Shown here one piece after another: positions 1 through 64,000 of a stretch of 64,000 bases of DNA. A model generated the notes under the pieces. That model worked only from the letters and a program-made list of their open reading frames with translations, was not told the origin of the DNA and did no database searches. This DNA comes from Chitinophaga pinensis. GTDB taxonomy: Bacteria; Bacteroidota; Bacteroidia; UBA4408. Both the position numbers and the translations under genes were made by a program. The stretch spans positions 124,001-188,000 of the forward strand of contig CAMAVS010000004.1 in assembly GCA_945861665.1 (NCBI GenBank), in the 5' to 3' direction. Positions within the stretch are counted from its first letter, which is position 1; the number at the start of each line of letters is the position of its first letter.

Positions 1-155
1 AACAATGCTTGAATCATCTTTTGTACTTTCGTGTTCTACTAAAAAATCATTTGCCTTTAGTTGTCCCATCAATACTTCGCTGTCCACAATATTTTTAGAG
101 CAGCCAAGGGTAACAACGTTTACTTTATTCTTTTTTAGCGTTTTTGTTTTCATAA
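1..155 (-). CDS. rimO: Ribosomal protein S12 methylthiotransferase RimO, N-terminal part only
   Basis: Read from the ATG at 153-155 on the minus strand, the first 51 residues include VVTLGCSKNIVDSEVLMGQL, which matches the start of the MTTase domain of RimO. The Cys in LGCSKN is the first of three conserved cysteines that bind the auxiliary 4Fe-4S cluster in this radical-SAM family. RimO adds a methylthio group to an Asp of ribosomal protein S12. The gene leaves the window at base 1, so the radical-SAM and TRAM domains are not seen. MiaB is the close paralogue; the CSKNxVDSE wording favours RimO. Confidence 0.9.
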
Positions 156-186
156 ATAGGGTGCAAAGATACCAAAAAAAGAAAGC

Positions 187-1197
187 TTATTTCTCAAGCC
201 TCTTTATACCTTCAATGGCTTTTTGATAGCCGTAATTAATTTCTATAGCAGTGGTATAATCGGCTTTAGCTGCTTTTACATTGCCCAACGTTTCGTAACA
301 CAAACCGCGCATATAAACAGCAGTATAGTACTTTTTATCGGCCTCAAATGACTTGCTAAAATATTCCAATGCCTTATCGTACAGCTTCAGGTATTCAAAA
401 TGTATATAGCCTAAATTGTAATTGGCATTTTTATTTTTTGGGTCAATTTGTAAAATTGCAGTATAGGCTTCAATGGCCCTGTTTAACTCCCCGTGATCTT
501 GGTAAAACATACCCAAACTATAATATGCTTCAATACTTTTAGAATTTAAGAGTATGGCACTTTTAAAATATTCCACCGCAAGTGCATTGTGTTTTGCAGC
601 CGCAATTATTCCCAATTGCATAAATGCATCATAATAGTCGGGATCTTGCTCCACCGTTGTTTCAAAACTCGAGATTGCTTTTGCTGTATCACCCAACTCT
701 TTAAAGTTCATTCCTTTAATGAAATAGGCTTTCGGATTGTTTATGTCAATTTTCAGTACCTTATCGAGGTATTGAATAGAAGTTTTTAATTGCTTTACAT
801 ACAAGTACAATTCAGCAAGTTTTAACAAGCCTTCCACATTTTTACTGTCGAGCAAAACACATTTTTCCAATGCCGCTTTTGCATAGCCTGAACTACCCAT
901 CACAAAATACACATCGGAAAGGGTTAAAAAATAATTTGCCTTGGTGCTGTCTAAGCTTATTGCCATTTGTATATCTTTCAATGCAGACGCAGCGTCTTTT
1001 GCCTCGAAATAGTATTTTGCACGTTCGTTATACAAATCGCCATTCTTTGGATTACTTTCAATTTTAGAATTCAATTCCAACAAAGGTTTAGGAATATTAA
1101 GCCCTTCAACAACCTGTTTGTTTTCTTCCTTGGCCGGATTGCCGCAAGAGAACATCAAAAAAGAAATAACAACAAGTGTGTAAACGTATTTTGTCAT
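187..1197 (-). CDS. TPR-repeat lipoprotein
   Basis: A 336-residue protein. The N-terminus MTKYVYTLVVISFLMFSC is a lipoprotein signal with the acceptor Cys at position 18. The open frame extends three codons upstream to another Met, but this ATG puts the charged n-region next to the hydrophobic stretch. The rest is a run of about seven tetratricopeptide repeats; motifs such as AYFIKGMNFKELGDTAKAI and AYYSLGMFYQDHGELNRAI show the W/Y-LG-Y-A-P pattern. Such proteins are scaffolds, probably on the periplasmic face of a membrane here. It ends 31 bases upstream of rimO on the same strand and begins after the recA terminator. Partner unknown. Confidence 0.85.
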   Translation of the reverse strand: MTKYVYTLVVISFLMFSCGNPAKEENKQVVEGLNIPKPLLELNSKIESNPKNGDLYNERAKYYFEAKDAASALKDIQMAISLDSTKANYFLTLSDVYFVMGSSGYAKAALEKCVLLDSKNVEGLLKLAELYLYVKQLKTSIQYLDKVLKIDINNPKAYFIKGMNFKELGDTAKAISSFETTVEQDPDYYDAFMQLGIIAAAKHNALAVEYFKSAILLNSKSIEAYYSLGMFYQDHGELNRAIEAYTAILQIDPKNKNANYNLGYIHFEYLKLYDKALEYFSKSFEADKKYYTAVYMRGLCYETLGNVKAAKADYTTAIEINYGYQKAIEGIKRLEK

Positions 1198-1204
1198 AGG
1201 GTAC

Positions 1205-1238
1205 AAAAATAAAAAGAGATGGGAGTTTTCCCATCTCT
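1205..1238 (-). terminator. Rho-independent terminator of recA
   Basis: Perfect 10-bp stem AGAGATGGGA (1215-1224) with TCCCATCTCT (1229-1238) and a 4-base loop. On the minus strand it is followed by TTTTTATTTTTG, so it ends recA transcription just before the TPR lipoprotein gene. Confidence 0.85.
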
Positions 1239-1260
1239 AATGTAATTATTTATTCAATAC

Positions 1261-2286
1261 TTATGCTTTAGTACTTAGCGCTTCTCTAATCTTGCCCTCA
1301 ATTTCATCACACATTTCAGGATTGTCTAAAAACAATTGCTTAACTGCATCTCTACCCTGACCTAGCTTTGTCTCTCCGTAGCTAAACCAAGAACCACTTT
1401 TCTTTACAATGTTATGCTCAACACCCAAGTCAACAATTTCGCCCACTTTCGAAACACCCAATCCGTACATAATATCAAACTCTGCCAATCTAAAAGGAGG
1501 TGCTACTTTGTTCTTTACAACCTTCACCCTTGTTCTGTTACCTACAACTTCATCCCCATCTTTTATCTGACCTATTCTTCGTATGTCTAATCGCACAGAA
1601 GCATAGAACTTCAAGGCGTTACCACCAGTGGTAGTTTCAGGGTTACCAAACATAACACCAATTTTTTCACGCAATTGATTGATAAAAATACAACAACATC
1701 CTGTTTTGCTAATTGTTCCCGTTAATTTACGCAATGCTTGCGACATTAATCGCGCTTGCAATCCCATTTTGCTATCGCCCATTTCACCTTCTATTTCCGC
1801 TTTTGGAGTTAAAGCTGCTACTGAATCGATTACAATAATGTCTATTGCTCCAGAACGTATGAGGTTTTCTGCAATTTCAAGCGCTTGTTCACCATTATCA
1901 GGTTGTGATATCAATAAGTTTTGAACATCTACACCTAATTTTTTTGCGTAAAACTGATCGAATGCATGTTCTGCATCGATAAAAGCAGCAGTACCACCTA
2001 CTTTTTGTGCTTCTGCGATAGCGTGCAACGCAATTGTAGTTTTACCCGATGATTCCGGTCCGTATATTTCAATTACTCTGCCGCGTGGAAGTCCACCAAC
2101 ACCCAATGCAACATCTAATCCTAAAGAACCTGTCGAAATAATCTCCAATTCTTCTACCGCCCTATCGCCTAGTTTCATAATGGAACCCTTCCCGTAAGTT
2201 TTTTCCAATTTATCAATAGTGAGCTGTAAGGCTTTTAGTTTTTCTTTGTTTACTTCTTTCGCTGTGTCTTTTTCTGCTTTGCTCAT
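1261..2286 (-). CDS. recA: RecA recombinase
   Basis: 341 residues, normal length. RecA forms ATP-dependent filaments on single-stranded DNA, drives homologous strand exchange and induces SOS cleavage. Walker A GPESSGKT lies at 76-83, Walker B IIVID near 150-154, and loop L2 contains the [10 protein letters not shown] segment around 213-222. The N-terminal polymerisation helix ([20 protein letters not shown]) and the C-terminal domain are complete. It has its own terminator downstream and a peroxiredoxin gene 29 bases upstream on the same strand. I see no clear LexA-type box upstream. Confidence 0.98.
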
Positions 2287-2315
2287 TTTTTCGTTATTTA
2301 TTGTTGTTTTATAAT

Positions 2316-2807
2316 TTAATTTACTAAAATTTGTTTGGTATGCTCCTTCGTTTTTACGACAAGAATAATATCTTCAATAATGCCTATTTCTGATATAATA
2401 AAGGTTGTTCTAACAATTCCATTAAAGTACTTTCCTAAAAAAAATTTGTTACCCCACACATCGTAATCGCCAATAATCTTTTTATCCTCATCAGCTACTA
2501 AAGCAAAAGGTAGCTGGTATTTTGCTTTAAACTTTTGATGGGATTTTACACTGTCGGCACTTACACCAATTACTTCGTATCCCCTTTTTTGCAATAATTC
2601 ATAATTGTCGGTAAGGTTGCACGACTGATTAGTACAACCCAAGGTATTATCTTTAGGATAAAAGTAAAGCACAACTTTTTTTCCTTTATAATGCGTTAAG
2701 GATATTGTATTGCCTGAATCATCAATGCCGCTGAATAATGGTGCTTTGTCACCAATTTTTAAGGATGTAGAATGAAGTTGTCTCTTTAAAACAGTAATAA
2801 TTGACAT
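2316..2807 (-). CDS. bcp: Thiol peroxidase of the Bcp/PrxQ type
   Basis: Reduces hydroperoxides using a thioredoxin-recycled cysteine pair. The active-site segment [19 protein letters not shown] carries the peroxidatic Cys (58) and the resolving Cys five residues later (63), the spacing of Bcp/PrxQ. The usual DNTPGCT Pro is Leu here. I start at the ATG at 2807 (163 aa); the frame continues to a TTG at 2837, which would add the hydrophobic segment MPFFLLLCIT and could act as a membrane anchor. Even the ATG form has about 20 residues before the thioredoxin fold. recA follows 29 bp downstream. Confidence 0.85.
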
Positions 2808-3021
2808 CGTTATACAAAGAAGCAAAAAGAAGGGCAATTTAACAAGTTGAATTTATTAACAGAAGTATTCTTTTGCTTATTCCCCTCACAAACAAAGAGA
2901 ATAGGGCTAAAAAAAGAAAAGAAATAAGCTATGACATACTGCAATTGAAAATGAGATTATGAACAGATTGACGATATATGTATGATTTGTGTGTGGTGTA
3001 AAATTAACAACCCTTTTTTTG

Positions 3022-3029
3022 TACATTTG
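3022..3029 (+). promoter_or_regulatory. Candidate -7 box TACATTTG for the RCC1-repeat gene
   Basis: Matches the Bacteroidota -7 consensus TAnnTTTG, 23 bases before the ATG at 3053. No convincing -33 TTTG is seen at the usual distance, so only the -7 element is called. Confidence 0.45.
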
Positions 3030-3052
3030 AATAAACTAACTTGATAACTTAA

Positions 3053-4453
3053 ATGAAAAAAATATATAAAACCTCCCTTTTTGCTTTATTAATACTACCC
3101 TATTTTTCATTTGGTCAAACCATTGTTGGGCAAGATAGATTTTCACTTAGTATATGTATTGATAGCACAGTTATGGCTTGGGGGGGGAATTTCTGGGGAG
3201 AACTTGGGAATGGAACCTACACCGATAGTAATGTTCCGGTACAGGTTTCATCTTTAACAAGCATAATCGGTATAGAAGGAGGAGATAGACATTCTCTTGC
3301 ACTAAAAAACAATGGTACTGTTTGGGCATGGGGAGATAATACCTGGGGGCAACTAGGGAATGGAACATATACAAGTAGTAATATTCCTATTGCTGTTAGC
3401 TTTCTTACAAATATTAAAGCTATTTATACTGGGTGGGATTTTTCTCTTGCATTAAAAAATGATGGCACAGTGTGGGCTTGGGGAATTAATGGTTGGGGTG
3501 AGTTAGGAAATGGGACAAACATCAAAAGCAATGTCCCTATTCAAATAAATTCTTTGTCTGGAATTATTGCAATTTCGGGTGGAGACCATCATTCTCTTGC
3601 ACTAAAAAACGATGGTACTATATGGGCGTGGGGTAATAATGGTAATGGTGGACAACTTGGAAATGGAAATAACACAGATAGCAATGTTCCCTTACAAGTT
3701 CTTTCGCTCACGGGTATAAGCAAAATTGCCGGAGGAGGTTACTCTTCCTTTGCTTTAAAAAATGATGGGACTGTTTGGGCTTGGGGCAAAAATAATGGTG
3801 GGCAACTTGGAAATGGAAATACCTTTGATAGCAATATTCCATTACAAATTACATCTCTATCAAATGTACTAACAATTGAAGGAGGATATCAGCACGCTCT
3901 TGCTTTAAAAAATGATGAGACTGTATGGGCTTGGGGATACAATGCACTTGGTGAGCTAGGAATCGGAAATTACAACAACAATTATCTTCCTATACAAATA
4001 CCTTCACTTTTTGGCATTACGTCCATTGAAGCTGGTGGTTCAAGTTCTATGGCCTTAAAAAATGATGGTAGTGTTTGGTCTTGGGGATATAATATGAATG
4101 GTCAACTTGGAAATGGAAATAACATTGATACAAATTTACCAATACAAGTAATAAATTTATGCCAAGTAAAGCAAAGTACTGTTTCTATTAATGAAATTAC
4201 TGAACAAGTCTCAGTTACAATTTTCCCTAATCCATCAAATGGCATCTTTAATTTGGAAATGGAGCAATTTGTAAATTTGAAAATGGGAAGCATAGATATA
4301 TTTAATGTTTTGGGAGAACAAATTTTCCAATCCAATATCCAAAATCAAACATCCAATATCCAAATTAACCTTAGTGCCCAGCCCAAAGGAATTTATTTTG
4401 TAAACATAAAAGTTGGTCAGGAATTAATTAGTAAAAAGATTGTGATTGAGTAA
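3053..4453 (+). CDS. Secreted RCC1-repeat beta-propeller protein with type IX sorting domain
   Basis: 466 residues. Signal peptide MKKIYKTSLFALLILPYFSFG, then about seven RCC1/BNR-type repeats of roughly 50 residues, each with a variant of ALKNDGTVWAWGxNxxGQLGNG, predicted to form a seven-bladed propeller. The last ~75 residues (VTIFPNPSNGIFNLEME ... GIYFVNIKVG ... SKKIVIE) are a Por secretion system (T9SS) C-terminal signal, so the protein is probably carried across the outer membrane and exported or anchored. Ligand unknown; repeats of this kind usually mediate binding. A run of eight G at 3180-3187 lies inside the coding sequence and could slip. Confidence 0.88.
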   Translation: MKKIYKTSLFALLILPYFSFGQTIVGQDRFSLSICIDSTVMAWGGNFWGELGNGTYTDSNVPVQVSSLTSIIGIEGGDRHSLALKNNGTVWAWGDNTWGQLGNGTYTSSNIPIAVSFLTNIKAIYTGWDFSLALKNDGTVWAWGINGWGELGNGTNIKSNVPIQINSLSGIIAISGGDHHSLALKNDGTIWAWGNNGNGGQLGNGNNTDSNVPLQVLSLTGISKIAGGGYSSFALKNDGTVWAWGKNNGGQLGNGNTFDSNIPLQITSLSNVLTIEGGYQHALALKNDETVWAWGYNALGELGIGNYNNNYLPIQIPSLFGITSIEAGGSSSMALKNDGSVWSWGYNMNGQLGNGNNIDTNLPIQVINLCQVKQSTVSINEITEQVSVTIFPNPSNGIFNLEMEQFVNLKMGSIDIFNVLGEQIFQSNIQNQTSNIQINLSAQPKGIYFVNIKVGQELISKKIVIE

Positions 4454-4547
4454 AAGATTGCCACGGGCAAATGCCCTCGCAATGACGATGCGAGTAAAAT
4501 TACACTTAGAACGTCATTGCGAAGGAGGGACGAATGAAGCAATCTTT
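4453..4547. repeat. Imperfect inverted repeat of the dispersed CGTCATTGCGA type
   Basis: Outer arms AAAGATTGC (4453-4461) and GCAATCTTT (4539-4547); inner arms CGCAATGACG (4478-4487) and CGTCATTGCG (4512-4521). The right half, reading CGTCATTGCGAAGGAGGGAC and then GAAGCAATCT, resembles palindromic intergenic repeats that recur in many bacterial genomes. It sits between convergent-safe gene ends, with no coding potential. Confidence 0.7.
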
Positions 4548-4610
4548 CAACTTTTATTGATAAACAATTGATGTTCATTTTTTCTAAATCATTAAGACAT
4601 TTACTAAAAA

Positions 4611-5375
4611 ATGAAAAGTCTCCAAAATCACACACCCAAAATATTACTTCTTATAAGTATTGGTGCATTCCTATTGGTATTTATGGGAATGCAGCCTATT
4701 GCTCAAGATATACACTATCATAGTTTTGCAAACGATAATTCCATTTTCGGAATCGCAAACGGTTGGAATGTACTCAGCAATATTGGTTTTATTTTGTGTG
4801 GTATTTTTGGCTTCCAATTAATTGTAAAGCACAATATTAAAAGTATAATCCTATGGGCGCTTTTTATAGGAATATTCCTTACAGGATTTGGTTCTGCCTA
4901 TTACCATTACAATCCCAACAACCAAACACTGGTATGGGATAGATTACCTATGACTATTGTTTTTACAGCCTTCTTTGCCCAATTGTATTCTTGGTACCTT
5001 TCCCAGAAGACCGCTTTCTATATTTGGATAGTCAGTTTAATAATTGGAATTTTTTCTGTTTCCTACTGGCAATATACCGAATCAATCGGAAAGGGTGATT
5101 TACGTTTATACGCTATTGTTCAATTTTTACCAATGATATTGATTGTAGCCATTTTGTTTATTCATTCAAAAGAAAATATATTTTTATGGAAACCTCTATC
5201 AATAGCAATAATCTGGTATGTTATTGCTAAATTCCTAGAACATTACGACCAAACAATTTTCGATTTTACACGCACAATTAGCGGCCATCAATTTAAACAC
5301 ATTACAGCATCCATTGCTACTTTTTATATTGTATTGATGGTAAAAAAGCAAGTTCTATTCTATAAAATAGATTAA
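4611..5375 (+). CDS. Ceramidase-like (CREST superfamily) integral membrane protein
   Basis: 254 residues with about seven hydrophobic segments. Family signatures are visible: NGWNVLSNIGF near residue 44, GFGSAYYHYNPNNQTLVWDR followed by LPMTI around 88-112, and KFLEHYDQTIF with GHQFKHITAS near 205-230. These supply the Ser/Asp/His residues that bind zinc in alkaline ceramidases and related hydrolases. Substrate is inferred only: an amide-linked lipid such as the sphingolipids or aminolipids common in Bacteroidota. The downstream phosphatase gene begins 9 bases after it, so the two may be co-transcribed. Confidence 0.72.
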   Translation: MKSLQNHTPKILLLISIGAFLLVFMGMQPIAQDIHYHSFANDNSIFGIANGWNVLSNIGFILCGIFGFQLIVKHNIKSIILWALFIGIFLTGFGSAYYHYNPNNQTLVWDRLPMTIVFTAFFAQLYSWYLSQKTAFYIWIVSLIIGIFSVSYWQYTESIGKGDLRLYAIVQFLPMILIVAILFIHSKENIFLWKPLSIAIIWYVIAKFLEHYDQTIFDFTRTISGHQFKHITASIATFYIVLMVKKQVLFYKID

Positions 5376-5384
5376 ATTTGCGCT

Positions 5385-7235
5385 ATGACTCCATTCGAGA
5401 AATTATCCAACAGTTTAACAGAAGTTGAAAAAGGAAACACTACGCTTTTTGAGTTTTATATTATGCTTTGGAAAAACGGTGTTTTACTTAAAGCAGAAAA
5501 CTTTAATGAATTACTTACTAGAGTACAAAAAATTAGCGACAAAACTGCTCAATTAAATTGTTTATACATCTTTACAGAAGGCTATATGTGCACCTTCTTT
5601 CCTACCGAAGGGAATGCATTTGAAAAATTGACGAATGCTATTGAATTGTTTCAGCAAACTAAAGATAATGCGGGTGAAGGTGCTGCACAATGTTTACTCG
5701 CTATTTATTTTAAAAATCTAGGTCTGTTAGACAAAGCTCAAGCAAATGTCGAAAAAGCAATCCTCAATATTAGTGAAAATGGAGCCTATCATTATTTTCT
5801 TTTAATCAACTATTATCAAGCAGGTGAAATACATCATTTATTGAAAGATTACGAAGCTGCGATTGATTACTTTCATAAAGGCATAGAATTATCAGATAGC
5901 AATGTGCCAATGAAGGCACGCATAATGAACGGACTTGGAACTATCTATTTAGATAAAAATGAATTAGATATCGCTTTTGAATTTTTTCAAAAGTCATTGA
6001 AACACAGTGAAGGAATTAATAATTTTTTAATCGAATCGAAAAACTATGCCGACATAAGCACTTATTATTTTCGCAAAAAGGATTTTGAGCAGTCCCTACA
6101 ATTTCAACTGAAAAGTTTAAAGATAAGAGAGGAAAAGAAATTGGGCATTCCCCTCATTGGTAATTACATTGAATTAGCTGAACTTTTACTAAAACAAAAT
6201 AATTATACCGAGGCTCTGATATATGCTTTATTAGCAGAGAAATTTGCAACTGAAATGAATGCAGGTATTAAATTATATCAAGTACACCGTATTTTATCTT
6301 CTATATATGAGATTATGGGAAATTCGGCACTTGCATTGAGGCATTTTAAAAGTTACCATAAATTCAAAAATGAAGTAAATAAACAGGAAAATACAAGGAA
6401 GATTAAGCAAATAAGTATTAACCACGAAATAGAAACGGTTCAAAATGAAAAGAAAAATTTGAAATTGCAAAATATTGAGTTGAAAAATGCTTTAGAAGAT
6501 ATAGGTGCGAGTGTTAGATATGCAAAACGAATACAAGAAGCAATACTTCCTTCGGTAAGTAAAGTTAAAGAATACTTACCGAATGCTTTTGTGATTTATA
6601 AACCTAAAGACATTGTAGGAGGTGATTTTTATTGGATAGAATGCGTTAAGAATGTAATATTATTTGCAGCAGCAGATTGCACAGGACACGGAGTATCCGG
6701 AGCGATGGTAAGCCTAGTTTGTTCAAATGCACTAAATAGATCCGTAAAGGAATATGGCATTACTGACCCAGCTCAACTTTTAAACAAAACTCGCGAATTG
6801 ATCATTGAACAATTTCAAAAAAGTGGTGATGATGAAAATGATGGAATGGATATTTCACTTTGTGTTTTAAAAAACAACACTTTATTATGGGGAGGCGCAA
6901 ACAATCCACTTTGGGTAATTCGTAAGGGTGAATTGCTAGAAACTAAACCCGACATGCAGCATATTGGTAAACACGTTGAATTAAAATCATTCAACACAAA
7001 AAGTATTGAATTGCAACAAGACGATACTATTTATATTTTCACGGATGGTTATGCCAATCAATTTGGAGGTGAATTTGGCGAAAAATTACAATCATCTTCA
7101 ATGCAAATACTATTGTTAAGTATTCAAAACGAAACAATGGATAAACAGAAAAAAATCATAGAACAAACTTTCACCAACTGGAAAGGAACATTTGAGCAAG
7201 TTGACGATGTTTGTATCATTGGGGTTAAGGTTTAA
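5385..7235 (+). CDS. TPR protein with C-terminal SpoIIE/PP2C-type phosphatase domain
   Basis: 616 residues. Residues ~1-340 form tetratricopeptide repeats (for example AIDYFHKGIELSDSN and AFEFFQKSLKHSE), ~345-380 a coiled-coil linker, and ~385-616 a PPM-family phosphatase: VRYAKRIQEAILPS, KPKDIVGGDFYW, AAADCTGHGVSGAMVS, FTDGYANQFGGE and DDVCIIGVKV. The Asp residues in VGGDFYW, DCTGHG, FTDG and DDVC are the metal ligands. No signal peptide or membrane segment, so cytoplasmic. The family dephosphorylates serine in anti-anti-sigma-type partners; no such partner is encoded nearby. Nine bases follow the ceramidase-like gene. Confidence 0.88.
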   Translation: MTPFEKLSNSLTEVEKGNTTLFEFYIMLWKNGVLLKAENFNELLTRVQKISDKTAQLNCLYIFTEGYMCTFFPTEGNAFEKLTNAIELFQQTKDNAGEGAAQCLLAIYFKNLGLLDKAQANVEKAILNISENGAYHYFLLINYYQAGEIHHLLKDYEAAIDYFHKGIELSDSNVPMKARIMNGLGTIYLDKNELDIAFEFFQKSLKHSEGINNFLIESKNYADISTYYFRKKDFEQSLQFQLKSLKIREEKKLGIPLIGNYIELAELLLKQNNYTEALIYALLAEKFATEMNAGIKLYQVHRILSSIYEIMGNSALALRHFKSYHKFKNEVNKQENTRKIKQISINHEIETVQNEKKNLKLQNIELKNALEDIGASVRYAKRIQEAILPSVSKVKEYLPNAFVIYKPKDIVGGDFYWIECVKNVILFAAADCTGHGVSGAMVSLVCSNALNRSVKEYGITDPAQLLNKTRELIIEQFQKSGDDENDGMDISLCVLKNNTLLWGGANNPLWVIRKGELLETKPDMQHIGKHVELKSFNTKSIELQQDDTIYIFTDGYANQFGGEFGEKLQSSSMQILLLSIQNETMDKQKKIIEQTFTNWKGTFEQVDDVCIIGVKV

Positions 7236-7288
7236 GAGAATAAAAAGCTTAAATTTAAAAATAAATGTAATTATAAAAATATAACAAA

Positions 7289-7900
7289 ATGAAAAAAGCA
7301 AGCCTACTTATTGGAGCATTTGTTGCATTAACGCTTATGGCATTTAACATTAACAAATCACATATTGAAGCTTACAAAGTTGATACTAAACTTAGTACGC
7401 TTGAGTGGTATGCAGAAAAAGTTACCGGAAAGCACAATGGAACCATATTATTTTCAGGTGGGGATATTAAAAATGATCACGGAAACATTACCGGCACGTT
7501 TGAAATTGATATGAATTCTATTGAAGATAAGGATATAAAACAGGGAAAAGGAAAAATAAAATTAGAGACGCACCTTAAGTCTGCAGATTTTTTTGATGCG
7601 AAAACATTTCCTAAATCAAAGTTTGTCATTACATCCGTTACCCAAGTTAAAGAAATAAAAGCAGGTGGACCAAATCTTACAATAAAAGGCTTGCTTACTA
7701 TCAAAGACAAAACAAACGAAATTTATTTTGACGCTTTAGTTAAAATGGAGCAAAACAAAATTACTTGTAACGGCTCGGCTGTTGTTGATCGATCAAAGTA
7801 TGATATAAAATACAACTCCAAAACATTTTTTGCAGACATTGGCGACAAAATGATTAATGATGAATTTACACTAAAGTTTAATGTAATTGCGGTTAAATAA
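7289..7900 (+). CDS. YceI-family lipocalin-like periplasmic protein
   Basis: 203 residues with an N-terminal signal peptide (MKKASLLIGAFVALTLMAF). The body matches the YceI fold: an opening YKVDTKLSTLEWYAEKVTGK strand, GTFEIDMNSIEDKD, a LKSADFFDAKTFPKSKFV segment around residue 95, and a long closing sheet. Family members bind polyisoprenoids or amphiphilic lipids in an extended barrel; the ligand here is unknown. The gene lies 53 bases after the phosphatase and 43 before a DUF3817 gene, all on one strand. Confidence 0.88.
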   Translation: MKKASLLIGAFVALTLMAFNINKSHIEAYKVDTKLSTLEWYAEKVTGKHNGTILFSGGDIKNDHGNITGTFEIDMNSIEDKDIKQGKGKIKLETHLKSADFFDAKTFPKSKFVITSVTQVKEIKAGGPNLTIKGLLTIKDKTNEIYFDALVKMEQNKITCNGSAVVDRSKYDIKYNSKTFFADIGDKMINDEFTLKFNVIAVK

Positions 7901-7943
7901 AAAAAGTGTTTTTTTCAATTAGCTACAGAAATACAACTATTCT

Positions 7944-8264
7944 ATGAAGCAAAAATTATTAAAATCACATATAGGTAGGCTACGTATAATAGCTTTTTTG
8001 GAAGGAATTTCCTTTCTTGTTTTGCTTGGAATTGCAATGCCACTAAAATATTATGCAGGAATGCCTCTGGCAGTAAAAGTGGTTGGGCTGGCGCATGGTA
8101 TCTTTTTTGTTTTGTTCATATTCTCACTTATAGTTGTGAAAATTTATAATCGCTGGCCACTTACAAAAACGTTTATTGCTTTTCTTGCTTCTCTCCTACC
8201 CTTCGGCACTTTTGTACTCGATTATAGAATGCTTAAAAAGGAAATGAATGAGAAAAACAATTAA
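7944..8264 (+). CDS. DUF3817 small membrane protein
   Basis: 106 residues with three hydrophobic helices. The segments GRLRIIAFLEGISFLVLLGI, PLAVKVVGLAHGIFFVLFIF and the C-terminal FGTFVLDYRMLKKE are characteristic of DUF3817. Function unknown; the conserved Glu in FLEGISF and His in GLAHG are the standout polar residues within the membrane. It follows YceI on the same strand and converges on msrA. Confidence 0.8.
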   Translation: MKQKLLKSHIGRLRIIAFLEGISFLVLLGIAMPLKYYAGMPLAVKVVGLAHGIFFVLFIFSLIVVKIYNRWPLTKTFIAFLASLLPFGTFVLDYRMLKKEMNEKNN

Positions 8265-8279
8265 GGCAATTTATTTTCG

Positions 8280-8966
8280 TTACATCTTACCTCTTTTCAA
8301 CTTATCGGGAAACACTTTTCTAAACTTATCCAACTTAGGTTGTATTACATAAGAGCAATAAGGCTGGTCGCCATTTTGATTGAAATAATTTTGATGGTAC
8401 CCTTCCGCTTTATAAAACTTAGTTGCAGCAGTAAGTTCTGTTACAATCGGATTATTAAATGCTTTGGATGCATCCAATTCCTTTTTATACCTTTCGGCTA
8501 ATTTCTTTTGTGAAGTATTGTGATAAAACACAGCCGAACGGTATTGCGTCCCTGCATCAGCACCTTGTTTGTTGAGCGTTGTTGGGTCGTGCGTTTTCCA
8601 AAAAACTTCTAATAATTCATCAAAGGAAATAACTTTCGGATCGTAAGTTAATTGTATTACTTCCGCATGACCCGTAAGTCCCGAACAAATTTCTTTGTAG
8701 CTTGGATTTTTAATGGTTCCACCTGTATAGCCCGACTCTACTTTCAATACACCTTTTAACTCTAAAAAAATGGCTTCGGTACACCAAAAACATCCAGATG
8801 CAAAAGTTGCTGTATCAATTCCATTGCTTAATGTTTCTATATGCTGTGTCATCATAAATGAATTTAATTTTACTATTTTATTATTATTGTTACTTGAATT
8901 TGCGCAAGAACTAAACGTAAAAATAAATGCGGCTAAAATCGAGTGACTGTGTTTTATTCTATTCAT
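8280..8966 (-). CDS. msrA: Peptide-methionine (S)-S-oxide reductase MsrA, lipoprotein form
   Basis: Repairs S-methionine sulfoxide in proteins. The catalytic motif GCFWCTE places the active Cys at 59, followed by VESGYTGGTIKNPSYKEICS and GHAEVIQLTYDP typical of MsrA. The ATG at 8966 gives a lipoprotein signal, MNRIKHSHSILAAFIFTFSS followed by Cys 21, so the enzyme probably sits at the cell envelope. The open frame runs 28 codons further upstream but that extension would bury the signal. 228 residues, the usual size plus signal. Converges with DUF3817. Confidence 0.93.
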   Translation of the reverse strand: MNRIKHSHSILAAFIFTFSSCANSSNNNNKIVKLNSFMMTQHIETLSNGIDTATFASGCFWCTEAIFLELKGVLKVESGYTGGTIKNPSYKEICSGLTGHAEVIQLTYDPKVISFDELLEVFWKTHDPTTLNKQGADAGTQYRSAVFYHNTSQKKLAERYKKELDASKAFNNPIVTELTAATKFYKAEGYHQNYFNQNGDQPYCSYVIQPKLDKFRKVFPDKLKRGKM

Positions 8967-9097
8967 ATTAAATACGAATATAGATTGTTTTGTTTCATAA
9001 ACGTAATTATAGCCCAATGAGTTTTTTTCTTTAACTGTTTTTAACAACATTTAACCAAGCTCAATTGCCTGAGGTAACCTCTTCAAGCCTATTTTAT

Positions 9098-9105
9098 TAT
9101 CTTTG
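9098..9105 (+). promoter_or_regulatory. Candidate -7 box TATCTTTG for the DUF5683-dapB-lepB run
   Basis: Exact match to TAnnTTTG, 11 bases before the ATG at 9117, suggesting a very short leader. No clear -33 element. Confidence 0.45.
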
Positions 9106-9116
9106 TTTCGTTAAAT

Positions 9117-9725
9117 ATGAAAAACAAAAACAAATTCGTTTATTTTATTATTGGTACCATTTTTTTGCTAAGCAGCTTATGCACTGCTCAACAAAATGGA
9201 ATTCCAAAAGATTCTATTATTTCAAATACAATAGACAACGCAAAAAACGATAGCTTAAAAACAAAACATCAGGTAAGTCACTATCCTAAAAAAGCTGCCT
9301 TATATTCTGCAATTCTTCCAGGCTTTGGACAATGCTACAATAAAAAATACTGGAAAATACCAATCATTTACGCATTGGTGGGAACAACAGGCTATTTAAT
9401 GTCTTATAACAATATAAAATTTCAATCCTACCGATCGGCATTACGCTTGCGCTACGATGATGATATAACAAACGATAACATTGAACTAGCCGAGTATACT
9501 GATAATGATTTATTGGTGCAAATGGATAGTTATCATAAAAAAAGAGACTTGTTTGCACTAATTGGCGTTGGGGTATATGTACTAAATATTGTAGATGCAA
9601 CAGTTGACGCTAATTTGTTTTTTTTTAATGTTAGCGATGACCTATCATTGCACGTAACACCTTTATTTATAAATACAGTCTGCTGCAATCCGCAAGCGTT
9701 GCTGTGCTTATCGTTAAAATTTTAA
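9117..9725 (+). CDS. DUF5683 membrane protein
   Basis: 202 residues. Signal-like first helix, then the family core KKAALYSAILPGFGQCYNKK around residue 60, hydrophobic PIIYALVGTTGYLMSYN, and ALIGVGVYVLNIVDATVDAN with HVTPLF near the end. Function unknown. In many Bacteroidota this gene sits between parAB and dapB; here dapB follows 17 bases downstream but parAB are not upstream (msrA is, on the opposite strand). Confidence 0.82.
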   Translation: MKNKNKFVYFIIGTIFLLSSLCTAQQNGIPKDSIISNTIDNAKNDSLKTKHQVSHYPKKAALYSAILPGFGQCYNKKYWKIPIIYALVGTTGYLMSYNNIKFQSYRSALRLRYDDDITNDNIELAEYTDNDLLVQMDSYHKKRDLFALIGVGVYVLNIVDATVDANLFFFNVSDDLSLHVTPLFINTVCCNPQALLCLSLKF

Positions 9726-9742
9726 CTTTGCCTAATTAAATT

Positions 9743-10456
9743 ATGAAAATAGCATTAGTAGGATACGGAAAAATGGGCAAGGAAATTGAGCAAATTGCTA
9801 TTTCCAGAGGTCACGAAATTGTTCTAAAAGTAAACTCATCCAATGCTGGTAATTTCACGAACGAAGAATTAAAAATGGCAGATGTAGCTATTGAGTTTAG
9901 CGTACCACAAAGTGCCATAAACAATATTAATAGGTGCATTGATGCAAACATTCCTGTTATAGTAGGCACAACAGCTTGGCTCGACAAAAAAAACGAAGTA
10001 ATTGACCGTTGCATTGACAGCAATGGAACACTCTTATATTCTTCCAACTTTAGCATAGGCGTTAACTTATTTTTTCAGCTCAATAAAAAATTAGCTGAAC
10101 TAATGAAACCTTATCACGAGTACGAAGTGTCAATGAAAGAAATTCATCACGTACACAAGTTGGATGCGCCCAGTGGCACAGCCATTACTTTAGCAAATGC
10201 AATAATAGAAGAGTTACCGCGAAAAAACAAATGGGTTGTAAATACGGATGCAAAATTAACTGAAATTGAAATACGTGCTTTACGTACAAACAACATTCCA
10301 GGCACACACAGCGTTATGTACAATTCAGCAGTTGACAGCATTAGCATTGAGCACATAGCCCACAACCGAAAAGGATTTGCACTAGGTGCTGTTATAGCAG
10401 CTGAATATTTACAGGATAAAAAGGGCATATATACTATGCATGATGTACTAAAATAA
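9743..10456 (+). CDS. dapB: 4-hydroxy-tetrahydrodipicolinate reductase
   Basis: Reduces hydroxy-tetrahydrodipicolinate with NAD(P)H in the diaminopimelate/lysine pathway, feeding peptidoglycan. The nucleotide-binding start MKIALVGYGKMGKEIEQIA, the VGTTAW segment, and the catalytic HHVHKLDAPSGTA near residue 133 are all present. 237 residues, close to the short form usual in Bacteroidota. lepB starts 10 bases downstream. Confidence 0.95.
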   Translation: MKIALVGYGKMGKEIEQIAISRGHEIVLKVNSSNAGNFTNEELKMADVAIEFSVPQSAINNINRCIDANIPVIVGTTAWLDKKNEVIDRCIDSNGTLLYSSNFSIGVNLFFQLNKKLAELMKPYHEYEVSMKEIHHVHKLDAPSGTAITLANAIIEELPRKNKWVVNTDAKLTEIEIRALRTNNIPGTHSVMYNSAVDSISIEHIAHNRKGFALGAVIAAEYLQDKKGIYTMHDVLK

Positions 10457-10466
10457 TAAATACACT

Positions 10467-11720
10467 ATGGCCAACAACAAAACAGTAAACATTGCAATGG
10501 ATATATTTGTAGGAGTAATTACCCTAGGCTTGTATTTTTTACTTAAAAAAAGCAATACAAAAAAATCGAAATCACGCGAATGGATTGATGCCATTTTGTT
10601 TGCCGTAATTGCCGCAACTATTATTCGTACTTTTTTAATGGAAGCGTTTACAATTCCAACTTCTTCGATGGAAAAAACTTTGCTCATTGGCGACTTCCTT
10701 TTTGTTAGTAAAGTGAGTTATGGTCCACGTGTTCCCAACACTCCCCTGTCCTTCCCATTTGCTCACCACACTTTGCCATTAACCGACAGTGTTAAATCCT
10801 ATCTGGAATGGATAAAATTACCGTATATGCGCCTACCCGGCTTAGGGAAAATTAAAAATAATGATGTGGTTGTATTCAATTACCCTATGGAAGATTTCAG
10901 ACCGGTTGACAAACAAGAAAACTACATAAAACGTTGTGTTGGAATTGCAGGAGATATTTTACAAGTTAAAGATGGAGTATTGTGGATAAACAATGTTCCT
11001 TTAGAAAAGCCCGAAAAAATGCAACACAAATATCATGTTAAAACAGATGGTACCGATTTTAATACTAAACGTTTAGAAGAAATGAACATCACTGAAGGTT
11101 CGAAAATTTCGAACCAAGGGGATTTTGAGCTTACCCTTACACCTGAAAATGCTGAAAAAATAAAAGAGTTCGCAAATGTTAGCAGCATCACAAAGGAAGT
11201 TGCAAAAGCAGAACGCTATATTGGTTATTTATTTCCAGATGACACCACCAATAAATGGAGTGTTGATAATTACGGGCCTATTGTAATTCCCAAAAAAGAT
11301 GTTGCGATGAAACTAAATTTAGCCAATATTGCTATTTACAAAAGAGTAATTGAGGTGTACGAGCAAAATACAGTAGAAATAAAAGACAGCGGCATTTATA
11401 TAAACAGCCAAAAAGCAGATTCCTACACTTTTAAAATGGATTATTACTGGATGATGGGTGACAACCGTCATAACTCTGCCGATTCGCGCTTTTGGGGATT
11501 TGTCCCAGAAGACCACATTGTAGGAAAAGCAGTTTTTGTGTGGCTGTCCTTAAATAATACGGCAAACAGTATTTTCAATAAAATTCGTTTTAACAGAATG
11601 TTTTCCTTTATAAATGATAAAGGTATTTCTAAATCGTATTTGCCGCATGGCATTTTACTAATAGGTTTAATATGGGGATCGAGCTATTTATACAGAAGAA
11701 GAAAAGTACAAAAAGCATAA
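10467..11720 (+). CDS. lepB: Signal peptidase I, long Bacteroidota type
   Basis: Cleaves signal peptides of exported proteins at the inner membrane. Two N-terminal hydrophobic segments, then box B FTIPTSSMEKTLLIGDFLF with the nucleophile Ser 67, box D YIKRCVGIAGD carrying the general-base Lys, and box E MMGDNRHNSADSR. A C-terminal hydrophobic helix (LPHGILLIGLIWGSSYLY) follows. At 417 residues it is longer than proteobacterial enzymes because of the insertion at ~190-300, which is normal for this phylum. It lies between dapB and the WbqC-family gene, 6 bases apart. Confidence 0.95.
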   Translation: MANNKTVNIAMDIFVGVITLGLYFLLKKSNTKKSKSREWIDAILFAVIAATIIRTFLMEAFTIPTSSMEKTLLIGDFLFVSKVSYGPRVPNTPLSFPFAHHTLPLTDSVKSYLEWIKLPYMRLPGLGKIKNNDVVVFNYPMEDFRPVDKQENYIKRCVGIAGDILQVKDGVLWINNVPLEKPEKMQHKYHVKTDGTDFNTKRLEEMNITEGSKISNQGDFELTLTPENAEKIKEFANVSSITKEVAKAERYIGYLFPDDTTNKWSVDNYGPIVIPKKDVAMKLNLANIAIYKRVIEVYEQNTVEIKDSGIYINSQKADSYTFKMDYYWMMGDNRHNSADSRFWGFVPEDHIVGKAVFVWLSLNNTANSIFNKIRFNRMFSFINDKGISKSYLPHGILLIGLIWGSSYLYRRRKVQKA

Positions 11721-11726
11721 CTTGTT

Positions 11727-12347
11727 TTGGAAATAATCCTATCTACAGCCTATGCTGCACCCATAGAATATTATACCTTATTAGCAAGTGCAAATATTGT
11801 TAGCATTGAGAAATACGAACATTTCATAAAACAAAGTTACCGCAATCGTTGTTACATATATGGAGCCAACGGTATACTTGCATTAATTATACCCCTTGCC
11901 AACAGAAAAGATAAAACACTTACAAAAGATATTCGAATTGCCAACCAAACTAACTGGCAAAAAACACATTGGAAATCCATTGAATCCGCTTACAGAACTT
12001 CGCCATTTTACGAATATTTTTCCGATGACATTGCCCATTTTTATGAACAAAAATTTACCTTTCTTATCGACTTTAACCAGTCGATTCAACAACGCTTACT
12101 GGATTTCGCCAAAATTGAAAGTAGTATTCGACACAGCGAAAATTACACAGCTCAATACGATAAAAACGTATACGATTATCGCACTAGCTTATCCCCTAAA
12201 ATCACAACAAAAATAGCCTTTAAAAACTACAGCCAAGTGTTCGATAGCAAGTTTGGTTTTATTCCAAACCTTAGTTTTTTCGATCTTTTATTTAATGAAG
12301 GCAATAAGAGCAAAGAGTATTTGCTAAATTCCCTTACTTTTGAGTAA
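11727..12347 (+). CDS. WbqC-family protein
   Basis: 206 residues from a TTG start; no ATG exists near the conserved N-terminus. The segments ILSTAYAAPIEYYTLLASAN, YIYGANGILALIIPLANR, TNWQKTHWKSIESAYRTSPF and YEYFSDDI are typical of the WbqC family, which is often found in polysaccharide or lipid biosynthesis loci. Biochemical role not established to my knowledge. Positioned directly after lepB as in other Bacteroidota. Confidence 0.85.
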   Translation: MEIILSTAYAAPIEYYTLLASANIVSIEKYEHFIKQSYRNRCYIYGANGILALIIPLANRKDKTLTKDIRIANQTNWQKTHWKSIESAYRTSPFYEYFSDDIAHFYEQKFTFLIDFNQSIQQRLLDFAKIESSIRHSENYTAQYDKNVYDYRTSLSPKITTKIAFKNYSQVFDSKFGFIPNLSFFDLLFNEGNKSKEYLLNSLTFE

Positions 12348-12356
12348 AATTTACTA

Positions 12357-12683
12357 ATGAAACACACCCTGCTTCTACTTCTTTTTTACTGCTCGCTCAT
12401 TGCCTGTAAAAGCACTAAGAGCAAAAGTGAAACAAGTACTGAAAAAGTAATTCCCAAGGAAACAAAAATAAAAGCTAGCGTAATTAATATAACAGGTCTT
12501 GACGGATGTGGCTTTGTACTTGAGCTCGAAAATGGCGAGAAGTTAATTCCAATGAACCTTGAAGAAAAGTATTTTAGTGATGAATTGAAAGTATGGATAA
12601 CTTACAATGTATCCACTTCGCATAGCATTTGTATGGTAGGGAAAACAATAATGATTAAATCCATTGAAGAACGCAAAGAATAA
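12357..12683 (+). CDS. Small lipoprotein of unknown function
   Basis: 108 residues. The signal MKHTLLLLLFYCSLIAC ends in a lipobox with Cys 17. The mature part has a short Lys/Ser-rich linker and then a compact domain (SVINITGLDGCGFVLELENG ... YNVSTSHSICMVGKTIMIKS). Two cysteines in the mature domain could pair. It ends one base before fmt begins, so it is probably in the same transcript. I do not recognise the family. Confidence 0.7.
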   Translation: MKHTLLLLLFYCSLIACKSTKSKSETSTEKVIPKETKIKASVINITGLDGCGFVLELENGEKLIPMNLEEKYFSDELKVWITYNVSTSHSICMVGKTIMIKSIEERKE

Positions 12684-12684
12684 A

Positions 12685-13641
12685 ATGAGTAAGCTAAGAG
12701 TTGTATTTATGGGAACACCCGACTTTGCTGTTCCATCGCTAAACATACTCGTAGAAAATGGTTATGATGTAGTAGGTGTTATTACCGTTCCAGATAAACC
12801 TGCAGGTAGAGGACAACAAATACAAGAAAGTGCTGTAAAAAAATATGCCACTTCAAAGGGATTAAGCATTTTGCAACCCAATAAATTAAAAGCAACCCAA
12901 TTTTTACATCAACTGCAAGCATTAAATGCCGACATACAAGTGGTAGTAGCCTTTAGGATGTTGCCCGAAGCCGTTTGGAGTATGCCACACTTGGGAACAA
13001 TTAACCTACACGGTTCTTTATTGCCACAATACCGAGGTGCTGCCCCTATTAATTGGGCCATTATAAACGGTGAAACGGAAACCGGTGTAAGTACCTTTTT
13101 TCTGCAACACGAAATTGATACCGGAAAAATTATTTTCAATCACACAATTACTATTTCCAAAACCGATACTGCTGGAAGCATACACGACAAATTAATGGAA
13201 GTAGGTGCAAGCTTAGTATTAAAAACAATTCAAGCGATTGAAAAAAATGAATATCCGCAAATCGATCAAGCACATTTGATGACGGGCAATTTAAAAAATG
13301 CACCAAAAATATTTAAAGAAGATTGTAAAATAGATTGGAATAACAACTGTGAAAATATTTACAACAAGGTACGGGGACTATCGCCATACCCTACTGCATT
13401 TAGCAGTATTAAAAATGAAAAAAGCACATTGAATTTAAAAATATTTGTCTGTACAAAAGAGGTAACAACACATGCTATAAAAGCGGGAACAATTGATACC
13501 GACAATAAAACCTATTTAAAGGTTGCCACAAACAATGGCTATATTCATCTTAACGACATACAATTAGAAGGAAAAAAAAGAATGCACCTTGCCGATTTTT
13601 TGCGCGGTTTTGCAGTTAACAAACACACACATTTCATATGA
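12685..13641 (+). CDS. fmt: Methionyl-tRNA formyltransferase
   Basis: Formylates initiator Met-tRNA. Core motifs: RVVFMGTPDFAVPSL at the start, the catalytic HGSLLPQYRGAAPINWAIIN (Asn/His region near residue 110), and a C-terminal OB-like tRNA-binding domain with VRGLSPYPTAF. 318 residues. The ATG at 12685 is chosen; a longer frame from 12664 would overlap the preceding gene. Its last bases ATGA overlap the start of the arginase-family gene, implying translational coupling. Confidence 0.95.
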   Translation: MSKLRVVFMGTPDFAVPSLNILVENGYDVVGVITVPDKPAGRGQQIQESAVKKYATSKGLSILQPNKLKATQFLHQLQALNADIQVVVAFRMLPEAVWSMPHLGTINLHGSLLPQYRGAAPINWAIINGETETGVSTFFLQHEIDTGKIIFNHTITISKTDTAGSIHDKLMEVGASLVLKTIQAIEKNEYPQIDQAHLMTGNLKNAPKIFKEDCKIDWNNNCENIYNKVRGLSPYPTAFSSIKNEKSTLNLKIFVCTKEVTTHAIKAGTIDTDNKTYLKVATNNGYIHLNDIQLEGKKRMHLADFLRGFAVNKHTHFI

Positions 13642-14708
13642 GTAAAGTAGAAAAAATAAAACACTTTAATGCTAGTGGAATTGGCACAAGCAATAGCAAT
13701 ATATTCGGTTTACCCTTTACAACTGAAGAAGCAGAACTTGTTATCATTCCCTTTCCTTGGGAAGTTACTGTATCCTACAGTGCAGGAACGGCCAATGGAC
13801 CGCAAGCCATTTTTGATGCTTCAAAACAAATTGACTTGTATGATCCCTATATCAAACATGCTTGGAAATTAGGCATTTCGATGGAAGAAGTGTCACAAAT
13901 TTGGTTAGAAAAAAGTGCTGAATTAAGAAGCAAAGCCGAAACCTACATCGAGATGTTTGCCAAGGATGAAAATCCGGAAACAAATATGGTAATGAAAAGT
14001 AAACAAAATGAAATAAATAACAGTTGTGCTGATTTCAATAGGTGGGTAAAAGAACGTTCCTTAAAACACTTACACAATAACAAGTTGGTAGTGGGACTTG
14101 GTGGCGACCACAGCACACCGCTTGGTTTAATACAAGCACTTGCTGAAAAGCATGAATCCTTTGCCATACTTCAACTCGATGCACATTGCGATTTACGAAA
14201 TGCCTACGAAGGATTTGAATTTTCGCACGCTTCCATTATGTATAATGCCTTAAAAATTACTGCAGTTTCAAAATTGGTACAAGTGGGCATCCGCGATTAT
14301 TGCGAGGACGAAGTTAGCTTTATTGAACAATCAAATGGGCGCATAAAAACCTTCTACGACCGACAGATAAAAGGATTACTATACAAAGGAAGCAACATGG
14401 AAGAAATTTTTCAAATCATAGTGAGAGAATTACCACAAAAGGTTTACTTGAGCTTTGATATTGATGCGCTAGACCCTAAGCTATGTCCCAATACAGGAAC
14501 ACCTGTTGCAGGCGGATTAGAGTTTGAACAAGCACTGTTTCTGATACAACTAGTGGTTGAAAGTGGAAGACAAATTATTAGTTTTGATTTAAACGAAGTT
14601 GCTCCTGCCACAAATAACGATTGGGATGCAAATGTAGCTGGACGATTGCTTTACCGCATTTGCAATTTGATGGCATTATCGAATGGGAAATTCAAAGACC
14701 CTAAGTAA
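13638..14708 (+). CDS. Arginase/agmatinase/formimidoylglutamase-family hydrolase
   Basis: 356 residues. Manganese ligands are visible in GLGGDHSTPLG, LDAHCDLR and SFDIDALDP. These define the ureohydrolase fold, which cleaves guanidino groups from arginine, agmatine or formimidoylglutamate. The long insertion at ~80-135 and the AGGLEFEQALFLI segment resemble the Bacteroidota formimidoylglutamase-like branch rather than classical arginase; exact substrate cannot be told from motifs. Starts four bases inside fmt. Confidence 0.85.
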   Translation: MSKVEKIKHFNASGIGTSNSNIFGLPFTTEEAELVIIPFPWEVTVSYSAGTANGPQAIFDASKQIDLYDPYIKHAWKLGISMEEVSQIWLEKSAELRSKAETYIEMFAKDENPETNMVMKSKQNEINNSCADFNRWVKERSLKHLHNNKLVVGLGGDHSTPLGLIQALAEKHESFAILQLDAHCDLRNAYEGFEFSHASIMYNALKITAVSKLVQVGIRDYCEDEVSFIEQSNGRIKTFYDRQIKGLLYKGSNMEEIFQIIVRELPQKVYLSFDIDALDPKLCPNTGTPVAGGLEFEQALFLIQLVVESGRQIISFDLNEVAPATNNDWDANVAGRLLYRICNLMALSNGKFKDPK

Positions 14709-14715
14709 AAATCAT

Positions 14716-14723
14716 TATATTTG
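14716..14723 (+). promoter_or_regulatory. Candidate -7 box TATATTTG for THX
   Basis: Exact match to TAnnTTTG, 33 bases before the ATG at 14757. Confidence 0.5.
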
Positions 14724-14756
14724 TCGAACAAACAATAAAAAGAAAAAACATCCATT

Positions 14757-15020
14757 ATGGGAAAAGGTGATAAAAAAACAAAAAAAGGTAAAATTGCAAT
14801 GGGCAGCTACGGCGTAATACGTAAAAGAAAAAAATCAAAGGGTACTATTGCACCTAAAAAAGCAGTAACAAAAAAAACAGTAGCTCCTAAAGTTGAAAAA
14901 CTAGAAGCTATTCCTAAAAAAGTAGCCGTTAAAAAAGTTGCGGCTCCTGCAGTTGAAAAACCAGCAGCAGCAACAAAAAAAGCAGTCGCTAAAAAAACAA
15001 CTAAGAAAAAAGAAGGCTAG
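14757..15020 (+). CDS. 30S ribosomal protein THX with an extended Lys/Ala-rich tail
   Basis: The first ~28 residues, MGKGDKKTKKGKIAMGSYGV and then IRKRKKSKG, match THX, the tiny basic protein that plugs the head of the 30S subunit in Thermus and Bacteroidota. The usual protein is 25-50 residues; here 87, the extra part being repeats of KKAVxKK/APKVEKL type rich in Lys, Ala, Val and Pro, similar in flavour to histone-H1-like tails. A separate promoter box and a terminator (15041-15072) suggest a monocistronic gene. Confidence 0.85.
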   Translation: MGKGDKKTKKGKIAMGSYGVIRKRKKSKGTIAPKKAVTKKTVAPKVEKLEAIPKKVAVKKVAAPAVEKPAAATKKAVAKKTTKKKEG

Positions 15021-15040
15021 AATTTATATATAATTTTTAT

Positions 15041-15073
15041 AGCCCCATTCATTTATGATTGGGGCTTTTTTGT
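15041..15073 (+). terminator. Terminator of THX
   Basis: AGCCCCA (15041-15047) pairs with TGGGGCT (15060-15066), followed by a T run through 15071. Confidence 0.85.
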
Positions 15074-15129
15074 TTTTGTGGACGGTTAGCATTTGTAGTC
15101 ATTTGTAATTGTTTAAAAACAAATAATAT

Positions 15130-15446
15130 ATGGAGAGAATTATTTTAAATATTCCAATGGGACAACTTTCTATATATTACAAAAGTATCATAGCTATTTT
15201 AAAAAAATTAATAATCTAAAATCAATGGTGTCCTAAACGTTTTTATTAACAGTATGTCTAATTATTTTGGGATATGGCTTTGATTTAAAATCATCAGGAA
15301 TGATTAGTTCCGGTTCTTCTTATGCCGAAGTCGCATTATAAGGAGAAGTAGATTATCAAAAAAGTTCAATTTACATAATGATTGGATTTATTATTTTACC
15401 TTTTTCTATTTGGTTTCTTTATTCTGCCTTCAGGTCAAACAAATAA
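15130..15446 (+). pseudogene. Decayed small membrane-protein gene
   Basis: This is the only coding-like signal in the 15086-15600 gap. An ATG at 15130 opens a short frame (MERIILNIPMGQLSIYYKSI...) that stops after 29 codons. A different frame then reads LLTVCLIILGYGFDLKSSGM, meets an in-frame TAA after SYAEVAL, and continues GEVDYQKSSIYIMIGFIILP to a stop at 15446. Together they look like one protein of about 100 residues with two hydrophobic helices, broken by a frameshift and a stop. Family not recognised. Confidence 0.4.
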
Positions 15447-15611
15447 ATTAATATTATAAATAATGACTAATATATTTGATCCTTTTAAAGCGTGAATGGG
15501 TAGTACAGAAGGAATAGTTTGCACAGTGTAATAGTTTTATCTATAGAGTGTAAATTTACATTTGTATTTGTGAGTAATAATTGAATGAATAGCTATACAG
15601 CCTTATATCCC

Positions 15612-15645
15612 CTAAAAAAAGGCCCGTGAAACACGAGCCTTTTTG
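15612..15645 (-). terminator. Terminator of the rpoBC operon
   Basis: Hairpin AAAGGCCCGTG/CACGAGCCTTT (15618-15642, one mismatch). On the minus strand it is followed by a T run, placing it directly after rpoC. It could also act on the plus strand. Confidence 0.85.
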
Positions 15646-15662
15646 CAATATATAAATTAAAT

Positions 15663-18600
15663 TTATACTTCTTCTTTAACAGCATCTCTTTTAGAAGCCA
15701 TTAAATTATCATACTCCTCTTGTGAGCCAACAATTAATTTTTCGTACTCACGTAAGCCTGTACCTGCCGGTATTAAGTGACCAACAATTACATTCTCTTT
15801 CAAGCCCAATAAATGATCTACTTTACCATTAACTGCCGCCTCGTTAAGCACCTTAGTTGTTTCCTGAAACGATGCAGCACTCATAAAGCTTTGAGTTTGT
15901 AAGGAAGCACGTGTTATACCTTGCAACACCTGACTGGATGTAGCAGCTACAGCTTCTCTTGCTTCAATCAACTTCATATCCTTACGTTTAAGCTGAGAAT
16001 TTTCATCTCTTAACTTACGTGCAGATATTATTTGTCCGGCTTTTAAGCTTGAGTCACCTATAGCAGAAACAACAACGTTACCGTATAAGCTATCGTTCTC
16101 TTGCGTAAACTCAAGTTTGTTTGTCAATTGTCCTTCCAAGAATTTAGTATCACCTGGATCTTCAATTCTAACCTTTCGCATCATTTGACGAACAATAACC
16201 TCAAAGTGTTTATCATTGATTTTTACACCTTGTAAACGATACACCTCTTGTACCTCGTTCACTAAATACTCTTGTACTGCAGTTGGACCTTTGATTGATA
16301 AAATATCATCCGGTGTAATTGCTCCATCCGATAAAGGCATACCAGCTTTGATATAATCATTTTCTTGAACAAGAATGTGTTTCGACAAAGGAACAAGGTA
16401 TTTTTTCAATTCTCCTGTTCTTGACTCAACCGATATTTCACGGTTACCACGTTTAATTTTTCCGAATGTAATGACACCGTCAATCTCAGCCACAACAGCA
16501 GGATCTGAAGGATTACGTGCTTCAAACAATTGTGTTACACGCGGTAAACCACCCGTAATATCTCCCGATTTTCCAACCGAACGAGGAATCTTAACCAAGA
16601 TTTGTCCCGATTCAATTTTTGCGGCTTCATTTACTACAATGTGAGCACCCACCGGAATACTATATGATTTAACAACTTCTTTCTTACCATCGATAATTCG
16701 AATAACAGGGTTCTTTGCTTTATCACGTGTTTCAATGATAACTTTCTCTTTAAATCCTGTTTGCTCATCGCTTTCCTCACGGTAAGTAATACCTTCTTCA
16801 ATTCCTTCGAAGTTAATTTTACCTGCCAATTCCGAAACGATAACAGCATTGTAAGGATCCCAATCACAAATCAATTGACCTGCTTTTACTTTTGCTCCGT
16901 CTTTCACATATAACTGTGAACCGTATGGAAGATTAGAAGTAGTAAGAACAATTTTCGTATTCAAATCCACAATTCTTAATTCCGCAGAACGACCTATTAC
17001 AACACGTACTTTTGTATTATCTGCATTTATTCTTTCAACATCGCGCAATTCATCAATTTCTATTAAGCCATCGTATTTTGCTTTAATAGCTGACTCAGCA
17101 GCAGTGTTAGATGCCGTTCCACCCACGTGGAAGGTACGTAAGGTTAACTGTGTGCCCGGCTCACCAATTGACTGAGCAGCAATAACACCAACCGCTTCAC
17201 CTCGTTGAACTTTTCTACCTGTTGCCAAGTTACGTCCGTAACATTTAGCACAAACACCTACTTTCATTTCGCAGGTTAATACCGAGCGAATTTCAACAGC
17301 CTCAAGCGGTGATCCTTCTATTGTTTTTGCAATGTCCTCCGTAATATCCTCACCCGAAGAAACTAATAATTCACCAGTAAGCGGATGAATAACATCACTC
17401 ACAGATGTTCTACCTAATACTCTGTCGTAAAGCGTTTCAACAACTTCTTCGTTGTTTTTCAAAGATGTTGCAACAATACCTCTCAGTGTTCCGCAATCGT
17501 CACCACTGATGATAACATCTTGCGCCACATCCACCAATCTTCGTGTTAAGTAACCAGCATCAGCCGTTTTTAAAGCTGTATCGGCTAATCCTTTACGGGC
17601 ACCGTGTGTGGAGATAAAATATTCTAAAATGGATAAACCTTCCTTAAAGTTTGATATAATTGGATTTTCAATAATCTCCCCACCGGTTGAACCTGATTTT
17701 TGTGGTTTCGCCATCAATCCTCTCATTCCACCCAACTGTTTAATTTGTTCTTTTGAACCCCTTGCCCCTGAATCCAACATCATATAGATGGAGTTGAACC
17801 CTTGCTTATCGGTAACTAACTGATCCATTACACGTTTAGTTAAACGTGAGTTGGTGTGTGTCCAAATATCAATGATTTGATTGTAACGCTCGTTATTGGT
17901 AATAAAACCCATATTGTAATTGTTCATTACTTCCACCACTTGCGCATCTGCATCCGCAATCATCTTACCTTTTTCAGCAGGAACAATAACATCTCCTAAG
18001 TTAAAGGACAATCCTCCACGGAATGCCATTTTAAATCCTAGGTCCTTCATATCATCCAAGAACTTCGCAGTTTTTGCAACACCACATTGTTTAAGGATAT
18101 TACCAATAATTTCCCTTAAGGATTTTTTAGTAAGCAACTCGTTGATGTAACCAAATTCAGCAGGTACAACTTGATTAAACAACACTCTACCTACAGTAGT
18201 TTCAGTAAGTTTATTTACCAAAACACCGTTCTCTTTTAAATTTAATTTCACTTTGATGTGAGCGTGTAGGTCAATTTGCTTCTCGTTCAAAGCAATAATA
18301 ACTTCTTCTGGAGAATAGAATCTTAATCCTTCGCCTCTTACCACAAGTTCATCATCTGTTTTTCTTCCTTTGGTCATATAATAAAGACCAAGCACCATAT
18401 CCTGTGAAGGTATAGTTATAGGAGAACCGTTTGCAGGATTAAGAATGTTATGTGATGCCAACATCAATGTTTGAGCTTCAATAATAGCAGCGTTACCTAA
18501 AGGTAAATGCACTGCCATTTGATCCCCGTCAAAATCCGCGTTAAACGCAGTACACGTTAAGGGATGCAACTGAATTGCTTTTCCTTCAATTAATTTTGGT

Positions 18601-19946
18601 TGGAATGCTTGTATACCGAGTCTGTGCAATGTTGGGGCTCGATTCAAAAGAACAGGGTGTCCTTTTAAAATATTCTCCAAAATATCCCACACAATAGCAT
18701 CTTTTCTGTCAACTATTTTCTTTGCAGATTTAACAGTTTTAACAATACCTCTTTCAATCATTTTACGAATGATGAATGGCTTAAATAACTCTGCTGCCAT
18801 ATCTTTCGGCAATCCACACTCGTGTAATTTCAATTCGGGTCCAACAACAATTACCGAACGTGCTGAATAATCCACACGTTTACCCAATAAGTTTTGACGG
18901 AAACGACCTTGTTTACCTTTCAATGAATCGGAAAGTGATTTCAATGGTCGATTTGATTCTGTTTTAACGGCATTTGATTTACGTGAGTTATCGAACAATG
19001 AATCTACAGACTCTTGTAACATTCGCTTTTCGTTACGTAAAATCACTTCAGGTGCTTTAATCTCTATCAATCGTTTTAAACGGTTATTACGAATAATGAC
19101 ACGTCTGTATAAATCATTCAAATCGGAAGTAGCAAAACGACCGCCATCCAATGGCACCAATGGACGTAATTCAGGTGGAATAACAGGTACTACTTTCACG
19201 ATCATCCACTCAGGACGGTTAACGATACGCTCGTTTGCCTGACGGAAAGATTCAACAACCGACAAACGCTTTAATGCTTCTGTTTTACGTTGTTGTGAAG
19301 TTTCAGTACTTGCTTTGTGTCTTAGGTCGTATGACAATTCATCCAATTTCAATCGTTGTAACAACTCATACAATGCCTCCGCACCCATTTTAGCGATAAA
19401 CTTGTTAGGGTCATTATCGTCTAAATGTTGGTTTTCCTTTGGTAATGTTTCCAATACATTCAAATATTCTTCCTCTGAAAGGAATTCTAAGTAAGTTTTA
19501 TCGGAAGCACCTTGTTGAATAACTACATATCTTTCGTAGTAAATAATTGAATCGAGTTTTTTAGTAGGCAAACCTAGTAAATAACCAATTTTATTGGGCA
19601 ATGAACGAAAGTACCAAATATGCGCTACAGGAACAACCAATTGAATGTGACCCATACGCTCTCTACGAACTTTCTTTTCGGTTACTTCAACACCACAACG
19701 GTCGCAAACAATACCCTTATAACGTATTCTTTTGTATTTACCACAAGCACATTCCCAATCTTTTACTGGACCGAATATTCTTTCACAGAATAAACCACCC
19801 ATTTCGGGCTTATAAGTACGGTAATTAATTGTTTCAGGCTTTAATACCTCTCCACTAGAACGATCAAGAATGGATTCTGGTGAAGCCAAGCTGATGGTAA
19901 TTTTAGAGAAATTACTTTTTACTTTAATATCGCGTCTAAAGTTCAT
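15663..19946 (-). CDS. rpoC: RNA polymerase subunit beta'
   Basis: 1427 residues. Catalytic magnesium motif NADFDGDQ at 469-476; first zinc site Cys 66, 68, 81 and 84 (CACGKYK ... CDRCG); second zinc region [28 protein letters not shown]; bridge-helix and trigger-loop sequences around [20 protein letters not shown] and [16 protein letters not shown]. Forms the active centre with beta. Follows rpoB by 59 bases and ends at the 15612-15645 terminator. Confidence 0.99.
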
Positions 19947-20005
19947 TTATATAGAGTTTTTTAACTATTAGTGTATAATTACTTATGACTTAAAATTGTA
20001 CGGCA

Positions 20006-23000
20006 TTATTCCATTTCAATGTTTAAGCCCAAACCTCTTAATTCGTGCAACAATACATTGAACGACTCAGGTATTCCCGGAGTTGGTATGTTATCGCCTT
20101 TCACAATAGCCTCGTAAGCTTTTGATCTTCCAATAACATCATCTGATTTAACCGTTAATATTTCCTGTAATATATTCGCTGCACCAAATGCTTCAATAGC
20201 CCAAACCTCCATCTCACCAAAACGCTGACCACCAAACTGAGCTTTACCGCCCAATGGTTGTTGTGTAATAAGTGAATAAGGACCGATAGAACGTGAATGC
20301 ATTTTATCATCCACCATATGGCCTAATTTCAACATATAAATAATACCTACAGTGGCTGGTTGATCAAATTTCTCACCTGTTCCACCATCGCAAAGGAATG
20401 TTCTTCCAAAACGTGGCAATCCTGCTTCGTCTGTGTATTTATTTATATCATCAATAGTTGCACCATCAAAAATAGGTGTAAAGAATTTTTGTCCTAATTT
20501 TTGTCCGGCCCAAGCCAATACAGTTTCATAAATTTGTCCAAGGTTCATACGCGAAGGCACACCCAGTGGATTAAGCACTATATCAACAGGAGTTCCATCT
20601 TCAAGGAACGGCATATCCTCATCACGCACAATACGAGCAACAATACCCTTGTTACCGTGACGACCCGCCATTTTATCACCCACTTTTAGCTTACGTTTTT
20701 TAGCAATGTATACCTTAGCAAGTTGAATAATACCTGTTGGAAGTTCATCCCCTACTGTTAACGCAAACTTTTTACGCTTATACGTACCCAATAAATCTTT
20801 AGACTTAATGGTATAATTGTGTATTAAGGTTTTGATTTGGTCGTTAGTGACTTTATCGGTTGTCCACTTTGTTAAATTTACATCGTGATAATCAACCCCT
20901 AACAGTATTTTATGAGTAAACTTAACCCCTTTAGCAATCGCATTTTCTTTATACTTATTTACTATGCCTTGAGATGTTTTTCCGTTAACGAGTACAAATA
21001 ATTTGTCGACTAATTTATTTTTAAGAGCAGCCTCTTCTTTTGCGTGTTCTTCATCAATTTTCCCAACAAAAGCTTTCTCTTCTGATTTTGTCTTTTTATC
21101 TTTCACAACACGCGAAAACAATTGCTTTTCAATAACAATACCTTTTAATGATGGAGGTGCCTTCAATGAAGCGTCCTTCACATCACCGGCTTTGTCACCG
21201 AATATGGCTCTCAATAATTTTTCTTCTGGAGAAGGGTCGGTTTCACCTTTTGGAGTAATTTTCCCAATAAGGATATCACCTTCTTTTACCTCAGCACCAA
21301 CACGAATAATACCGTTTTGGTCTAAGTCCTTAGTTGCTTCTTCACTTACGTTTGGAATATCGGATGTTAACTCTTCTAATCCTCTCTTTGTGTCGCGCAC
21401 CTCTAAGGTATACTCATCCACGTGAATGGAAGTAAAAATATCTTCCCTAACAACTCTTTCTGAAATAACGATAGCATCCTCAAAGTTATATCCTTTCCAA
21501 GGCATAAATGCCACTTTTAGGTTTCTTCCAAGTGCTAGTTCTCCATTTTGAGTTGCATACCCTTCACACAATACTTGTCCTTTGGTAACTTTTTCACCTT
21601 TCGCCACAATCGGTTTAAGGTTTACGCAAGTACTTTGGTTTGTTTTGCGAAATTTGGTAAGCTTGTATGTTTTTGAATCCTCATCAAAACTCACCAATTT
21701 TTCCATTTCTGTTCTGTTGTAACGGATAACAATTTCGTTTGCATCAACGTATTCTACTACACCATCGCCTTCAGCGTTAATCAATACACGAGAATCTCTT
21801 GCTACCAATGGCTCTAAACCGGTTCCAACTATTGGAGCTTCCGGACGCATAAGCGGAACGGCTTGACGTTGCATATTCGAACCCATCAAGGCACGATTAG
21901 CATCATCGTGTTCCAAGAAAGGAATTAACGATGCGGCTATCGAAGCAATTTGATTTGGAGCAACATCCATTAAATCTATTTTACTTGGATCAACAACCGG
22001 AAAATCTCCTTCGTAACGCGCTTTCACACGTTGAGTAAGGAAATCACCTTTTTCGTTGATATCAATATTGGCTTGTGCAATTGTTTTTGCTCCTTCTTCT
22101 TCGGCACTTAAATAAATAATATCCTTACTAATATCTACTTTTCCATTGGTAACAGTTCGGTATGGAGTTTCAATGAATCCAAGTTTATTTATTTTAGCAT
22201 ACACACAAAGCGAAGAAATCAAACCAATATTTGGTCCTTCCGGTGTTTCAATAGTACATAAACGTCCGTAGTGAGTGTAGTGAACGTCACGTACCTCAAA
22301 CCCTGCTCTTTCTCTAGATAACCCCCCTGGCCCTAGTGCCGAAAGTCTACGCTTGTGCGTGATTTCTGCAAGAGGATTGGTTTGATCCATAAATTGAGAT
22401 AACTGATTCGTTCCAAAGAAGGAGTTGATAACCGATGACAATGTTTTCGCATTAATCAAATCAGTTGGCGTGAACACCTCATTATCACGAACGTTCATAC
22501 GCTCACGAATAGTACGTGCCATACGTGCAAGACCAACACCGAATTGAGCATATAATTGCTCACCAACGGTTCTAACCCTTCTGTTTGAAAGGTGATCTAT
22601 ATCATCCACATCCGTTTTAGAGTTTATTAACTCAATAAGATATTTAATAATCGCAATTATATCCGCCCTAGTTAACACTTTTGTGTCAGGAGGAGTATCC
22701 ATTTTTAATTTTTTATTGATTCTGAAACGACCTACTTCACCTAAGTCATATCTCTTTTCAGAGAAAAATAACTTATCGATAATACCTCTTGCTGTTTCTT
22801 CATCAGGTGGTTCAGCATTTCTTAACTGACGATAGATATGTTCAACAGCTTCTTTTTCAGAGTTTGAAGTATCTTTTTGTAACGTATTGTAAATAATGGC
22901 GTAATCGGCCGAATTTACATCCTCTTTATGTAATATAATTGACTTTACGTCTGCTTCCAGAATTAAATCGAGGTGTTCTTTTTCTAAAATCGTTTCGCGG

Positions 23001-23818
23001 TCTATGATTACCTCGTTACGCTCAATAGAAACAACCTCTCCAGTATCTTCATCCACAAAATCTTCAATCCATGTTTTAAGTACACGAGCAGCTAATTTAC
23101 GTCCTATTGATGCCTTAATTCCAGTTTTAGTAACTTTAAATTCATCGGCTAAACCAAAAATTTCAAGTATTTGCTTATCACTTTCGAAACCTATGGCACG
23201 AAGCAAAGTAGTTACAGGTAATTTTTTCTTACGATCGATGTATGCATACATCACATTATTGATGTCGGTTGCGAACTCTATCCAAGAACCTTTAAAAGGG
23301 ATAATCCTAGCAGAATAAAGCTTGGTTCCATTTGCGTGGCGACTTTGTCCAAAAAAGACGCCCGGTGAACGGTGCAACTGAGAAACAATTACACGCTCTG
23401 ATCCATTGATACAAAAAGTACCTTTTGGAGTCATATACGGAATTGTTCCTAGATATACATCTTGTATAATTGTTTCAAAATCCTCGTGTTCAGGATCGGT
23501 ACAATATAATTTCAATTTTGCTTTTAGCGGAACGCTGTAAGTTAATCCTCTTTGGATACACTCCTCAATGGAATATCGTGGAGGATCCACAAAATAATCA
23601 AGAAACTCTAACACAAAATTGTTTCGAGCATCTGATATTGGGAAGTTTTCTGCGAAAACTTTAAATAATCCCTCGTTTTGACGATTTTCAGGAGTTGTTT
23701 CTAGTTGAAAGAAATCCTGAAATGATTTTAGTTGAACATCTAAAAAGTCAGGGTAATCAATTTGACTTTTTGTTGAAGCAAAACTAATGCGTTGGTTTTT
23801 TTTAGTAGCTGAAGCCAA
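20006..23818 (-). CDS. rpoB: RNA polymerase subunit beta
   Basis: 1270 residues. The rifampicin-pocket region reads [32 protein letters not shown], which keeps the Asp, His and Ser whose loss gives resistance, so the allele looks sensitive. The C-terminal [20 protein letters not shown] and [20 protein letters not shown] blocks are intact. Upstream, 123 bases separate it from rplL; that gap contains GC-richer sequence around 23865-23930 which may form a processing or attenuation hairpin, but I see no T run. Confidence 0.99.
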
Positions 23819-23941
23819 GGTTATAAGGTTTTAAATGATTAAATACAAGTTAATTACACCTAACAACAAACGGCTATAGACCACCGATCAGTATTTACTG
23901 AACCCGAAGCCTACGGCCCTATTGTTTAATATATAAGACGC

Positions 23942-24316
23942 TTATTTAATCTCAACCTCTGCTCCTGCTTCTTCTAATTGTTTCTTTAATCCCTCAGCAT
24001 CTTCTTTAGATACACCTTCTTTTACAGGTTTTGGAGCACCATCCACTAAGTCCTTAGCTTCTTTTAACCCAAGGCCAGTTAAGTCCTTAACTAATTTTAC
24101 AACTGCTAATTTCTGAGCACCACCACTTTTTAAAATAACATCAAAAGATGTTTTTACCTCAGCTGCACTTGCTGATGCACCACCACCTGCTGATACTGCA
24201 ACTGCTGCTGCTGCTGGTTCAATTCCATACTCATCTTTTAAGATGTGAGCTAATTCGTTAACTTCTTTTACTGTAAGGTTAACTAATTGTTCTGCGAAAG
24301 CTTTTAAGTCTGCCAT
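23942..24316 (-). CDS. rplL: Ribosomal protein L7/L12
   Basis: 124 residues. N-terminal dimerisation domain, Ala/Gly-rich hinge ([17 protein letters not shown]) and C-terminal factor-binding domain with [20 protein letters not shown] and [16 protein letters not shown]. Forms the ribosomal stalk on L10 and recruits EF-Tu and EF-G. In the standard rplJL-rpoBC order. Confidence 0.98.
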
Positions 24317-24397
24317 TTTTATTTATTATTTAATTGTTATTTACTAATTTAATTGTTTGATTTATAATTATTTAATGTATTTATCTAAATAAATAGT

Positions 24398-24919
24398 TTA
24401 TTCTTTTTTATCGGACAATGTTTTAATGATTCCCGCCAATTTACCCCCACTTGATTTAAGCGCTGAAACAATATTTTTAGCAGGAGATTGAAGCAATCCG
24501 ATAATTTCACCAATAAGCTCATTTTTAGATTTAATGCTTGCAAGCATATCTAACTGATTATCGCCAACATATAAGCAATCTTCTAAAAAAGCCGCTTTTA
24601 AAGCGGGCTTATCTGATGCTTTACGAAAGTCTTTAATCAACTTGGCCGGTGCACTAGTTGACTCGCAAAACATAACAGAAATAGGTCCTTTTATAGCGCT
24701 ATCAATTCCTTGATAATCTTTATTTGTTTTTTCAAGAGCTTTTACCAACAATGTGTTTTTTACCACAATCATTTTAATATTCCTCTCAAAACACTTTCTT
24801 CTAAAACTGTTTACTTTCTCAACAGTAAGCCCAGAAGTATCTGCCAAATAAAAATCAGGATTATTTATAAGTTGCTCAGTTAACTCATTTATCAACTGAT
24901 TTTTTTCTTCTTTTTTCAT
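24398..24919 (-). CDS. rplJ: Ribosomal protein L10
   Basis: 173 residues. The N-terminal globular domain includes LADTSGLTVEKVNSFRRKCF and MIVVKNTLLVKALEKTN; the C-terminal helix that holds L12 dimers begins near residue 130. L10 also autoregulates this operon in other bacteria by binding its own leader; the leader here (24920-24975) is only 56 bases, too short for me to fold a convincing L10 site. Confidence 0.97.
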   Translation of the reverse strand: MKKEEKNQLINELTEQLINNPDFYLADTSGLTVEKVNSFRRKCFERNIKMIVVKNTLLVKALEKTNKDYQGIDSAIKGPISVMFCESTSAPAKLIKDFRKASDKPALKAAFLEDCLYVGDNQLDMLASIKSKNELIGEIIGLLQSPAKNIVSALKSSGGKLAGIIKTLSDKKE

Positions 24920-24975
24920 TTTTTATTTTTAAGTTTCAATATATAAAACTTTAATTTTCAATATATTAGTAATAC

Positions 24976-25659
24976 TTATTTGAAATCCACTTTAACACCA
25001 GGACTCATTGAACTAGACATATAAACGCTTAGTAAATATATTCCTTTTGAAGCAGATGGCTTTAGTTTAACGATAGTTTGTAGCAACTCATTTGCATTCT
25101 CAGTAATCTTGTTAGCGTCAAAAGATGCTTTACCGATAGAGGCACTGATAATTCCTTGCTTGTCTACTTTAAAGTCTATTTTTCCTGCTTTTACTTCGTT
25201 TACAGCCTTTGCCACGTCAACGGTAACTGTACCAGTTTTTGGATTTGGCATTAAACCTCTTGGTCCTAATACTTTACCCAAAGCACCTACTTTACCCATA
25301 ATAGCCGGCATTGTTATAATCACATCCACATCTGTCCAACCACCTTTTATTTTATCAATGTACTCATCCAAACCTACAAAATCAGCACCAGCAGCTTTTG
25401 CTTCCTCCACTTTGTCAGGAGTACACAAAACTAACACCCTTACTTTTTTACCGGTTCCGTGAGGCAATGTAACAATACCTCTAACCATTTGATTTGCTTT
25501 TTTAGGATCTACTCCTAAACGAACACTCACATCAACAGATGCATCAAATTTAGTAGTTGTAATCTCTTTTACTAATTTAGAAGCATCAAGAAGCGAATAA
25601 GACTTGGTTAAATCTACTTTTGCTAAAGCGACTTTTCTGTTTTTTGAATTTTTTGCCAT
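24976..25659 (-). CDS. rplA: Ribosomal protein L1
   Basis: 227 residues; binds 23S rRNA at the L1 stalk and helps release deacylated tRNA. Recognisable blocks are [54 protein letters not shown] and the C-terminal [20 protein letters not shown]. Placed between rplK (60 bases upstream) and rplJ. Confidence 0.98.
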
Positions 25660-25719
25660 TTTTATTAATTTATGGTGTTCAAATGTCTTACTTTAATTCA
25701 GACTCCACCTATGTTACAC

Positions 25720-26163
25720 TTATTTTTTTAAAGGAGACTCGCCTGTTACGGTCAAACCTAAACTTCTAGCGGTTCCTGCAACCATGCTCATTGCAGATTC
25801 AATTGTAAAACAATTTAAATCGGGCATTTTTTCCTGTGCAATAGTTTCAATCTGTTGCCAAGTAACCGACCCAACCTTTTTACGGTTCGATTCAGAAGAT
25901 CCTGATTTTAATTTTGCTACTTCTTTTAGCGCTATAGCCACAGGTGGCTTTTTAATGATAAAATCAAATGATTTATCAGAATATACCGTGATGATTACCG
26001 GTAATACTTTTCCTTGTAAATCCTGAGTTCGAGCATTGAACTGCTTACAAAACTCCATAATGTTTATACCCTTCGATCCTAATGCAGGACCAATTGGAGG
26101 AGAAGGATTAGCTGCACCACCTTTAACCTGTAATTTAACGAACCCTGTTACTTCTTTTGCCAT
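25720..26163 (-). CDS. rplK: Ribosomal protein L11
   Basis: 147 residues; forms the GTPase-associated centre with L10/L12. N-terminal domain [20 protein letters not shown] and C-terminal rRNA-binding domain with [16 protein letters not shown] are complete. Between nusG and rplA in the usual order. Confidence 0.98.
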
Positions 26164-26244
26164 TTTGTTTTATTTTGACTTTATAATTGTTTTTATTGTG
26201 GAAGCAATGTAACAATATCAATTTAATATTATTTTAATATTAAT

Positions 26245-26805
26245 TTATTCCTTTTCTACTTGCATATAGCCTAATTCAAGAGGTGTTTTCCTTCCGAATA
26301 TCTTAACCATTACTTTCAGCTTTTTCTTCTCTTCATTAATTTCCTCAATTACTCCACTAAATGTATTAAATGGTCCATCAATTACTTTAACCGGCTCACC
26401 TATTACAAAAGAAACACTCAACTCAGCATCACTCTCAGCAAGCTCATCTACCTTTCCTAATATTCTGTTTACTTCAGCAATTCGAAGAGGAACAGGCACT
26501 CCGCCTTTATCACCTAAAAAACCTATTACTCCGGTAATATTTTTAATTGCGTGTGTAATTTCTCCCACTAAAGCTGCTTCTATCATTATATAACCCGGAA
26601 AAAAACTTCTCTCCTTGGTTATCTTTTTTCCATTTTTGAGTTGATATACCTTTTCGGTTGGTATCAACACTTGAGAAACAAGATTACCCATCCCTAAACG
26701 CCCAATTTCAACTTCAATGTATTGTTTCACCTTCTTCTCCTTACCGCTTATGGCCCTAATAACATACCACTTTTTTACTTGCTCAACTTTTACTTTTTCA
26801 CTCAT
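26245..26805 (-). CDS. nusG: Transcription elongation/termination factor NusG
   Basis: 186 residues. NGN domain WYVIRAISGKEKKVKQYIE, the SFFPGYIMIEAAL strand and a KOW domain GEPVKVIDGPFNTFSGVIEE at the C-terminus. The ATG at 26805 is used; three codons upstream a TTG is in frame but lies almost at the secE stop. NusG couples RNA polymerase to Rho and to ribosomal S10. Confidence 0.97.
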   Translation of the reverse strand: MSEKVKVEQVKKWYVIRAISGKEKKVKQYIEVEIGRLGMGNLVSQVLIPTEKVYQLKNGKKITKERSFFPGYIMIEAALVGEITHAIKNITGVIGFLGDKGGVPVPLRIAEVNRILGKVDELAESDAELSVSFVIGEPVKVIDGPFNTFSGVIEEINEEKKKLKVMVKIFGRKTPLELGYMQVEKE

Positions 26806-26816
26806 TTGTAACAAAA

Positions 26817-27011
26817 TTAGTTTGTTAACTTGTATATGTTTTCCATTACTACTCTAAAGCTAGAGTCCATAATCAATACTATTACTGCTATTATTACAGA
26901 TGCAATCATTACAACAATTGAACTGCCTTGTAACTCAGACCAAGTTGGCCAAGATACTTTATGTACCAGTTCGTCTCTCATTTCATCAAAGTAATTTACT
27001 ATTTTACTCAT
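26817..27011 (-). CDS. secE: Preprotein translocase subunit SecE
   Basis: 64 residues with one membrane helix (GSSIVVMIASVIIAVIVLIM) preceded by the amphipathic segment RDELVHKVSWPTWSEL, diagnostic for SecE. Clamps SecY in the translocon. Directly precedes nusG as is typical. Confidence 0.95.
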   Translation of the reverse strand: MSKIVNYFDEMRDELVHKVSWPTWSELQGSSIVVMIASVIIAVIVLIMDSSFRVVMENIYKLTN

Positions 27012-27038
27012 ATTTTCAACTTTTTATAAAGTTACACT

Positions 27039-27112
27039 TGGCACGGGCGGAGAGATTCGAACTCCCATCAGCGGTTTTGGAGACCGACATTCTACCCTTG
27101 AACTACGCCCGT
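27039..27112 (-). tRNA. tRNA-Trp (CCA anticodon)
   Basis: Acceptor ACGGGCG/CGCCCGT, discriminator G and encoded CCA; anticodon loop CTCCAAA gives anticodon CCA. T loop TTCGAAT is normal. Sits between tuf and secE, a common arrangement. Confidence 0.97.
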
Positions 27113-27186
27113 TCATTTAGTTCCTTTATTTGGGTAAATATGATATCTTTTGATTAACAAAAAACATCATATTTACCCATCTAAAT

Positions 27187-28374
27187 TTATTTAATTATGT
27201 CCGTTACTTGACCTGCACCTACTGTTCTGCCACCCTCACGGATAGCGAAACGTAAACCTTTGTCCATTGCAACCGGAACGATTAATTTTACAGTTATAGT
27301 AACGTTATCACCCGGCATAACCATTTCGCGTCCTTCCGGCAATTCAATTTCTCCTGTAACGTCAGTTGTACGTAAGTAAAATTGCGGACGGTATTTATTG
27401 TGAAATGGAGTGTGACGTCCACCTTCTTCTTTCTTCAATACATAAATTTCAGCTTTGAATTCAGTATGGGGGGTAATTGTACCCGGCTTAACGATAACCA
27501 TTCCTCTACGGATAGCTTCTTTGTCAATACCTCGTAACAATAATCCTGCATTATCACCAGCTTCACCACGATCTAATAATTTACGGAACATTTCAACACC
27601 GGTAACAACAGACTTCAACTTAGTTTCTTGCATTCCAATGATTTCAACTTCTTCACCTACTTTAATAACACCTGTTTCAATTTTACCGGTAGCAACAGTA
27701 CCACGACCTGTAATTGAGAAAACGTCTTCCACTGGCATTAAGAAAGGTTTGTCAACCTCACGAACAGGCAATGGAATGAATGTATCAACAGCATCCATAA
27801 GCTCCATAATTTTCTCCATCCACTTAACATCTTTATTCAAACCACCTAAGGCAGAACCTCTGATGATAGGCGTATTATCACCATCAAATTTATAGAATGT
27901 TAATAGTTCACGAATTTCCATTTCAACCAAATCCAATAACTCAAGATCGTCAACCATATCAACTTTATTCATAAACACAACAATTTTAGGAACTCCAACT
28001 TGGCGAGCCAATAGGATATGCTCACGTGTTTGTGGCATTGGTCCATCAGTAGCTGCAACAACAAGTATAGCGCCGTCCATTTGAGCAGCACCTGTAACCA
28101 TATTCTTAACATAATCCGCGTGACCTGGACAGTCAACGTGAGCATAGTGACGTAGAGCTGTAGAATACTCAACGTGAGAAGTATTGATTGTAATACCTCT
28201 TTCTTTTTCTTCAGGAGCATTATCGATAGAAGAGAAATCTCTTACTTCAGACAATCCTTTTTCAGCCAATACAACAGTGATTGCTGCAGTTAATGTAGTT
28301 TTACCGTGGTCAACATGACCAATGGTTCCAACGTTTACGTGTGGTTTGGATCGGTCGAAATTTTCTTTTGCCAT
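27187..28374 (-). CDS. tuf: Elongation factor Tu
   Basis: 395 residues. Delivers aminoacyl-tRNA to the ribosome with GTP. G1 GHVDHGKTT near residue 19, G2 region [13 protein letters not shown]3 [13 protein letters not shown]4 NKVD, and beta-barrel domains 2 and 3 with [20 protein letters not shown]. Flanked by tRNA genes on both sides, in the same direction, so the block is probably co-transcribed. Confidence 0.99.
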
Positions 28375-28437
28375 TTTATTTTGTTGTTTTTAGTTGTTTA
28401 GTTTTTATTTAGTTATATAGTTGTTTCTTCATTTTTG

Positions 28438-28509
<72 letters not shown>

Positions 28510-28583
28510 TTGATTTAACCGGTCAATTGTTACTAGCCACTATTGAGAGTCACAATCCTCAACGATTTTCCAGTTTTAATAAG

Positions 28584-28656
28584 AGCGGAAGACCGGGCTC
28601 GAACCGGCTACCCTCAGCTTGGAAGGCTGATGCTCTACCAAATGAGCTACTTCCGC
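28584..28656 (-). tRNA. tRNA-Gly (TCC anticodon)
   Basis: Acceptor GCGGAAG/CTTCCGC; anticodon arm TCAGCCTTCCAAGCTGA gives TCC. T arm CCGGTTCGAGCCCGG. No encoded CCA. Confidence 0.96.
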
Positions 28657-28702
28657 TTTTAATTTTCCTCATTCCTCTACCACAATAGTTAAAAGCGATA
28701 AG

Positions 28703-28785
28703 TGGGGAGAGAAGGATTCGAACCTTCGAACTCCGAAGAGGACAGATTTACAGTCTGTTGCCGTTGGCCACTTGGCTATCTCCCC
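28703..28785 (-). tRNA. tRNA-Tyr (GTA anticodon)
   Basis: Class II tRNA with a long variable arm (TCCTCTTCGGAG region). Acceptor GGGGAGA/TCTCCCC; anticodon stem-loop CAGACTGTAAATCTG gives GTA. Confidence 0.96.
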
Positions 28786-28915
28786 ATAATCAACTAAATT
28801 TTATCGTGAACAGGGCAATGTATGAATAACCTTTAAGCCAATGCAGTATGCTAAATAGCCTCTCTGTGCTTGACTCAAATTATTAAAACATTTCAATTCA
28901 AAGAACTTCATTTCG

Positions 28916-28989
28916 AGCCGATGGAGGGATTCGAACCCCCGACCAGCTGATTACAAATCAGCTGCTCTGGCCAACTGAGCTACATCGGC
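28916..28989 (-). tRNA. tRNA-Thr (TGT anticodon)
   Basis: Acceptor GCCGATG/CATCGGC; anticodon stem-loop GCTGATTTGTAATCAGC gives TGT. Second Thr isoacceptor in the same cluster. Confidence 0.96.
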
Positions 28990-29140
28990 AAACTCTTATT
29001 AGCATTGATTTTTAACAGAATGAACTGCATAAAAAAATAGCCTTTTCTCAAAAAGGACTGCAAAAATAGAATATATTTTCACATCTACAAAATATATTCT
29101 CTTATTATTTTAAAAAACGAACTCCTTTTTGTATTGAAGA

Positions 29141-29425
29141 CTATTCTTTTAGCCATGATTTTTGTTTTTTTGCTTGGGCTATTACCACTTCTAGTGCACT
29201 ATCAACAGCCTCTTTAAATGTTTTAGCATTTCTTTTTGCAAACAAATCATGTCCTGGAATTGCGGCTTTTATTTCTGCTAATTTATTTTCTGCATCACTT
29301 GATTTTTCAAGCTTAAGTGTTACCTCAACACTAATTATTGCACCGTAATAGTGCTCAATCTTTGCAATTTTTTCATTTATAAATTGGAGTAGTTTTTTGT
29401 CGGCAACAAAGTGCAAGGAGTGAAT
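29141..29425 (-). CDS. hpf: Ribosome hibernation promoting factor (HPF/RaiA family), with an abnormal start
   Basis: Short HPF-like protein (HFVADKKLLQFINEKIAKIE ... FKEAVDSALEVVIAQ) of about 92-95 residues that would bind the 30S decoding site and silence ribosomes. No ATG precedes the conserved part. Possible starts are TTG at 29416 or ATT at 29425. Reading further upstream in frame gives ATT AAA ATC TAG ATT CAC, which lines up with the usual MKV/IxI start of the family but has ATT in place of ATG (29437) and a TAG at codon 4 (29426-29428). Either translation begins at TTG/ATT with a clipped first strand, or the gene is freshly damaged. Follows xerC, as is usual in this phylum. Confidence 0.75.
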   Translation of the reverse strand: MHSLHFVADKKLLQFINEKIAKIEHYYGAIISVEVTLKLEKSSDAENKLAEIKAAIPGHDLFAKRNAKTFKEAVDSALEVVIAQAKKQKSWLKE

Positions 29426-29458
29426 CTAGATTTTAATGAACTTTTTTTAGTTTATAAA

Positions 29459-30337
29459 TTACGCTTTTGGGTGTGCTTTTGTGTGTATGTTTTTTAATTT
29501 TTCGATTGTATTGTGCGTGTATATTTGTGTTGCACTTAAACTAGCATGACCTAATATTTCTTTTATAGCAAGCAAATCGGCTCCATTATCTAACATATGC
29601 GTAGCAAAAGTATGTCGTAATACGTGAGGACTTTTTTTCTCTAAAGTAGTTACCATACCAAGGTACTCATTAATTTTCCGATAAACAAATTTAGGGTAAA
29701 TAGCCTCCCCTTTTTCACTTATAAACAGAGTATTCGAATTACTCACTATTTTAGACCTACATTCAATATATCGTGTTATTTTTTTTTGCATTTCAAGTGT
29801 AATTGGAATACTTCTTTCTTTGTTTCTTTTTCCAACCACTTTAATCGTATTATTATATACATCCAAATCGCTCAATTGAATATTAATTAACTCCGAAAGA
29901 CGCATTCCGCTGACATAAAAAAGTTCAATTACAAGCTTATCTCTCACACCCGTAAAGCCCTCTTCAAAAACAACAGTATCGAGTAATTGATTCATTTTCG
30001 CCTTTTCAACAAATAGAGGTAAGCGTTTTGCCGATTTAGGTGAAATAATTTTAAGCATCGGGTTAACGTCTAAAACCCTTTGTTGTAGCAAATATTTATA
30101 ATACGATTTTAAGGTTGTTATTTTTCTGTTTACTGTACGAGGTGAAATTTTTTGCTCCAACAATTGCACCACCCAACTGCGAATAAAGGTATGACTCACT
30201 TGTTTTATGTCGTCCAACTCGTATTCCTTTTTTAAATAGGCATAGAATTGAACTAAATCATTGGAATAGGCAATAACAGTATGCTTTGAAAATCTTTTTT
30301 CAAATTGTAAATAATCAATAAACTCAACTTGCTGCAT
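29459..30337 (-). CDS. xerC: XerC/XerD-type tyrosine recombinase
   Basis: 292 residues, the size of Xer recombinases. N-terminal SAM-like core-binding domain (FIDYLQFEKRFSKHTVIAYS) and catalytic domain with Arg 146 (SGMRLSEL), Lys 170, His 238/Arg 241 (PHVLRHTFATHML), His 264 (LGHASLSATQIYTH) and Tyr 273. Expected to resolve chromosome dimers at dif. Lies just upstream of hpf on the same strand. XerC and XerD cannot be told apart securely from this alone. Confidence 0.88.
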   Translation of the reverse strand: MQQVEFIDYLQFEKRFSKHTVIAYSNDLVQFYAYLKKEYELDDIKQVSHTFIRSWVVQLLEQKISPRTVNRKITTLKSYYKYLLQQRVLDVNPMLKIISPKSAKRLPLFVEKAKMNQLLDTVVFEEGFTGVRDKLVIELFYVSGMRLSELINIQLSDLDVYNNTIKVVGKRNKERSIPITLEMQKKITRYIECRSKIVSNSNTLFISEKGEAIYPKFVYRKINEYLGMVTTLEKKSPHVLRHTFATHMLDNGADLLAIKEILGHASLSATQIYTHNTIEKLKNIHTKAHPKA

Positions 30338-30377
30338 ACTCTATTTTTAATTACAACGAATAAAGATGATTTGAGTT

Positions 30378-30426
30378 ACGTTTGTAAAATAATTTAACAT
30401 AAAATATGTTATTTTAACGTTTGTAA
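30378..30426 (+). promoter_or_regulatory. Palindrome flanked by direct repeats upstream of the TonB receptor
   Basis: The palindrome TAACATAaaaTATGTTA (30395-30411) is flanked by two copies of ACGTTTGTAA (30378-30387 and 30417-30426), the second ending ten bases before the ATG. The symmetric layout suggests a regulator-binding or promoter site shared by the divergent xerC and TonB receptor genes. Confidence 0.4.
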
Positions 30427-30435
30427 CGAATCACT

Positions 30436-32802
30436 ATGCAAAATAAACTTATTAGTAAGGTATATTATTTAAGCTGCTGTTTTATCTTTTCACTTTGCAT
30501 TGTTAGTAAAGCCCAAAAATTTACCATTAGTGGATACATTGAAGACAAAGCAACAGGAGAAAAATTAATCGGAGCAAGTATTTATGAACCACGATTAAAG
30601 ATTGGCGCTGCTGCAAATTCATATGGTTTTTACAGCATAACATTACCCGCTGACACACTTCAGATAATTATAAGATATATTGGATACGCTACACAAGTAA
30701 TGAAAATAAAGTTGAGCAAAAATGAATCTTTTAATTTTAAACTAAGCCCCTCTAATGAATTAAAAACAGTTGAAATTGTAGAAACCAGAGTGGAAAAAAT
30801 TGAAGAAAGATCGCAAATGAGTACCATTGAAATACCTATAGCTCAAATAAAATCTATTCCTGCTTTATTCGGAGAAGTTGATGTTTTAAAAGCCCTGCAA
30901 TTATTGCCGGGCGTCCAGTCGGGTGGCGAAGGCAGCAGTGGCTTTTATGTGAGAGGTGGCGGACCCGATCAAAATTTAATTTTGTTGGACGAAGCACCTG
31001 TATACAATGCTTCTCACCTATTTGGTTTCTTTTCGATTTTTAATGCCGATGCCATCAACAATGTGGAGTTAATAAAAGGAGGGTTTCCTGCACGTTATGG
31101 CGGAAGATTATCATCGGTGGTAGAAATAAATATGAAAGAAGGTAACAATAAAGAGTTGCACGGTGAAGGAAGTGTTGGTATAATTTCCTCTAAACTTACC
31201 TTGGAAGGCCCCATAATAAAAGATAAAACGTCATTTATCGTGTCGGGCAGAAGAACCTATATTGATATACTTGCCCGCCCAATCATTAAAGCAAAAAATA
31301 ACGGTGCACCGGCTGGATATTATTTTTACGATTTAAATGCAAAAATAAACCATAAAATCTCGGACAAAGATCACTTGTATTTAAGCTTTTATAATGGTGA
31401 TGATCGGTTTTATGTGGTTGCAAAAGATGGTTTTCAAAATTACGAACAAGAGTCGAATTACCAACTGGGATGGGGAAATATGACAGGTTGTTTGAGGTGG
31501 AATCATTTATTCGGACCTAAATTATTTGCCAATACAACTGCTACCTATTCCAAGTTTAAATTCTACACCAAAATTTCGGAAAAAACGAGTCAAACAAATA
31601 ACGGTGTCACTACCAAAGATGAATTTAGTTTAAATTACTTTTCAGGTATTAATGACTGGACAGGGAAAGCAGACTTTGACTACTACCCTGTTTCGAACCA
31701 CAAAATAAAATTTGGGATAAATAACATATATCATACTTTTAATACAGGAGCAACGCAATACAAAATAAACCAAACATCGCTCACAAATGTTGATACTACC
31801 TTGGGAAGCCATCCAATTTATGCCCACGAAAGTACTATATACATTGAAGATGATATGAAGCTTAGCGAAAAATTTAAGGCAAACTTAGGTGTTCATGGAT
31901 CAGGATTTTTAGTAAAAAACACTTTTTACAAATCTGTTCAACCACGTGCATCCTTGCGTTATTTATTGCCAAAGGATGTTGCCTTAAAATTATCGTACGC
32001 AACGATGGCTCAATTTATTCACTTATTATCCAATTCAAGCATTGGATTGCCAACCGATTTGTGGGTGCCATCAACAGATACTGTAAAACCTGAATTTTCA
32101 CAGCAAATAGCCATTGGACTAGCCAAAACAATTAAAAGCGATTATGAATTTAGTGTAGAAGGTTATTACAAAAAAATGAATAACATCATTGATTATATTG
32201 ATGGGGCAAACTTTTTAGAATCGAACAAAGATTGGCAAAAAAAGGTTGAATCGGGCAAAGGCTGGAGTTATGGGACGGAATTATTCATTCAAAAAAAGAA
32301 AGGTAAAATAACAGGCTGGGTTGGTTATACACTATCCTGGACCAATAGGCAATTTGAAAATATCAATTTCGGAAAACCTTTTCCATATAAATACGACCGC
32401 AGACACGATTTTGAAGTTGTTATTTCACATAAATTTAGTGAGAACATTGATTTTGCTTGTACCTGGGTTTACGGCACGGGCAATGCCCTTTCGTTACCCA
32501 TTGCCTCCTATAATGGATTAGGATATTACAAAGGTGGGTACCAAAATCAATCTACAGTTGATTATTATGGCGACAAAAACAGTTTCAGGATGGCTTCTTA
32601 TCATCGCTTAGATATTGGTGTTAATTTTAAAAAGAAAAAGAGGTATTGGGAACGCGTATGGAACATTAGTGTTTACAATATGTACAGTCGTAAAAACCCT
32701 TATTTTATTTATTTTGGTTATGATGATTTTGGAAATAAGGTTGCTAAGCAAGTGAGCCTCTTCCCTATCATTCCATCCATTAGTTATAGTTTTAAATTTT
32801 AA
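30436..32802 (+). CDS. TonB-dependent outer-membrane receptor with CarboxypepD_reg-like N-domain
   Basis: 788 residues. Signal peptide ending near Lys-Ala-Gln (SLCIVSKAQ), then a beta-sandwich domain (FTISGYIEDKATGEKLIGAS) typical of Bacteroidota receptors, a plug domain with LPGVQSGGEGSSGFYVRGGG and NVELIKGGFPARYGGRLSSV, and a 22-strand barrel ending in aromatic residues (SISYSFKF). Imports an unknown substrate using the proton motive force. The DUF4249 lipoprotein starts 2 bases after the stop and is the likely surface partner. Confidence 0.93.
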   Translation: MQNKLISKVYYLSCCFIFSLCIVSKAQKFTISGYIEDKATGEKLIGASIYEPRLKIGAAANSYGFYSITLPADTLQIIIRYIGYATQVMKIKLSKNESFNFKLSPSNELKTVEIVETRVEKIEERSQMSTIEIPIAQIKSIPALFGEVDVLKALQLLPGVQSGGEGSSGFYVRGGGPDQNLILLDEAPVYNASHLFGFFSIFNADAINNVELIKGGFPARYGGRLSSVVEINMKEGNNKELHGEGSVGIISSKLTLEGPIIKDKTSFIVSGRRTYIDILARPIIKAKNNGAPAGYYFYDLNAKINHKISDKDHLYLSFYNGDDRFYVVAKDGFQNYEQESNYQLGWGNMTGCLRWNHLFGPKLFANTTATYSKFKFYTKISEKTSQTNNGVTTKDEFSLNYFSGINDWTGKADFDYYPVSNHKIKFGINNIYHTFNTGATQYKINQTSLTNVDTTLGSHPIYAHESTIYIEDDMKLSEKFKANLGVHGSGFLVKNTFYKSVQPRASLRYLLPKDVALKLSYATMAQFIHLLSNSSIGLPTDLWVPSTDTVKPEFSQQIAIGLAKTIKSDYEFSVEGYYKKMNNIIDYIDGANFLESNKDWQKKVESGKGWSYGTELFIQKKKGKITGWVGYTLSWTNRQFENINFGKPFPYKYDRRHDFEVVISHKFSENIDFACTWVYGTGNALSLPIASYNGLGYYKGGYQNQSTVDYYGDKNSFRMASYHRLDIGVNFKKKKRYWERVWNISVYNMYSRKNPYFIYFGYDDFGNKVAKQVSLFPIIPSISYSFKF

Positions 32803-32804
32803 CG

Positions 32805-33698
32805 ATGAAAAAAACTTTCAATATAATTATCGCACTCCTACTTGTTTTAGTTATACAATCCTGCGAAACGGTGGTAGACTTAAAAACACCTGAACACAAG
32901 CAATTGTTGGTACCCAATTGCTTTTTTAATACTGATAGTTTTATGGTGGTGCAACTAAGTACCAGCAAGGGCAGCTTAGACAACAACCAAAAATCAAACA
33001 CGGTAAACGCAGCGACTGTGCAAGTATTTGAAAATGGACAGATAAAAGAAATACTGCAACAAATTGGTGATGGAATTTACAAGGCCAACACTTTTAAGCC
33101 TAAAGCCGGTAAAACATACCATTTAAAAATAAACGCAGGAAATTATGATGAAGTAGATGCTGCGAATACTATTCCTATTCCAATACCCATAAACAATTTT
33201 AGTTTTAAAGACAGCGCATTTATTGAAAGTGGCGGAGGTGGTGGATATATGGCTCAACTAACTTTGAATATTTCAGATCCTGCAAATGAACAAAATTATT
33301 ATGCAATCCAGGTTTTTACTTACGATACTATGTTTTTAAATTTTCCTCCCGGACCGGGCGATACACTTATAATTGCCAGGAAGATATATGCATACAGCGA
33401 GGACCCAAATACTTCTTATTCCAGTTACGCTGAAGTGATGATGAATGATGAAATAATTAATGGACAAAACTACTCGTTTAAAATAAATTTCTCATCGTAT
33501 GAAATAATGCCCAACAGTAAAATTAACGCAGTTCTTCAGTCTGTTAGTAAGGAGTTTTTTTTATATGCCACAACATTAACCAATCAGCAAAACAATCAAG
33601 GCAATCCATTTTCTGAGCCTGTTAGGGTATATTCAAACATCAATAAAGGTTTGGGGATTTTTGCTGGATTTAGTGAAAGTACAGTGATTGTGAGGTAA
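32805..33698 (+). CDS. DUF4249 lipoprotein, receptor partner
   Basis: 297 residues. Lipoprotein signal MKKTFNIIIALLLVLVIQSC with Cys 20. The ETVVDLKTPEHKQLLVPNCF opening, GDGIYKANTFKPKAGKTYHL and the Ig-like remainder match DUF4249. These proteins are found next to TonB receptors and are thought to work with them at the outer membrane; the substrate is unknown. Immediately downstream of the receptor gene, so almost certainly co-expressed. Confidence 0.85.
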   Translation: MKKTFNIIIALLLVLVIQSCETVVDLKTPEHKQLLVPNCFFNTDSFMVVQLSTSKGSLDNNQKSNTVNAATVQVFENGQIKEILQQIGDGIYKANTFKPKAGKTYHLKINAGNYDEVDAANTIPIPIPINNFSFKDSAFIESGGGGGYMAQLTLNISDPANEQNYYAIQVFTYDTMFLNFPPGPGDTLIIARKIYAYSEDPNTSYSSYAEVMMNDEIINGQNYSFKINFSSYEIMPNSKINAVLQSVSKEFFLYATTLTNQQNNQGNPFSEPVRVYSNINKGLGIFAGFSESTVIVR

Positions 33699-33934
33699 GT
33701 ATAATAGTTACAAAAGGATTAACTCGCTACGTTCGTTTACCCCAAGTCTCCTATTTTGAAAATTATATTTTGGGATTAACTCCCTGCGGTCGTTGATCCC
33801 AAAGGGGGGGAGGCTTTAGTGAAGCAAAATCCCTTTGGGGATTTATTTGTTTTTTTGTCCGCGAATTCAAGCAAGCTTGATTCGCTGCAAAAAAAAACAA
33901 AAGCCCCCCGAGTACTCGGGGGGCTTTGCTTCAC
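33699..33934. repeat. Intergenic block of inverted repeats between DUF4249 and tRNA-Ser
   Basis: No gene. It contains GGGATTAACTCCC/GGTCGTTGATCCC-like sequences near 33774-33801, an imperfect hairpin GCGAATTCAAGC/GCTTGATTCGC at about 33861-33883, and a perfect 28-nt palindrome at 33900-33927 (half AAAGCCCCCCGAGT). GCTTTAGTGAAGCAAAATCCC near 33812 partly mirrors GCTTTGCTTCACTGG near 33923. Apparent reading frames through here are fortuitous. Confidence 0.65.
33900..33930. terminator. Perfect palindrome, probable bidirectional terminator
   Basis: Half-site AAAGCCCCCCGAGT repeated exactly in reverse complement, with A/T-rich flanks on each side (AAAAAAAACAAAAG before). It lies 5 bases beyond the CCA end of tRNA-Ser on the minus strand and would end both the tRNA and the DUF4249 transcript. 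Confidence 0.65.
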
Positions 33935-34022
33935 TGGCGGAGAAAGAGGGATTCGAACCCCCGGACCTATTACAGTCAACAGTTTTCAAGACTGCCGCGA
34001 TCGACCGCTCTGCCATTTCTCC
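33935..34022 (-). tRNA. tRNA-Ser (TGA anticodon)
   Basis: Class II tRNA. Acceptor GGAGAAA/TTTCTCC, discriminator G and encoded CCA; anticodon loop CTTGAAA gives TGA; long variable arm. T arm GGGGGTTCGAATCCCTC. Confidence 0.96.
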
Positions 34023-34138
34023 GATTGCAAAATTATATTTTTTTTTGATGTTAAGATGAAAAAAATAGCATTTTTACTAATTTACTTTTTGCTGATAAGA
34101 GTACTTATCTGTACCTTAGCCTTATAAAATAAGCGTAA

Positions 34139-35602
34139 ATGAGAAAACATTTTGGTTTACTTTTTTGCTTTATTGCATTTACGAGCAATATAGAAGCAAA
34201 AAAACTGACAGCATATTATTCAACAGGAAACTATTACTCACCAAAAAATGGGGCTTACGTGGAAACCTATTTATCAGTAAAAGGCAGAAGTGTAACCTTT
34301 GTAAAAAATGCAAAAGGCAAATACCAAGGATCAATTGAAGTTTCAGTAGCATTTATGCAAGACACACTTGTTAAAAATTTTCAGAAATACAATTTGCTAA
34401 GTCCAGAACTGGATGACACACTGCACGAAATACCTAATTTTATTGACCAACAAAGATATACTTTGGCGAATGGAACCTACGAAGTTGAATTGACTATAGC
34501 CGATAAAACTTCAAAATTAAAACCCTTTAAAATTATTCAACAATTAACGGTTAATTTAAATCCAAACATCTGCGGATTTTCATCTATTGAGCTACTGGAA
34601 TCAATAAAACAAACAGAAAATGAAAATATTTTCAGTAAAAGTGGCTATGATTTAATTCCATTTGTTTCGAGTTATTATCCACAGTATGTTAGCTCCTTAG
34701 ATTTTTATACTGAATTATACAATGCAGATAAGCAATTAGGAAAAGGTGAAAAATTTATGCTTTGTTACTTTATTGAAAGTTTTGAGAGTAAAGTAATGCT
34801 AAGTTCATTTTATAATTATAGCAAGCAAACTGCCGAAAAAGTAAACATTTTATTAAGCCGCTTCTCAATAAAAGACCTACCATCGGGCAATTACAACCTG
34901 GTTGTTGAAGCACACAATAAAAGCAATGAAACAATTGCTATTCAGCGCCAATTTTTTCAGCGAAATAACCCAAATGTAGGATTCGACTTGAACGATATGA
35001 AAGCCATAACTACAACAGGAATGTTTGTTGAAAAACACACAAACAAAGATTCACTTGTTGAATATATAAGGTCGACAAAGCCTATCGCGTCTACATTGGA
35101 AAAAAACTTTATTGACAACGAGTCAAAAAATGTTGACCTATTAACACTTCAGAAGTTTTTTTACGGATTTTGGACTAAGCGTGATGAAAAGCTGCCTGAG
35201 AAAAAATGGTTAGAATACAACGAACAAGTGAAAATTGCAAATAAAGAATTTGGCTCAGGTAGAATAAAAGGTTATTTAACAGATAGGGGAAGAATATTTT
35301 TACAATATGGTCCTCCTAGTTATAGAAATTCCTATTTAAATGAACCCAATGCGTATCCTTATGAAATATGGGAATATACACGTATAAACTCTCAAACTAA
35401 TAGAAAGTTTGTGCTCTATAATCCTGATCTTATTACCAATAATTTCAAACTTTTACATAGTGACCTAATTGGTGAAAGATACGATAATCGCTGGCAAATG
35501 GTATTAACAAAACGTGTTGATCAAGGAACTGATCTTGATAAAGAAAAAGCAACTCCGGGCTACGGGAGTCAGATGGACGACAATTTTAATAACCCTCGAT
35601 AA
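34139..35602 (+). CDS. GWxTD-domain secreted protein
   Basis: 487 residues with an N-terminal signal peptide (FGLLFCFIAFTSNIEAK). The C-terminal third carries the domain signature: LQKFFYGFWTKRDE in place of GWxTD, and GYLTDRGRIFLQYGPPSYRN with PYEIWEYTRI. Family function is unknown; members are periplasmic and restricted mainly to Bacteroidota and relatives. The downstream glycosyltransferase begins 12 bases later. Confidence 0.85.
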   Translation: MRKHFGLLFCFIAFTSNIEAKKLTAYYSTGNYYSPKNGAYVETYLSVKGRSVTFVKNAKGKYQGSIEVSVAFMQDTLVKNFQKYNLLSPELDDTLHEIPNFIDQQRYTLANGTYEVELTIADKTSKLKPFKIIQQLTVNLNPNICGFSSIELLESIKQTENENIFSKSGYDLIPFVSSYYPQYVSSLDFYTELYNADKQLGKGEKFMLCYFIESFESKVMLSSFYNYSKQTAEKVNILLSRFSIKDLPSGNYNLVVEAHNKSNETIAIQRQFFQRNNPNVGFDLNDMKAITTTGMFVEKHTNKDSLVEYIRSTKPIASTLEKNFIDNESKNVDLLTLQKFFYGFWTKRDEKLPEKKWLEYNEQVKIANKEFGSGRIKGYLTDRGRIFLQYGPPSYRNSYLNEPNAYPYEIWEYTRINSQTNRKFVLYNPDLITNNFKLLHSDLIGERYDNRWQMVLTKRVDQGTDLDKEKATPGYGSQMDDNFNNPR

Positions 35603-35614
35603 CTTATATATCTA

Positions 35615-36628
35615 TTGAAAAAAGTAGCTGTTGTTATCCTCAATTGGAACGGCAAAAAATACCTGCACAAATTTCTTCCTAGCGTATTAGAGAACAATTC
35701 ATCGATAGCTGAAATTATCTTGGCAGACAATGCCTCAACAGATGACTCAGTATCATTTGTAAAAAAAAACTATCCCACTGTTACTGTCATTGTAAATAAT
35801 AAAAACGGTGGATTTTCACAAGGATATAACGATGCGCTTAAAAAAGTGAGTGCCGAATATTATGTTTTACTCAATTCCGATGTTGAAGTAACAGCAAATT
35901 GGATTAACCCAATAATTGACCTTATGGAAAAGGACAAAAGTATAGCTGCTTGTCAACCGAAAATTTTAGATTATAACAACAAATCCAATTTCGAGTATGC
36001 AGGTGCAGCTGGTGGTTTTATTGATAGCTTAGGTTACCCATATTGCAGGGGAAGAATATTTAATAATATTGAACAGGACACACAACAATACAATGATGTT
36101 ATCGATATTTTTTGGGCAACCGGTGCTTGTATGTTTGTGCGATCGGATATTTACCATCAATTGGGTGGATTAGATGAAGACTTTTTTGCACACATGGAAG
36201 AAATTGATTTGTGCTGGAGAATGCAAAATGTGGGATACCGAATAATAGCCTGCCCCTCCTCTATTGTATATCATGTTGGCGGTGGAACACTTTCTAAACT
36301 TAATCCACAAAAAACATTTTTAAATTTCAGGAATAATTTACTCTTATTGAGCAAAAACTTACCAAGTAATAAGCTATTACCTGTTTTGTTTTACCGAATG
36401 ATAATGGATGGAGTTGCAGCCTTCAAATTTTTATTTACAGAAGGAATTGGTCATTTTATGGCTGTAATTAAAGCGCATTTTTCGTTTTACACTTTATTAT
36501 CAAGTAGTCTAAAAAAGCGTAAACAGTTCCATTTTAGTGAGAGGAACAATGTATATGCAAAAATTAAAGTTAATAATTTAGTGTGGGAATACTTCGCAAA
36601 AAAGAAGAAGGGTTTTTCTGAATTATAA
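35615..36628 (+). CDS. Family 2 glycosyltransferase
   Basis: 337 residues from a TTG start (MKKVAVVILNWNGKKYL). GT-A fold: nucleotide-binding ILADNASTDDSVSFV, the NNKNGGFSQGYNDAL segment, the LLNSDVEV metal-binding motif (a DxD variant), and the acceptor-side FDE-like LGGLDEDFFAHMEEIDLCWR. Resembles rhamnosyl- and galactofuranosyl-type transferases; donor and acceptor unknown. Cytoplasmic, with weak hydrophobic stretches near the C-terminus. Converges on the adenylate cyclase gene with no gap. Confidence 0.92.
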   Translation: MKKVAVVILNWNGKKYLHKFLPSVLENNSSIAEIILADNASTDDSVSFVKKNYPTVTVIVNNKNGGFSQGYNDALKKVSAEYYVLLNSDVEVTANWINPIIDLMEKDKSIAACQPKILDYNNKSNFEYAGAAGGFIDSLGYPYCRGRIFNNIEQDTQQYNDVIDIFWATGACMFVRSDIYHQLGGLDEDFFAHMEEIDLCWRMQNVGYRIIACPSSIVYHVGGGTLSKLNPQKTFLNFRNNLLLLSKNLPSNKLLPVLFYRMIMDGVAAFKFLFTEGIGHFMAVIKAHFSFYTLLSSSLKKRKQFHFSERNNVYAKIKVNNLVWEYFAKKKKGFSEL

Positions 36629-39600
36629 TCATTCACTATACTCACCTTCCTTTAATCTCTGTTTAATTTCCTCAATGCGTTTCTCCTTGAATGGTTGTCT
36701 ATTCTTTATAGAATAAGCTGTGAAGTAGGTATGTTTTTCTAAAAAAGGTATTTGAATTTCATCCCATTGTTTGTCGGTATTTATTTTTCCAAAGGCCATC
36801 AACTCACTTTTTAGCGAATCGGCAATTTGATGAAAGTCATCTCGCCCTAGGTAGTCTAAATCGGCATCACACATTATTTTTTCCAGTATTGTATTAGCTT
36901 TCTGAGGAATTTGAGTGGACATAATTATTTTTTCAATCATCTCCATTTGTTTTTCACTGTATCCAAATTGAGGTAAGGTTTCTTTTGCCATTGAAACACC
37001 TATAGATTCATTTTTTAAATACTCTTTGGTAAACCCTGCATCGTGAAACAAAGCTGCTGTTTTCAACACATACAAGTCCTCCCCCTCAACACCTTCATTA
37101 TTTGCTATATTCTCAGCAGACTTACAAACATCAAGCGTGTGATGCAAACCGTGGTAAAATAATCCCTGAGGTAGTTGTTCGGAAAGCATTTTCACAATGT
37201 ACTGCTCTGCTTTTTTATAATTTATATTGCTGTACAAAACGTGATCTAAGCGATCAGCAAAATCTTGATTTCTTACTATGCCTTCACCATTTACTGAAAG
37301 TTTGGGTTTAATAGACTCTACAAAATACATATCTATTTCGCCTTTGTTTTTAGCTTGCACTTTACCACGATAAGTGCAAACAAAGAATTCTTTTGCTACT
37401 TGATAAGTTGCTCCGGAAATATTCACTTTGCCCTCCAAACTAGTCCCCTCCATTCTGCTGGCAACATTTACTGTATCTCCCCATACATCATATGCAAAAC
37501 GTTTTATACCTACAACCCCTGCAATTAATTCACCCGTATGAATTCCTATCCTTACCTCCCAAGATGTTTCCCCAATTTTTTCTCGTTCTACTTTTAACTC
37601 TTTTAGATAACGTTGTATTTCAAGTGCAGCCAAAATGATATCAACAGAATTGCTTTTATTGCGCAACGGAACCCCACCAACACACATATAGGCATCACCT
37701 ATAGTCTTTATTTTTTCAATATCGTATTTCGCAATAATTTCATCAAACTTTATGAAGTAACGATCCAGCTCCTCCACCAATTCTTTTGGACGCAGGGTTT
37801 CTGAAATTTTTGTAAAGTCTTTAAAATCCGTAAACATTACGGATGCCGATCGGTAATGACGCGCTGAAGCTTTTCCTTTATTTTTTAATTCGTCAACCGT
37901 TTCGGAGGGAAGAATGTTCAGCAACAACTTTTCAACTTTGTCCTTTTCTTCCTGCAGTAAATTCTTTTGTTCCTCCACATTGAATTTTTCAATTTCCAAC
38001 TCTGAAGTTCGCTCCTTTACTTCAATTTCCAGTTGCTTACTGACACTTTCAATACGGTAAATTCGGGTTCTATACCAAGCATATACAATTGCAAAAAGCA
38101 ATAAAATAAACAATGCCCGAAACCAAAGTCGCTTCCAAATAGGTGGCGTTATTATAATTTTAACGGAAACAATTTTATCACTCCATACCCCATCACTGTT
38201 TGCAGCCATAAGTTTAAAAGTATACTCACCGGGCTCTAAATTTGTGTAATAAGCTTGTCTGCGGTTTCCAACAAAATTCCAATCTTCATCCAAACCTTCC
38301 ATCATAAATTTATATACATTCTTTTCGGGCGATGAATAATGTAGGGCCGCATATTCAAAGGAGAAAAAGTTCTCCTTGTAGGAAAGTGTTATTTCTTGTG
38401 TTTCATAAATACTCGCTTTCAATATTGATTTTTTACCCGGCTTTATTGATTTATTAAATACTTTAAAATCGGTAATAACTACATCGGGAGGAATAGTATT
38501 TGTTTGAATAAAATCGGGAAAGAAAGCATTGAATCCATTGATTCCACCAAAAAACATTTCACCTGTATTCGACTTAAAATAAGCTCCTGTATTAAATTCA
38601 TTGCTCTGCAATCCATCGTTCTCATAATAATTGCGAAACTCTTTTGTTTTTTTGTTGAATCTTGAAATACCCTTATTGGTGCTTAACCATAAATTATCTT
38701 TTGCATCCTTTAATATGCCATATATCACATTGTTTGAAAGTCCGTTACGCTCAGTAAAATACTCAAACTCTCCGGTCTTTATATCCAACTTGTTTAAGCC
38801 ACCGCCAAAAGTACCCAACCACAATACATCGTTTTCGTCCGGAAAAATAGCCAACACTCCATCGTTATTTATTGTTCTTTTGTCACCTAAAATACTTTTA
38901 AGTTGTATAAAATAAATTTTGCTGATATCGTTTTCTTCTTTATCATTAAACACCACTTTACACACGCCACCACCGTTGGTCCCAATCCAAATTCGCCCCT
39001 TTGCATCTTGGCTAACGCTACGTACATTATTACTGCTTAATTTATCATTAGATCCCTGTTGCGATTTATACAAAAACACTTTTTCTCTATTTCTGTCCAT
39101 TACTACCAAGCCTTCTTTTGTTCCCATCCAAAGATTTCTATTCTTATCCTCAAATACCGTATAAACTTTTTTATTATTTATTTCTTGAACTTTTTTACTG
39201 GGTTTAAACAGATTAATTTCTCCGCTTACTTTATTCAGGTAACACAATCCCTTTTCGGCAGCCAACCATATTGTGCCGGCTTCATCTTCCATAACATACG
39301 TAATATCCTTACTGATAGATTTATCGTCAAGCGATTTCATTACATAATGAGTATATACTTGCTCCTCTTTGCTGAATTTGTCCAATCCATCTTTAGTGGC
39401 AATCCATAAGTTCCCTTCTTTGTCTTCGCAAATTGACCATACCTGATTGCTGCTAATGGAATGTCGTAAATTACTGGTTTGTTGGTAGTGCTTAAAGCCC
39501 TGCTTTACTTTATCAAATTTATTTAAACCATTTTCGGTACCAATCCATAAAGTTCCCGTTTTATCTTGCTCAATACACTGTATCGTGTTACTGCTTATAC

Positions 39601-40561
39601 CATTCTCTATGCCTGTTAAGTGATCATAATGCATAAATTTCCGGGTTTTAGCATCGTATCGGTTTAATCCCCCACCCAAAGTTCCAATCCATACATTGTC
39701 TGCATTATCCTTGTACACACATTTAACAGCATTGTTTGAAAGACTGTAGAAATAATCGTCCTTATGAATAAAATGAGAAAACATTTTACTCTTAGTATTA
39801 AATAAATCCAATCCATTGTTGGTTGCAACCCAAAGATTGTTACCATCCGGAAATAAATTCCAAACTTGATTATCGCTTATGGATTTATTATTCTTTGGGC
39901 TGTGTGTGTAATTAATAAATTGTTTATTATTAGTATCAAAAGATGTTAAACCACCATCTACTGTTCCTATCCAAATGATACCATCTTTACTATCCAACAA
40001 ACAATTTATTCCATTACTGAATATAGGGCTATTTTCCTTTTTAAAAACATCAACCTTTCTAAGAACATAATTATCTAAAATTAAATGATTCAATCCCCCA
40101 TCGGTAGTTCCTACCCACATCGCACCTTTTACATCTTGAATAATGGATAGGATAGAATTACTGCTGAGTGCAAGTCCCACTTTTGGATTACTGTAAAAAT
40201 GAGTGAATGCTCCCGAAGTAGGATGAAATACACTGATTCCCAATTCAGTTCCAGCCCAAATAGAACCTTGTTTATCTTCGTACAAACAATGAATAAAATT
40301 ATTGGAGATACTTAAGGAGTCGTTCAAATCATTTCTATAAACAGTAAAGGAATAACCGTCATACCGATTCAGTCCGTCTTGCGTGCCGAACCAGATAAAA
40401 CCTTTGGTATCCTGTAAAATGCAATTCACAGATGATTGCGATAAGCCATTTGCAAGTGAAATATGATCGAAGCGAATATTGTTGTATTGTGCTTTTAGCG
40501 GCAAGAAGCCTATCAGAAAAAAAAATAGTACGCTAAATGTTTTGTATACGCTGTGCACCAT
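36629..40561 (-). CDS. Two-component-type sensor propeller fused to adenylate cyclase and HD domains
   Basis: 1310 residues. After a signal peptide, ~14 reg_prop blades (xGxIWFGTxDGLNRYD) form two beta-propellers to ~730, then a Y_Y_Y domain (~740-800), one membrane helix (~815-832) and a coiled coil (~838-880). The class III nucleotide cyclase domain (~884-1090) has metal Asp 912 (FTDFKDF) and 956 (IGDAYM), base-selecting Lys 952 and Asp 1025 (AYDVWGD), Asn 1032 and Arg 1036, all as in ATP cyclases. The C-terminus (~1105-1310) is an HD domain with His around 1138-1141 (YHGLHH), His-Asp 1173-1174 (LFHDAGF) and CDADLDYLG near 1231. Periplasmic sensing with cytoplasmic cAMP synthesis is implied; the HD part may hydrolyse a phosphoester. 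Confidence 0.9.
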   Translation of the reverse strand: MVHSVYKTFSVLFFFLIGFLPLKAQYNNIRFDHISLANGLSQSSVNCILQDTKGFIWFGTQDGLNRYDGYSFTVYRNDLNDSLSISNNFIHCLYEDKQGSIWAGTELGISVFHPTSGAFTHFYSNPKVGLALSSNSILSIIQDVKGAMWVGTTDGGLNHLILDNYVLRKVDVFKKENSPIFSNGINCLLDSKDGIIWIGTVDGGLTSFDTNNKQFINYTHSPKNNKSISDNQVWNLFPDGNNLWVATNNGLDLFNTKSKMFSHFIHKDDYFYSLSNNAVKCVYKDNADNVWIGTLGGGLNRYDAKTRKFMHYDHLTGIENGISSNTIQCIEQDKTGTLWIGTENGLNKFDKVKQGFKHYQQTSNLRHSISSNQVWSICEDKEGNLWIATKDGLDKFSKEEQVYTHYVMKSLDDKSISKDITYVMEDEAGTIWLAAEKGLCYLNKVSGEINLFKPSKKVQEINNKKVYTVFEDKNRNLWMGTKEGLVVMDRNREKVFLYKSQQGSNDKLSSNNVRSVSQDAKGRIWIGTNGGGVCKVVFNDKEENDISKIYFIQLKSILGDKRTINNDGVLAIFPDENDVLWLGTFGGGLNKLDIKTGEFEYFTERNGLSNNVIYGILKDAKDNLWLSTNKGISRFNKKTKEFRNYYENDGLQSNEFNTGAYFKSNTGEMFFGGINGFNAFFPDFIQTNTIPPDVVITDFKVFNKSIKPGKKSILKASIYETQEITLSYKENFFSFEYAALHYSSPEKNVYKFMMEGLDEDWNFVGNRRQAYYTNLEPGEYTFKLMAANSDGVWSDKIVSVKIIITPPIWKRLWFRALFILLLFAIVYAWYRTRIYRIESVSKQLEIEVKERTSELEIEKFNVEEQKNLLQEEKDKVEKLLLNILPSETVDELKNKGKASARHYRSASVMFTDFKDFTKISETLRPKELVEELDRYFIKFDEIIAKYDIEKIKTIGDAYMCVGGVPLRNKSNSVDIILAALEIQRYLKELKVEREKIGETSWEVRIGIHTGELIAGVVGIKRFAYDVWGDTVNVASRMEGTSLEGKVNISGATYQVAKEFFVCTYRGKVQAKNKGEIDMYFVESIKPKLSVNGEGIVRNQDFADRLDHVLYSNINYKKAEQYIVKMLSEQLPQGLFYHGLHHTLDVCKSAENIANNEGVEGEDLYVLKTAALFHDAGFTKEYLKNESIGVSMAKETLPQFGYSEKQMEMIEKIIMSTQIPQKANTILEKIMCDADLDYLGRDDFHQIADSLKSELMAFGKINTDKQWDEIQIPFLEKHTYFTAYSIKNRQPFKEKRIEEIKQRLKEGEYSE

Positions 40562-40651
40562 AACAATGCTGCAAAGTTAACCTATATTCTTTATACTATT
40601 CATTTAATCGAAAATTTCGAACAATTTTAATTTCCATTGTCAATAATTATA

Positions 40652-40659
40652 TATTTTTG
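40652..40659 (+). promoter_or_regulatory. Candidate -7 box TATTTTTG for kup
   Basis: Match to TAnnTTTG, 17 bases upstream of the ATG at 40677, in the divergent gap with the cyclase gene. Confidence 0.4.
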
Positions 40660-40676
40660 TATCTTAAATATTCTAA

Positions 40677-42653
40677 ATGTCAAAAGACAATAATTATTTA
40701 AATAAAGTAACAGGAGCAGGTTTATTAGTTACACTAGGTATTATTTTCGGAGACATAGGAACCTCTCCTCTATACGTTTTGAAAGCAATTGTTGGAGAAC
40801 ATCCTATTGACAGTAAAAGTATAATGGGCGGCATTTCCTGCATTTTTTGGACACTTACACTACAGACCACTTTAAAATATGTTGTACTAACGCTTCGTGC
40901 TGATAATAAAGGTGAAGGTGGTATTTTTGCTTTGTATACCTTGGTAAAAAAAACCAAAGTAAAATGGTTAATGTTTCCTGCCGTAATTGGGGGCAGTGCT
41001 ATTTTAGCTGAAGGGATTATTACACCACCCATCTCAGTTTCTTCAGCTATTGAAGGCTTACGAATGGTTGATTCACTCAAACACATTCCAACTGTACCAA
41101 TTGTTATCTTCATCATTATACTTCTTTTTAGTATACAACAATTCGGCACCAAATCAATCGGTAAATTATTCGGACCGATTATGTTTATTTGGTTTATGAT
41201 GTTGGGAACACTTGGAGTATCACAGCTTTTTGGAAATTGGGCGGTGCTTAAAGCCTTAAATCCCCTATATGGCTACGACTTGTTGGTAAAACATCCCGGA
41301 GGATTTTGGATACTTGGTGCTGTTTTTCTTTGTACAACAGGAGCAGAAGCATTGTATTCCGATTTAGGACATTGTGGAAAACAGAACATACGAATCAGTT
41401 GGATATTTGTAAAAACAACACTCATACTTAACTATTTTGGGCAAGGTGCCTGGCTCATAGCACATCAAGGTGAACATTTAAATGGAGCGAGTCCCTTCTA
41501 TACTATTATGCCGGAATGGTTTCTTCCTTTTGGAATTGCCTTAGCTACCGTTGCAACCATTGTAGCTAGTCAGGCATTAATAAGCGGTTCTTTTACATTA
41601 ATCAACGAGGCAATACGATTGAACTTTTGGCCAAAAGCAAAAATTAAATATCCAAGTGAACTAAAGGGACAATTGTATATCCCATCTGTAAATTGGTTGT
41701 TATGTGCAGGTTGTATTATGGTTGTTTTATATTTTAAAGAATCAACAAAAATGGAGGCTGCCTATGGTCTTACTATTATTTTAGGAATGTTAATGTCATC
41801 GCGCTTACTCACTTATTTTATGAAAATAAAGCGTTTTGGAGCACCCGTGATCTGGTCTTTTGTATTTATTTATTTGCTTGTGGAATTAGCATTTTTAGTT
41901 GCCCAAATGGACAAGTTTACAAAAGGCGGTTGGATAAGTTTATTGATTGCCTGTTTGCTCACTTCTATAATGCTTGTCTGGTTCTACGCTCGAAAAATTC
42001 GTAACCGATATGTTGAATTTGTAAAACTAACAGACCACCTGCCTGTTTTGGAAGATTTAAGCAAAGATTTAACAGTTCCTAAATATGCTACACACTTGGT
42101 TTTTTTAACCAGTGCTGATAATCGTGAAGAAATAGAAACGAAAATTATTTATTCGATTACACAAAAACAACCGAAACGTGCCGACATTTATTGGTTTGTT
42201 CACGTTGATGTAGTAGATGAACCTTATCGAATGGACTACAAAGTATGTGAATTCATTCACGATGATGTAATTCGTATAGATTTTAAATTAGGATTCCGTG
42301 TAGCCCCTCGTGTAAACCTTATGTTTCGTAAAGTGGTAGAAGATATGGTTAAAAACAAGGAGGTTGATATTACCAGTCGCTACAAATCACTTAACAAAAA
42401 TAATATCATTGGTGATTTTAGATTTATAGTAATCGAAAAGTTTTTATCCTACGAAAATGAATTACCTTTCTATGAAAAAGTAATTTTAGATATATACTCA
42501 TTTTTAAAACATTTGAGTTTATCGGAAGCAAGAGCTTTTGGATTGGATACAAGCTCGGTTACAGTGGAAATGGTACCTTTGATAATTGCACCTTCCAAAG
42601 AGCTTAATTTAAAGAGGATTGTTGATAATCCGCCCTTGAATTCAAATAGTTAA
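40677..42653 (+). CDS. kup: Low-affinity potassium transporter Kup
   Basis: 658 residues with about 12 membrane helices and a soluble C-terminal domain from ~470. Family signatures: LGIIFGDIGTSPLYVLKAIV at the start, ADNKGEGGIFALYTL, AEGIITPPISVSSAIEGL, and GAEALYSDLGHCGKQNIRIS with WLIAHQGEH. Cotransports K+ with protons. No accessory gene beside it; downstream lies the transposase remnant. Confidence 0.95.
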   Translation: MSKDNNYLNKVTGAGLLVTLGIIFGDIGTSPLYVLKAIVGEHPIDSKSIMGGISCIFWTLTLQTTLKYVVLTLRADNKGEGGIFALYTLVKKTKVKWLMFPAVIGGSAILAEGIITPPISVSSAIEGLRMVDSLKHIPTVPIVIFIIILLFSIQQFGTKSIGKLFGPIMFIWFMMLGTLGVSQLFGNWAVLKALNPLYGYDLLVKHPGGFWILGAVFLCTTGAEALYSDLGHCGKQNIRISWIFVKTTLILNYFGQGAWLIAHQGEHLNGASPFYTIMPEWFLPFGIALATVATIVASQALISGSFTLINEAIRLNFWPKAKIKYPSELKGQLYIPSVNWLLCAGCIMVVLYFKESTKMEAAYGLTIILGMLMSSRLLTYFMKIKRFGAPVIWSFVFIYLLVELAFLVAQMDKFTKGGWISLLIACLLTSIMLVWFYARKIRNRYVEFVKLTDHLPVLEDLSKDLTVPKYATHLVFLTSADNREEIETKIIYSITQKQPKRADIYWFVHVDVVDEPYRMDYKVCEFIHDDVIRIDFKLGFRVAPRVNLMFRKVVEDMVKNKEVDITSRYKSLNKNNIIGDFRFIVIEKFLSYENELPFYEKVILDIYSFLKHLSLSEARAFGLDTSSVTVEMVPLIIAPSKELNLKRIVDNPPLNSNS

Positions 42654-42766
42654 TTTAAACCTAAAATTTTACTACAGATTCATTATAACTATTAGCAGCT
42701 TTTAAAGATGCATTTGGTATCGCATTTTTACCACTTGCCTCTATTGCATATACGGGAGCAATTAGC

Positions 42767-43102
42767 TCATGTTACATTGCTGCTGAATTAAAAGAATATT
42801 TGAAAGACAATCACGATATGAATCAAGTGCATGGAAGACCGATGCATCAGCAGACACAAGGCAAGATTGAACGCTATCACAGAACAATGAAAAACGTTGT
42901 TAAATTGGATAATTATTATTGTCCGGAAGAATTAATCAGAGCATTAGAAAAATTTGTGCGAATGTATAACAACGAAAGATATCATGAATCATTACAAAAT
43001 TTAACTCCTGCTGATGTTTATTATGGTCGAGGAGATTCTATTTAAAAGGAAAGAAGACGAATTAAACAAGAATCTTTTAAAAACAGAATGAGAGAATATT
43101 AA
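42767..43102 (+). pseudogene. IS3-family transposase fragment (C-terminal integrase core)
   Basis: The frame reads SCYIAAELKEYLKDNHDMNQ, VHGRPMHQQTQGKIERYHRT and MYNNERYHESLQNLTPADVY, the end of an IS3-type OrfB with the last catalytic Glu (GKIERYH). An in-frame TAA at 43043 interrupts it, after which the same frame continues KERRRIKQESFKNRMREY to 43102. The N-terminal part with the DDE aspartates is missing, replaced upstream of ~42767 by unrelated in-frame sequence (KDAFGIAFLPLASIAYTG). No terminal inverted repeats identified. Dead remnant between kup and lon; nothing else is seen in 42654-43178. Confidence 0.8.
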
Positions 43103-43178
43103 AAAAGTTAAATTGAAATATCAGAAAAATGAATTAGCTTTGAATTAACAAAAAACACTCCTTAGTGAAAAGTTCAAA

Positions 43179-45650
43179 TTACTTTGACGACATACAAATA
43201 GTAAAATCTATCGGCTCTTGTACTTTTTCCTTGAGCAATGCAATGTTAATCACTTCGCGCATTTCCTTTACATAGTGGAATGTTAAATCGGAAATGTATT
43301 CTGATTTAATCTCTTCAATATCTTTTTTATTATCGGCACACAATATAATTTCCTTAATGTTAGCACGCTTGGCGGCCAATATCTTTTCTTTTATTCCTCC
43401 AACGGGTAATACTTTCCCGCGTAATGTTATCTCACCTGTCATGGCTAAATGCTTCTTAACTTTACGTTGCGTAAATGCCGACACTAAAGCGGTTAACATA
43501 GTTACTCCTGCAGATGGTCCGTCTTTTGGTGTTGCACCTTCTGGCACATGTATGTGTATATTCCAATTATCAAACACACCCTCATCAATACCGTATTTAT
43601 TACAGTGTGCTTTTAAATATTCCAATGCAATTATGGCACTTTCCTTCATTACATCTCCCAAACTACCTGTAAGTGTTAATTTTCCACCTTTACCTTTACT
43701 TAAACTTACTTCAATAAAAAGAATATCCCCTCCCACTTGCGTCCAAGCCAAGCCTGTTACTACACCAGCCACATCGTTATCCTGATATTTATCCTTCTGA
43801 AATATTTCGGAACCAAGTATTTTTTTGATGTCTTCAATGGTGAGTTTTACATTGTACCTTTCTTTCATAGCTATAAATTTAGCTATGTTACGAATTATCC
43901 TGGCAATTACTTTTTCCAACTTTCTTACACCCGATTCCCGTGTATAATCCTCTACCATTTTCTCAATCACTTCATCGCTAAAAATAACGTGTTTCTTTTT
44001 TAATCCGTGTTCCAGAACCTGTTTTGGTATAAGATGCCTTTTAGCAATTTCAATCTTCTCTTCTACTGTATAGCCATTCACATCAATTACCTCAAGTCTA
44101 TCTAATAATGCAGGCTGAATACTCGACAAGGAATTTGATGTTGCAATGAACAGTACTTTTGAAAGATCAAAATCAAGTTCCAAGAAATTGTCGTAAAAAG
44201 CACTGTTTTGTTCAGGATCAAGGACTTCTAATAATGCAGAAGAAGGGTCGCCATTGTACTCGTGTCCTACTTTATCAATTTCATCTAAAATAAAAACAGG
44301 ATTAGATGATTTTGCTTTTTTTATGCTTTGTATAATCCGGCCAGGCATTGCGCCTATATATGTTTTGCGGTGACCGCGTATCTCCGCTTCATCACGCAAA
44401 CCACCCAATGACATACGTACAAACTTACGCCCCAATGCCTTTGCAATGGATTTACCCAAGGATGTTTTTCCTACTCCGGGAGGTCCGTATAAACAAAGAA
44501 TTGGCGACTTCATATTGCCTTTTAACTTCAACACGGCCAAATGCTCCACTATTCTATCCTTCACTCTATCTAAACCAAAATGGTCCTTATCCAGTATGTT
44601 CTGTGCTTTTTTAAGATCGAAATTATCCTTAGTATATTCGTTCCATGGTAACTCCAATAAGGTTTCTAGATAATTAGCCTGAACAGAATACTCGGCAGCA
44701 TTTGGATGCATTCGTTGAATTTTTTTCAACTCCTTTTCAAAAACATCCTTCACTTCCTTGTTCCATTTTTTCTTTTTTGCCTGCTCTTCAAATTCCAATA
44801 ACTGTTTTTCATTGCTGTTACCACCCAGTTCTTCTTGAATAGTTTTCATTTGTTGCTGCAAGAAATATTCGCGTTGCTGCTTGTCCAAATCGCCTTTTAC
44901 TTTGCTTTGTATTTGGTTTTTCAATTCGAGCATTTGAAGTTCTTTGGTAAGATGCGACAATACCATTATGGCACGCTCATTCAAATCAACCACCTCCAGT
45001 ATTTTTTGTTTTTCAATTACCGGAACATTTAAATTGGATGAAATAAAATTCACCAAAAAGCTCACGCTTTCAATATTCTTAATGGCAATGCCTGCCTCTT
45101 GTGGAATGTGAGGTGATAATCGTATTACTTGCAAAGCCAAATCCTTTATAGAAGAAACCAAGGCGTTAAACTCCTTGTCATTTTTTGCAGGCTTTATTTC
45201 CAAAAGCAAATTAATCTTTGCCTTTATGTACGGTTCTTGCTGCAGTATTTCAGTTACTTCAAAACGCCTTTTTCCTTGAATTATGGCTGTAGTATTGCCA
45301 TCGGGCATACGCAGCATTTTAACAATTAGTGCTACTGTTCCAATTTTATTTAATTCATCAATGGTAGGATCCTCCACCTTATCATCTTTCTGCGAAACAA
45401 CCCCAATCAATTTATTGCCTTTGTAGGCATCTTTTATCAATCGAATCGACTTCTCCCTGCTTACCGTAATGGGAATTACCACGCCCGGAAAAAGAACCGT
45501 ATTCCTCAATGGCAATACAGGTAATTCATTTGGTAATTTTTCATTATTTATAGAATCCTCATCCTCAGACGAAAGTAGAGGTATAAATTCGGAGTCATCA
45601 TCTATCATATTCGATAAATGCAATTGATTTATTTCAAAGTTATCGCTCAT
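43179..45650 (-). CDS. lon: ATP-dependent protease Lon
   Basis: 823 residues: N-terminal substrate domain (LPVLPLRNTVLFPGVVIPIT), AAA+ domain with Walker A GPPGVGKTS and Walker B VFILDEIDK, and a C-terminal protease domain with catalytic Ser in PKDGPSAGVTM and Lys in GGIKEKILAAKRA. Degrades damaged and short-lived regulators. 146 bases of apparently empty DNA separate it from the convergent-side neighbour upstream. Confidence 0.98.
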   Translation of the reverse strand: MSDNFEINQLHLSNMIDDDSEFIPLLSSEDEDSINNEKLPNELPVLPLRNTVLFPGVVIPITVSREKSIRLIKDAYKGNKLIGVVSQKDDKVEDPTIDELNKIGTVALIVKMLRMPDGNTTAIIQGKRRFEVTEILQQEPYIKAKINLLLEIKPAKNDKEFNALVSSIKDLALQVIRLSPHIPQEAGIAIKNIESVSFLVNFISSNLNVPVIEKQKILEVVDLNERAIMVLSHLTKELQMLELKNQIQSKVKGDLDKQQREYFLQQQMKTIQEELGGNSNEKQLLEFEEQAKKKKWNKEVKDVFEKELKKIQRMHPNAAEYSVQANYLETLLELPWNEYTKDNFDLKKAQNILDKDHFGLDRVKDRIVEHLAVLKLKGNMKSPILCLYGPPGVGKTSLGKSIAKALGRKFVRMSLGGLRDEAEIRGHRKTYIGAMPGRIIQSIKKAKSSNPVFILDEIDKVGHEYNGDPSSALLEVLDPEQNSAFYDNFLELDFDLSKVLFIATSNSLSSIQPALLDRLEVIDVNGYTVEEKIEIAKRHLIPKQVLEHGLKKKHVIFSDEVIEKMVEDYTRESGVRKLEKVIARIIRNIAKFIAMKERYNVKLTIEDIKKILGSEIFQKDKYQDNDVAGVVTGLAWTQVGGDILFIEVSLSKGKGGKLTLTGSLGDVMKESAIIALEYLKAHCNKYGIDEGVFDNWNIHIHVPEGATPKDGPSAGVTMLTALVSAFTQRKVKKHLAMTGEITLRGKVLPVGGIKEKILAAKRANIKEIILCADNKKDIEEIKSEYISDLTFHYVKEMREVINIALLKEKVQEPIDFTICMSSK

Positions 45651-45795
45651 ATATTTTTCGTTTACAAACAGTCAAAATGTCATTTTTTATCTTGGTTTAA
45701 GCTTCACGCTCTCAAAGCGACTGAAAACAAAGAGATGCTATGGGATGTTTCAATTCGTATGCCAAAGGGAAATTTGGCAGATATTAAGAGATATA

Positions 45796-46977
45796 CTACC
45801 TACAATTATTAAACAAATAAGTAAACAAAGTTTGCTCCTTTTCATCAAAAACCATGGATCTGCGTTCGTAAACACGTTGAGCAACTTCAATGGCTTTGCT
45901 TAATTCAAAAGTATCAAAGCCATCAATAACACCTCCCCAAGAGAAGCAAGGAACATATTTAGGAGGAAAACTGCCACCAAAAATATTGGCACACACTCCT
46001 ACCCAAGTACCTGTATTAAGCATTGTATTTATACCCGTTTTGGAATGATCACCCATTACTATACCGCAAAATTGCATACCGGTGTTGGCATACACCTTAT
46101 TATCATAATCCCAAATTTGAACCTGAGAATAATTGTTTTTTAAATTGGAATTGTTGGTATCGGCTCCTAAGTTACACCATTCGCCCAACACAGAGTTTCC
46201 TAAAAAACCATCATGAGCTTTGTTAGTGTAACCAAAAATAACCGAATTATTTACCTCTCCTCCCACTTTACTATACGGACCAATGGTAGTAGCACCATAT
46301 ATTTTAGTTCCCATTTTTAACACGCTTCCTTCACACAATGCGAAAGGACCGCGAATAATGGAACCTTCCATCACTTCGGCATTTTTACCAATATATATAG
46401 GGCCTGTAGACGCATTTAAGAAACAACATTCCACAACGGCACCTTCCTCAATAAAAATGTTTGAAAAATTATTAACATGATTACTTTCACTGATAACTTG
46501 CGAATCTTTATTTGCAGTTAAATAGTTAAAATCCGCTCGCAAGGCAATATCATTCTTCGAAAAAATATCAGTTACCGAATCAATGTTCAGCAAAGCAGTA
46601 TGCTCGAACACGACTTTCTCATATTTAGCCAAACTGGATATGTCAAATGTATTTGGTTCAACTTCACCAAGGTTTGCTGCAACAAATACACCCTTTATAA
46701 ACAAAACTTGATTTGGTTGCAATTCTTGTATTTTAGGTAGCACTATATCATCCGGACAAATAGCTCCATTTATTACAATACTGTTGCAGCAAGAATTATA
46801 GTTTAGTGGGTGTTTTTGCTTTAAATGCTCGCCCGTAATACAGAATAATTCATAGCCTAAGTACTTTTCCCACTTTTGGCGAATAGTCAATATGCCTATT
46901 CGTATATCACACACAGGGCGTGTAAAAGTAAATGGAAGAAATCTACTGGAGTCTATGTCAGCTAAAATATAGTTCAT
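45796..46977 (-). CDS. GlmU-like sugar nucleotidyltransferase with left-handed beta-helix
   Basis: 394 residues. Opens with YILADIDSSRFLPFTFTRPV and a CDIRIGILTIRQKWEKYL segment typical of a Bacteroidota family of putative nucleotidyltransferases; residues ~150-330 hold hexapeptide repeats (for example YIGKNAEVMEGSIIRGPFAL, KMGTKIYGATTIGPYSKVGG). The nucleotide-binding Gly-rich loop of true GlmU is not obvious, so its activity is uncertain. Two ATGs lie two codons apart; the inner one is used. Transcribed towards lon. Confidence 0.75.
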   Translation of the reverse strand: MNYILADIDSSRFLPFTFTRPVCDIRIGILTIRQKWEKYLGYELFCITGEHLKQKHPLNYNSCCNSIVINGAICPDDIVLPKIQELQPNQVLFIKGVFVAANLGEVEPNTFDISSLAKYEKVVFEHTALLNIDSVTDIFSKNDIALRADFNYLTANKDSQVISESNHVNNFSNIFIEEGAVVECCFLNASTGPIYIGKNAEVMEGSIIRGPFALCEGSVLKMGTKIYGATTIGPYSKVGGEVNNSVIFGYTNKAHDGFLGNSVLGEWCNLGADTNNSNLKNNYSQVQIWDYDNKVYANTGMQFCGIVMGDHSKTGINTMLNTGTWVGVCANIFGGSFPPKYVPCFSWGGVIDGFDTFELSKAIEVAQRVYERRSMVFDEKEQTLFTYLFNNCR

Positions 46978-47066
46978 TTGCATTTTGTTTTTAAAACATC
47001 AAAAATAACATTAAATAAGCAGATTGTTGTTGATCTAGCTATTTACTGTTTCCTTCAAAAAAATAG

Positions 47067-48212
47067 TTAAGTAAGAATTGCTTCTATTAATCTATTATAC
47101 TCCTTATTATATGAGCCTTTCGATAAATAAGTAGTTGCCAATGCATTCATTTTTTGTCTCCTTGAAAGCGTGTTTTTTTGCAATGATTCACTTATCATAC
47201 TTTGTTCGTTTAGAACTATGCCACTATTCTCCCGCATTACAAAATCGGAAAAATCACCAATATTTTCAGAAATAATAACAGGCAAACCCGACAACAGATA
47301 CTCTGCAAATTTAATAGGCGATGCCACTTTGTTGGTAATTGAAAACTCACGAAGGATAAGTCCATAATCGCAAACAGAAAGAAATGCTTCCACCTCGTTT
47401 GGTAATACCCATTGCTGAATAACATTTTTTGGAAAACCCTTTGCGCTCATAAATTCAGAAGGTAAAAATGGACTTAAAAAAAGTATTTTCACATTCGGTT
47501 TCGCCACAAATAAATTGTATAAAAACACATCCATTACTTCAAAAGATTGCCAAGCTGCAACAGATCCTGAGTATACCAATAGGATTTCATTTGATTTTAT
47601 TCCCAATGCTTCTTTGGTTTTAGAAATCGATAGCTCGTCACGCAAACTTACTTGAATATTGGAGTTCAATGTGCAAGGAATAATGACATAACTGGTTGAT
47701 ACATATCCAAATTTTTTTTTCCAATAATCAACAAGTGCCGATGAAACTGCCAGGCGAAAATCCGCATCAAACAATACTTCCTTTTCCAATTGCTCAATAC
47801 TGTTTTTAATCCCTTCGTCTTCCACAACTGTATACTCGTTGAGTTCGGCTGTATAAGCTCCGCGCGCATCAAAACACACTTTTTTTACCAACCCCCACTT
47901 TTTTAGTTTTAAAGCAAATGAACAAGCAAATGGTCCACGTGCAATAACTCCTTTTGAATTACAAAAAAGAGAAACAAAAAACAGTGTTATTATATTCCAC
48001 TTCCAATTGCGCTGCTTTGGAAACATAGGCAATACGATACTATTAGGGTATTGTGATTTTATTTTTTTACGGTTCTCAAAAAAATTACGCAAAGAAATTA
48101 TCGCCACCAAGCTTATGGGGTGTTTTAAAGAGTTCTGGAAGTAGTTGCAAGTATCCGTAACCTGACTGTAATAAACACCCGAAGGAGAATCGTTGTAGGT
48201 TAAATAAATCAT
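47067..48212 (-). CDS. Glycosyltransferase of GT-B (family 4-like) type
   Basis: 381 residues. C-terminal half has the nucleotide-sugar-binding pattern LLVYSGSVAAWQSFEVMDVF, VLPNEVEAFLSVCDYGLILR and SPIKFAEYLLSGLPVIISENIG, typical of GT4. N-terminal half is divergent but contains GVIARGPFACSFALKLK. Starts next to wecB (2 bases apart), so it probably adds a HexNAc-derived sugar to a surface polysaccharide. Donor not determined. Confidence 0.82.
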   Translation of the reverse strand: MIYLTYNDSPSGVYYSQVTDTCNYFQNSLKHPISLVAIISLRNFFENRKKIKSQYPNSIVLPMFPKQRNWKWNIITLFFVSLFCNSKGVIARGPFACSFALKLKKWGLVKKVCFDARGAYTAELNEYTVVEDEGIKNSIEQLEKEVLFDADFRLAVSSALVDYWKKKFGYVSTSYVIIPCTLNSNIQVSLRDELSISKTKEALGIKSNEILLVYSGSVAAWQSFEVMDVFLYNLFVAKPNVKILFLSPFLPSEFMSAKGFPKNVIQQWVLPNEVEAFLSVCDYGLILREFSITNKVASPIKFAEYLLSGLPVIISENIGDFSDFVMRENSGIVLNEQSMISESLQKNTLSRRQKMNALATTYLSKGSYNKEYNRLIEAILT

Positions 48213-48214
48213 TC

Positions 48215-49306
48215 TTATATCTTCTCTGATATAACTTTTACTATTCGCTCCGTTGATCGCCCGTCCCAGAAGGGAATAATTTCACCTTCCTTAAAGGCAT
48301 TTTTTTCAATATGGTTTATATGTCTTCTAATTTCTTCCATATCAAATGGGATAAGCTCATTTGTTCCCATACTAATGGTAATTGGCCTTTCGGTATTCGG
48401 TCGCAAAGTTAAACAAGGCACTTTTAAAAAAGTAGACTCTTCCTGTATTCCTCCACTGTCGGTAAGAATAAAACTAGCATACTTTACCAGTTTTTGGAAA
48501 GAAAAATAATCCAAGGGTTCGGTAAGTATAAGATTAACATTTTCGTTGAACGATTTTTCTAAACCAAACTCTTTCATATTCTTTACAGTACGCGGGTGGA
48601 TAGGAAAAACAACTTTGTATTTTACAGACACTTCTTCTACCAGTTCTATCAACTTCAGCAATCCTTCTTTATTATCAACCGTTGCGGGTCGATGCATCGT
48701 CATCAATGCATATTTTTTACTTTCAAGTGAATATCGTGAAAGTACATCTGACTCTTCAATATTATTTTTAAAAGTGAGCATCGTATCAATCATTGTATTG
48801 CCTACAAAATAAATGTTACTGATACTTTTGCCTTCCTTAACCAAATTATCGTAACCGCTTTTCTCTGTTACAAAAAACAAGTTTACCACCTCATCGGTAA
48901 GTATGCGATTAAACTCTTCGGACATAGTTCGATCGTTACTACGTAAACCACTTTCCACATGCGCAATTTTTACACCCATTTTATTAGCTGTAAAAGCAGC
49001 AGCGAAAGTTGAATTAACATCCCCCACTACTACTACCAAATCAGGTTTATAATTAATAATTATTTTTTCAATACCCAGCATAATGTTTGCAATTTGGCTA
49101 TTTGGTGACCCTTGGTCGATATTTAAAAAAGTATCGGGCTTAAATCCAAATTGTTCAAAAAAAATGGTCGACATTTTATCGTCAAAGTGCTGTCCCGTAT
49201 GAACAATATGCAAATCGAGCGATGGGTATTTTAAAAACTCCTTAGGGAATTGGGTAATTTTAATAAAATTGGGTCTGGTACCCACCACAAGCAATACTCT
49301 TTTCAC
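48215..49306 (-). CDS. wecB: UDP-N-acetylglucosamine 2-epimerase (non-hydrolysing)
   Basis: Converts UDP-GlcNAc to UDP-ManNAc. Family signatures: VGTRPNFIKI at the start, HTGQHFDDKMSTIFF, VVVVGDVNSTFAAAFTANKM, HVESGLRSNDRTMSEEFNRI, MTMHRPATVD, and LTDSGGIQEESTFLKVPCLT. I use GTG at 49306 (MKRVLLVVGTRPN); a TTG two codons upstream is the alternative, no ATG is available. Coupled to the glycosyltransferase downstream. Confidence 0.93.
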   Translation of the reverse strand: MKRVLLVVGTRPNFIKITQFPKEFLKYPSLDLHIVHTGQHFDDKMSTIFFEQFGFKPDTFLNIDQGSPNSQIANIMLGIEKIIINYKPDLVVVVGDVNSTFAAAFTANKMGVKIAHVESGLRSNDRTMSEEFNRILTDEVVNLFFVTEKSGYDNLVKEGKSISNIYFVGNTMIDTMLTFKNNIEESDVLSRYSLESKKYALMTMHRPATVDNKEGLLKLIELVEEVSVKYKVVFPIHPRTVKNMKEFGLEKSFNENVNLILTEPLDYFSFQKLVKYASFILTDSGGIQEESTFLKVPCLTLRPNTERPITISMGTNELIPFDMEEIRRHINHIEKNAFKEGEIIPFWDGRSTERIVKVISEKI

Positions 49307-49338
49307 GTACAAAATATTAGTTCAACAAAATTATAAAA

Positions 49339-50712
49339 TTATTTCCCCTTTACAATCTCTTTTCCCAATACCGAAAAGTCAATCCCATCAAAATTCCCAG
49401 AACTCATCATCAATAAATTAACATTGTTCCATTCTTTATTCTTCAGTTCATTTAGCAAGGTTATTGAATCTGTAAAGACTTTTATATTACTACCACCAAA
49501 GGCTTTAATGACCTGATCTTTACTTATGACTTTTAATTTTTTGTGTTCGATGGTGTGAGGATTAAAATATACAAAAGCCTCGTCTGCATTTTGCATTGAA
49601 CCATTATACTCTTTTAAAAAATCTTCGTTCAAACTACTAAAAGTATGCAGTTCCATGCAAGCAACCAGCTTTCTATCAGGAAACTGTTGTTTCACTGCAG
49701 CGGTTGTGGCTTTTAATTTGGAAGGGGAATGAGCAAAATCTTTATACACAACGGTAGTAACTCCTTTTGCTACCAACTCTAAACGCTTGGACGCCCCCTT
49801 AAAAGAAGCAATAGAAACAAAAAAAGTATCATCGTTTACACCCAATTGGTTACACACCAAACGCGCCCCTTCAAGGTTCATCAAATTATGCTCACCGAAT
49901 ATTTGAAGTTTGGTACTTGCTGTTTTTATTTCCGAATGCAAAATAGTTGTTGCCCCATTTTCAATTTTGTAAGTTGGGACTCCGTAAGGGAATTTCTTAA
50001 TGTTATCCTTTGCTGCTTCGCATACCTTTTCAACCTCCTTGTCAAGTTTGCAATACACTAGACTTCCACCCTTTTCAATCATATTTACAAATATGCTAAA
50101 CTGCTCCACATAATTATCGAAGGTTGGAAACACATTGATATGATCCCAAGCAATGCCACTTAATAATGCAATATTGGGCTTGTACAAATGAAATTTTGGC
50201 CTCCTGTCGATTGGTGAAGCAAGGTACTCATCGCCTTCTATAACAGCAATTTTAGCTTCTTTGGTAAACTTCACCATTGTGTCAAAGCCTTCCAATTGTG
50301 CACCTACCATATAATCGCAATCAATATTATTGCTTTGCAATACGTGCAGCACCATAGAGGTAATGGTTGTTTTTCCGTGACTTCCACCAATTACAATACG
50401 TATTTTATCTTTGGTTTGTTCGTAAATATACTCAGGATAAGAATAAATTTTTAAGCCCAATTGCTGCGCTTTAATTAGTTCCGGATTATCGCTTCGTGCG
50501 TGCATACCAAGCACTACCGCTTCTATTTCGTTTGTTATTTTTTCAGGAAACCAGCCTGTATTTTCAGGAAGCAATCCTAATTTTGACAAACGACTTTTAG
50601 AGGGTTCCAAAATTTCGTCATCGGAACCAGTAACGGTAAAACCTTTTTTATGAAGGGCAATTGCCATATTGTGCATAGCGCTGCCGCCAACGGCTATAAA
50701 GTGAACGTGCAT
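49339..50712 (-). CDS. mpl: Mur-type ligase, probable UDP-MurNAc:tripeptide ligase (Mpl)
   Basis: 457 residues. N-terminal Rossmann domain MHVHFIAVGGSAMHNMAIAL, ATP-binding IGGSHGKTTITSMVLHVLQS near residue 110, VIEGDEYLASPIDRRPKF and WDHINVFPTFDNYV in the central domain, and a C-terminal domain with YKDFAHSPSKLKATTAAVKQ. These match Mpl, which recycles murein tripeptide, more closely than MurC because of the GxSAMHxxA loop and EGDEY. Transcribed towards wecB. Confidence 0.82.
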   Translation of the reverse strand: MHVHFIAVGGSAMHNMAIALHKKGFTVTGSDDEILEPSKSRLSKLGLLPENTGWFPEKITNEIEAVVLGMHARSDNPELIKAQQLGLKIYSYPEYIYEQTKDKIRIVIGGSHGKTTITSMVLHVLQSNNIDCDYMVGAQLEGFDTMVKFTKEAKIAVIEGDEYLASPIDRRPKFHLYKPNIALLSGIAWDHINVFPTFDNYVEQFSIFVNMIEKGGSLVYCKLDKEVEKVCEAAKDNIKKFPYGVPTYKIENGATTILHSEIKTASTKLQIFGEHNLMNLEGARLVCNQLGVNDDTFFVSIASFKGASKRLELVAKGVTTVVYKDFAHSPSKLKATTAAVKQQFPDRKLVACMELHTFSSLNEDFLKEYNGSMQNADEAFVYFNPHTIEHKKLKVISKDQVIKAFGGSNIKVFTDSITLLNELKNKEWNNVNLLMMSSGNFDGIDFSVLGKEIVKGK

Positions 50713-50785
50713 AAATGGATTATCTTGTTTTTAAATAAATTGAGGTAAAAATAATCAAATCTCTTTCATCATTCGCAACAAAAAC

Positions 50786-50817
50786 AAAAAAGCCAGATTC
50801 AATCAATGAATCTGGCT
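50786..50817 (-). terminator. Terminator after the 50840-51220 gene
   Basis: Perfect 11-bp stem AGCCAGATTCA (50791-50801)/TGAATCTGGCT (50807-50817). The minus strand continues with TTTTTTGTTTTTG. Confidence 0.85.
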
Positions 50818-50839
50818 ATTACAATTATTTTGTTCTAAA

Positions 50840-51220
50840 CTATAATTTACATTTTAAGGACTTTAACGTTACTAGCTCTCCATTCTTATTAAACCCTTTT
50901 ATTTCTTCAACATAAAATGAACCATTGTCCCCTTTTTTAATTAATTCTCTCATTGATACCGAAATTTTTGCTTCGCCTGTTTGAACCGGCAAGGTTTTAA
51001 TTATGTTTATATTACCTTTTACGATTGCGCTTATTTTAAATTCAGCAATCGTAATTTTATCACCTACAGGCCCCACATTGCCAATTGCCAAATAGCCATC
51101 TGCATCAAAAACAACAACTACCTCGGTAGCCCCGTTTACCATTCCTTTAACAGGGATATTTTGAGCATATGTATTTATAGTAATCAACGCTATTGAAAAT
51201 AGAAGAACTAACTTTTTCAT
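50840..51220 (-). CDS. Small secreted protein of unknown function
   Basis: 126 residues. Signal peptide MKKLVLLFSIALITINTYAQ is clear. The mature part (VKGMVNGATEVVVVFDADGY, KISAIVKGNINIIKTLPVQT, VSMRELIKKGDNGSFYVEEI) suggests a beta-rich fold. No family recognised. It is monocistronic, with its own terminator. Confidence 0.65.
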   Translation of the reverse strand: MKKLVLLFSIALITINTYAQNIPVKGMVNGATEVVVVFDADGYLAIGNVGPVGDKITIAEFKISAIVKGNINIIKTLPVQTGEAKISVSMRELIKKGDNGSFYVEEIKGFNKNGELVTLKSLKCKL

Positions 51221-51279
51221 ATCAATTTATTTTTTGTTTGAGTAAATATACAAAATTACAGATTAGTATAATAAATTTT

Positions 51280-53175
51280 TTATTTTTTATTTTTCATTAC
51301 ATATTGAGATGCTTGCAGCATTGAAAATGCATAGGTTTTCAAGCTATCAAAAAACTCAGGCTTACTTTTTGAATAATCATCAATTAACAACTTCTCATAA
51401 CGATACATTGTTTCCTTTCCTGAAACAGTAAGGTGAATAAAATAATAATCCTTGTTTAAACATCCTACCTTATCATCGGCAGTAAAAAATATGCAAGGGC
51501 GCTTTTCCTTTAATAAATCAATTCCTATCGATTGATTAGTATATGAAATATTAAGCATTCCCATAAGGGTTGGAAAAACATCTATTTGTCCACCCAAACA
51601 ATTATTTACTTGCGTCTCTTTAAACAATCGTGAATAAACAATAAGCGGAACATGATGGTAGGACAGAGGCATATTGTAAGTATGTCCCAAATTAATGCCA
51701 TGGTCGCCTAAAAAAACAAAAATGGTATTGTTAAACCACACCTGTTTTTCTGCTTGTGTCAGAAACTGTTTTATGGCCCAGTCGCTGTACTCCACTGTGG
51801 CATATTGTTTTGAAGCTGCTTTGCTTTTATAATAAGGCGGCAACAAATAAGGTGGATGATTAGTTGTAGTTAAAAATAAACTAAAAAATGGTTTCTTCTG
51901 TTGATTCAAAATTGGTATCGCACATTCAAACATAAAATCATCGGGGACGCCCCAAGTGCTAAGTGACTTATTTGAAGGATAATCCTTTTCGCTAATTATT
52001 TGTTGAAAGCCATTGTACTTCATAAATCCTCCAACGTTATCAAACTGATCATCATGTGTAGTAAAAAAAAGGGTACTGTAACCGTTATCTTTCAAAAGTG
52101 TTGGCAATCCCGCATACTTTTGTTCCAAATTAAGCAAAGGGTTTTTATTGATGGGGGCAGGATGTCCGTAAAGTGTTGAAAACAATCCATTATAAGTATG
52201 TATACCCGAAGAATAAAAATTCGAAAAAAAGTATGCTTGCTTCTTTAAACTATCTAGAAACGTTGTGAGACGAGGTCCGCCATACTCTCCCATATAAAAA
52301 CTCGACAAACTTTCCATCATAACAATCACCACATTTGCTTTCAATGGTTTTTTATCGCTTAAAACCACTTTACTAAAATTGGCTGAAGTATTTAAGGATT
52401 GTGATGCTACGGATAGCGCTTTTTGCTCGTCCATATAAGATGTTTGCTTAGTTGAAAATTTCGAATAACTCTTTATCAAAGTAAAAACAGAATTTAATCC
52501 CAACTGGTTGATGACAGCGTATTCCGATATATAAGCAGTACCTGTTTTAATGGTTGTTTTAAAAGACAAACGCCCTCTGCTTCCTATTATCAAAAGACAA
52601 AATAGCAAACAGTATAAAAAAACCAATATTGATTTTTTCGGTGTTTCGACAATCGAATTTATATTGCCGACTACGATCTTCTTCATCAATCTATACCAGC
52701 CATAAATACAGAGTATATAAAAGAAAGTATATAGTATATAAGTAAAATTACCAGCTATCATTTTCAATATAAACCCAAGTGAAACATTCCAATTAAGTAC
52801 TTGACTATTTAACCTGATTCCAAAATAATTACTGTAAGGCAAATCAATAACACTTAATAACAAAACAAAGGAGAAGGTAACTGTTATTATCCAATAAGAT
52901 ATTTTAAATAGTCTTTCACGGATTTGTTTTGATTTAAACTCCGAAACAAATAACGCCCCAGTAATTGGCATTAAAATATAGGATAAAACAAGCGAATCGA
53001 AACGAAAACCAAGAACGAAAGCTTGTAACAAAAGATTCGCTTTACTCTCCGTAACCTGATTTACTTCTTGCCAGTTTACACAAAAAAAAAGAAAACGAAA
53101 AAATAACAAAAAAGCTATTTGAGAGACAAAAATAGTTATTAAAAAGGAAATGTTTTTAGGAAGTTTATTGTACAA
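51280..53175 (-). CDS. LTA-synthase-like membrane sulfatase/phosphotransferase
   Basis: 631 residues from a TTG start. About five membrane helices in the first ~210 residues, then an extracytoplasmic alkaline-phosphatase-fold domain: NVVIVMMESLSSFYMGEYGG, FFSNFYSSGIHTYNGLFSTL with the nucleophile Thr/Ser region, FTTHDDQFDN, and FLGDHGINLGH with the metal-binding Asp-His. Such enzymes transfer phosphoglycerol or phosphoethanolamine to glycans or lipids; in Gram-negatives, glycan decoration is likely. Nearest gene to the left edge of the mobile element; before insertion its upstream neighbour was the target tRNA. Confidence 0.85.
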   Translation of the reverse strand: MYNKLPKNISFLITIFVSQIAFLLFFRFLFFCVNWQEVNQVTESKANLLLQAFVLGFRFDSLVLSYILMPITGALFVSEFKSKQIRERLFKISYWIITVTFSFVLLLSVIDLPYSNYFGIRLNSQVLNWNVSLGFILKMIAGNFTYILYTFFYILCIYGWYRLMKKIVVGNINSIVETPKKSILVFLYCLLFCLLIIGSRGRLSFKTTIKTGTAYISEYAVINQLGLNSVFTLIKSYSKFSTKQTSYMDEQKALSVASQSLNTSANFSKVVLSDKKPLKANVVIVMMESLSSFYMGEYGGPRLTTFLDSLKKQAYFFSNFYSSGIHTYNGLFSTLYGHPAPINKNPLLNLEQKYAGLPTLLKDNGYSTLFFTTHDDQFDNVGGFMKYNGFQQIISEKDYPSNKSLSTWGVPDDFMFECAIPILNQQKKPFFSLFLTTTNHPPYLLPPYYKSKAASKQYATVEYSDWAIKQFLTQAEKQVWFNNTIFVFLGDHGINLGHTYNMPLSYHHVPLIVYSRLFKETQVNNCLGGQIDVFPTLMGMLNISYTNQSIGIDLLKEKRPCIFFTADDKVGCLNKDYYFIHLTVSGKETMYRYEKLLIDDYSKSKPEFFDSLKTYAFSMLQASQYVMKNKK

Positions 53176-53189
53176 GATTAATAGCCTAA

Positions 53190-53226
53190 TAAAAAATTAC
53201 CCCGTCACAAATATTGCAGCGGGGTT
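53190..53226 (-). terminator. Original tRNA terminator, now separated from its tRNA
   Basis: ACCCCG (53199-53204)/CGGGGT (53220-53225) stem, with TTTTTT following on the minus strand. It lies just outside the left att repeat, exactly where the transcript of the target tRNA would have ended before integration. Confidence 0.7.
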
Positions 53227-53227
53227 T

Positions 53228-53241
53228 GTTGTCCGACTAGG
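53228..53241. repeat. attL: left copy of the 14-bp core GTTGTCCGACTAGG
   Basis: Identical to 63976-63989 in the same orientation. The sequence is the 3' end of a tRNA (acceptor strand and part of the T stem) whose main body lies beyond the right edge. Confidence 0.85.
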
Positions 53242-53302
53242 ACAAAGAATTAGATTTTATTGAATTGATTATTAACATCTTATGAAATTTTGGTAAAAAT
53301 AA

Positions 53303-53322
53303 GTCCCTAAATCAGTCCCTAA
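53303..53322 (+). promoter_or_regulatory. Left integrase arm-type site (two GTCCCTAA boxes)
   Basis: GTCCCTAAATCAGTCCCTAA, two boxes 12 bp apart, 62 bp from attL and 52 bp before the integrase ATG. The same 20-mer is exact at 63852-63871 by the right end. Overlap with the integrase promoter region would permit autoregulation. Confidence 0.65.
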
Positions 53323-53373
53323 TTTTAGGTAAGTTGCACTTTTGTTACTCACAAGATAAGAAAAATATATCAA

Positions 53374-54573
53374 ATGGAAACAACATTTAAAACCAGAACA
53401 AAAAACGATTTAGAAGCAATTATTTGTATTAGATATAATCAATACAATTCTAAACTTTCTAAGAATGAGGAGATACAATTTAGTACACCATATACCATTC
53501 AAAAAAAAGATTGGATTAAAGGCTTTCCTAAAGGTGGAAATTCAACTAAACAATTAAGAGAAAATTTAACTACAATTAAACTTAAAATGGATGGTTACAT
53601 AAATGATGTTATTGCAGATGAAAACCGATTACCAACACATAGTGAATTAACACATCAAGTTAACTTGCTTTTTGGTAAAGTTAAGAAGGAAGATTTCAAG
53701 TCCTTATATGTTGATTATTTGGCAACCAGAGAAAACAAAATAACCAAAGCAACCAAAGAACAAACAAGAATAGCTTTTGAAGCATTGTTTGAAAAGTACC
53801 CAAATGTTCAATTACAAGATATTGATAAAACATTTACCGATAAATTAACACTACATTTTGAAACAAAGACCAAAATCAATAAGGAAGGTGAAAAATATAA
53901 AGCTTATAGCAATGTTACTATCAATAAATTCTTTAAGAACTATATCACATTTTTAAACTGGTGTTATGAAAGGGATAAAACCAGTACCAATTTAACCAAG
54001 TACTTCACCAAGCTTAAAACAACCGATAAAGAAATAATAGCACTTGAAGAAGATGAAGTATCTACACTTGAATTAGCAGAACTAGATTCTTGTATGGATA
54101 AGATTAGAAACCTATTCCTATTCAGTTGTTATACTGGTTTAAGATTTTCAGATATGCAGCTAGTTAAAGCAGATATGATTGATAAAGGTATATTAACCAT
54201 TAATCAAGTAAAGACTGGTTCAACAGTAAGAATTCCATTGTTACCAAAAGCAGTTGATATCCTTGAAAAATATGATTATCAATTACCAACTATAAGCAAC
54301 CAAAAAGCAAATGATTACTTGAAGGTGTTGTTTACCAAGTTGAAATTGAAAAGAAAGGTATTAGCTACTAGGTTTAATAAAATGATACCACTTGATAAGA
54401 TGGTGAGTTTTCACGTTTCAAGAAAAACTTATATTACCCTAGCTTTAACAGCTGGTATACCAGCTGCAATAGTTAAACAAGTATCTGGTCATTCATCTGA
54501 TAAGATATTCAATAAGTATATCAATTTCAGTACTGAAACACTTATCAAAGAAATGGCTAAGATGGCTAGATAG
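53374..54573 (+). CDS. int: Tyrosine integrase of the element
   Basis: 399 residues: arm-DNA-binding domain (~1-95), SAM-like core-binding domain (~105-205) and catalytic domain. Active site Arg 257 (YTGLRFSDM), Lys 280, His 347 and Arg 350 (FHVSRKTY), His 373 (SGHSSDKIFNKYI) and Tyr 382 are all present, so it should be active. The arm domain fits the GTCCCTAA repeats next to each att site. Typical of Bacteroidota ICE and island integrases. Convergent with the HTH gene, sharing a terminator between them. Clearly different from the chromosomal XerC at 29459-30337. Confidence 0.95.
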   Translation: METTFKTRTKNDLEAIICIRYNQYNSKLSKNEEIQFSTPYTIQKKDWIKGFPKGGNSTKQLRENLTTIKLKMDGYINDVIADENRLPTHSELTHQVNLLFGKVKKEDFKSLYVDYLATRENKITKATKEQTRIAFEALFEKYPNVQLQDIDKTFTDKLTLHFETKTKINKEGEKYKAYSNVTINKFFKNYITFLNWCYERDKTSTNLTKYFTKLKTTDKEIIALEEDEVSTLELAELDSCMDKIRNLFLFSCYTGLRFSDMQLVKADMIDKGILTINQVKTGSTVRIPLLPKAVDILEKYDYQLPTISNQKANDYLKVLFTKLKLKRKVLATRFNKMIPLDKMVSFHVSRKTYITLALTAGIPAAIVKQVSGHSSDKIFNKYINFSTETLIKEMAKMAR

Positions 54574-54596
54574 TATTACAAATGGTTATAATAATT

Positions 54597-54626
54597 AAGA
54601 CCCTCTTAATTTGAGGGTCTTTTTAT
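54597..54626. terminator. Bidirectional terminator between int and the HTH gene
   Basis: AAGACCCTC (54597-54605)/GAGGGTCTT (54613-54621) followed by TTTTATTT on the plus strand. Confidence 0.8.
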
Positions 54627-54887
54627 TTACAGATTACTATTCAGCTTATTCAAAAACCGTTCAACTTCTTTCTTGGATATCAAGATATCCTTTCCATCAT
54701 TAAACATCTTTAATAATCCTCTTTTCCTTCTTCCTTTCAAAGCAAGGGGTGTTAATCCAGTTAAGGCTGCTAATTCTGTAATATGATAGTACTGCTTGTG
54801 TATTACTTCCAATTTCAGTACACTTTTAACAGTTAGTCTAAATTGACTATCATTTTTCATTTCTCTTAAAAATTCTTCTTTTGACAT
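54627..54887 (-). CDS. Excisionase-like MerR/HTH_17 protein
   Basis: 86 residues. The C-terminal half YHITELAALTGLTPLALKGR, RKRGLLKMFNDGKDILISKK and EVERFLNKL has the layout of excisionase-type winged HTHs: helix-turn-helix, a wing with a GK pair, and a final EVERFL helix. Position next to the integrase makes it the best candidate recombination directionality factor. A transcriptional regulator is the alternative. Confidence 0.65.
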   Translation of the reverse strand: MSKEEFLREMKNDSQFRLTVKSVLKLEVIHKQYYHITELAALTGLTPLALKGRRKRGLLKMFNDGKDILISKKEVERFLNKLNSNL

Positions 54888-54935
54888 TTCAATTAGGATT
54901 GGTTGAAATGGGTGTTGTTAGCACCCAGATAACCG

Positions 54936-55292
54936 TTAACCCTTTGGCATTTCTCTTACTTCACAATTTTCTTTAGTAAAAATTTTGATAGCAGCCTTTA
55001 GTTTAACACTAACTTGTTTTTTAATGTAACTATCAAGTACTAAAAATTGCTTTGGTGATAGTTCTTTTATTAAGATTGCTTTGGTGGTTAAAAAGATTTG
55101 TTCTTCATTATGTATCAAAGCTTCCTTCCAAAATGCAATACTATCTGCATTATAATCTGGTTTAGCCTTTTGTAATTCTTCATAAAGGGCTTTGAGTTCT
55201 ACTAGGGTTTTGTGCAGACCTCTTAATTTTTTAAGGGTTGCTGTATTAACCATTACTGCAAAATTTTTGTTGTGATTGGATACCTTTTTCAT
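54936..55292 (-). CDS. Small helical protein of unknown function
   Basis: 118 residues, mostly predicted helix (KKLRGLHKTLVELKALYEEL, FLTTKAILIKELSPKQFLVL) and basic in the C-terminal part (KKQVSVKLKAAIKIFTK). No signal or membrane segment, so cytoplasmic. Lies upstream of the excisionase-like gene on the same strand, 48 bases apart, and may belong to the mobility module. I do not recognise it. The 236 bases upstream of it hold nothing I can name. Confidence 0.55.
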   Translation of the reverse strand: MKKVSNHNKNFAVMVNTATLKKLRGLHKTLVELKALYEELQKAKPDYNADSIAFWKEALIHNEEQIFLTTKAILIKELSPKQFLVLDSYIKKQVSVKLKAAIKIFTKENCEVREMPKG

Positions 55293-55528
55293 TGTTTTTT
55301 GGTTTTAAGGGTTTATTCCAAACAAGGCAATAGTGATTTTAAGCCCTTTTTATGGCTTCTAAAGCTACTTTATTTGGAAATGGGCAAGATGTATCTAAAA
55401 GGCTTTAGATTCTTATAAGACCCCTTAAAAGGTCAACTGGTAGGTATGCTGTAGGTGTTTGTCATTAAGGCAAAGGTGTAAAAAAAAATCGGTATTTCCT
55501 AATAAAAAGTGAACTATTTTAGTAGAAT

Positions 55529-55987
55529 CTAATTAGTTGAATTTAATTTATAAAGTGCTTTAATAATCTCGATAATTACTATTCCACAAGTTCCAATAGC
55601 AATTGATAATGAAACAAGAAAATCTCTTTTTTCAATATAGGCTTCTTTACTTGCCTTATTTACATAACCACCAATTTTATTATTCCAAAATAATTTTCCT
55701 TTAATTGTAAGGTCATAAACTGTGACACCATCAAAAAAACCTAGTTCTTTTAAATAACCATCATCAATAAGTTTTTGTCTTAATTCTGGTAATTCCTCTT
55801 TTGTGAAAATATTTCCATCAACAATAGTTAGTATAAGTACTGCTTCAAGCATACTGAATTGAGCAATATTCCCACTAGGTTCAAAATAGTGGTTAAGTAA
55901 CCAATCTAGTTTTTTATTGGTATTATTAACAAAATTAATATTTGTTTCTCTTTTTAACTTTATTGAGGTGCTTTCTTTAAGTTCCAT
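55529..55987 (-). CDS. Membrane-tethered winged-helix-like protein (last gene of the unknown operon)
   Basis: 152 residues. Residues ~25-110 contain ELRQKLIDDGYLKELGFFDG and VYDLTIKGKLFWNNKIGGY, which resemble the recognition helix and wing of winged-helix proteins. The C-terminus has one membrane helix (LSIAIGTCGIVIIEIIKALY). Such a tail-anchored arrangement could serve a sensor or an effector. Three bases separate it from the gene before it. No family recognised. Confidence 0.6.
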   Translation of the reverse strand: MELKESTSIKLKRETNINFVNNTNKKLDWLLNHYFEPSGNIAQFSMLEAVLILTIVDGNIFTKEELPELRQKLIDDGYLKELGFFDGVTVYDLTIKGKLFWNNKIGGYVNKASKEAYIEKRDFLVSLSIAIGTCGIVIIEIIKALYKLNSTN

Positions 55988-55990
55988 TTC

Positions 55991-56248
55991 TTATTCTAAT
56001 AATAGTATCCAAGCTTCCTTACCAGAACCATCTTTATAATTGATATCAATGGTTAATTGTGGTGATGAAGCTGGTGTACTGGGTGTATACTTCAAATCAA
56101 TTATTTCGAATGGTTTACCCTTTGTTCTTTTGTTGAATGAACCTAATACAAGGTCTTTATTCCTTTTGGTTGTAGAATTAAGATACTGAATGATTGAATC
56201 AACCTTTAAAGCTGGGTTAAGGTTCTTGGTTATAATATCCATTGACAT
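55991..56248 (-). CDS. Small protein of unknown function (third gene of the unknown operon)
   Basis: 85 residues, no export signal. The N-terminal half looks helical (IITKNLNPALKVDSIIQYLN) and the C-terminal half beta (QLTIDINYKDGSGKEAWILL). Overlaps the end of the preceding gene by 19 bases, indicating translational coupling. Family not recognised. Confidence 0.55.
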   Translation of the reverse strand: MSMDIITKNLNPALKVDSIIQYLNSTTKRNKDLVLGSFNKRTKGKPFEIIDLKYTPSTPASSPQLTIDINYKDGSGKEAWILLLE

Positions 56249-56538
56249 TCAATATACCAGTCATTGCTAAGTGGATGAATATTATTCTTTCTGATATATT
56301 CAAAAAAGCTTTTTCTTTCATCTCTAAACACATTAAATATAATTGATAGCCTTAAGACCTCTTTACCTAATTCATCAACTTTCATTTCAGTTTCATACTT
56401 TGGGATACCGTTATTTTCTTTTGCTTCCTTATTCAAATCATTCATTCCATCCTTCCAAATATGATATGATGTATTATAAGCATTGAATGAATCAGTCCAG
56501 TTAAGTTCTATTTGATTTAATTGTTCTTCGTATGTCAT
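56230..56538 (-). CDS. Small protein of unknown function (second gene of the unknown operon)
   Basis: 102 residues, largely helical and Asn/Glu/Lys-rich (EEQLNQIELNWTDSFNAYNT, KYETEMKVDELGKEVLRLSI). It shares its MTYEEQ-like start and general make-up with the preceding 85-residue protein (MTYNDRWSQLRNHIKEAENN), hinting at a distant duplication. Two bases separate the two genes. Confidence 0.55.
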   Translation of the reverse strand: MTYEEQLNQIELNWTDSFNAYNTSYHIWKDGMNDLNKEAKENNGIPKYETEMKVDELGKEVLRLSIIFNVFRDERKSFFEYIRKNNIHPLSNDWYIECQWIL

Positions 56539-56540
56539 AA

Positions 56541-56798
56541 TTACTGAATAGGTTGATTAAAATTAATTTTATTATTGAGCATATTTGTAAGAAAATTATC
56601 TTCATCTGCTAGTAATTTATTCAATCTTAATTTAGCTGCAATTAACAATTTAACTTTGTGTTCATCCATAAAACCATCATTATCATAAGGTTTATTCTCT
56701 ATATCAATTAAAATTTGATTATAATTATTCTCTGCTTCCTTAATGTGATTACGAAGCTGAGACCACCTATCATTATAAGTCATTATTTTATTTTCCAT
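56541..56798 (-). CDS. Small helical protein of unknown function (first gene of the unknown operon)
   Basis: 85 residues, predicted helical throughout (RNHIKEAENNYNQILIDIEN, KLLIAAKLRLNKLLADEDNF), cytoplasmic. An inner ATG at codon 6 (MTYNDRW) is the alternative start. First of four tightly packed genes (56798 down to 55529) and preceded by the repeated terminator/promoter module at 56818-56875. No recognised family. Confidence 0.5.
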   Translation of the reverse strand: MENKIMTYNDRWSQLRNHIKEAENNYNQILIDIENKPYDNDGFMDEHKVKLLIAAKLRLNKLLADEDNFLTNMLNNKINFNQPIQ

Positions 56799-56817
56799 TG
56801 TTTCTAATTTTATTTAT

Positions 56818-56875
56818 CCTAAAGGTATATAAAATATAGCAAATAAAAAAGGGTGTAGAACCATTAACTACACCC
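56818..56875 (-). repeat. Terminator-plus-leader module, copy 1
   Basis: 58 bp matching 62700-62757 at 52 positions. On the minus strand it comprises the hairpin GGGTGTAG/CTACACCC (56868-56875 with 56851-56858), a TTTTTTATTT run, then an AT-rich stretch ending TACCTTTAGG that may be the promoter of the four-gene operon. Confidence 0.7.
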
Positions 56876-56898
56876 CTTTCTATATTCAGTAAAAAAAC

Positions 56899-57288
56899 TT
56901 ATTGTTTATAAAGCTTCAACTCTATAGATTTATCGAAAAGAACTAATTTACTATAAAGTGTACCATCAACCAACAAGGTAAAATAAGAACCATCACCTTC
57001 TTTAAATACAACCTTGTTACCATCTATAGTATAATCAGTTGAACCATTGAGTACATTATTACCTAAATATGAATATTCAAGATTCCAATAGGCTTTTTTT
57101 TCAGTAAATTCTACTTCATATTTAGTGTAACTTGCTTTACCATCAATATCTATAGGTTCTTTGATGTTCCATTTACCTAATAAGAATTCATTTGATAGAA
57201 CTGATTCTGTTTTTGAATCTTGTAATCCATTACAAGAAGTAAAAAATAATAGTCCAGTAAATACAGCTATAAGAATAGTTTTGTTCAT
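56899..57288 (-). CDS. Lipocalin-like small lipoprotein
   Basis: 129 residues. Signal MNKTILIAVFTGLLFFTSC with the lipobox Cys at 19. Mature part begins after a short linker with FLLGKWNIKEPIDIDGKASY and runs through beta-strand-like segments (KYEVEFTEKKAYWNLEYSY, DYTIDGNKVVFKEGDGSYF), resembling small lipocalin-type lipoproteins of Bacteroidota. A truncated copy of its 5' end lies at 61874-61930. Overlaps the preceding small frame by 4 bases. Confidence 0.65.
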   Translation of the reverse strand: MNKTILIAVFTGLLFFTSCNGLQDSKTESVLSNEFLLGKWNIKEPIDIDGKASYTKYEVEFTEKKAYWNLEYSYLGNNVLNGSTDYTIDGNKVVFKEGDGSYFTLLVDGTLYSKLVLFDKSIELKLYKQ

Positions 57289-57428
57289 TTTGATTTTTTA
57301 GTTTTTAATGTGAAGTCAAAAAATACAATACTAGATGCAATAAAATAATCCTTTGGTGATTTTGCATTCTCAAACCCTAACCCTTTAAGTTTGGCTACAT
57401 TAATAATCCAGTGATTTATTTCAGTCAT
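57285..57428 (-). CDS. Possible small protein upstream of the lipoprotein
   Basis: 47 residues from ATG at 57428 (MTEINHWIINVAKLKGLGFE); a TTG at 57467 is the longer alternative. Ends in ATGA overlap with the lipoprotein start, the main reason to think it is translated. Function unknown. Confidence 0.3.
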   Translation of the reverse strand: MTEINHWIINVAKLKGLGFENAKSPKDYFIASSIVFFDFTLKTKKSK

Positions 57429-57586
57429 TTGTGAGTTTTTATTCAAATATACAATAATCAACTTCAAAATTGATGAAAAATCAACAACCAGCTCATTTTA
57501 TCTGTGAATGTCTATTCTATCAATTTATACGTTACTTGCATCCTATGTTTTAAAATAATACTTTTACTTAGTTCAAATTTGGTCAT

Positions 57587-58000
57587 ATGAAGTTTCTCTT
57601 CTCGTTTTTATTGTTCTTGCCTTTAATATTAAAGGCTCAAGATGAAACTAAATACCACGGTCAGATTGAAGCTGTCTTTTTAAATAACAAACAAGAAATT
57701 GTTAAGACGATTCCATATTCAATCTCAACAGATGTTACGTATAGCAAATTCTATAAAAGTTATCACATATTTTCAGAGGTAGAAAACGGTTATAATACTC
57801 GTGAACTTAACTTTGTTAAAGATAATAATGACGGCACGTTAAGGTATGTCGATACAAAAGAAAATAAGAGAGAATCAAAGTATTATAGTTTAACGAATAG
57901 GATAACCATAGACAAGACCCTTTTACTTATTGAAGAAAAAACTTATGATAATTTCGTAGTTGTTTGGAGAGTTTACAATCTAGTCGAAATCACTAAATAA
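57587..58000 (+). CDS. Small secreted protein of unknown function
   Basis: 137 residues. Signal peptide MKFLFSFLLFLPLILKAQ. The mature part is beta-strand-rich (KYHGQIEAVFLNNKQEIVKT, NFVKDNNDGTLRYVDTKENK, YDNFVVVWRVYNLVEITK). Faces away from the lipoprotein genes, so it has its own promoter between 57468 and 57586. Family not recognised. Confidence 0.6.
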   Translation: MKFLFSFLLFLPLILKAQDETKYHGQIEAVFLNNKQEIVKTIPYSISTDVTYSKFYKSYHIFSEVENGYNTRELNFVKDNNDGTLRYVDTKENKRESKYYSLTNRITIDKTLLLIEEKTYDNFVVVWRVYNLVEITK

Positions 58001-58033
58001 ATAATTAGTAAAATTTCAGTTAGGTACATAATG

Positions 58034-58732
58034 CTATGCTGCTAATTTTAAATCCTTTATTAATCTATCATACAACCTCATTACGCTAGTTGCTTGAAAG
58101 GAATTACCATAACGAGTTTTGAAATTCAGTCCATTCAAATAATCAGCGGTTTTATTATACGACATACCTTGGGCAATGCAATTTTTAATTACTGCTTGTG
58201 CTTGTCTATTGTTATCATTTGAACGAGCATTTTCCATTACTGATGAAATACCTTTCTGTATTGCATCGGTTGTTAGGTTTTTTGGTGAGCCTAGCTTTAC
58301 CCCTTGCTTTTTTAATTCTGCAAGTGCCAGTTTCGTTCGATTTGAGGTCGTTTCTCTTTCGTGTTGTGAAATAGTACTATAAATCCCCAAATTCAACGTG
58401 CTTAGGTCTGGAATGTCTAGAGATTTTATACTAACACCACTTTTTTGAATCCTATCTCTAAGTTGAAAAAGAAAACTCACTTCTCTACTCAGTCGGTCAA
58501 GCTTTGCAATTATCAAAGTAGCCCCTGTTTTATGAGCTTGTTGAATGGCTTGTTCTAGAACTGGTCTATTATTGTTTTTTCCCGATTCTACCTCAACGTA
58601 TTCATTAACCAGTTCATTTGTACCGATAAAATGCTTTACCGATGTTTTTTGTGCCTCGATGCCGAGGCTAATATTATTTGTTCCAACTTGCTTTTTTGTT
58701 GAAACACGATAATAGGCTATATATTGGGTCAT
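58034..58732 (-). CDS. Serine recombinase (resolvase/invertase type)
   Basis: 232 residues. Catalytic domain with the nucleophile Ser in YYRVSTKKQ (residue 11), GIEAQKTSVKHFI, IIAKLDRLSREVSFLFQLRD, and QHERETTSNRTKLALAEL; a C-terminal region with a recombinase-like HTH (GMSYNKTADYLNGLNFKTRY). The size fits small resolvases rather than large serine integrases, so it could resolve dimers of a circular form or invert a segment. It is a second recombinase in an element that already has a tyrosine integrase. Confidence 0.88.
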   Translation of the reverse strand: MTQYIAYYRVSTKKQVGTNNISLGIEAQKTSVKHFIGTNELVNEYVEVESGKNNNRPVLEQAIQQAHKTGATLIIAKLDRLSREVSFLFQLRDRIQKSGVSIKSLDIPDLSTLNLGIYSTISQHERETTSNRTKLALAELKKQGVKLGSPKNLTTDAIQKGISSVMENARSNDNNRQAQAVIKNCIAQGMSYNKTADYLNGLNFKTRYGNSFQATSVMRLYDRLIKDLKLAA

Positions 58733-58793
58733 AATGTCAGTTTTTTAGTGGTTTATTACAATCAGCAAATGTTCATTTAAGGATTGTAATGCC

Positions 58794-59048
58794 TTAGTTA
58801 AATTTTTTTACAAGGGCTTCTGCAAGGAATCTTAAGTAGTCAATAATCGGTTGATTACAAAAATCAAGCTTTCGCAATGTATTTGAAATAATGAACCTTT
58901 CTTCAATAGACGAATTGAAAATAGCAGAGATTACTGTATTGGTATCAATTAGGTGGGTTAATCCATTTGCATCGATTATTTCAAAAAGTTGGTAGTTAAC
59001 TCCTTTCTCAGTAAAGAAATTTGCAAGGTAGGTTTTGTTGTTTTTCAT
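58794..59048 (-). CDS. Small protein of unknown function beside the resolvase
   Basis: 84 residues, cytoplasmic, mixed helix and strand (NKTYLANFFTEKGVNYQLFE, TVISAIFNSSIEERFIISNT). Lies 61 bases upstream of the serine recombinase on the same strand, probably co-transcribed. No family recognised. Confidence 0.5.
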   Translation of the reverse strand: MKNNKTYLANFFTEKGVNYQLFEIIDANGLTHLIDTNTVISAIFNSSIEERFIISNTLRKLDFCNQPIIDYLRFLAEALVKKFN

Positions 59049-59765
59049 AAGTTTAAAAAATATTTAGTATTACAATGCAATGATACCAGGCATTTTACAA
59101 CTAAACAAGGATTACTTTAATTATCCTGGGAATAGAACAGTTCTTTTAAATGTAATTTGGGAAGGGGGTGAAACGCAACTGGGGGATGGGTTGTTGAGGT
59201 GTAAAAAATTTTGGTTGATATGGTTTGCTTCGCTATTACATTTAGTATATTAATTAACCTCATTACAGGTCATTTGCCGAAGGCAAATCTTTGGTTGATG
59301 TATTGCTTCGTTCTACGTGAAATATATTATTAAATGAAGTAAAATGGATTACTATAGTAATTTGGTTGATATGTGATAATCTGCAATAAAATAAAGTAAT
59401 ATAAGTGGCTATTATTTGATATACTTCAATTGTACAGGGTTAATTATATATAATAGTATATATTATTTATATAATTTATTATTATTATAAATATTATTAT
59501 TACTGTATTCTAATATATTGGTATGATTGATATACTCCATTTCATACACTTTGATTAGCCTATATCAGAAGAAACCACTTCAACAATTATCAACCTTGAT
59601 ATGCTATTTAAAAAATAATTCAAACAAAGTACTTCAAATCTCTTGACTTATTTTTTTTCTGCATTATACTTGTAAAGATTGGACATCGTATCGGCTTCAA
59701 ACAAGATATTATGAGCAATCAAATAAAATAACTCAAGCAATTGGGAGTATTAATATTAAATAAAT
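59049..59765. other. AT-rich gene-free region with repeats; candidate origin
   Basis: No gene seen. It holds three copies of TTTGGTTGAT(A/G)T at 59210-59221, 59290-59301 and 59361-59372; the first two are also both followed by TTGCTTCG. A hairpin ATTTGCC/GGCAAAT sits at 59272-59288. An almost pure A/T tract covers ~59440-59520. A short G-rich stretch is at 59161-59190. Placed directly upstream of the HTH protein at 59766, this resembles an iteron-plus-AT-rich replication origin, but that is inference. Confidence 0.45.
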
Positions 59766-60389
59766 ATGAGTGAATTAAACAAATTTACACGCTTATTCAA
59801 AAATATAAAGCGTTGTAAGGAATTAAATTGGCAAGAAAAAGCCATTCTATCAGAAATCATTTCCTACCAGTTGGATGGAAAGCCTTTCAAGATAAAGGAC
59901 AAAACACTAGCTATTGAATTGGCAATGGATGAAGGGTCAGTAAACAAGTTTATCAATCGCTTGTCTAAAAAAGGGATATTGGATAAAGTAACGGTTTCAT
60001 TTGCTTCACTTAGTGGAGGTAAACCAAAGCGATTAAGAACAATCACAGTAAATGAGATTAACCAATGGACTCAAGGAGACAATGCTCCAACACTGAAACC
60101 TATAGAAAAGCCTTTAACCCAAAACGAGACACCTAAAGAAAATGTGTTAAGCAACACAGATATTAGTTTAAGAACATTGGATAATGATAAAGATACAGAG
60201 AGTGCTACTGGTTTTGGGAAAATATTAATTGATAAAATTAAGAACAATGAAAAAATTGAATTTGAAAAAGTCAAGGTGAAATTAGGAAGTGAAACTGTTA
60301 TTGATGAAGCAACTCTATTGACATTCGGCACAAAGAAATATTTCTTGAAGTCAACTTTGAAGGCAATAGATAAAACTCTTTTTAATTAG
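59766..60389 (+). CDS. Winged-helix protein, possible replication or regulatory protein
   Basis: 207 residues. Residues ~18-75 read ELNWQEKAILSEIISYQLDG and KDKTLAIELAMDEGSVNKFI NRLSKKGIL, the pattern of a MarR/DnaD-like winged helix seen in plasmid and phage replication proteins. A Thr/Asn-rich linker (~90-150) leads to a small C-terminal domain (FGKILIDKIKNNEKIEFEKV). No polymerase or primase motifs. Position after a repeat-bearing AT-rich region suggests it binds there. Confidence 0.6.
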   Translation: MSELNKFTRLFKNIKRCKELNWQEKAILSEIISYQLDGKPFKIKDKTLAIELAMDEGSVNKFINRLSKKGILDKVTVSFASLSGGKPKRLRTITVNEINQWTQGDNAPTLKPIEKPLTQNETPKENVLSNTDISLRTLDNDKDTESATGFGKILIDKIKNNEKIEFEKVKVKLGSETVIDEATLLTFGTKKYFLKSTLKAIDKTLFN

Positions 60390-60764
60390 AGCTTACGGAG
60401 TACCCCCTATCCTTTATAACGATAGGGAGCTTCCTCCGTTATTGATACACTTCATTTAAATTATTTCATTCGTGTTACTTCGCTTATTCTAGAGAATTTC
60501 AACTATCTTATTTGGTGGAGGTGATATGATAAAAAAGATTTCTGGAAAAATTTGAGCTTAATTTTTTGTTCCTTTCAATAGGAAGTATAAACATTTAGCA
60601 CGTTTACACTGGGTACTTTAGCACGTTTGTGCTGGGAAGCCTCCAATTCAATAGTGTTGATTCTATTGATGTTTAGGAGAGAAGAGGTTATATAGTAAGC
60701 GGTAAGACCCTTATTTCTATTGAATATTTTTTGAAAAAACGATTCAATCAAGATATTTATTAGT
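60390..60764. other. Gene-free stretch with a hairpin and a tandem repeat
   Basis: Holds the hairpin CCCTATC (60405-60411)/GATAGGG (60421-60427), extended by ACGGAG/CTCCGT arms (60395-60400 and 60434-60439) and lacking a T run, and the 20-nt tandem repeat at 60594-60636. A minus-strand frame covers part of it but has no supporting features. Confidence 0.5.
60594..60636 (+). repeat. Two 20-nt repeats, TTTAGCACGTTTACACTGGG type
   Basis: Copies at 60594-60613 and 60617-60636, 23 bp apart, differing at three positions (ACA versus GTG before CTGGG). About two helical turns of spacing and 129 bases upstream of a 43-residue gene; an operator is possible. Confidence 0.6.
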
Positions 60765-60896
60765 ATGAAATTGATACTTACAAAGCAACAAGCAAAGACT
60801 CTGTTACAAAACATTCCTAAAGGAAAGGCTATTCGAATTTCCGTATCAGATGCGGAAAATATATTATTCAATGATGAAAAGAAAAAGAAGAAATGA
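60765..60896 (+). CDS. 43-residue basic protein of unknown function
   Basis: MKLILTKQQAKTLLQNIPKG followed by KAIRISVSDAENILFNDEK and a Lys tail. Compact helix-strand-helix pattern and pI look like a small DNA- or protein-binding regulator. The gene is short, so existence is uncertain, but the sequence is not low-complexity apart from the tail. Downstream repeats are upstream of it at 60594-60636. Confidence 0.4.
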   Translation: MKLILTKQQAKTLLQNIPKGKAIRISVSDAENILFNDEKKKKK

Positions 60897-61010
60897 CAAT
60901 TATTTATTACCTTAATTTAAGGTAAATCATTAACTGCACAATTAACATTTTCGATTTCAAATAATTCGCTAAATTTGAATCTATTATCAATTTAATTTAA
61001 AGCGTTATTT

Positions 61011-61835
61011 ATGCTAAAATCGAACATATATAAGGAAAATACCAGATTGAAAGTATTAACTTGTATTTTACTTTCCTATTGCCTTTTTTCCTGTACCAAT
61101 AATAAATCCAAAGTGAATGATTTTGCTATGATGGAAAAGGCAAAAAGTGATTCCATTAATTATGAAATTTTGCAAAAAGCTAAACAAGACTCTATAAACA
61201 ATCTTGACACAGAGGAATCAGAACAGGATGAAGCAATCTTTGAAGCAAGACAGAAGCAACTTGAAGTAGAACAGAAGGACACATTATTAAGTGGAGAATC
61301 AATTATCTATTATAACAGTGGCAAAATGTTTGTAAAAGCAAACTATGATAAAGGATTACTAAATGGAGAAAGAATCACTTATTTTGAAAGTGGTGGTATT
61401 TCTGTGATGGAAAATTACATCAATGATACTTTACAAGGAGAGAGAATTGTTTACTTTGAGAATGGGCATAAACAATTTGCCGAAAACTATGCTGATGGAT
61501 TATTAGAAGGAAAAAGGCTAGAATATTTATCCGATTTAAAAGGGGTTTGGTCAACAGAGTATTATAAAAATGGTTCGCTTCAAATAGAGCAAGAAAGTAA
61601 AAGCTCAAAAGTTTATGCCACAGATGGACAAAAATGTTCTCAGTGCTTTGGACACTACAAAGGTGGCATTTGTACTCAATGTGGAGCTGCAAGTAAAGAA
61701 CGAGTAAATGAATCTTATTCAAAAGCATCGAATTGCGAATTTTGTGGAGGTACGGGTTTAATAAAATCGTTTGGTATTAATCAGAGGTTAAAAAAATGTT
61801 CGTCTTGTAAGGGTTCGGGTAAGCAAACCTATTAA
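61011..61835 (+). CDS. Lipoprotein with MORN-like (YwqK) repeats and DnaJ-type zinc-finger motifs
   Basis: 274 residues. Lipobox near LLSYCLFSC (Cys ~28). After a charged coiled-coil-like linker, residues ~92-190 are MORN/YwqK-type repeats (ESIIYYNSGKMFVKANYDKG, LLNGERITYFESGG, LQGERIVYFENG). The C-terminal ~70 residues contain CSQCFGHYKGGICTQCG and CEFCGGTGLIKS ... CSSCKGSGKQT, matching the CxxCxGxG zinc motif of DnaJ. The combination is unusual: a surface or periplasmic repeat protein joined to zinc modules. No partner recognised nearby. Confidence 0.78.
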   Translation: MLKSNIYKENTRLKVLTCILLSYCLFSCTNNKSKVNDFAMMEKAKSDSINYEILQKAKQDSINNLDTEESEQDEAIFEARQKQLEVEQKDTLLSGESIIYYNSGKMFVKANYDKGLLNGERITYFESGGISVMENYINDTLQGERIVYFENGHKQFAENYADGLLEGKRLEYLSDLKGVWSTEYYKNGSLQIEQESKSSKVYATDGQKCSQCFGHYKGGICTQCGAASKERVNESYSKASNCEFCGGTGLIKSFGINQRLKKCSSCKGSGKQTY

Positions 61836-61866
61836 CCTCAGCGATTAATTACGAGAAGATTTTTTT

Positions 61867-61920
61867 TTAATTGAAAAATAATATTCCAGTAAATAAAGCT
61901 ATAATAATAGTTTTGTTCAT
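61867..61920 (-). pseudogene. Truncated copy of the lipoprotein signal sequence
   Basis: Reads MNKTIIIALFTGILFFN then stop, versus MNKTILIAVFTGLLFF in the gene at 56899-57288. The DNA match (61874-61930 against 57242-57298) is 53 of 57. Everything after the signal peptide is missing. Confidence 0.7.
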
Positions 61921-61928
61921 TTTCATTT

Positions 61929-62678
61929 TTATAATCCAAGTAGTTTTTTCTTTTGTGCTGCAAATTCATCTTCTGTAAGAATACCTTGTTCCTTAAGGGC
62001 TGCAAGTTTTTGTAATTGGTCTGCAACATCAATAGGTGCTTGATGAATAACTGTAGTTGCAGCTGTTTCTTTTGGTTTACCAATATTAGCCCTTACAAGG
62101 TCTGAAAATTGTTTTGCTGGTATCTTCTGCAACTTATCAATTACAGCTTTATTACCAGAAGCAAGTATTGTTATTTTACCGAATAGTAAACCAGTTTCAT
62201 ATTGAAGTGATGTTATTTTATCATAACCAAAATCTTCTACAGATGAACCATATAAAAAACCCACATCAATAAATATAAGTCTTAAATTGGTCGCAACCAA
62301 TACACCTTGCTTATCTTTGTACATACCTTGAATGATGTGTTCAAACTCTTCACCTTCAATCATTATTTCTGGTAGCTTATTAATTTCTTTTCTACCTAAG
62401 TAAGCAGAAAAACCATCCATACCTAAAGACTTAATTTTAGCTTTAATATCATTCAGTTTTTTTGTAGCTGCATCAACAGCTATATCACTTTCTGCTAAAA
62501 ATTGAGTTATACTTTCTTTGGTTTCATTTTTAAGTTTAGCTGCAATCTTTGGTGATTTTTTATTTATCTTTTTAAAACAATCTAAACAAACAATAGTATT
62601 ATCAGATAGTTTACCTAAACCAAAGTTAGGTGTATTCAAGAATCCTAAATTTGCATTACATATAGTACAATTCGACAT
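61929..62678 (-). CDS. Zinc-ribbon, PH-like and SHOCT domain protein
   Basis: 249 residues from ATG at 62678; the longer frame to 62783 crosses the terminator/leader repeat and is not used. N-terminal CTICNANLGFLNT ... IVCLDCFKK is a two-CxxC zinc site. Middle ~115-215 resembles a bacterial PH domain (GVLVATNLRLIFIDVGFLYG). The C-terminus DQLQKLAALKEQGILTEDEF with AAQKKKLLG is a SHOCT motif, a short oligomerisation element common in such proteins. Cytoplasmic; function unknown. Confidence 0.78.
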   Translation of the reverse strand: MSNCTICNANLGFLNTPNFGLGKLSDNTIVCLDCFKKINKKSPKIAAKLKNETKESITQFLAESDIAVDAATKKLNDIKAKIKSLGMDGFSAYLGRKEINKLPEIMIEGEEFEHIIQGMYKDKQGVLVATNLRLIFIDVGFLYGSSVEDFGYDKITSLQYETGLLFGKITILASGNKAVIDKLQKIPAKQFSDLVRANIGKPKETAATTVIHQAPIDVADQLQKLAALKEQGILTEDEFAAQKKKLLGL

Positions 62679-62699
62679 AATTTTATATTTTTTAATTAC

Positions 62700-62757
62700 C
62701 CTAAAGGTACTTAAAATATAGGAAATAAAAAAGGGTGTAGAACCATAATCTATACCC
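62700..62757 (-). repeat. Terminator-plus-leader module, copy 2
   Basis: Matches 56818-56875 at 52 of 58 positions. The hairpin (62733-62740 with 62750-62757) has one mismatch on the minus strand. It ends the 62786-63196 gene and leads into the zinc-ribbon/SHOCT gene. Confidence 0.7.
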
Positions 62758-62785
62758 TTCTTATATATTCCATTTAAGGACAAAC

Positions 62786-63196
62786 TTATTTTATTGTTTT
62801 TGAAAGTAGGAAAGCAATTACTTGTAATCTTTCAATACTTGAGCTTTCACCTAATGATTTAAAATAAGCTTGTATAATTGAATCTTCTGAATCAAAAGAA
62901 GGTACACAAAGATATTGTGTAGGTAATGTTAATCTTTCATAAATAATTAAATGTGCAACAGTTTTCTTTGTCGCACCAGTAACTTTTACAAATTTCTTAA
63001 GATAAGCTGTTCTTTCACCAGAATATGCTTTTTCAACATCAACTAATTCATAACCCTTTTTAATATCACCACCTTGTTCAATTACTTGGACTTTATAACC
63101 TTTGGTAAGGTAATTATATTCTTCTTGTGTTGTTTGAGCAAATAACCCAGAAGATAAGATTAAGGTTATTGCAGTTAGTGTAAGTAGTTTTTTCAT
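62786..63196 (-). CDS. Small secreted protein of unknown function
   Basis: 136 residues. Signal peptide MKKLLTLTAITLILSSGLFA, then a domain with EYNYLTKGYKVQVIEQGGDI, KGYELVDVEKAYSGERTAYL and VAHLIIYERLTLPTQYLCVP. Probably periplasmic. It is followed by the repeated terminator module. No family recognised. Confidence 0.6.
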   Translation of the reverse strand: MKKLLTLTAITLILSSGLFAQTTQEEYNYLTKGYKVQVIEQGGDIKKGYELVDVEKAYSGERTAYLKKFVKVTGATKKTVAHLIIYERLTLPTQYLCVPSFDSEDSIIQAYFKSLGESSSIERLQVIAFLLSKTIK

Positions 63197-63231
63197 TGTT
63201 TTTAGTTTTAATACAAATATATAATTAATAA

Positions 63232-63591
63232 CTAACTCACATTCATATAATGCAAATCTAACTTAACAGCAAATTCAAACACTTCATTTTTTGGGTGAGA
63301 ATATACCATAATGACTTTATACAATTGTGCTGTACCATCATTGTATTTATTCTCTACATAAACTGGACAATCAAAATCATTTGGTGAATATGTTATTGGT
63401 GTGATGTAGTAAGGCTGAACACTACTTTCATTTTTAAATTCAAGTATTAGATTGAAGTTCAATTCAGAAAGGTTATTAAACTTATCTGAATGTGGTTTAA
63501 CACATAGATTATAAGCACCATCTTTAACTAAATTTGGGTTGAAATAAATTTCTTTAAAATTATCATTACTAGTAAAATTAACTGTTTTCAT
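63232..63591 (-). CDS. Small protein of unknown function near the right end
   Basis: 119 residues, no export signal. Beta-rich sequence (NNLSELNFNLILEFKNESSV, VQPYYITPITYSPNDFDCPV, YKVIMVYSHPKNEVFEFAVK). First gene in from the right end; 35 bases separate it from the secreted-protein gene, so the two probably form a unit. No family recognised. Confidence 0.55.
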   Translation of the reverse strand: MKTVNFTSNDNFKEIYFNPNLVKDGAYNLCVKPHSDKFNNLSELNFNLILEFKNESSVQPYYITPITYSPNDFDCPVYVENKYNDGTAQLYKVIMVYSHPKNEVFEFAVKLDLHYMNVS

Positions 63592-63809
63592 AATATTTAT
63601 ATATTGGTTTATGACCTTAAAATTAAATAATAATTGGCTGAAACCCTATAAAATACTATCAACACCGTTGATAAATACTTTGTGAATTATTACTATAAAA
63701 AACATTTCATTTAAGTTTTATCACTATTGCATCATAAAACATCAACTTCTGCTTATTGAATGCTTTTCAATTTCTTAAAGCTTTTCTGTAAAAACTACTA
63801 AAAAAGTAC

Positions 63810-63871
63810 GTCCCTAAATTAGTCCCTAATTAGGGACTTAAATCTTAAAACGTCCCTAAATCAGTCCCTAA
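63810..63871 (+). promoter_or_regulatory. Right integrase arm-type sites (five GTCCCTAA boxes)
   Basis: Direct boxes at 63810-63817, 63822-63829, 63852-63859 and 63864-63871, plus an inverted box TTAGGGAC at 63830-63837 abutting the second to form a 16-bp palindrome. Pairs are again 12 bp apart. The last pair is identical over 20 bp to 53303-53322. Confidence 0.65.
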
Positions 63872-63925
63872 CTTGTAATACTGAATATTCAGTACTATTC
63901 CGTACATAACCCTTTATTATCAATG

Positions 63926-63962
63926 GTTATAAAAGAAAAAACCCTCATTTTATTGAGGGTTT
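63926..63962 (-). terminator. Element-borne terminator for the target tRNA
   Basis: AAACCCTCA (63939-63947)/TGAGGGTTT (63954-63962), with a TTTTTTCTTTT run on the minus strand. It lies 14 bases past the tRNA 3' end and would replace the terminator left at 53190-53226. The remaining 63592-63800 stretch shows no gene. Confidence 0.7.
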
Positions 63963-63975
63963 CATTTGTTAAAAA

Positions 63976-63989
63976 GTTGTCCGACTAGG
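63976..63989. repeat. attR: right copy of the 14-bp core GTTGTCCGACTAGG
   Basis: Identical to 53228-53241. Forms part of the tRNA gene that crosses the window edge. Confidence 0.85.
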
Positions 63990-64000
63990 TCTCGAACCTA
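63977..64000 (-). tRNA. 3' end of the target tRNA gene, cut by the window edge
   Basis: On the minus strand the visible part reads TAGG, TTCGAGA, CCTAG, TCGGACA, A: part of the T stem, a standard T loop, the T stem, the acceptor strand and discriminator A. No CCA encoded. The implied first pair is U1-A72. The isotype cannot be told without the anticodon, which is outside the window. Confidence 0.75.

Follow-up and report, generated by a model that had tools for sequence, protein, structure and literature searches.

Results and Discussion

The window, a DNA stretch of 64,000 nucleotides, contains the gene order xerC-hpf-tRNA-Thr, -Tyr, -Gly, -Thr-tuf (Table 1), and its hpf, the gene for a ribosome hibernation factor, lies where HPF/RaiA genes are found, between xerC and tRNA/tuf, many relatives having both neighbours in the compared stretch. 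Codons 1-4 of hpf read ATT AAA ATC TAG where the relatives start, so that the original prediction of an ATT in place of the start ATG and of a TAG at codon 4 is confirmed by the sequence. The residue-for-residue agreement claimed for this start is also seen, as the alignment with the family is gapless (IKI*IHSLHF against MKVKIQSIHF and similar sequences). From ATT 29425 the frame is open to the stop ending at 29141 (codons 5-98), the gene's own terminator being a TAG as well, and its first in-frame ATG, GTG or TTG is the TTG at 29416. No stop-free frame from any start codon spans codons 1-4, and 5' of the gene there is no Shine-Dalgarno sequence. A single-ORF fusion of xerC and hpf was rejected, as in-frame TAA, TAA and then TAG separate the two genes and none of the 80 named hpf loci, which were kept from 536 relatives, is fused.

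Table 1: Features of the hpf locus and its neighbours in the window.
Feature	Position	Strand	Basis
hpf (HPF/RaiA, Ribosomal_S30AE) frame, 98 codons and stop	29141..29437	-	PF02482 E 8.7e-15, one TAG inside; alignment of relatives
ATT at the start-codon position of the family	29435..29437	-	35/36 aligned copies from relatives with ATG here, the remaining one with ATG two codons upstream
TAG stop, hpf codon 4	29426..29428	-	sequence; stop in codons 1-8 in 0/80 named loci
Near-cognate ATT, codon 5; the best-placed alternative start candidate	29423..29425	-	context score +0.73
TTG at codon 8, expected pick of an automatic gene caller	29414..29416	-	first in-frame ATG/GTG/TTG; context score -4.04
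Conserved intact hpf body, codons 5-98 and stop	29141..29425	-	26/30 strongly conserved columns; rate residual +1.0 SD
xerC-type tyrosine recombinase, upstream, same frame as hpf, 21 bases before codon 1	29459..30337	-	TIGR02224 7e-94, below the model's own cut-off
tRNA-Thr (tgt), downstream of hpf, first of the tRNA cluster before tuf	28915..28989	-	ARAGORN, Rfam
tuf (EF-Tu), intact neighbour as control	27187..28374	-	TIGR00485 7.6e-221; residues 1-395 match G004 and G005

The body of the gene matches PF02482 with 54.3 bits, above the gathering cut-off of 23.7, and the protein starting at the TTG, the only form scanned with the equivalog model TIGR00741, reached 31.5 bits, which is under the cut-off of 40.9. 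As the original prediction had asked for a second full-length hpf to be looked for, the whole genome (2,494,644 bases, that is 2.49 Mb, Bacteroidia, 99.79% complete) was searched: the PF02482 profile found a single place, reported with '1 TAG' inside, and a DNA search with 501 bases of the locus matched only itself, so neither search gave a second gene.

For the comparison with relatives, 36 hpf copies were aligned; they come from 34 genomes, duplicate loci being counted once. At the codon where the window has ATT, 35 of them have ATG, and the remaining one (G039) has its ATG two codons upstream. Another two copies, both divergent second ones, are unmatched at that codon; that of G043 begins with MKTKIQ and that of G004 has its ATG upstream. 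The 80 named loci agree with this, 71 having ATG at codon 1 and the other nine, according to their translations, two codons upstream, and none of the 80 carries a stop in codons 1-8. Within the family of the window's genome (8 genomes from five genera) an hpf match is present in 8/8 and only that of the window is damaged. The objection that relatives might themselves start at the TTG or ATT thus fails, since no such start occurs among the 36 copies or the 80 loci. Weak profile matches beginning at positions 7-10 (G024, G034 and G049) were considered as downstream starters and rejected, as these are full-length proteins with divergent N-termini. In a PF02482 scan of 60 genomes the sole other match with a stop was a divergent second copy (G043:C169:27003-27275), its TAG lying late in the frame.

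The profile is absent from 35 of 395 genomes of the class, including 18 of 339 of good quality, from which we conclude that loss of hpf is tolerated in this class and a plausible event. Within two genera a match is also missing in several high-completeness genomes each (G026, G219, G244 and G268 in g24; G192 and G267 in g120), a sign of earlier losses of hpf within the class.

The lesions could also be an assembly, consensus or strain-mixture artefact, with living cells carrying an ordinary start. Speaking for this, a single genome of the genus was compared and the sequence turned up nowhere else, same-species sequence giving no match in the scan of genome contigs and none in viral contigs. 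Against it, the lesions are two substitutions 9 bases apart with no indel and no homopolymer at either base, and tuf, secE, nusG, rplK, rplA, rplJ, rplL and rpoB of the window match G004 or G005 over nearly their full length. Because these eight neighbouring genes match a relative nearly end to end, a gross assembly error in the region is unlikely, and an artefact of any of the three kinds appears improbable to us. If the sequence is right, it is certain that normal initiation has been lost in this hpf. As a separate observation, the unannotated phage record MT837542.1 ('Bacteriophage sp.', human faeces, 9.9 kb) carries an hpf homologue at its end (74-331, 42% identity) and is possibly a mis-sorted bacterial contig.

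A full-length protein could still be made if initiation at the ATT were combined with read-through or recoding of the TAG. The frame continues with only this one stop and K2 and I3 still suit the family, but two rare events would be required. TAG is an ordinary stop in this genome, where it terminates 22 of 111 sampled genes as well as hpf itself, and the 33 tRNA genes found with Rfam, all typed by ARAGORN, include none with a CTA anticodon and hence no suppressor. Since TAG is a normal stop and such a tRNA is missing among the 33, read-through is unlikely; recoding of the stop was rejected on the same two counts, and the combination with ATT initiation is so improbable that we give it hardly any weight.

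According to the original prediction translation might begin at ATT 29425 or TTG 29416, giving a shortened factor, or the gene is newly dead, and our comparison supports both outcomes. Under a start shift, a working shortened HPF would be made from ATT 29425 (codon 5) or, with lower likelihood, from TTG 29416; selection would have kept acting on the body, and the former start, now part of the untranslated leader, would have drifted. The candidate starts were compared with a start-context matrix built from the 20 bases before 111 ATG starts in 224 kb of the window's genome, for which the reference median is +1.38 and internal codons score -2.23. The ATT at 29437 scores -2.28, the ATT at 29425 +0.73 and the TTG at 29416 -4.04. 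The context of ATT 29425 thereby equals or exceeds that of 38% of the 111 reference starts and only 14.5% of internal ATG, TTG or ATT codons score as high, while only 1.8% of the reference starts lie at or below the TTG. Because of this poor context of the TTG, of the two starts originally offered ATT 29425 is the better candidate and TTG 29416 loses ground. Codons 5 and 7 moreover keep the invariant I and S of a 12-sequence alignment, as expected of a start at codon 5, which fits them better than a start at codon 8. In the consulted part of PMC6847099, adenines at -3, -6, -12 and -13 are described to favour initiation in F. johnsoniae. The infC gene of the window's genome, read by eye, lies behind a GGAGGT and its frame fits an ATA start; as infC seems to begin at ATA, near-cognate starts may work in this organism. 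Such starts are in general use in infC. In bacteria AUU initiates only very weakly except in infC and a handful of other genes, which speaks against the start shift, as do the lack of an ATT start in any relative and of a Shine-Dalgarno sequence and the bad context of the TTG.

Structure models bear on the same question, although their alignments were shallow (12 rows), so that they are to be taken as weak hints. The read-through frame is predicted as a strand at residues 2-8, a helix, three strands and a helix (pLDDT 79.8, 74.6, 72.6, 65.4 and 48.8 in five models), and only here is the beta-alpha-beta-beta-beta-alpha fold with strand 1 complete. The model of the TTG-started protein is without this strand, in line with the original claim that the gene can no longer give the normal N-terminal strand. 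A point for the start shift is that this clipped protein is still modelled as alpha-beta-beta-beta-alpha and that HPF/RaiA chains (8rd8_D, TM 0.87) match it best in structure, double-stranded-RNA-binding domains following far lower (5npg, TM 0.53). Against it, confidence was low in four of five runs (best pLDDT 77.1, others 49.1, 45.9, 45.6 and 44.9), and the model without strand 1, with four values of 45-49, is the less reliable one. The PDB chain 9i5v_14, 401 residues long and named RaiA, matches XerC with residues 1-297 and HPF with residues 306-399, and is apparently a XerC-HPF fusion or a mis-joining in the database.

Of the 30 columns with at least 80% conservation among 32 relatives, the body of hpf keeps 26, and when hpf distance was set against that of xerC in 27 genomes, the residual of the window's genome from the trend was +1.0 SD (rank 4 among the 27). 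Such a rate is not unusually high, and read from this comparison selection on the gene would have been normal through almost its entire history. In codons 5-98 only 5.1% of single changes make a stop, so even after a period without function a gene could appear intact, and the body does not date the lesions. Under random decay a stop would fall into codons 2-4 about 5% of the time (weighted share 0.047). This chance of about 5% for a second lesion upstream of codon 5, which holds unless one event made both changes, is the main point for the start shift, since both lesions lie upstream of 29425 and none is found in the following 94 codons. A start shift with a drifted old start is a possibility to be taken seriously, though we do not consider it probable.

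We prefer, at about an even chance, the reading that the sole hpf gene has recently stopped initiating translation normally and is now nearly null; a short factor that still works is less likely than such a near-complete loss. The preferred reading is favoured by the position of both lesions where all compared relatives are intact, by the finding of only one PF02482 place in a genome that is 99.8% complete, and by the lack both of a Shine-Dalgarno sequence and of a good context at ATT 29437 and TTG 29416. The ordinary meaning of TAG, the tolerated loss in the class, the intact body, which is no bar to it, and the weaker models without strand 1 argue in the same direction. Against recent loss stand the absence of a second lesion from the body, with both changes upstream of a possible new start, the normal conservation of the body, the acceptable context of ATT 29425 and an infC that apparently begins at ATA. 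Under recent loss, the locus would be an ordinary housekeeping hpf of Bacteroidia, with its usual neighbours, xerC ahead of it and tRNA-tuf behind it, whose initiation was recently lost and whose intact body may be a sign of this recency. Instead of full-length HPF, the cell would make no more than traces of a protein clipped at its N-terminus, and it would probably be largely or wholly without HPF-type ribosome hibernation.

A by-product of this comparison concerns translation initiation at hpf in a phylum whose genes are normally without Shine-Dalgarno sites. Ribosomes of Bacteroidia hide the anti-Shine-Dalgarno sequence, with rpsU as the well-known exception (consulted parts of PMC9976891 and PMC8710568), and the whole-genome screen in PMC9976891, in the sections consulted, names rpsU alone for Flavobacteriales and lists ribosomal protein genes for other orders. 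Among the 80 named loci, 49 carry a strict GGAGG 4-20 bases upstream of hpf, placed 4-10 and mostly 5-9 bases from the ATG, although these loci were chosen for closeness to A1 and overstate the frequency of GGAGG. On other ORFs of the same loci it was found in 0/271 cases with the first ATG and in 0/269 with any start in the first 40 codons, the chance of a GGAGG being about 0.8% per site. A sample spread over families had it before hpf in 12/37 loci and 9/30 families, with 0/37 for mock windows, and further loci in 1/11 (in one of these genomes, G009, no ATG was found); for rpsU the family-spread set gave 4/30 and 0/9. By these counts GGAGG is truly enriched before hpf. In the literature passages searched, hpf is not named as a Shine-Dalgarno-led gene in Bacteroidia, and the consulted part of PMC9976891 outside its references names neither hpf nor raiA nor hibernation.

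The two genes are often close: of the 56 genomes having both, 32 have rpsU no more than 2 kb from hpf, judged by distance mostly with xerC in between. In the window's genome 66 kb separate them, the anti-Shine-Dalgarno sequence is normal (CACCTCCTTTC), and no GGAGG-type site precedes hpf or rpsU. Mutual exclusion of Shine-Dalgarno sites on rpsU and hpf was rejected (39 genomes, table 1/12/3/23, Fisher p = 1.0). As a tentative and rather doubtful model, hpf of Bacteroidia might be one of a tiny set of Shine-Dalgarno-led genes, often in an rpsU-xerC-hpf cluster, with HPF being made mainly by ribosomes whose anti-Shine-Dalgarno is exposed, for example those free of bS21, so that ribosome composition would switch hibernation. 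In the lineage of the window this control would then have been given up: neither hpf nor rpsU has a Shine-Dalgarno sequence, rpsU would have moved to a place 66 kb off, and as a last step hpf would have lost its own start.

Conclusion

The loss or clipping of the sole HPF in a bacterium of free-living type would offer a natural test of the need for short HPF and of whether HPF works without its first strand. The Shine-Dalgarno by-product matters more than the hpf lesion itself: if hpf is Shine-Dalgarno-led where the ribosomes of the phylum normally conceal their anti-Shine-Dalgarno, there could be a link between hibernation and bS21-free ribosomes, and culturable, genetically tractable Bacteroidia would allow a direct test of it.

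Compared with the short HPF/RaiA (YfiA) family (PF02482/TIGR00741), which halts translation by binding at the 30S decoding centre, the gene has a body that matches PF02482 and HPF/RaiA chains as its best solved relatives, but differs in being without a usable start for strand 1. With infC (IF3) it shares a near-cognate candidate start, whereas the hpf candidate is without a Shine-Dalgarno sequence and a near-cognate start is found in no relative's hpf. From the autoregulation of rpsU by Shine-Dalgarno in Bacteroidia, as described in the consulted part of PMC9976891, the window's genome differs in that its hpf and rpsU are both without GGAGG, while the likeness to that system lies in the GGAGG found on hpf of many of its relatives.
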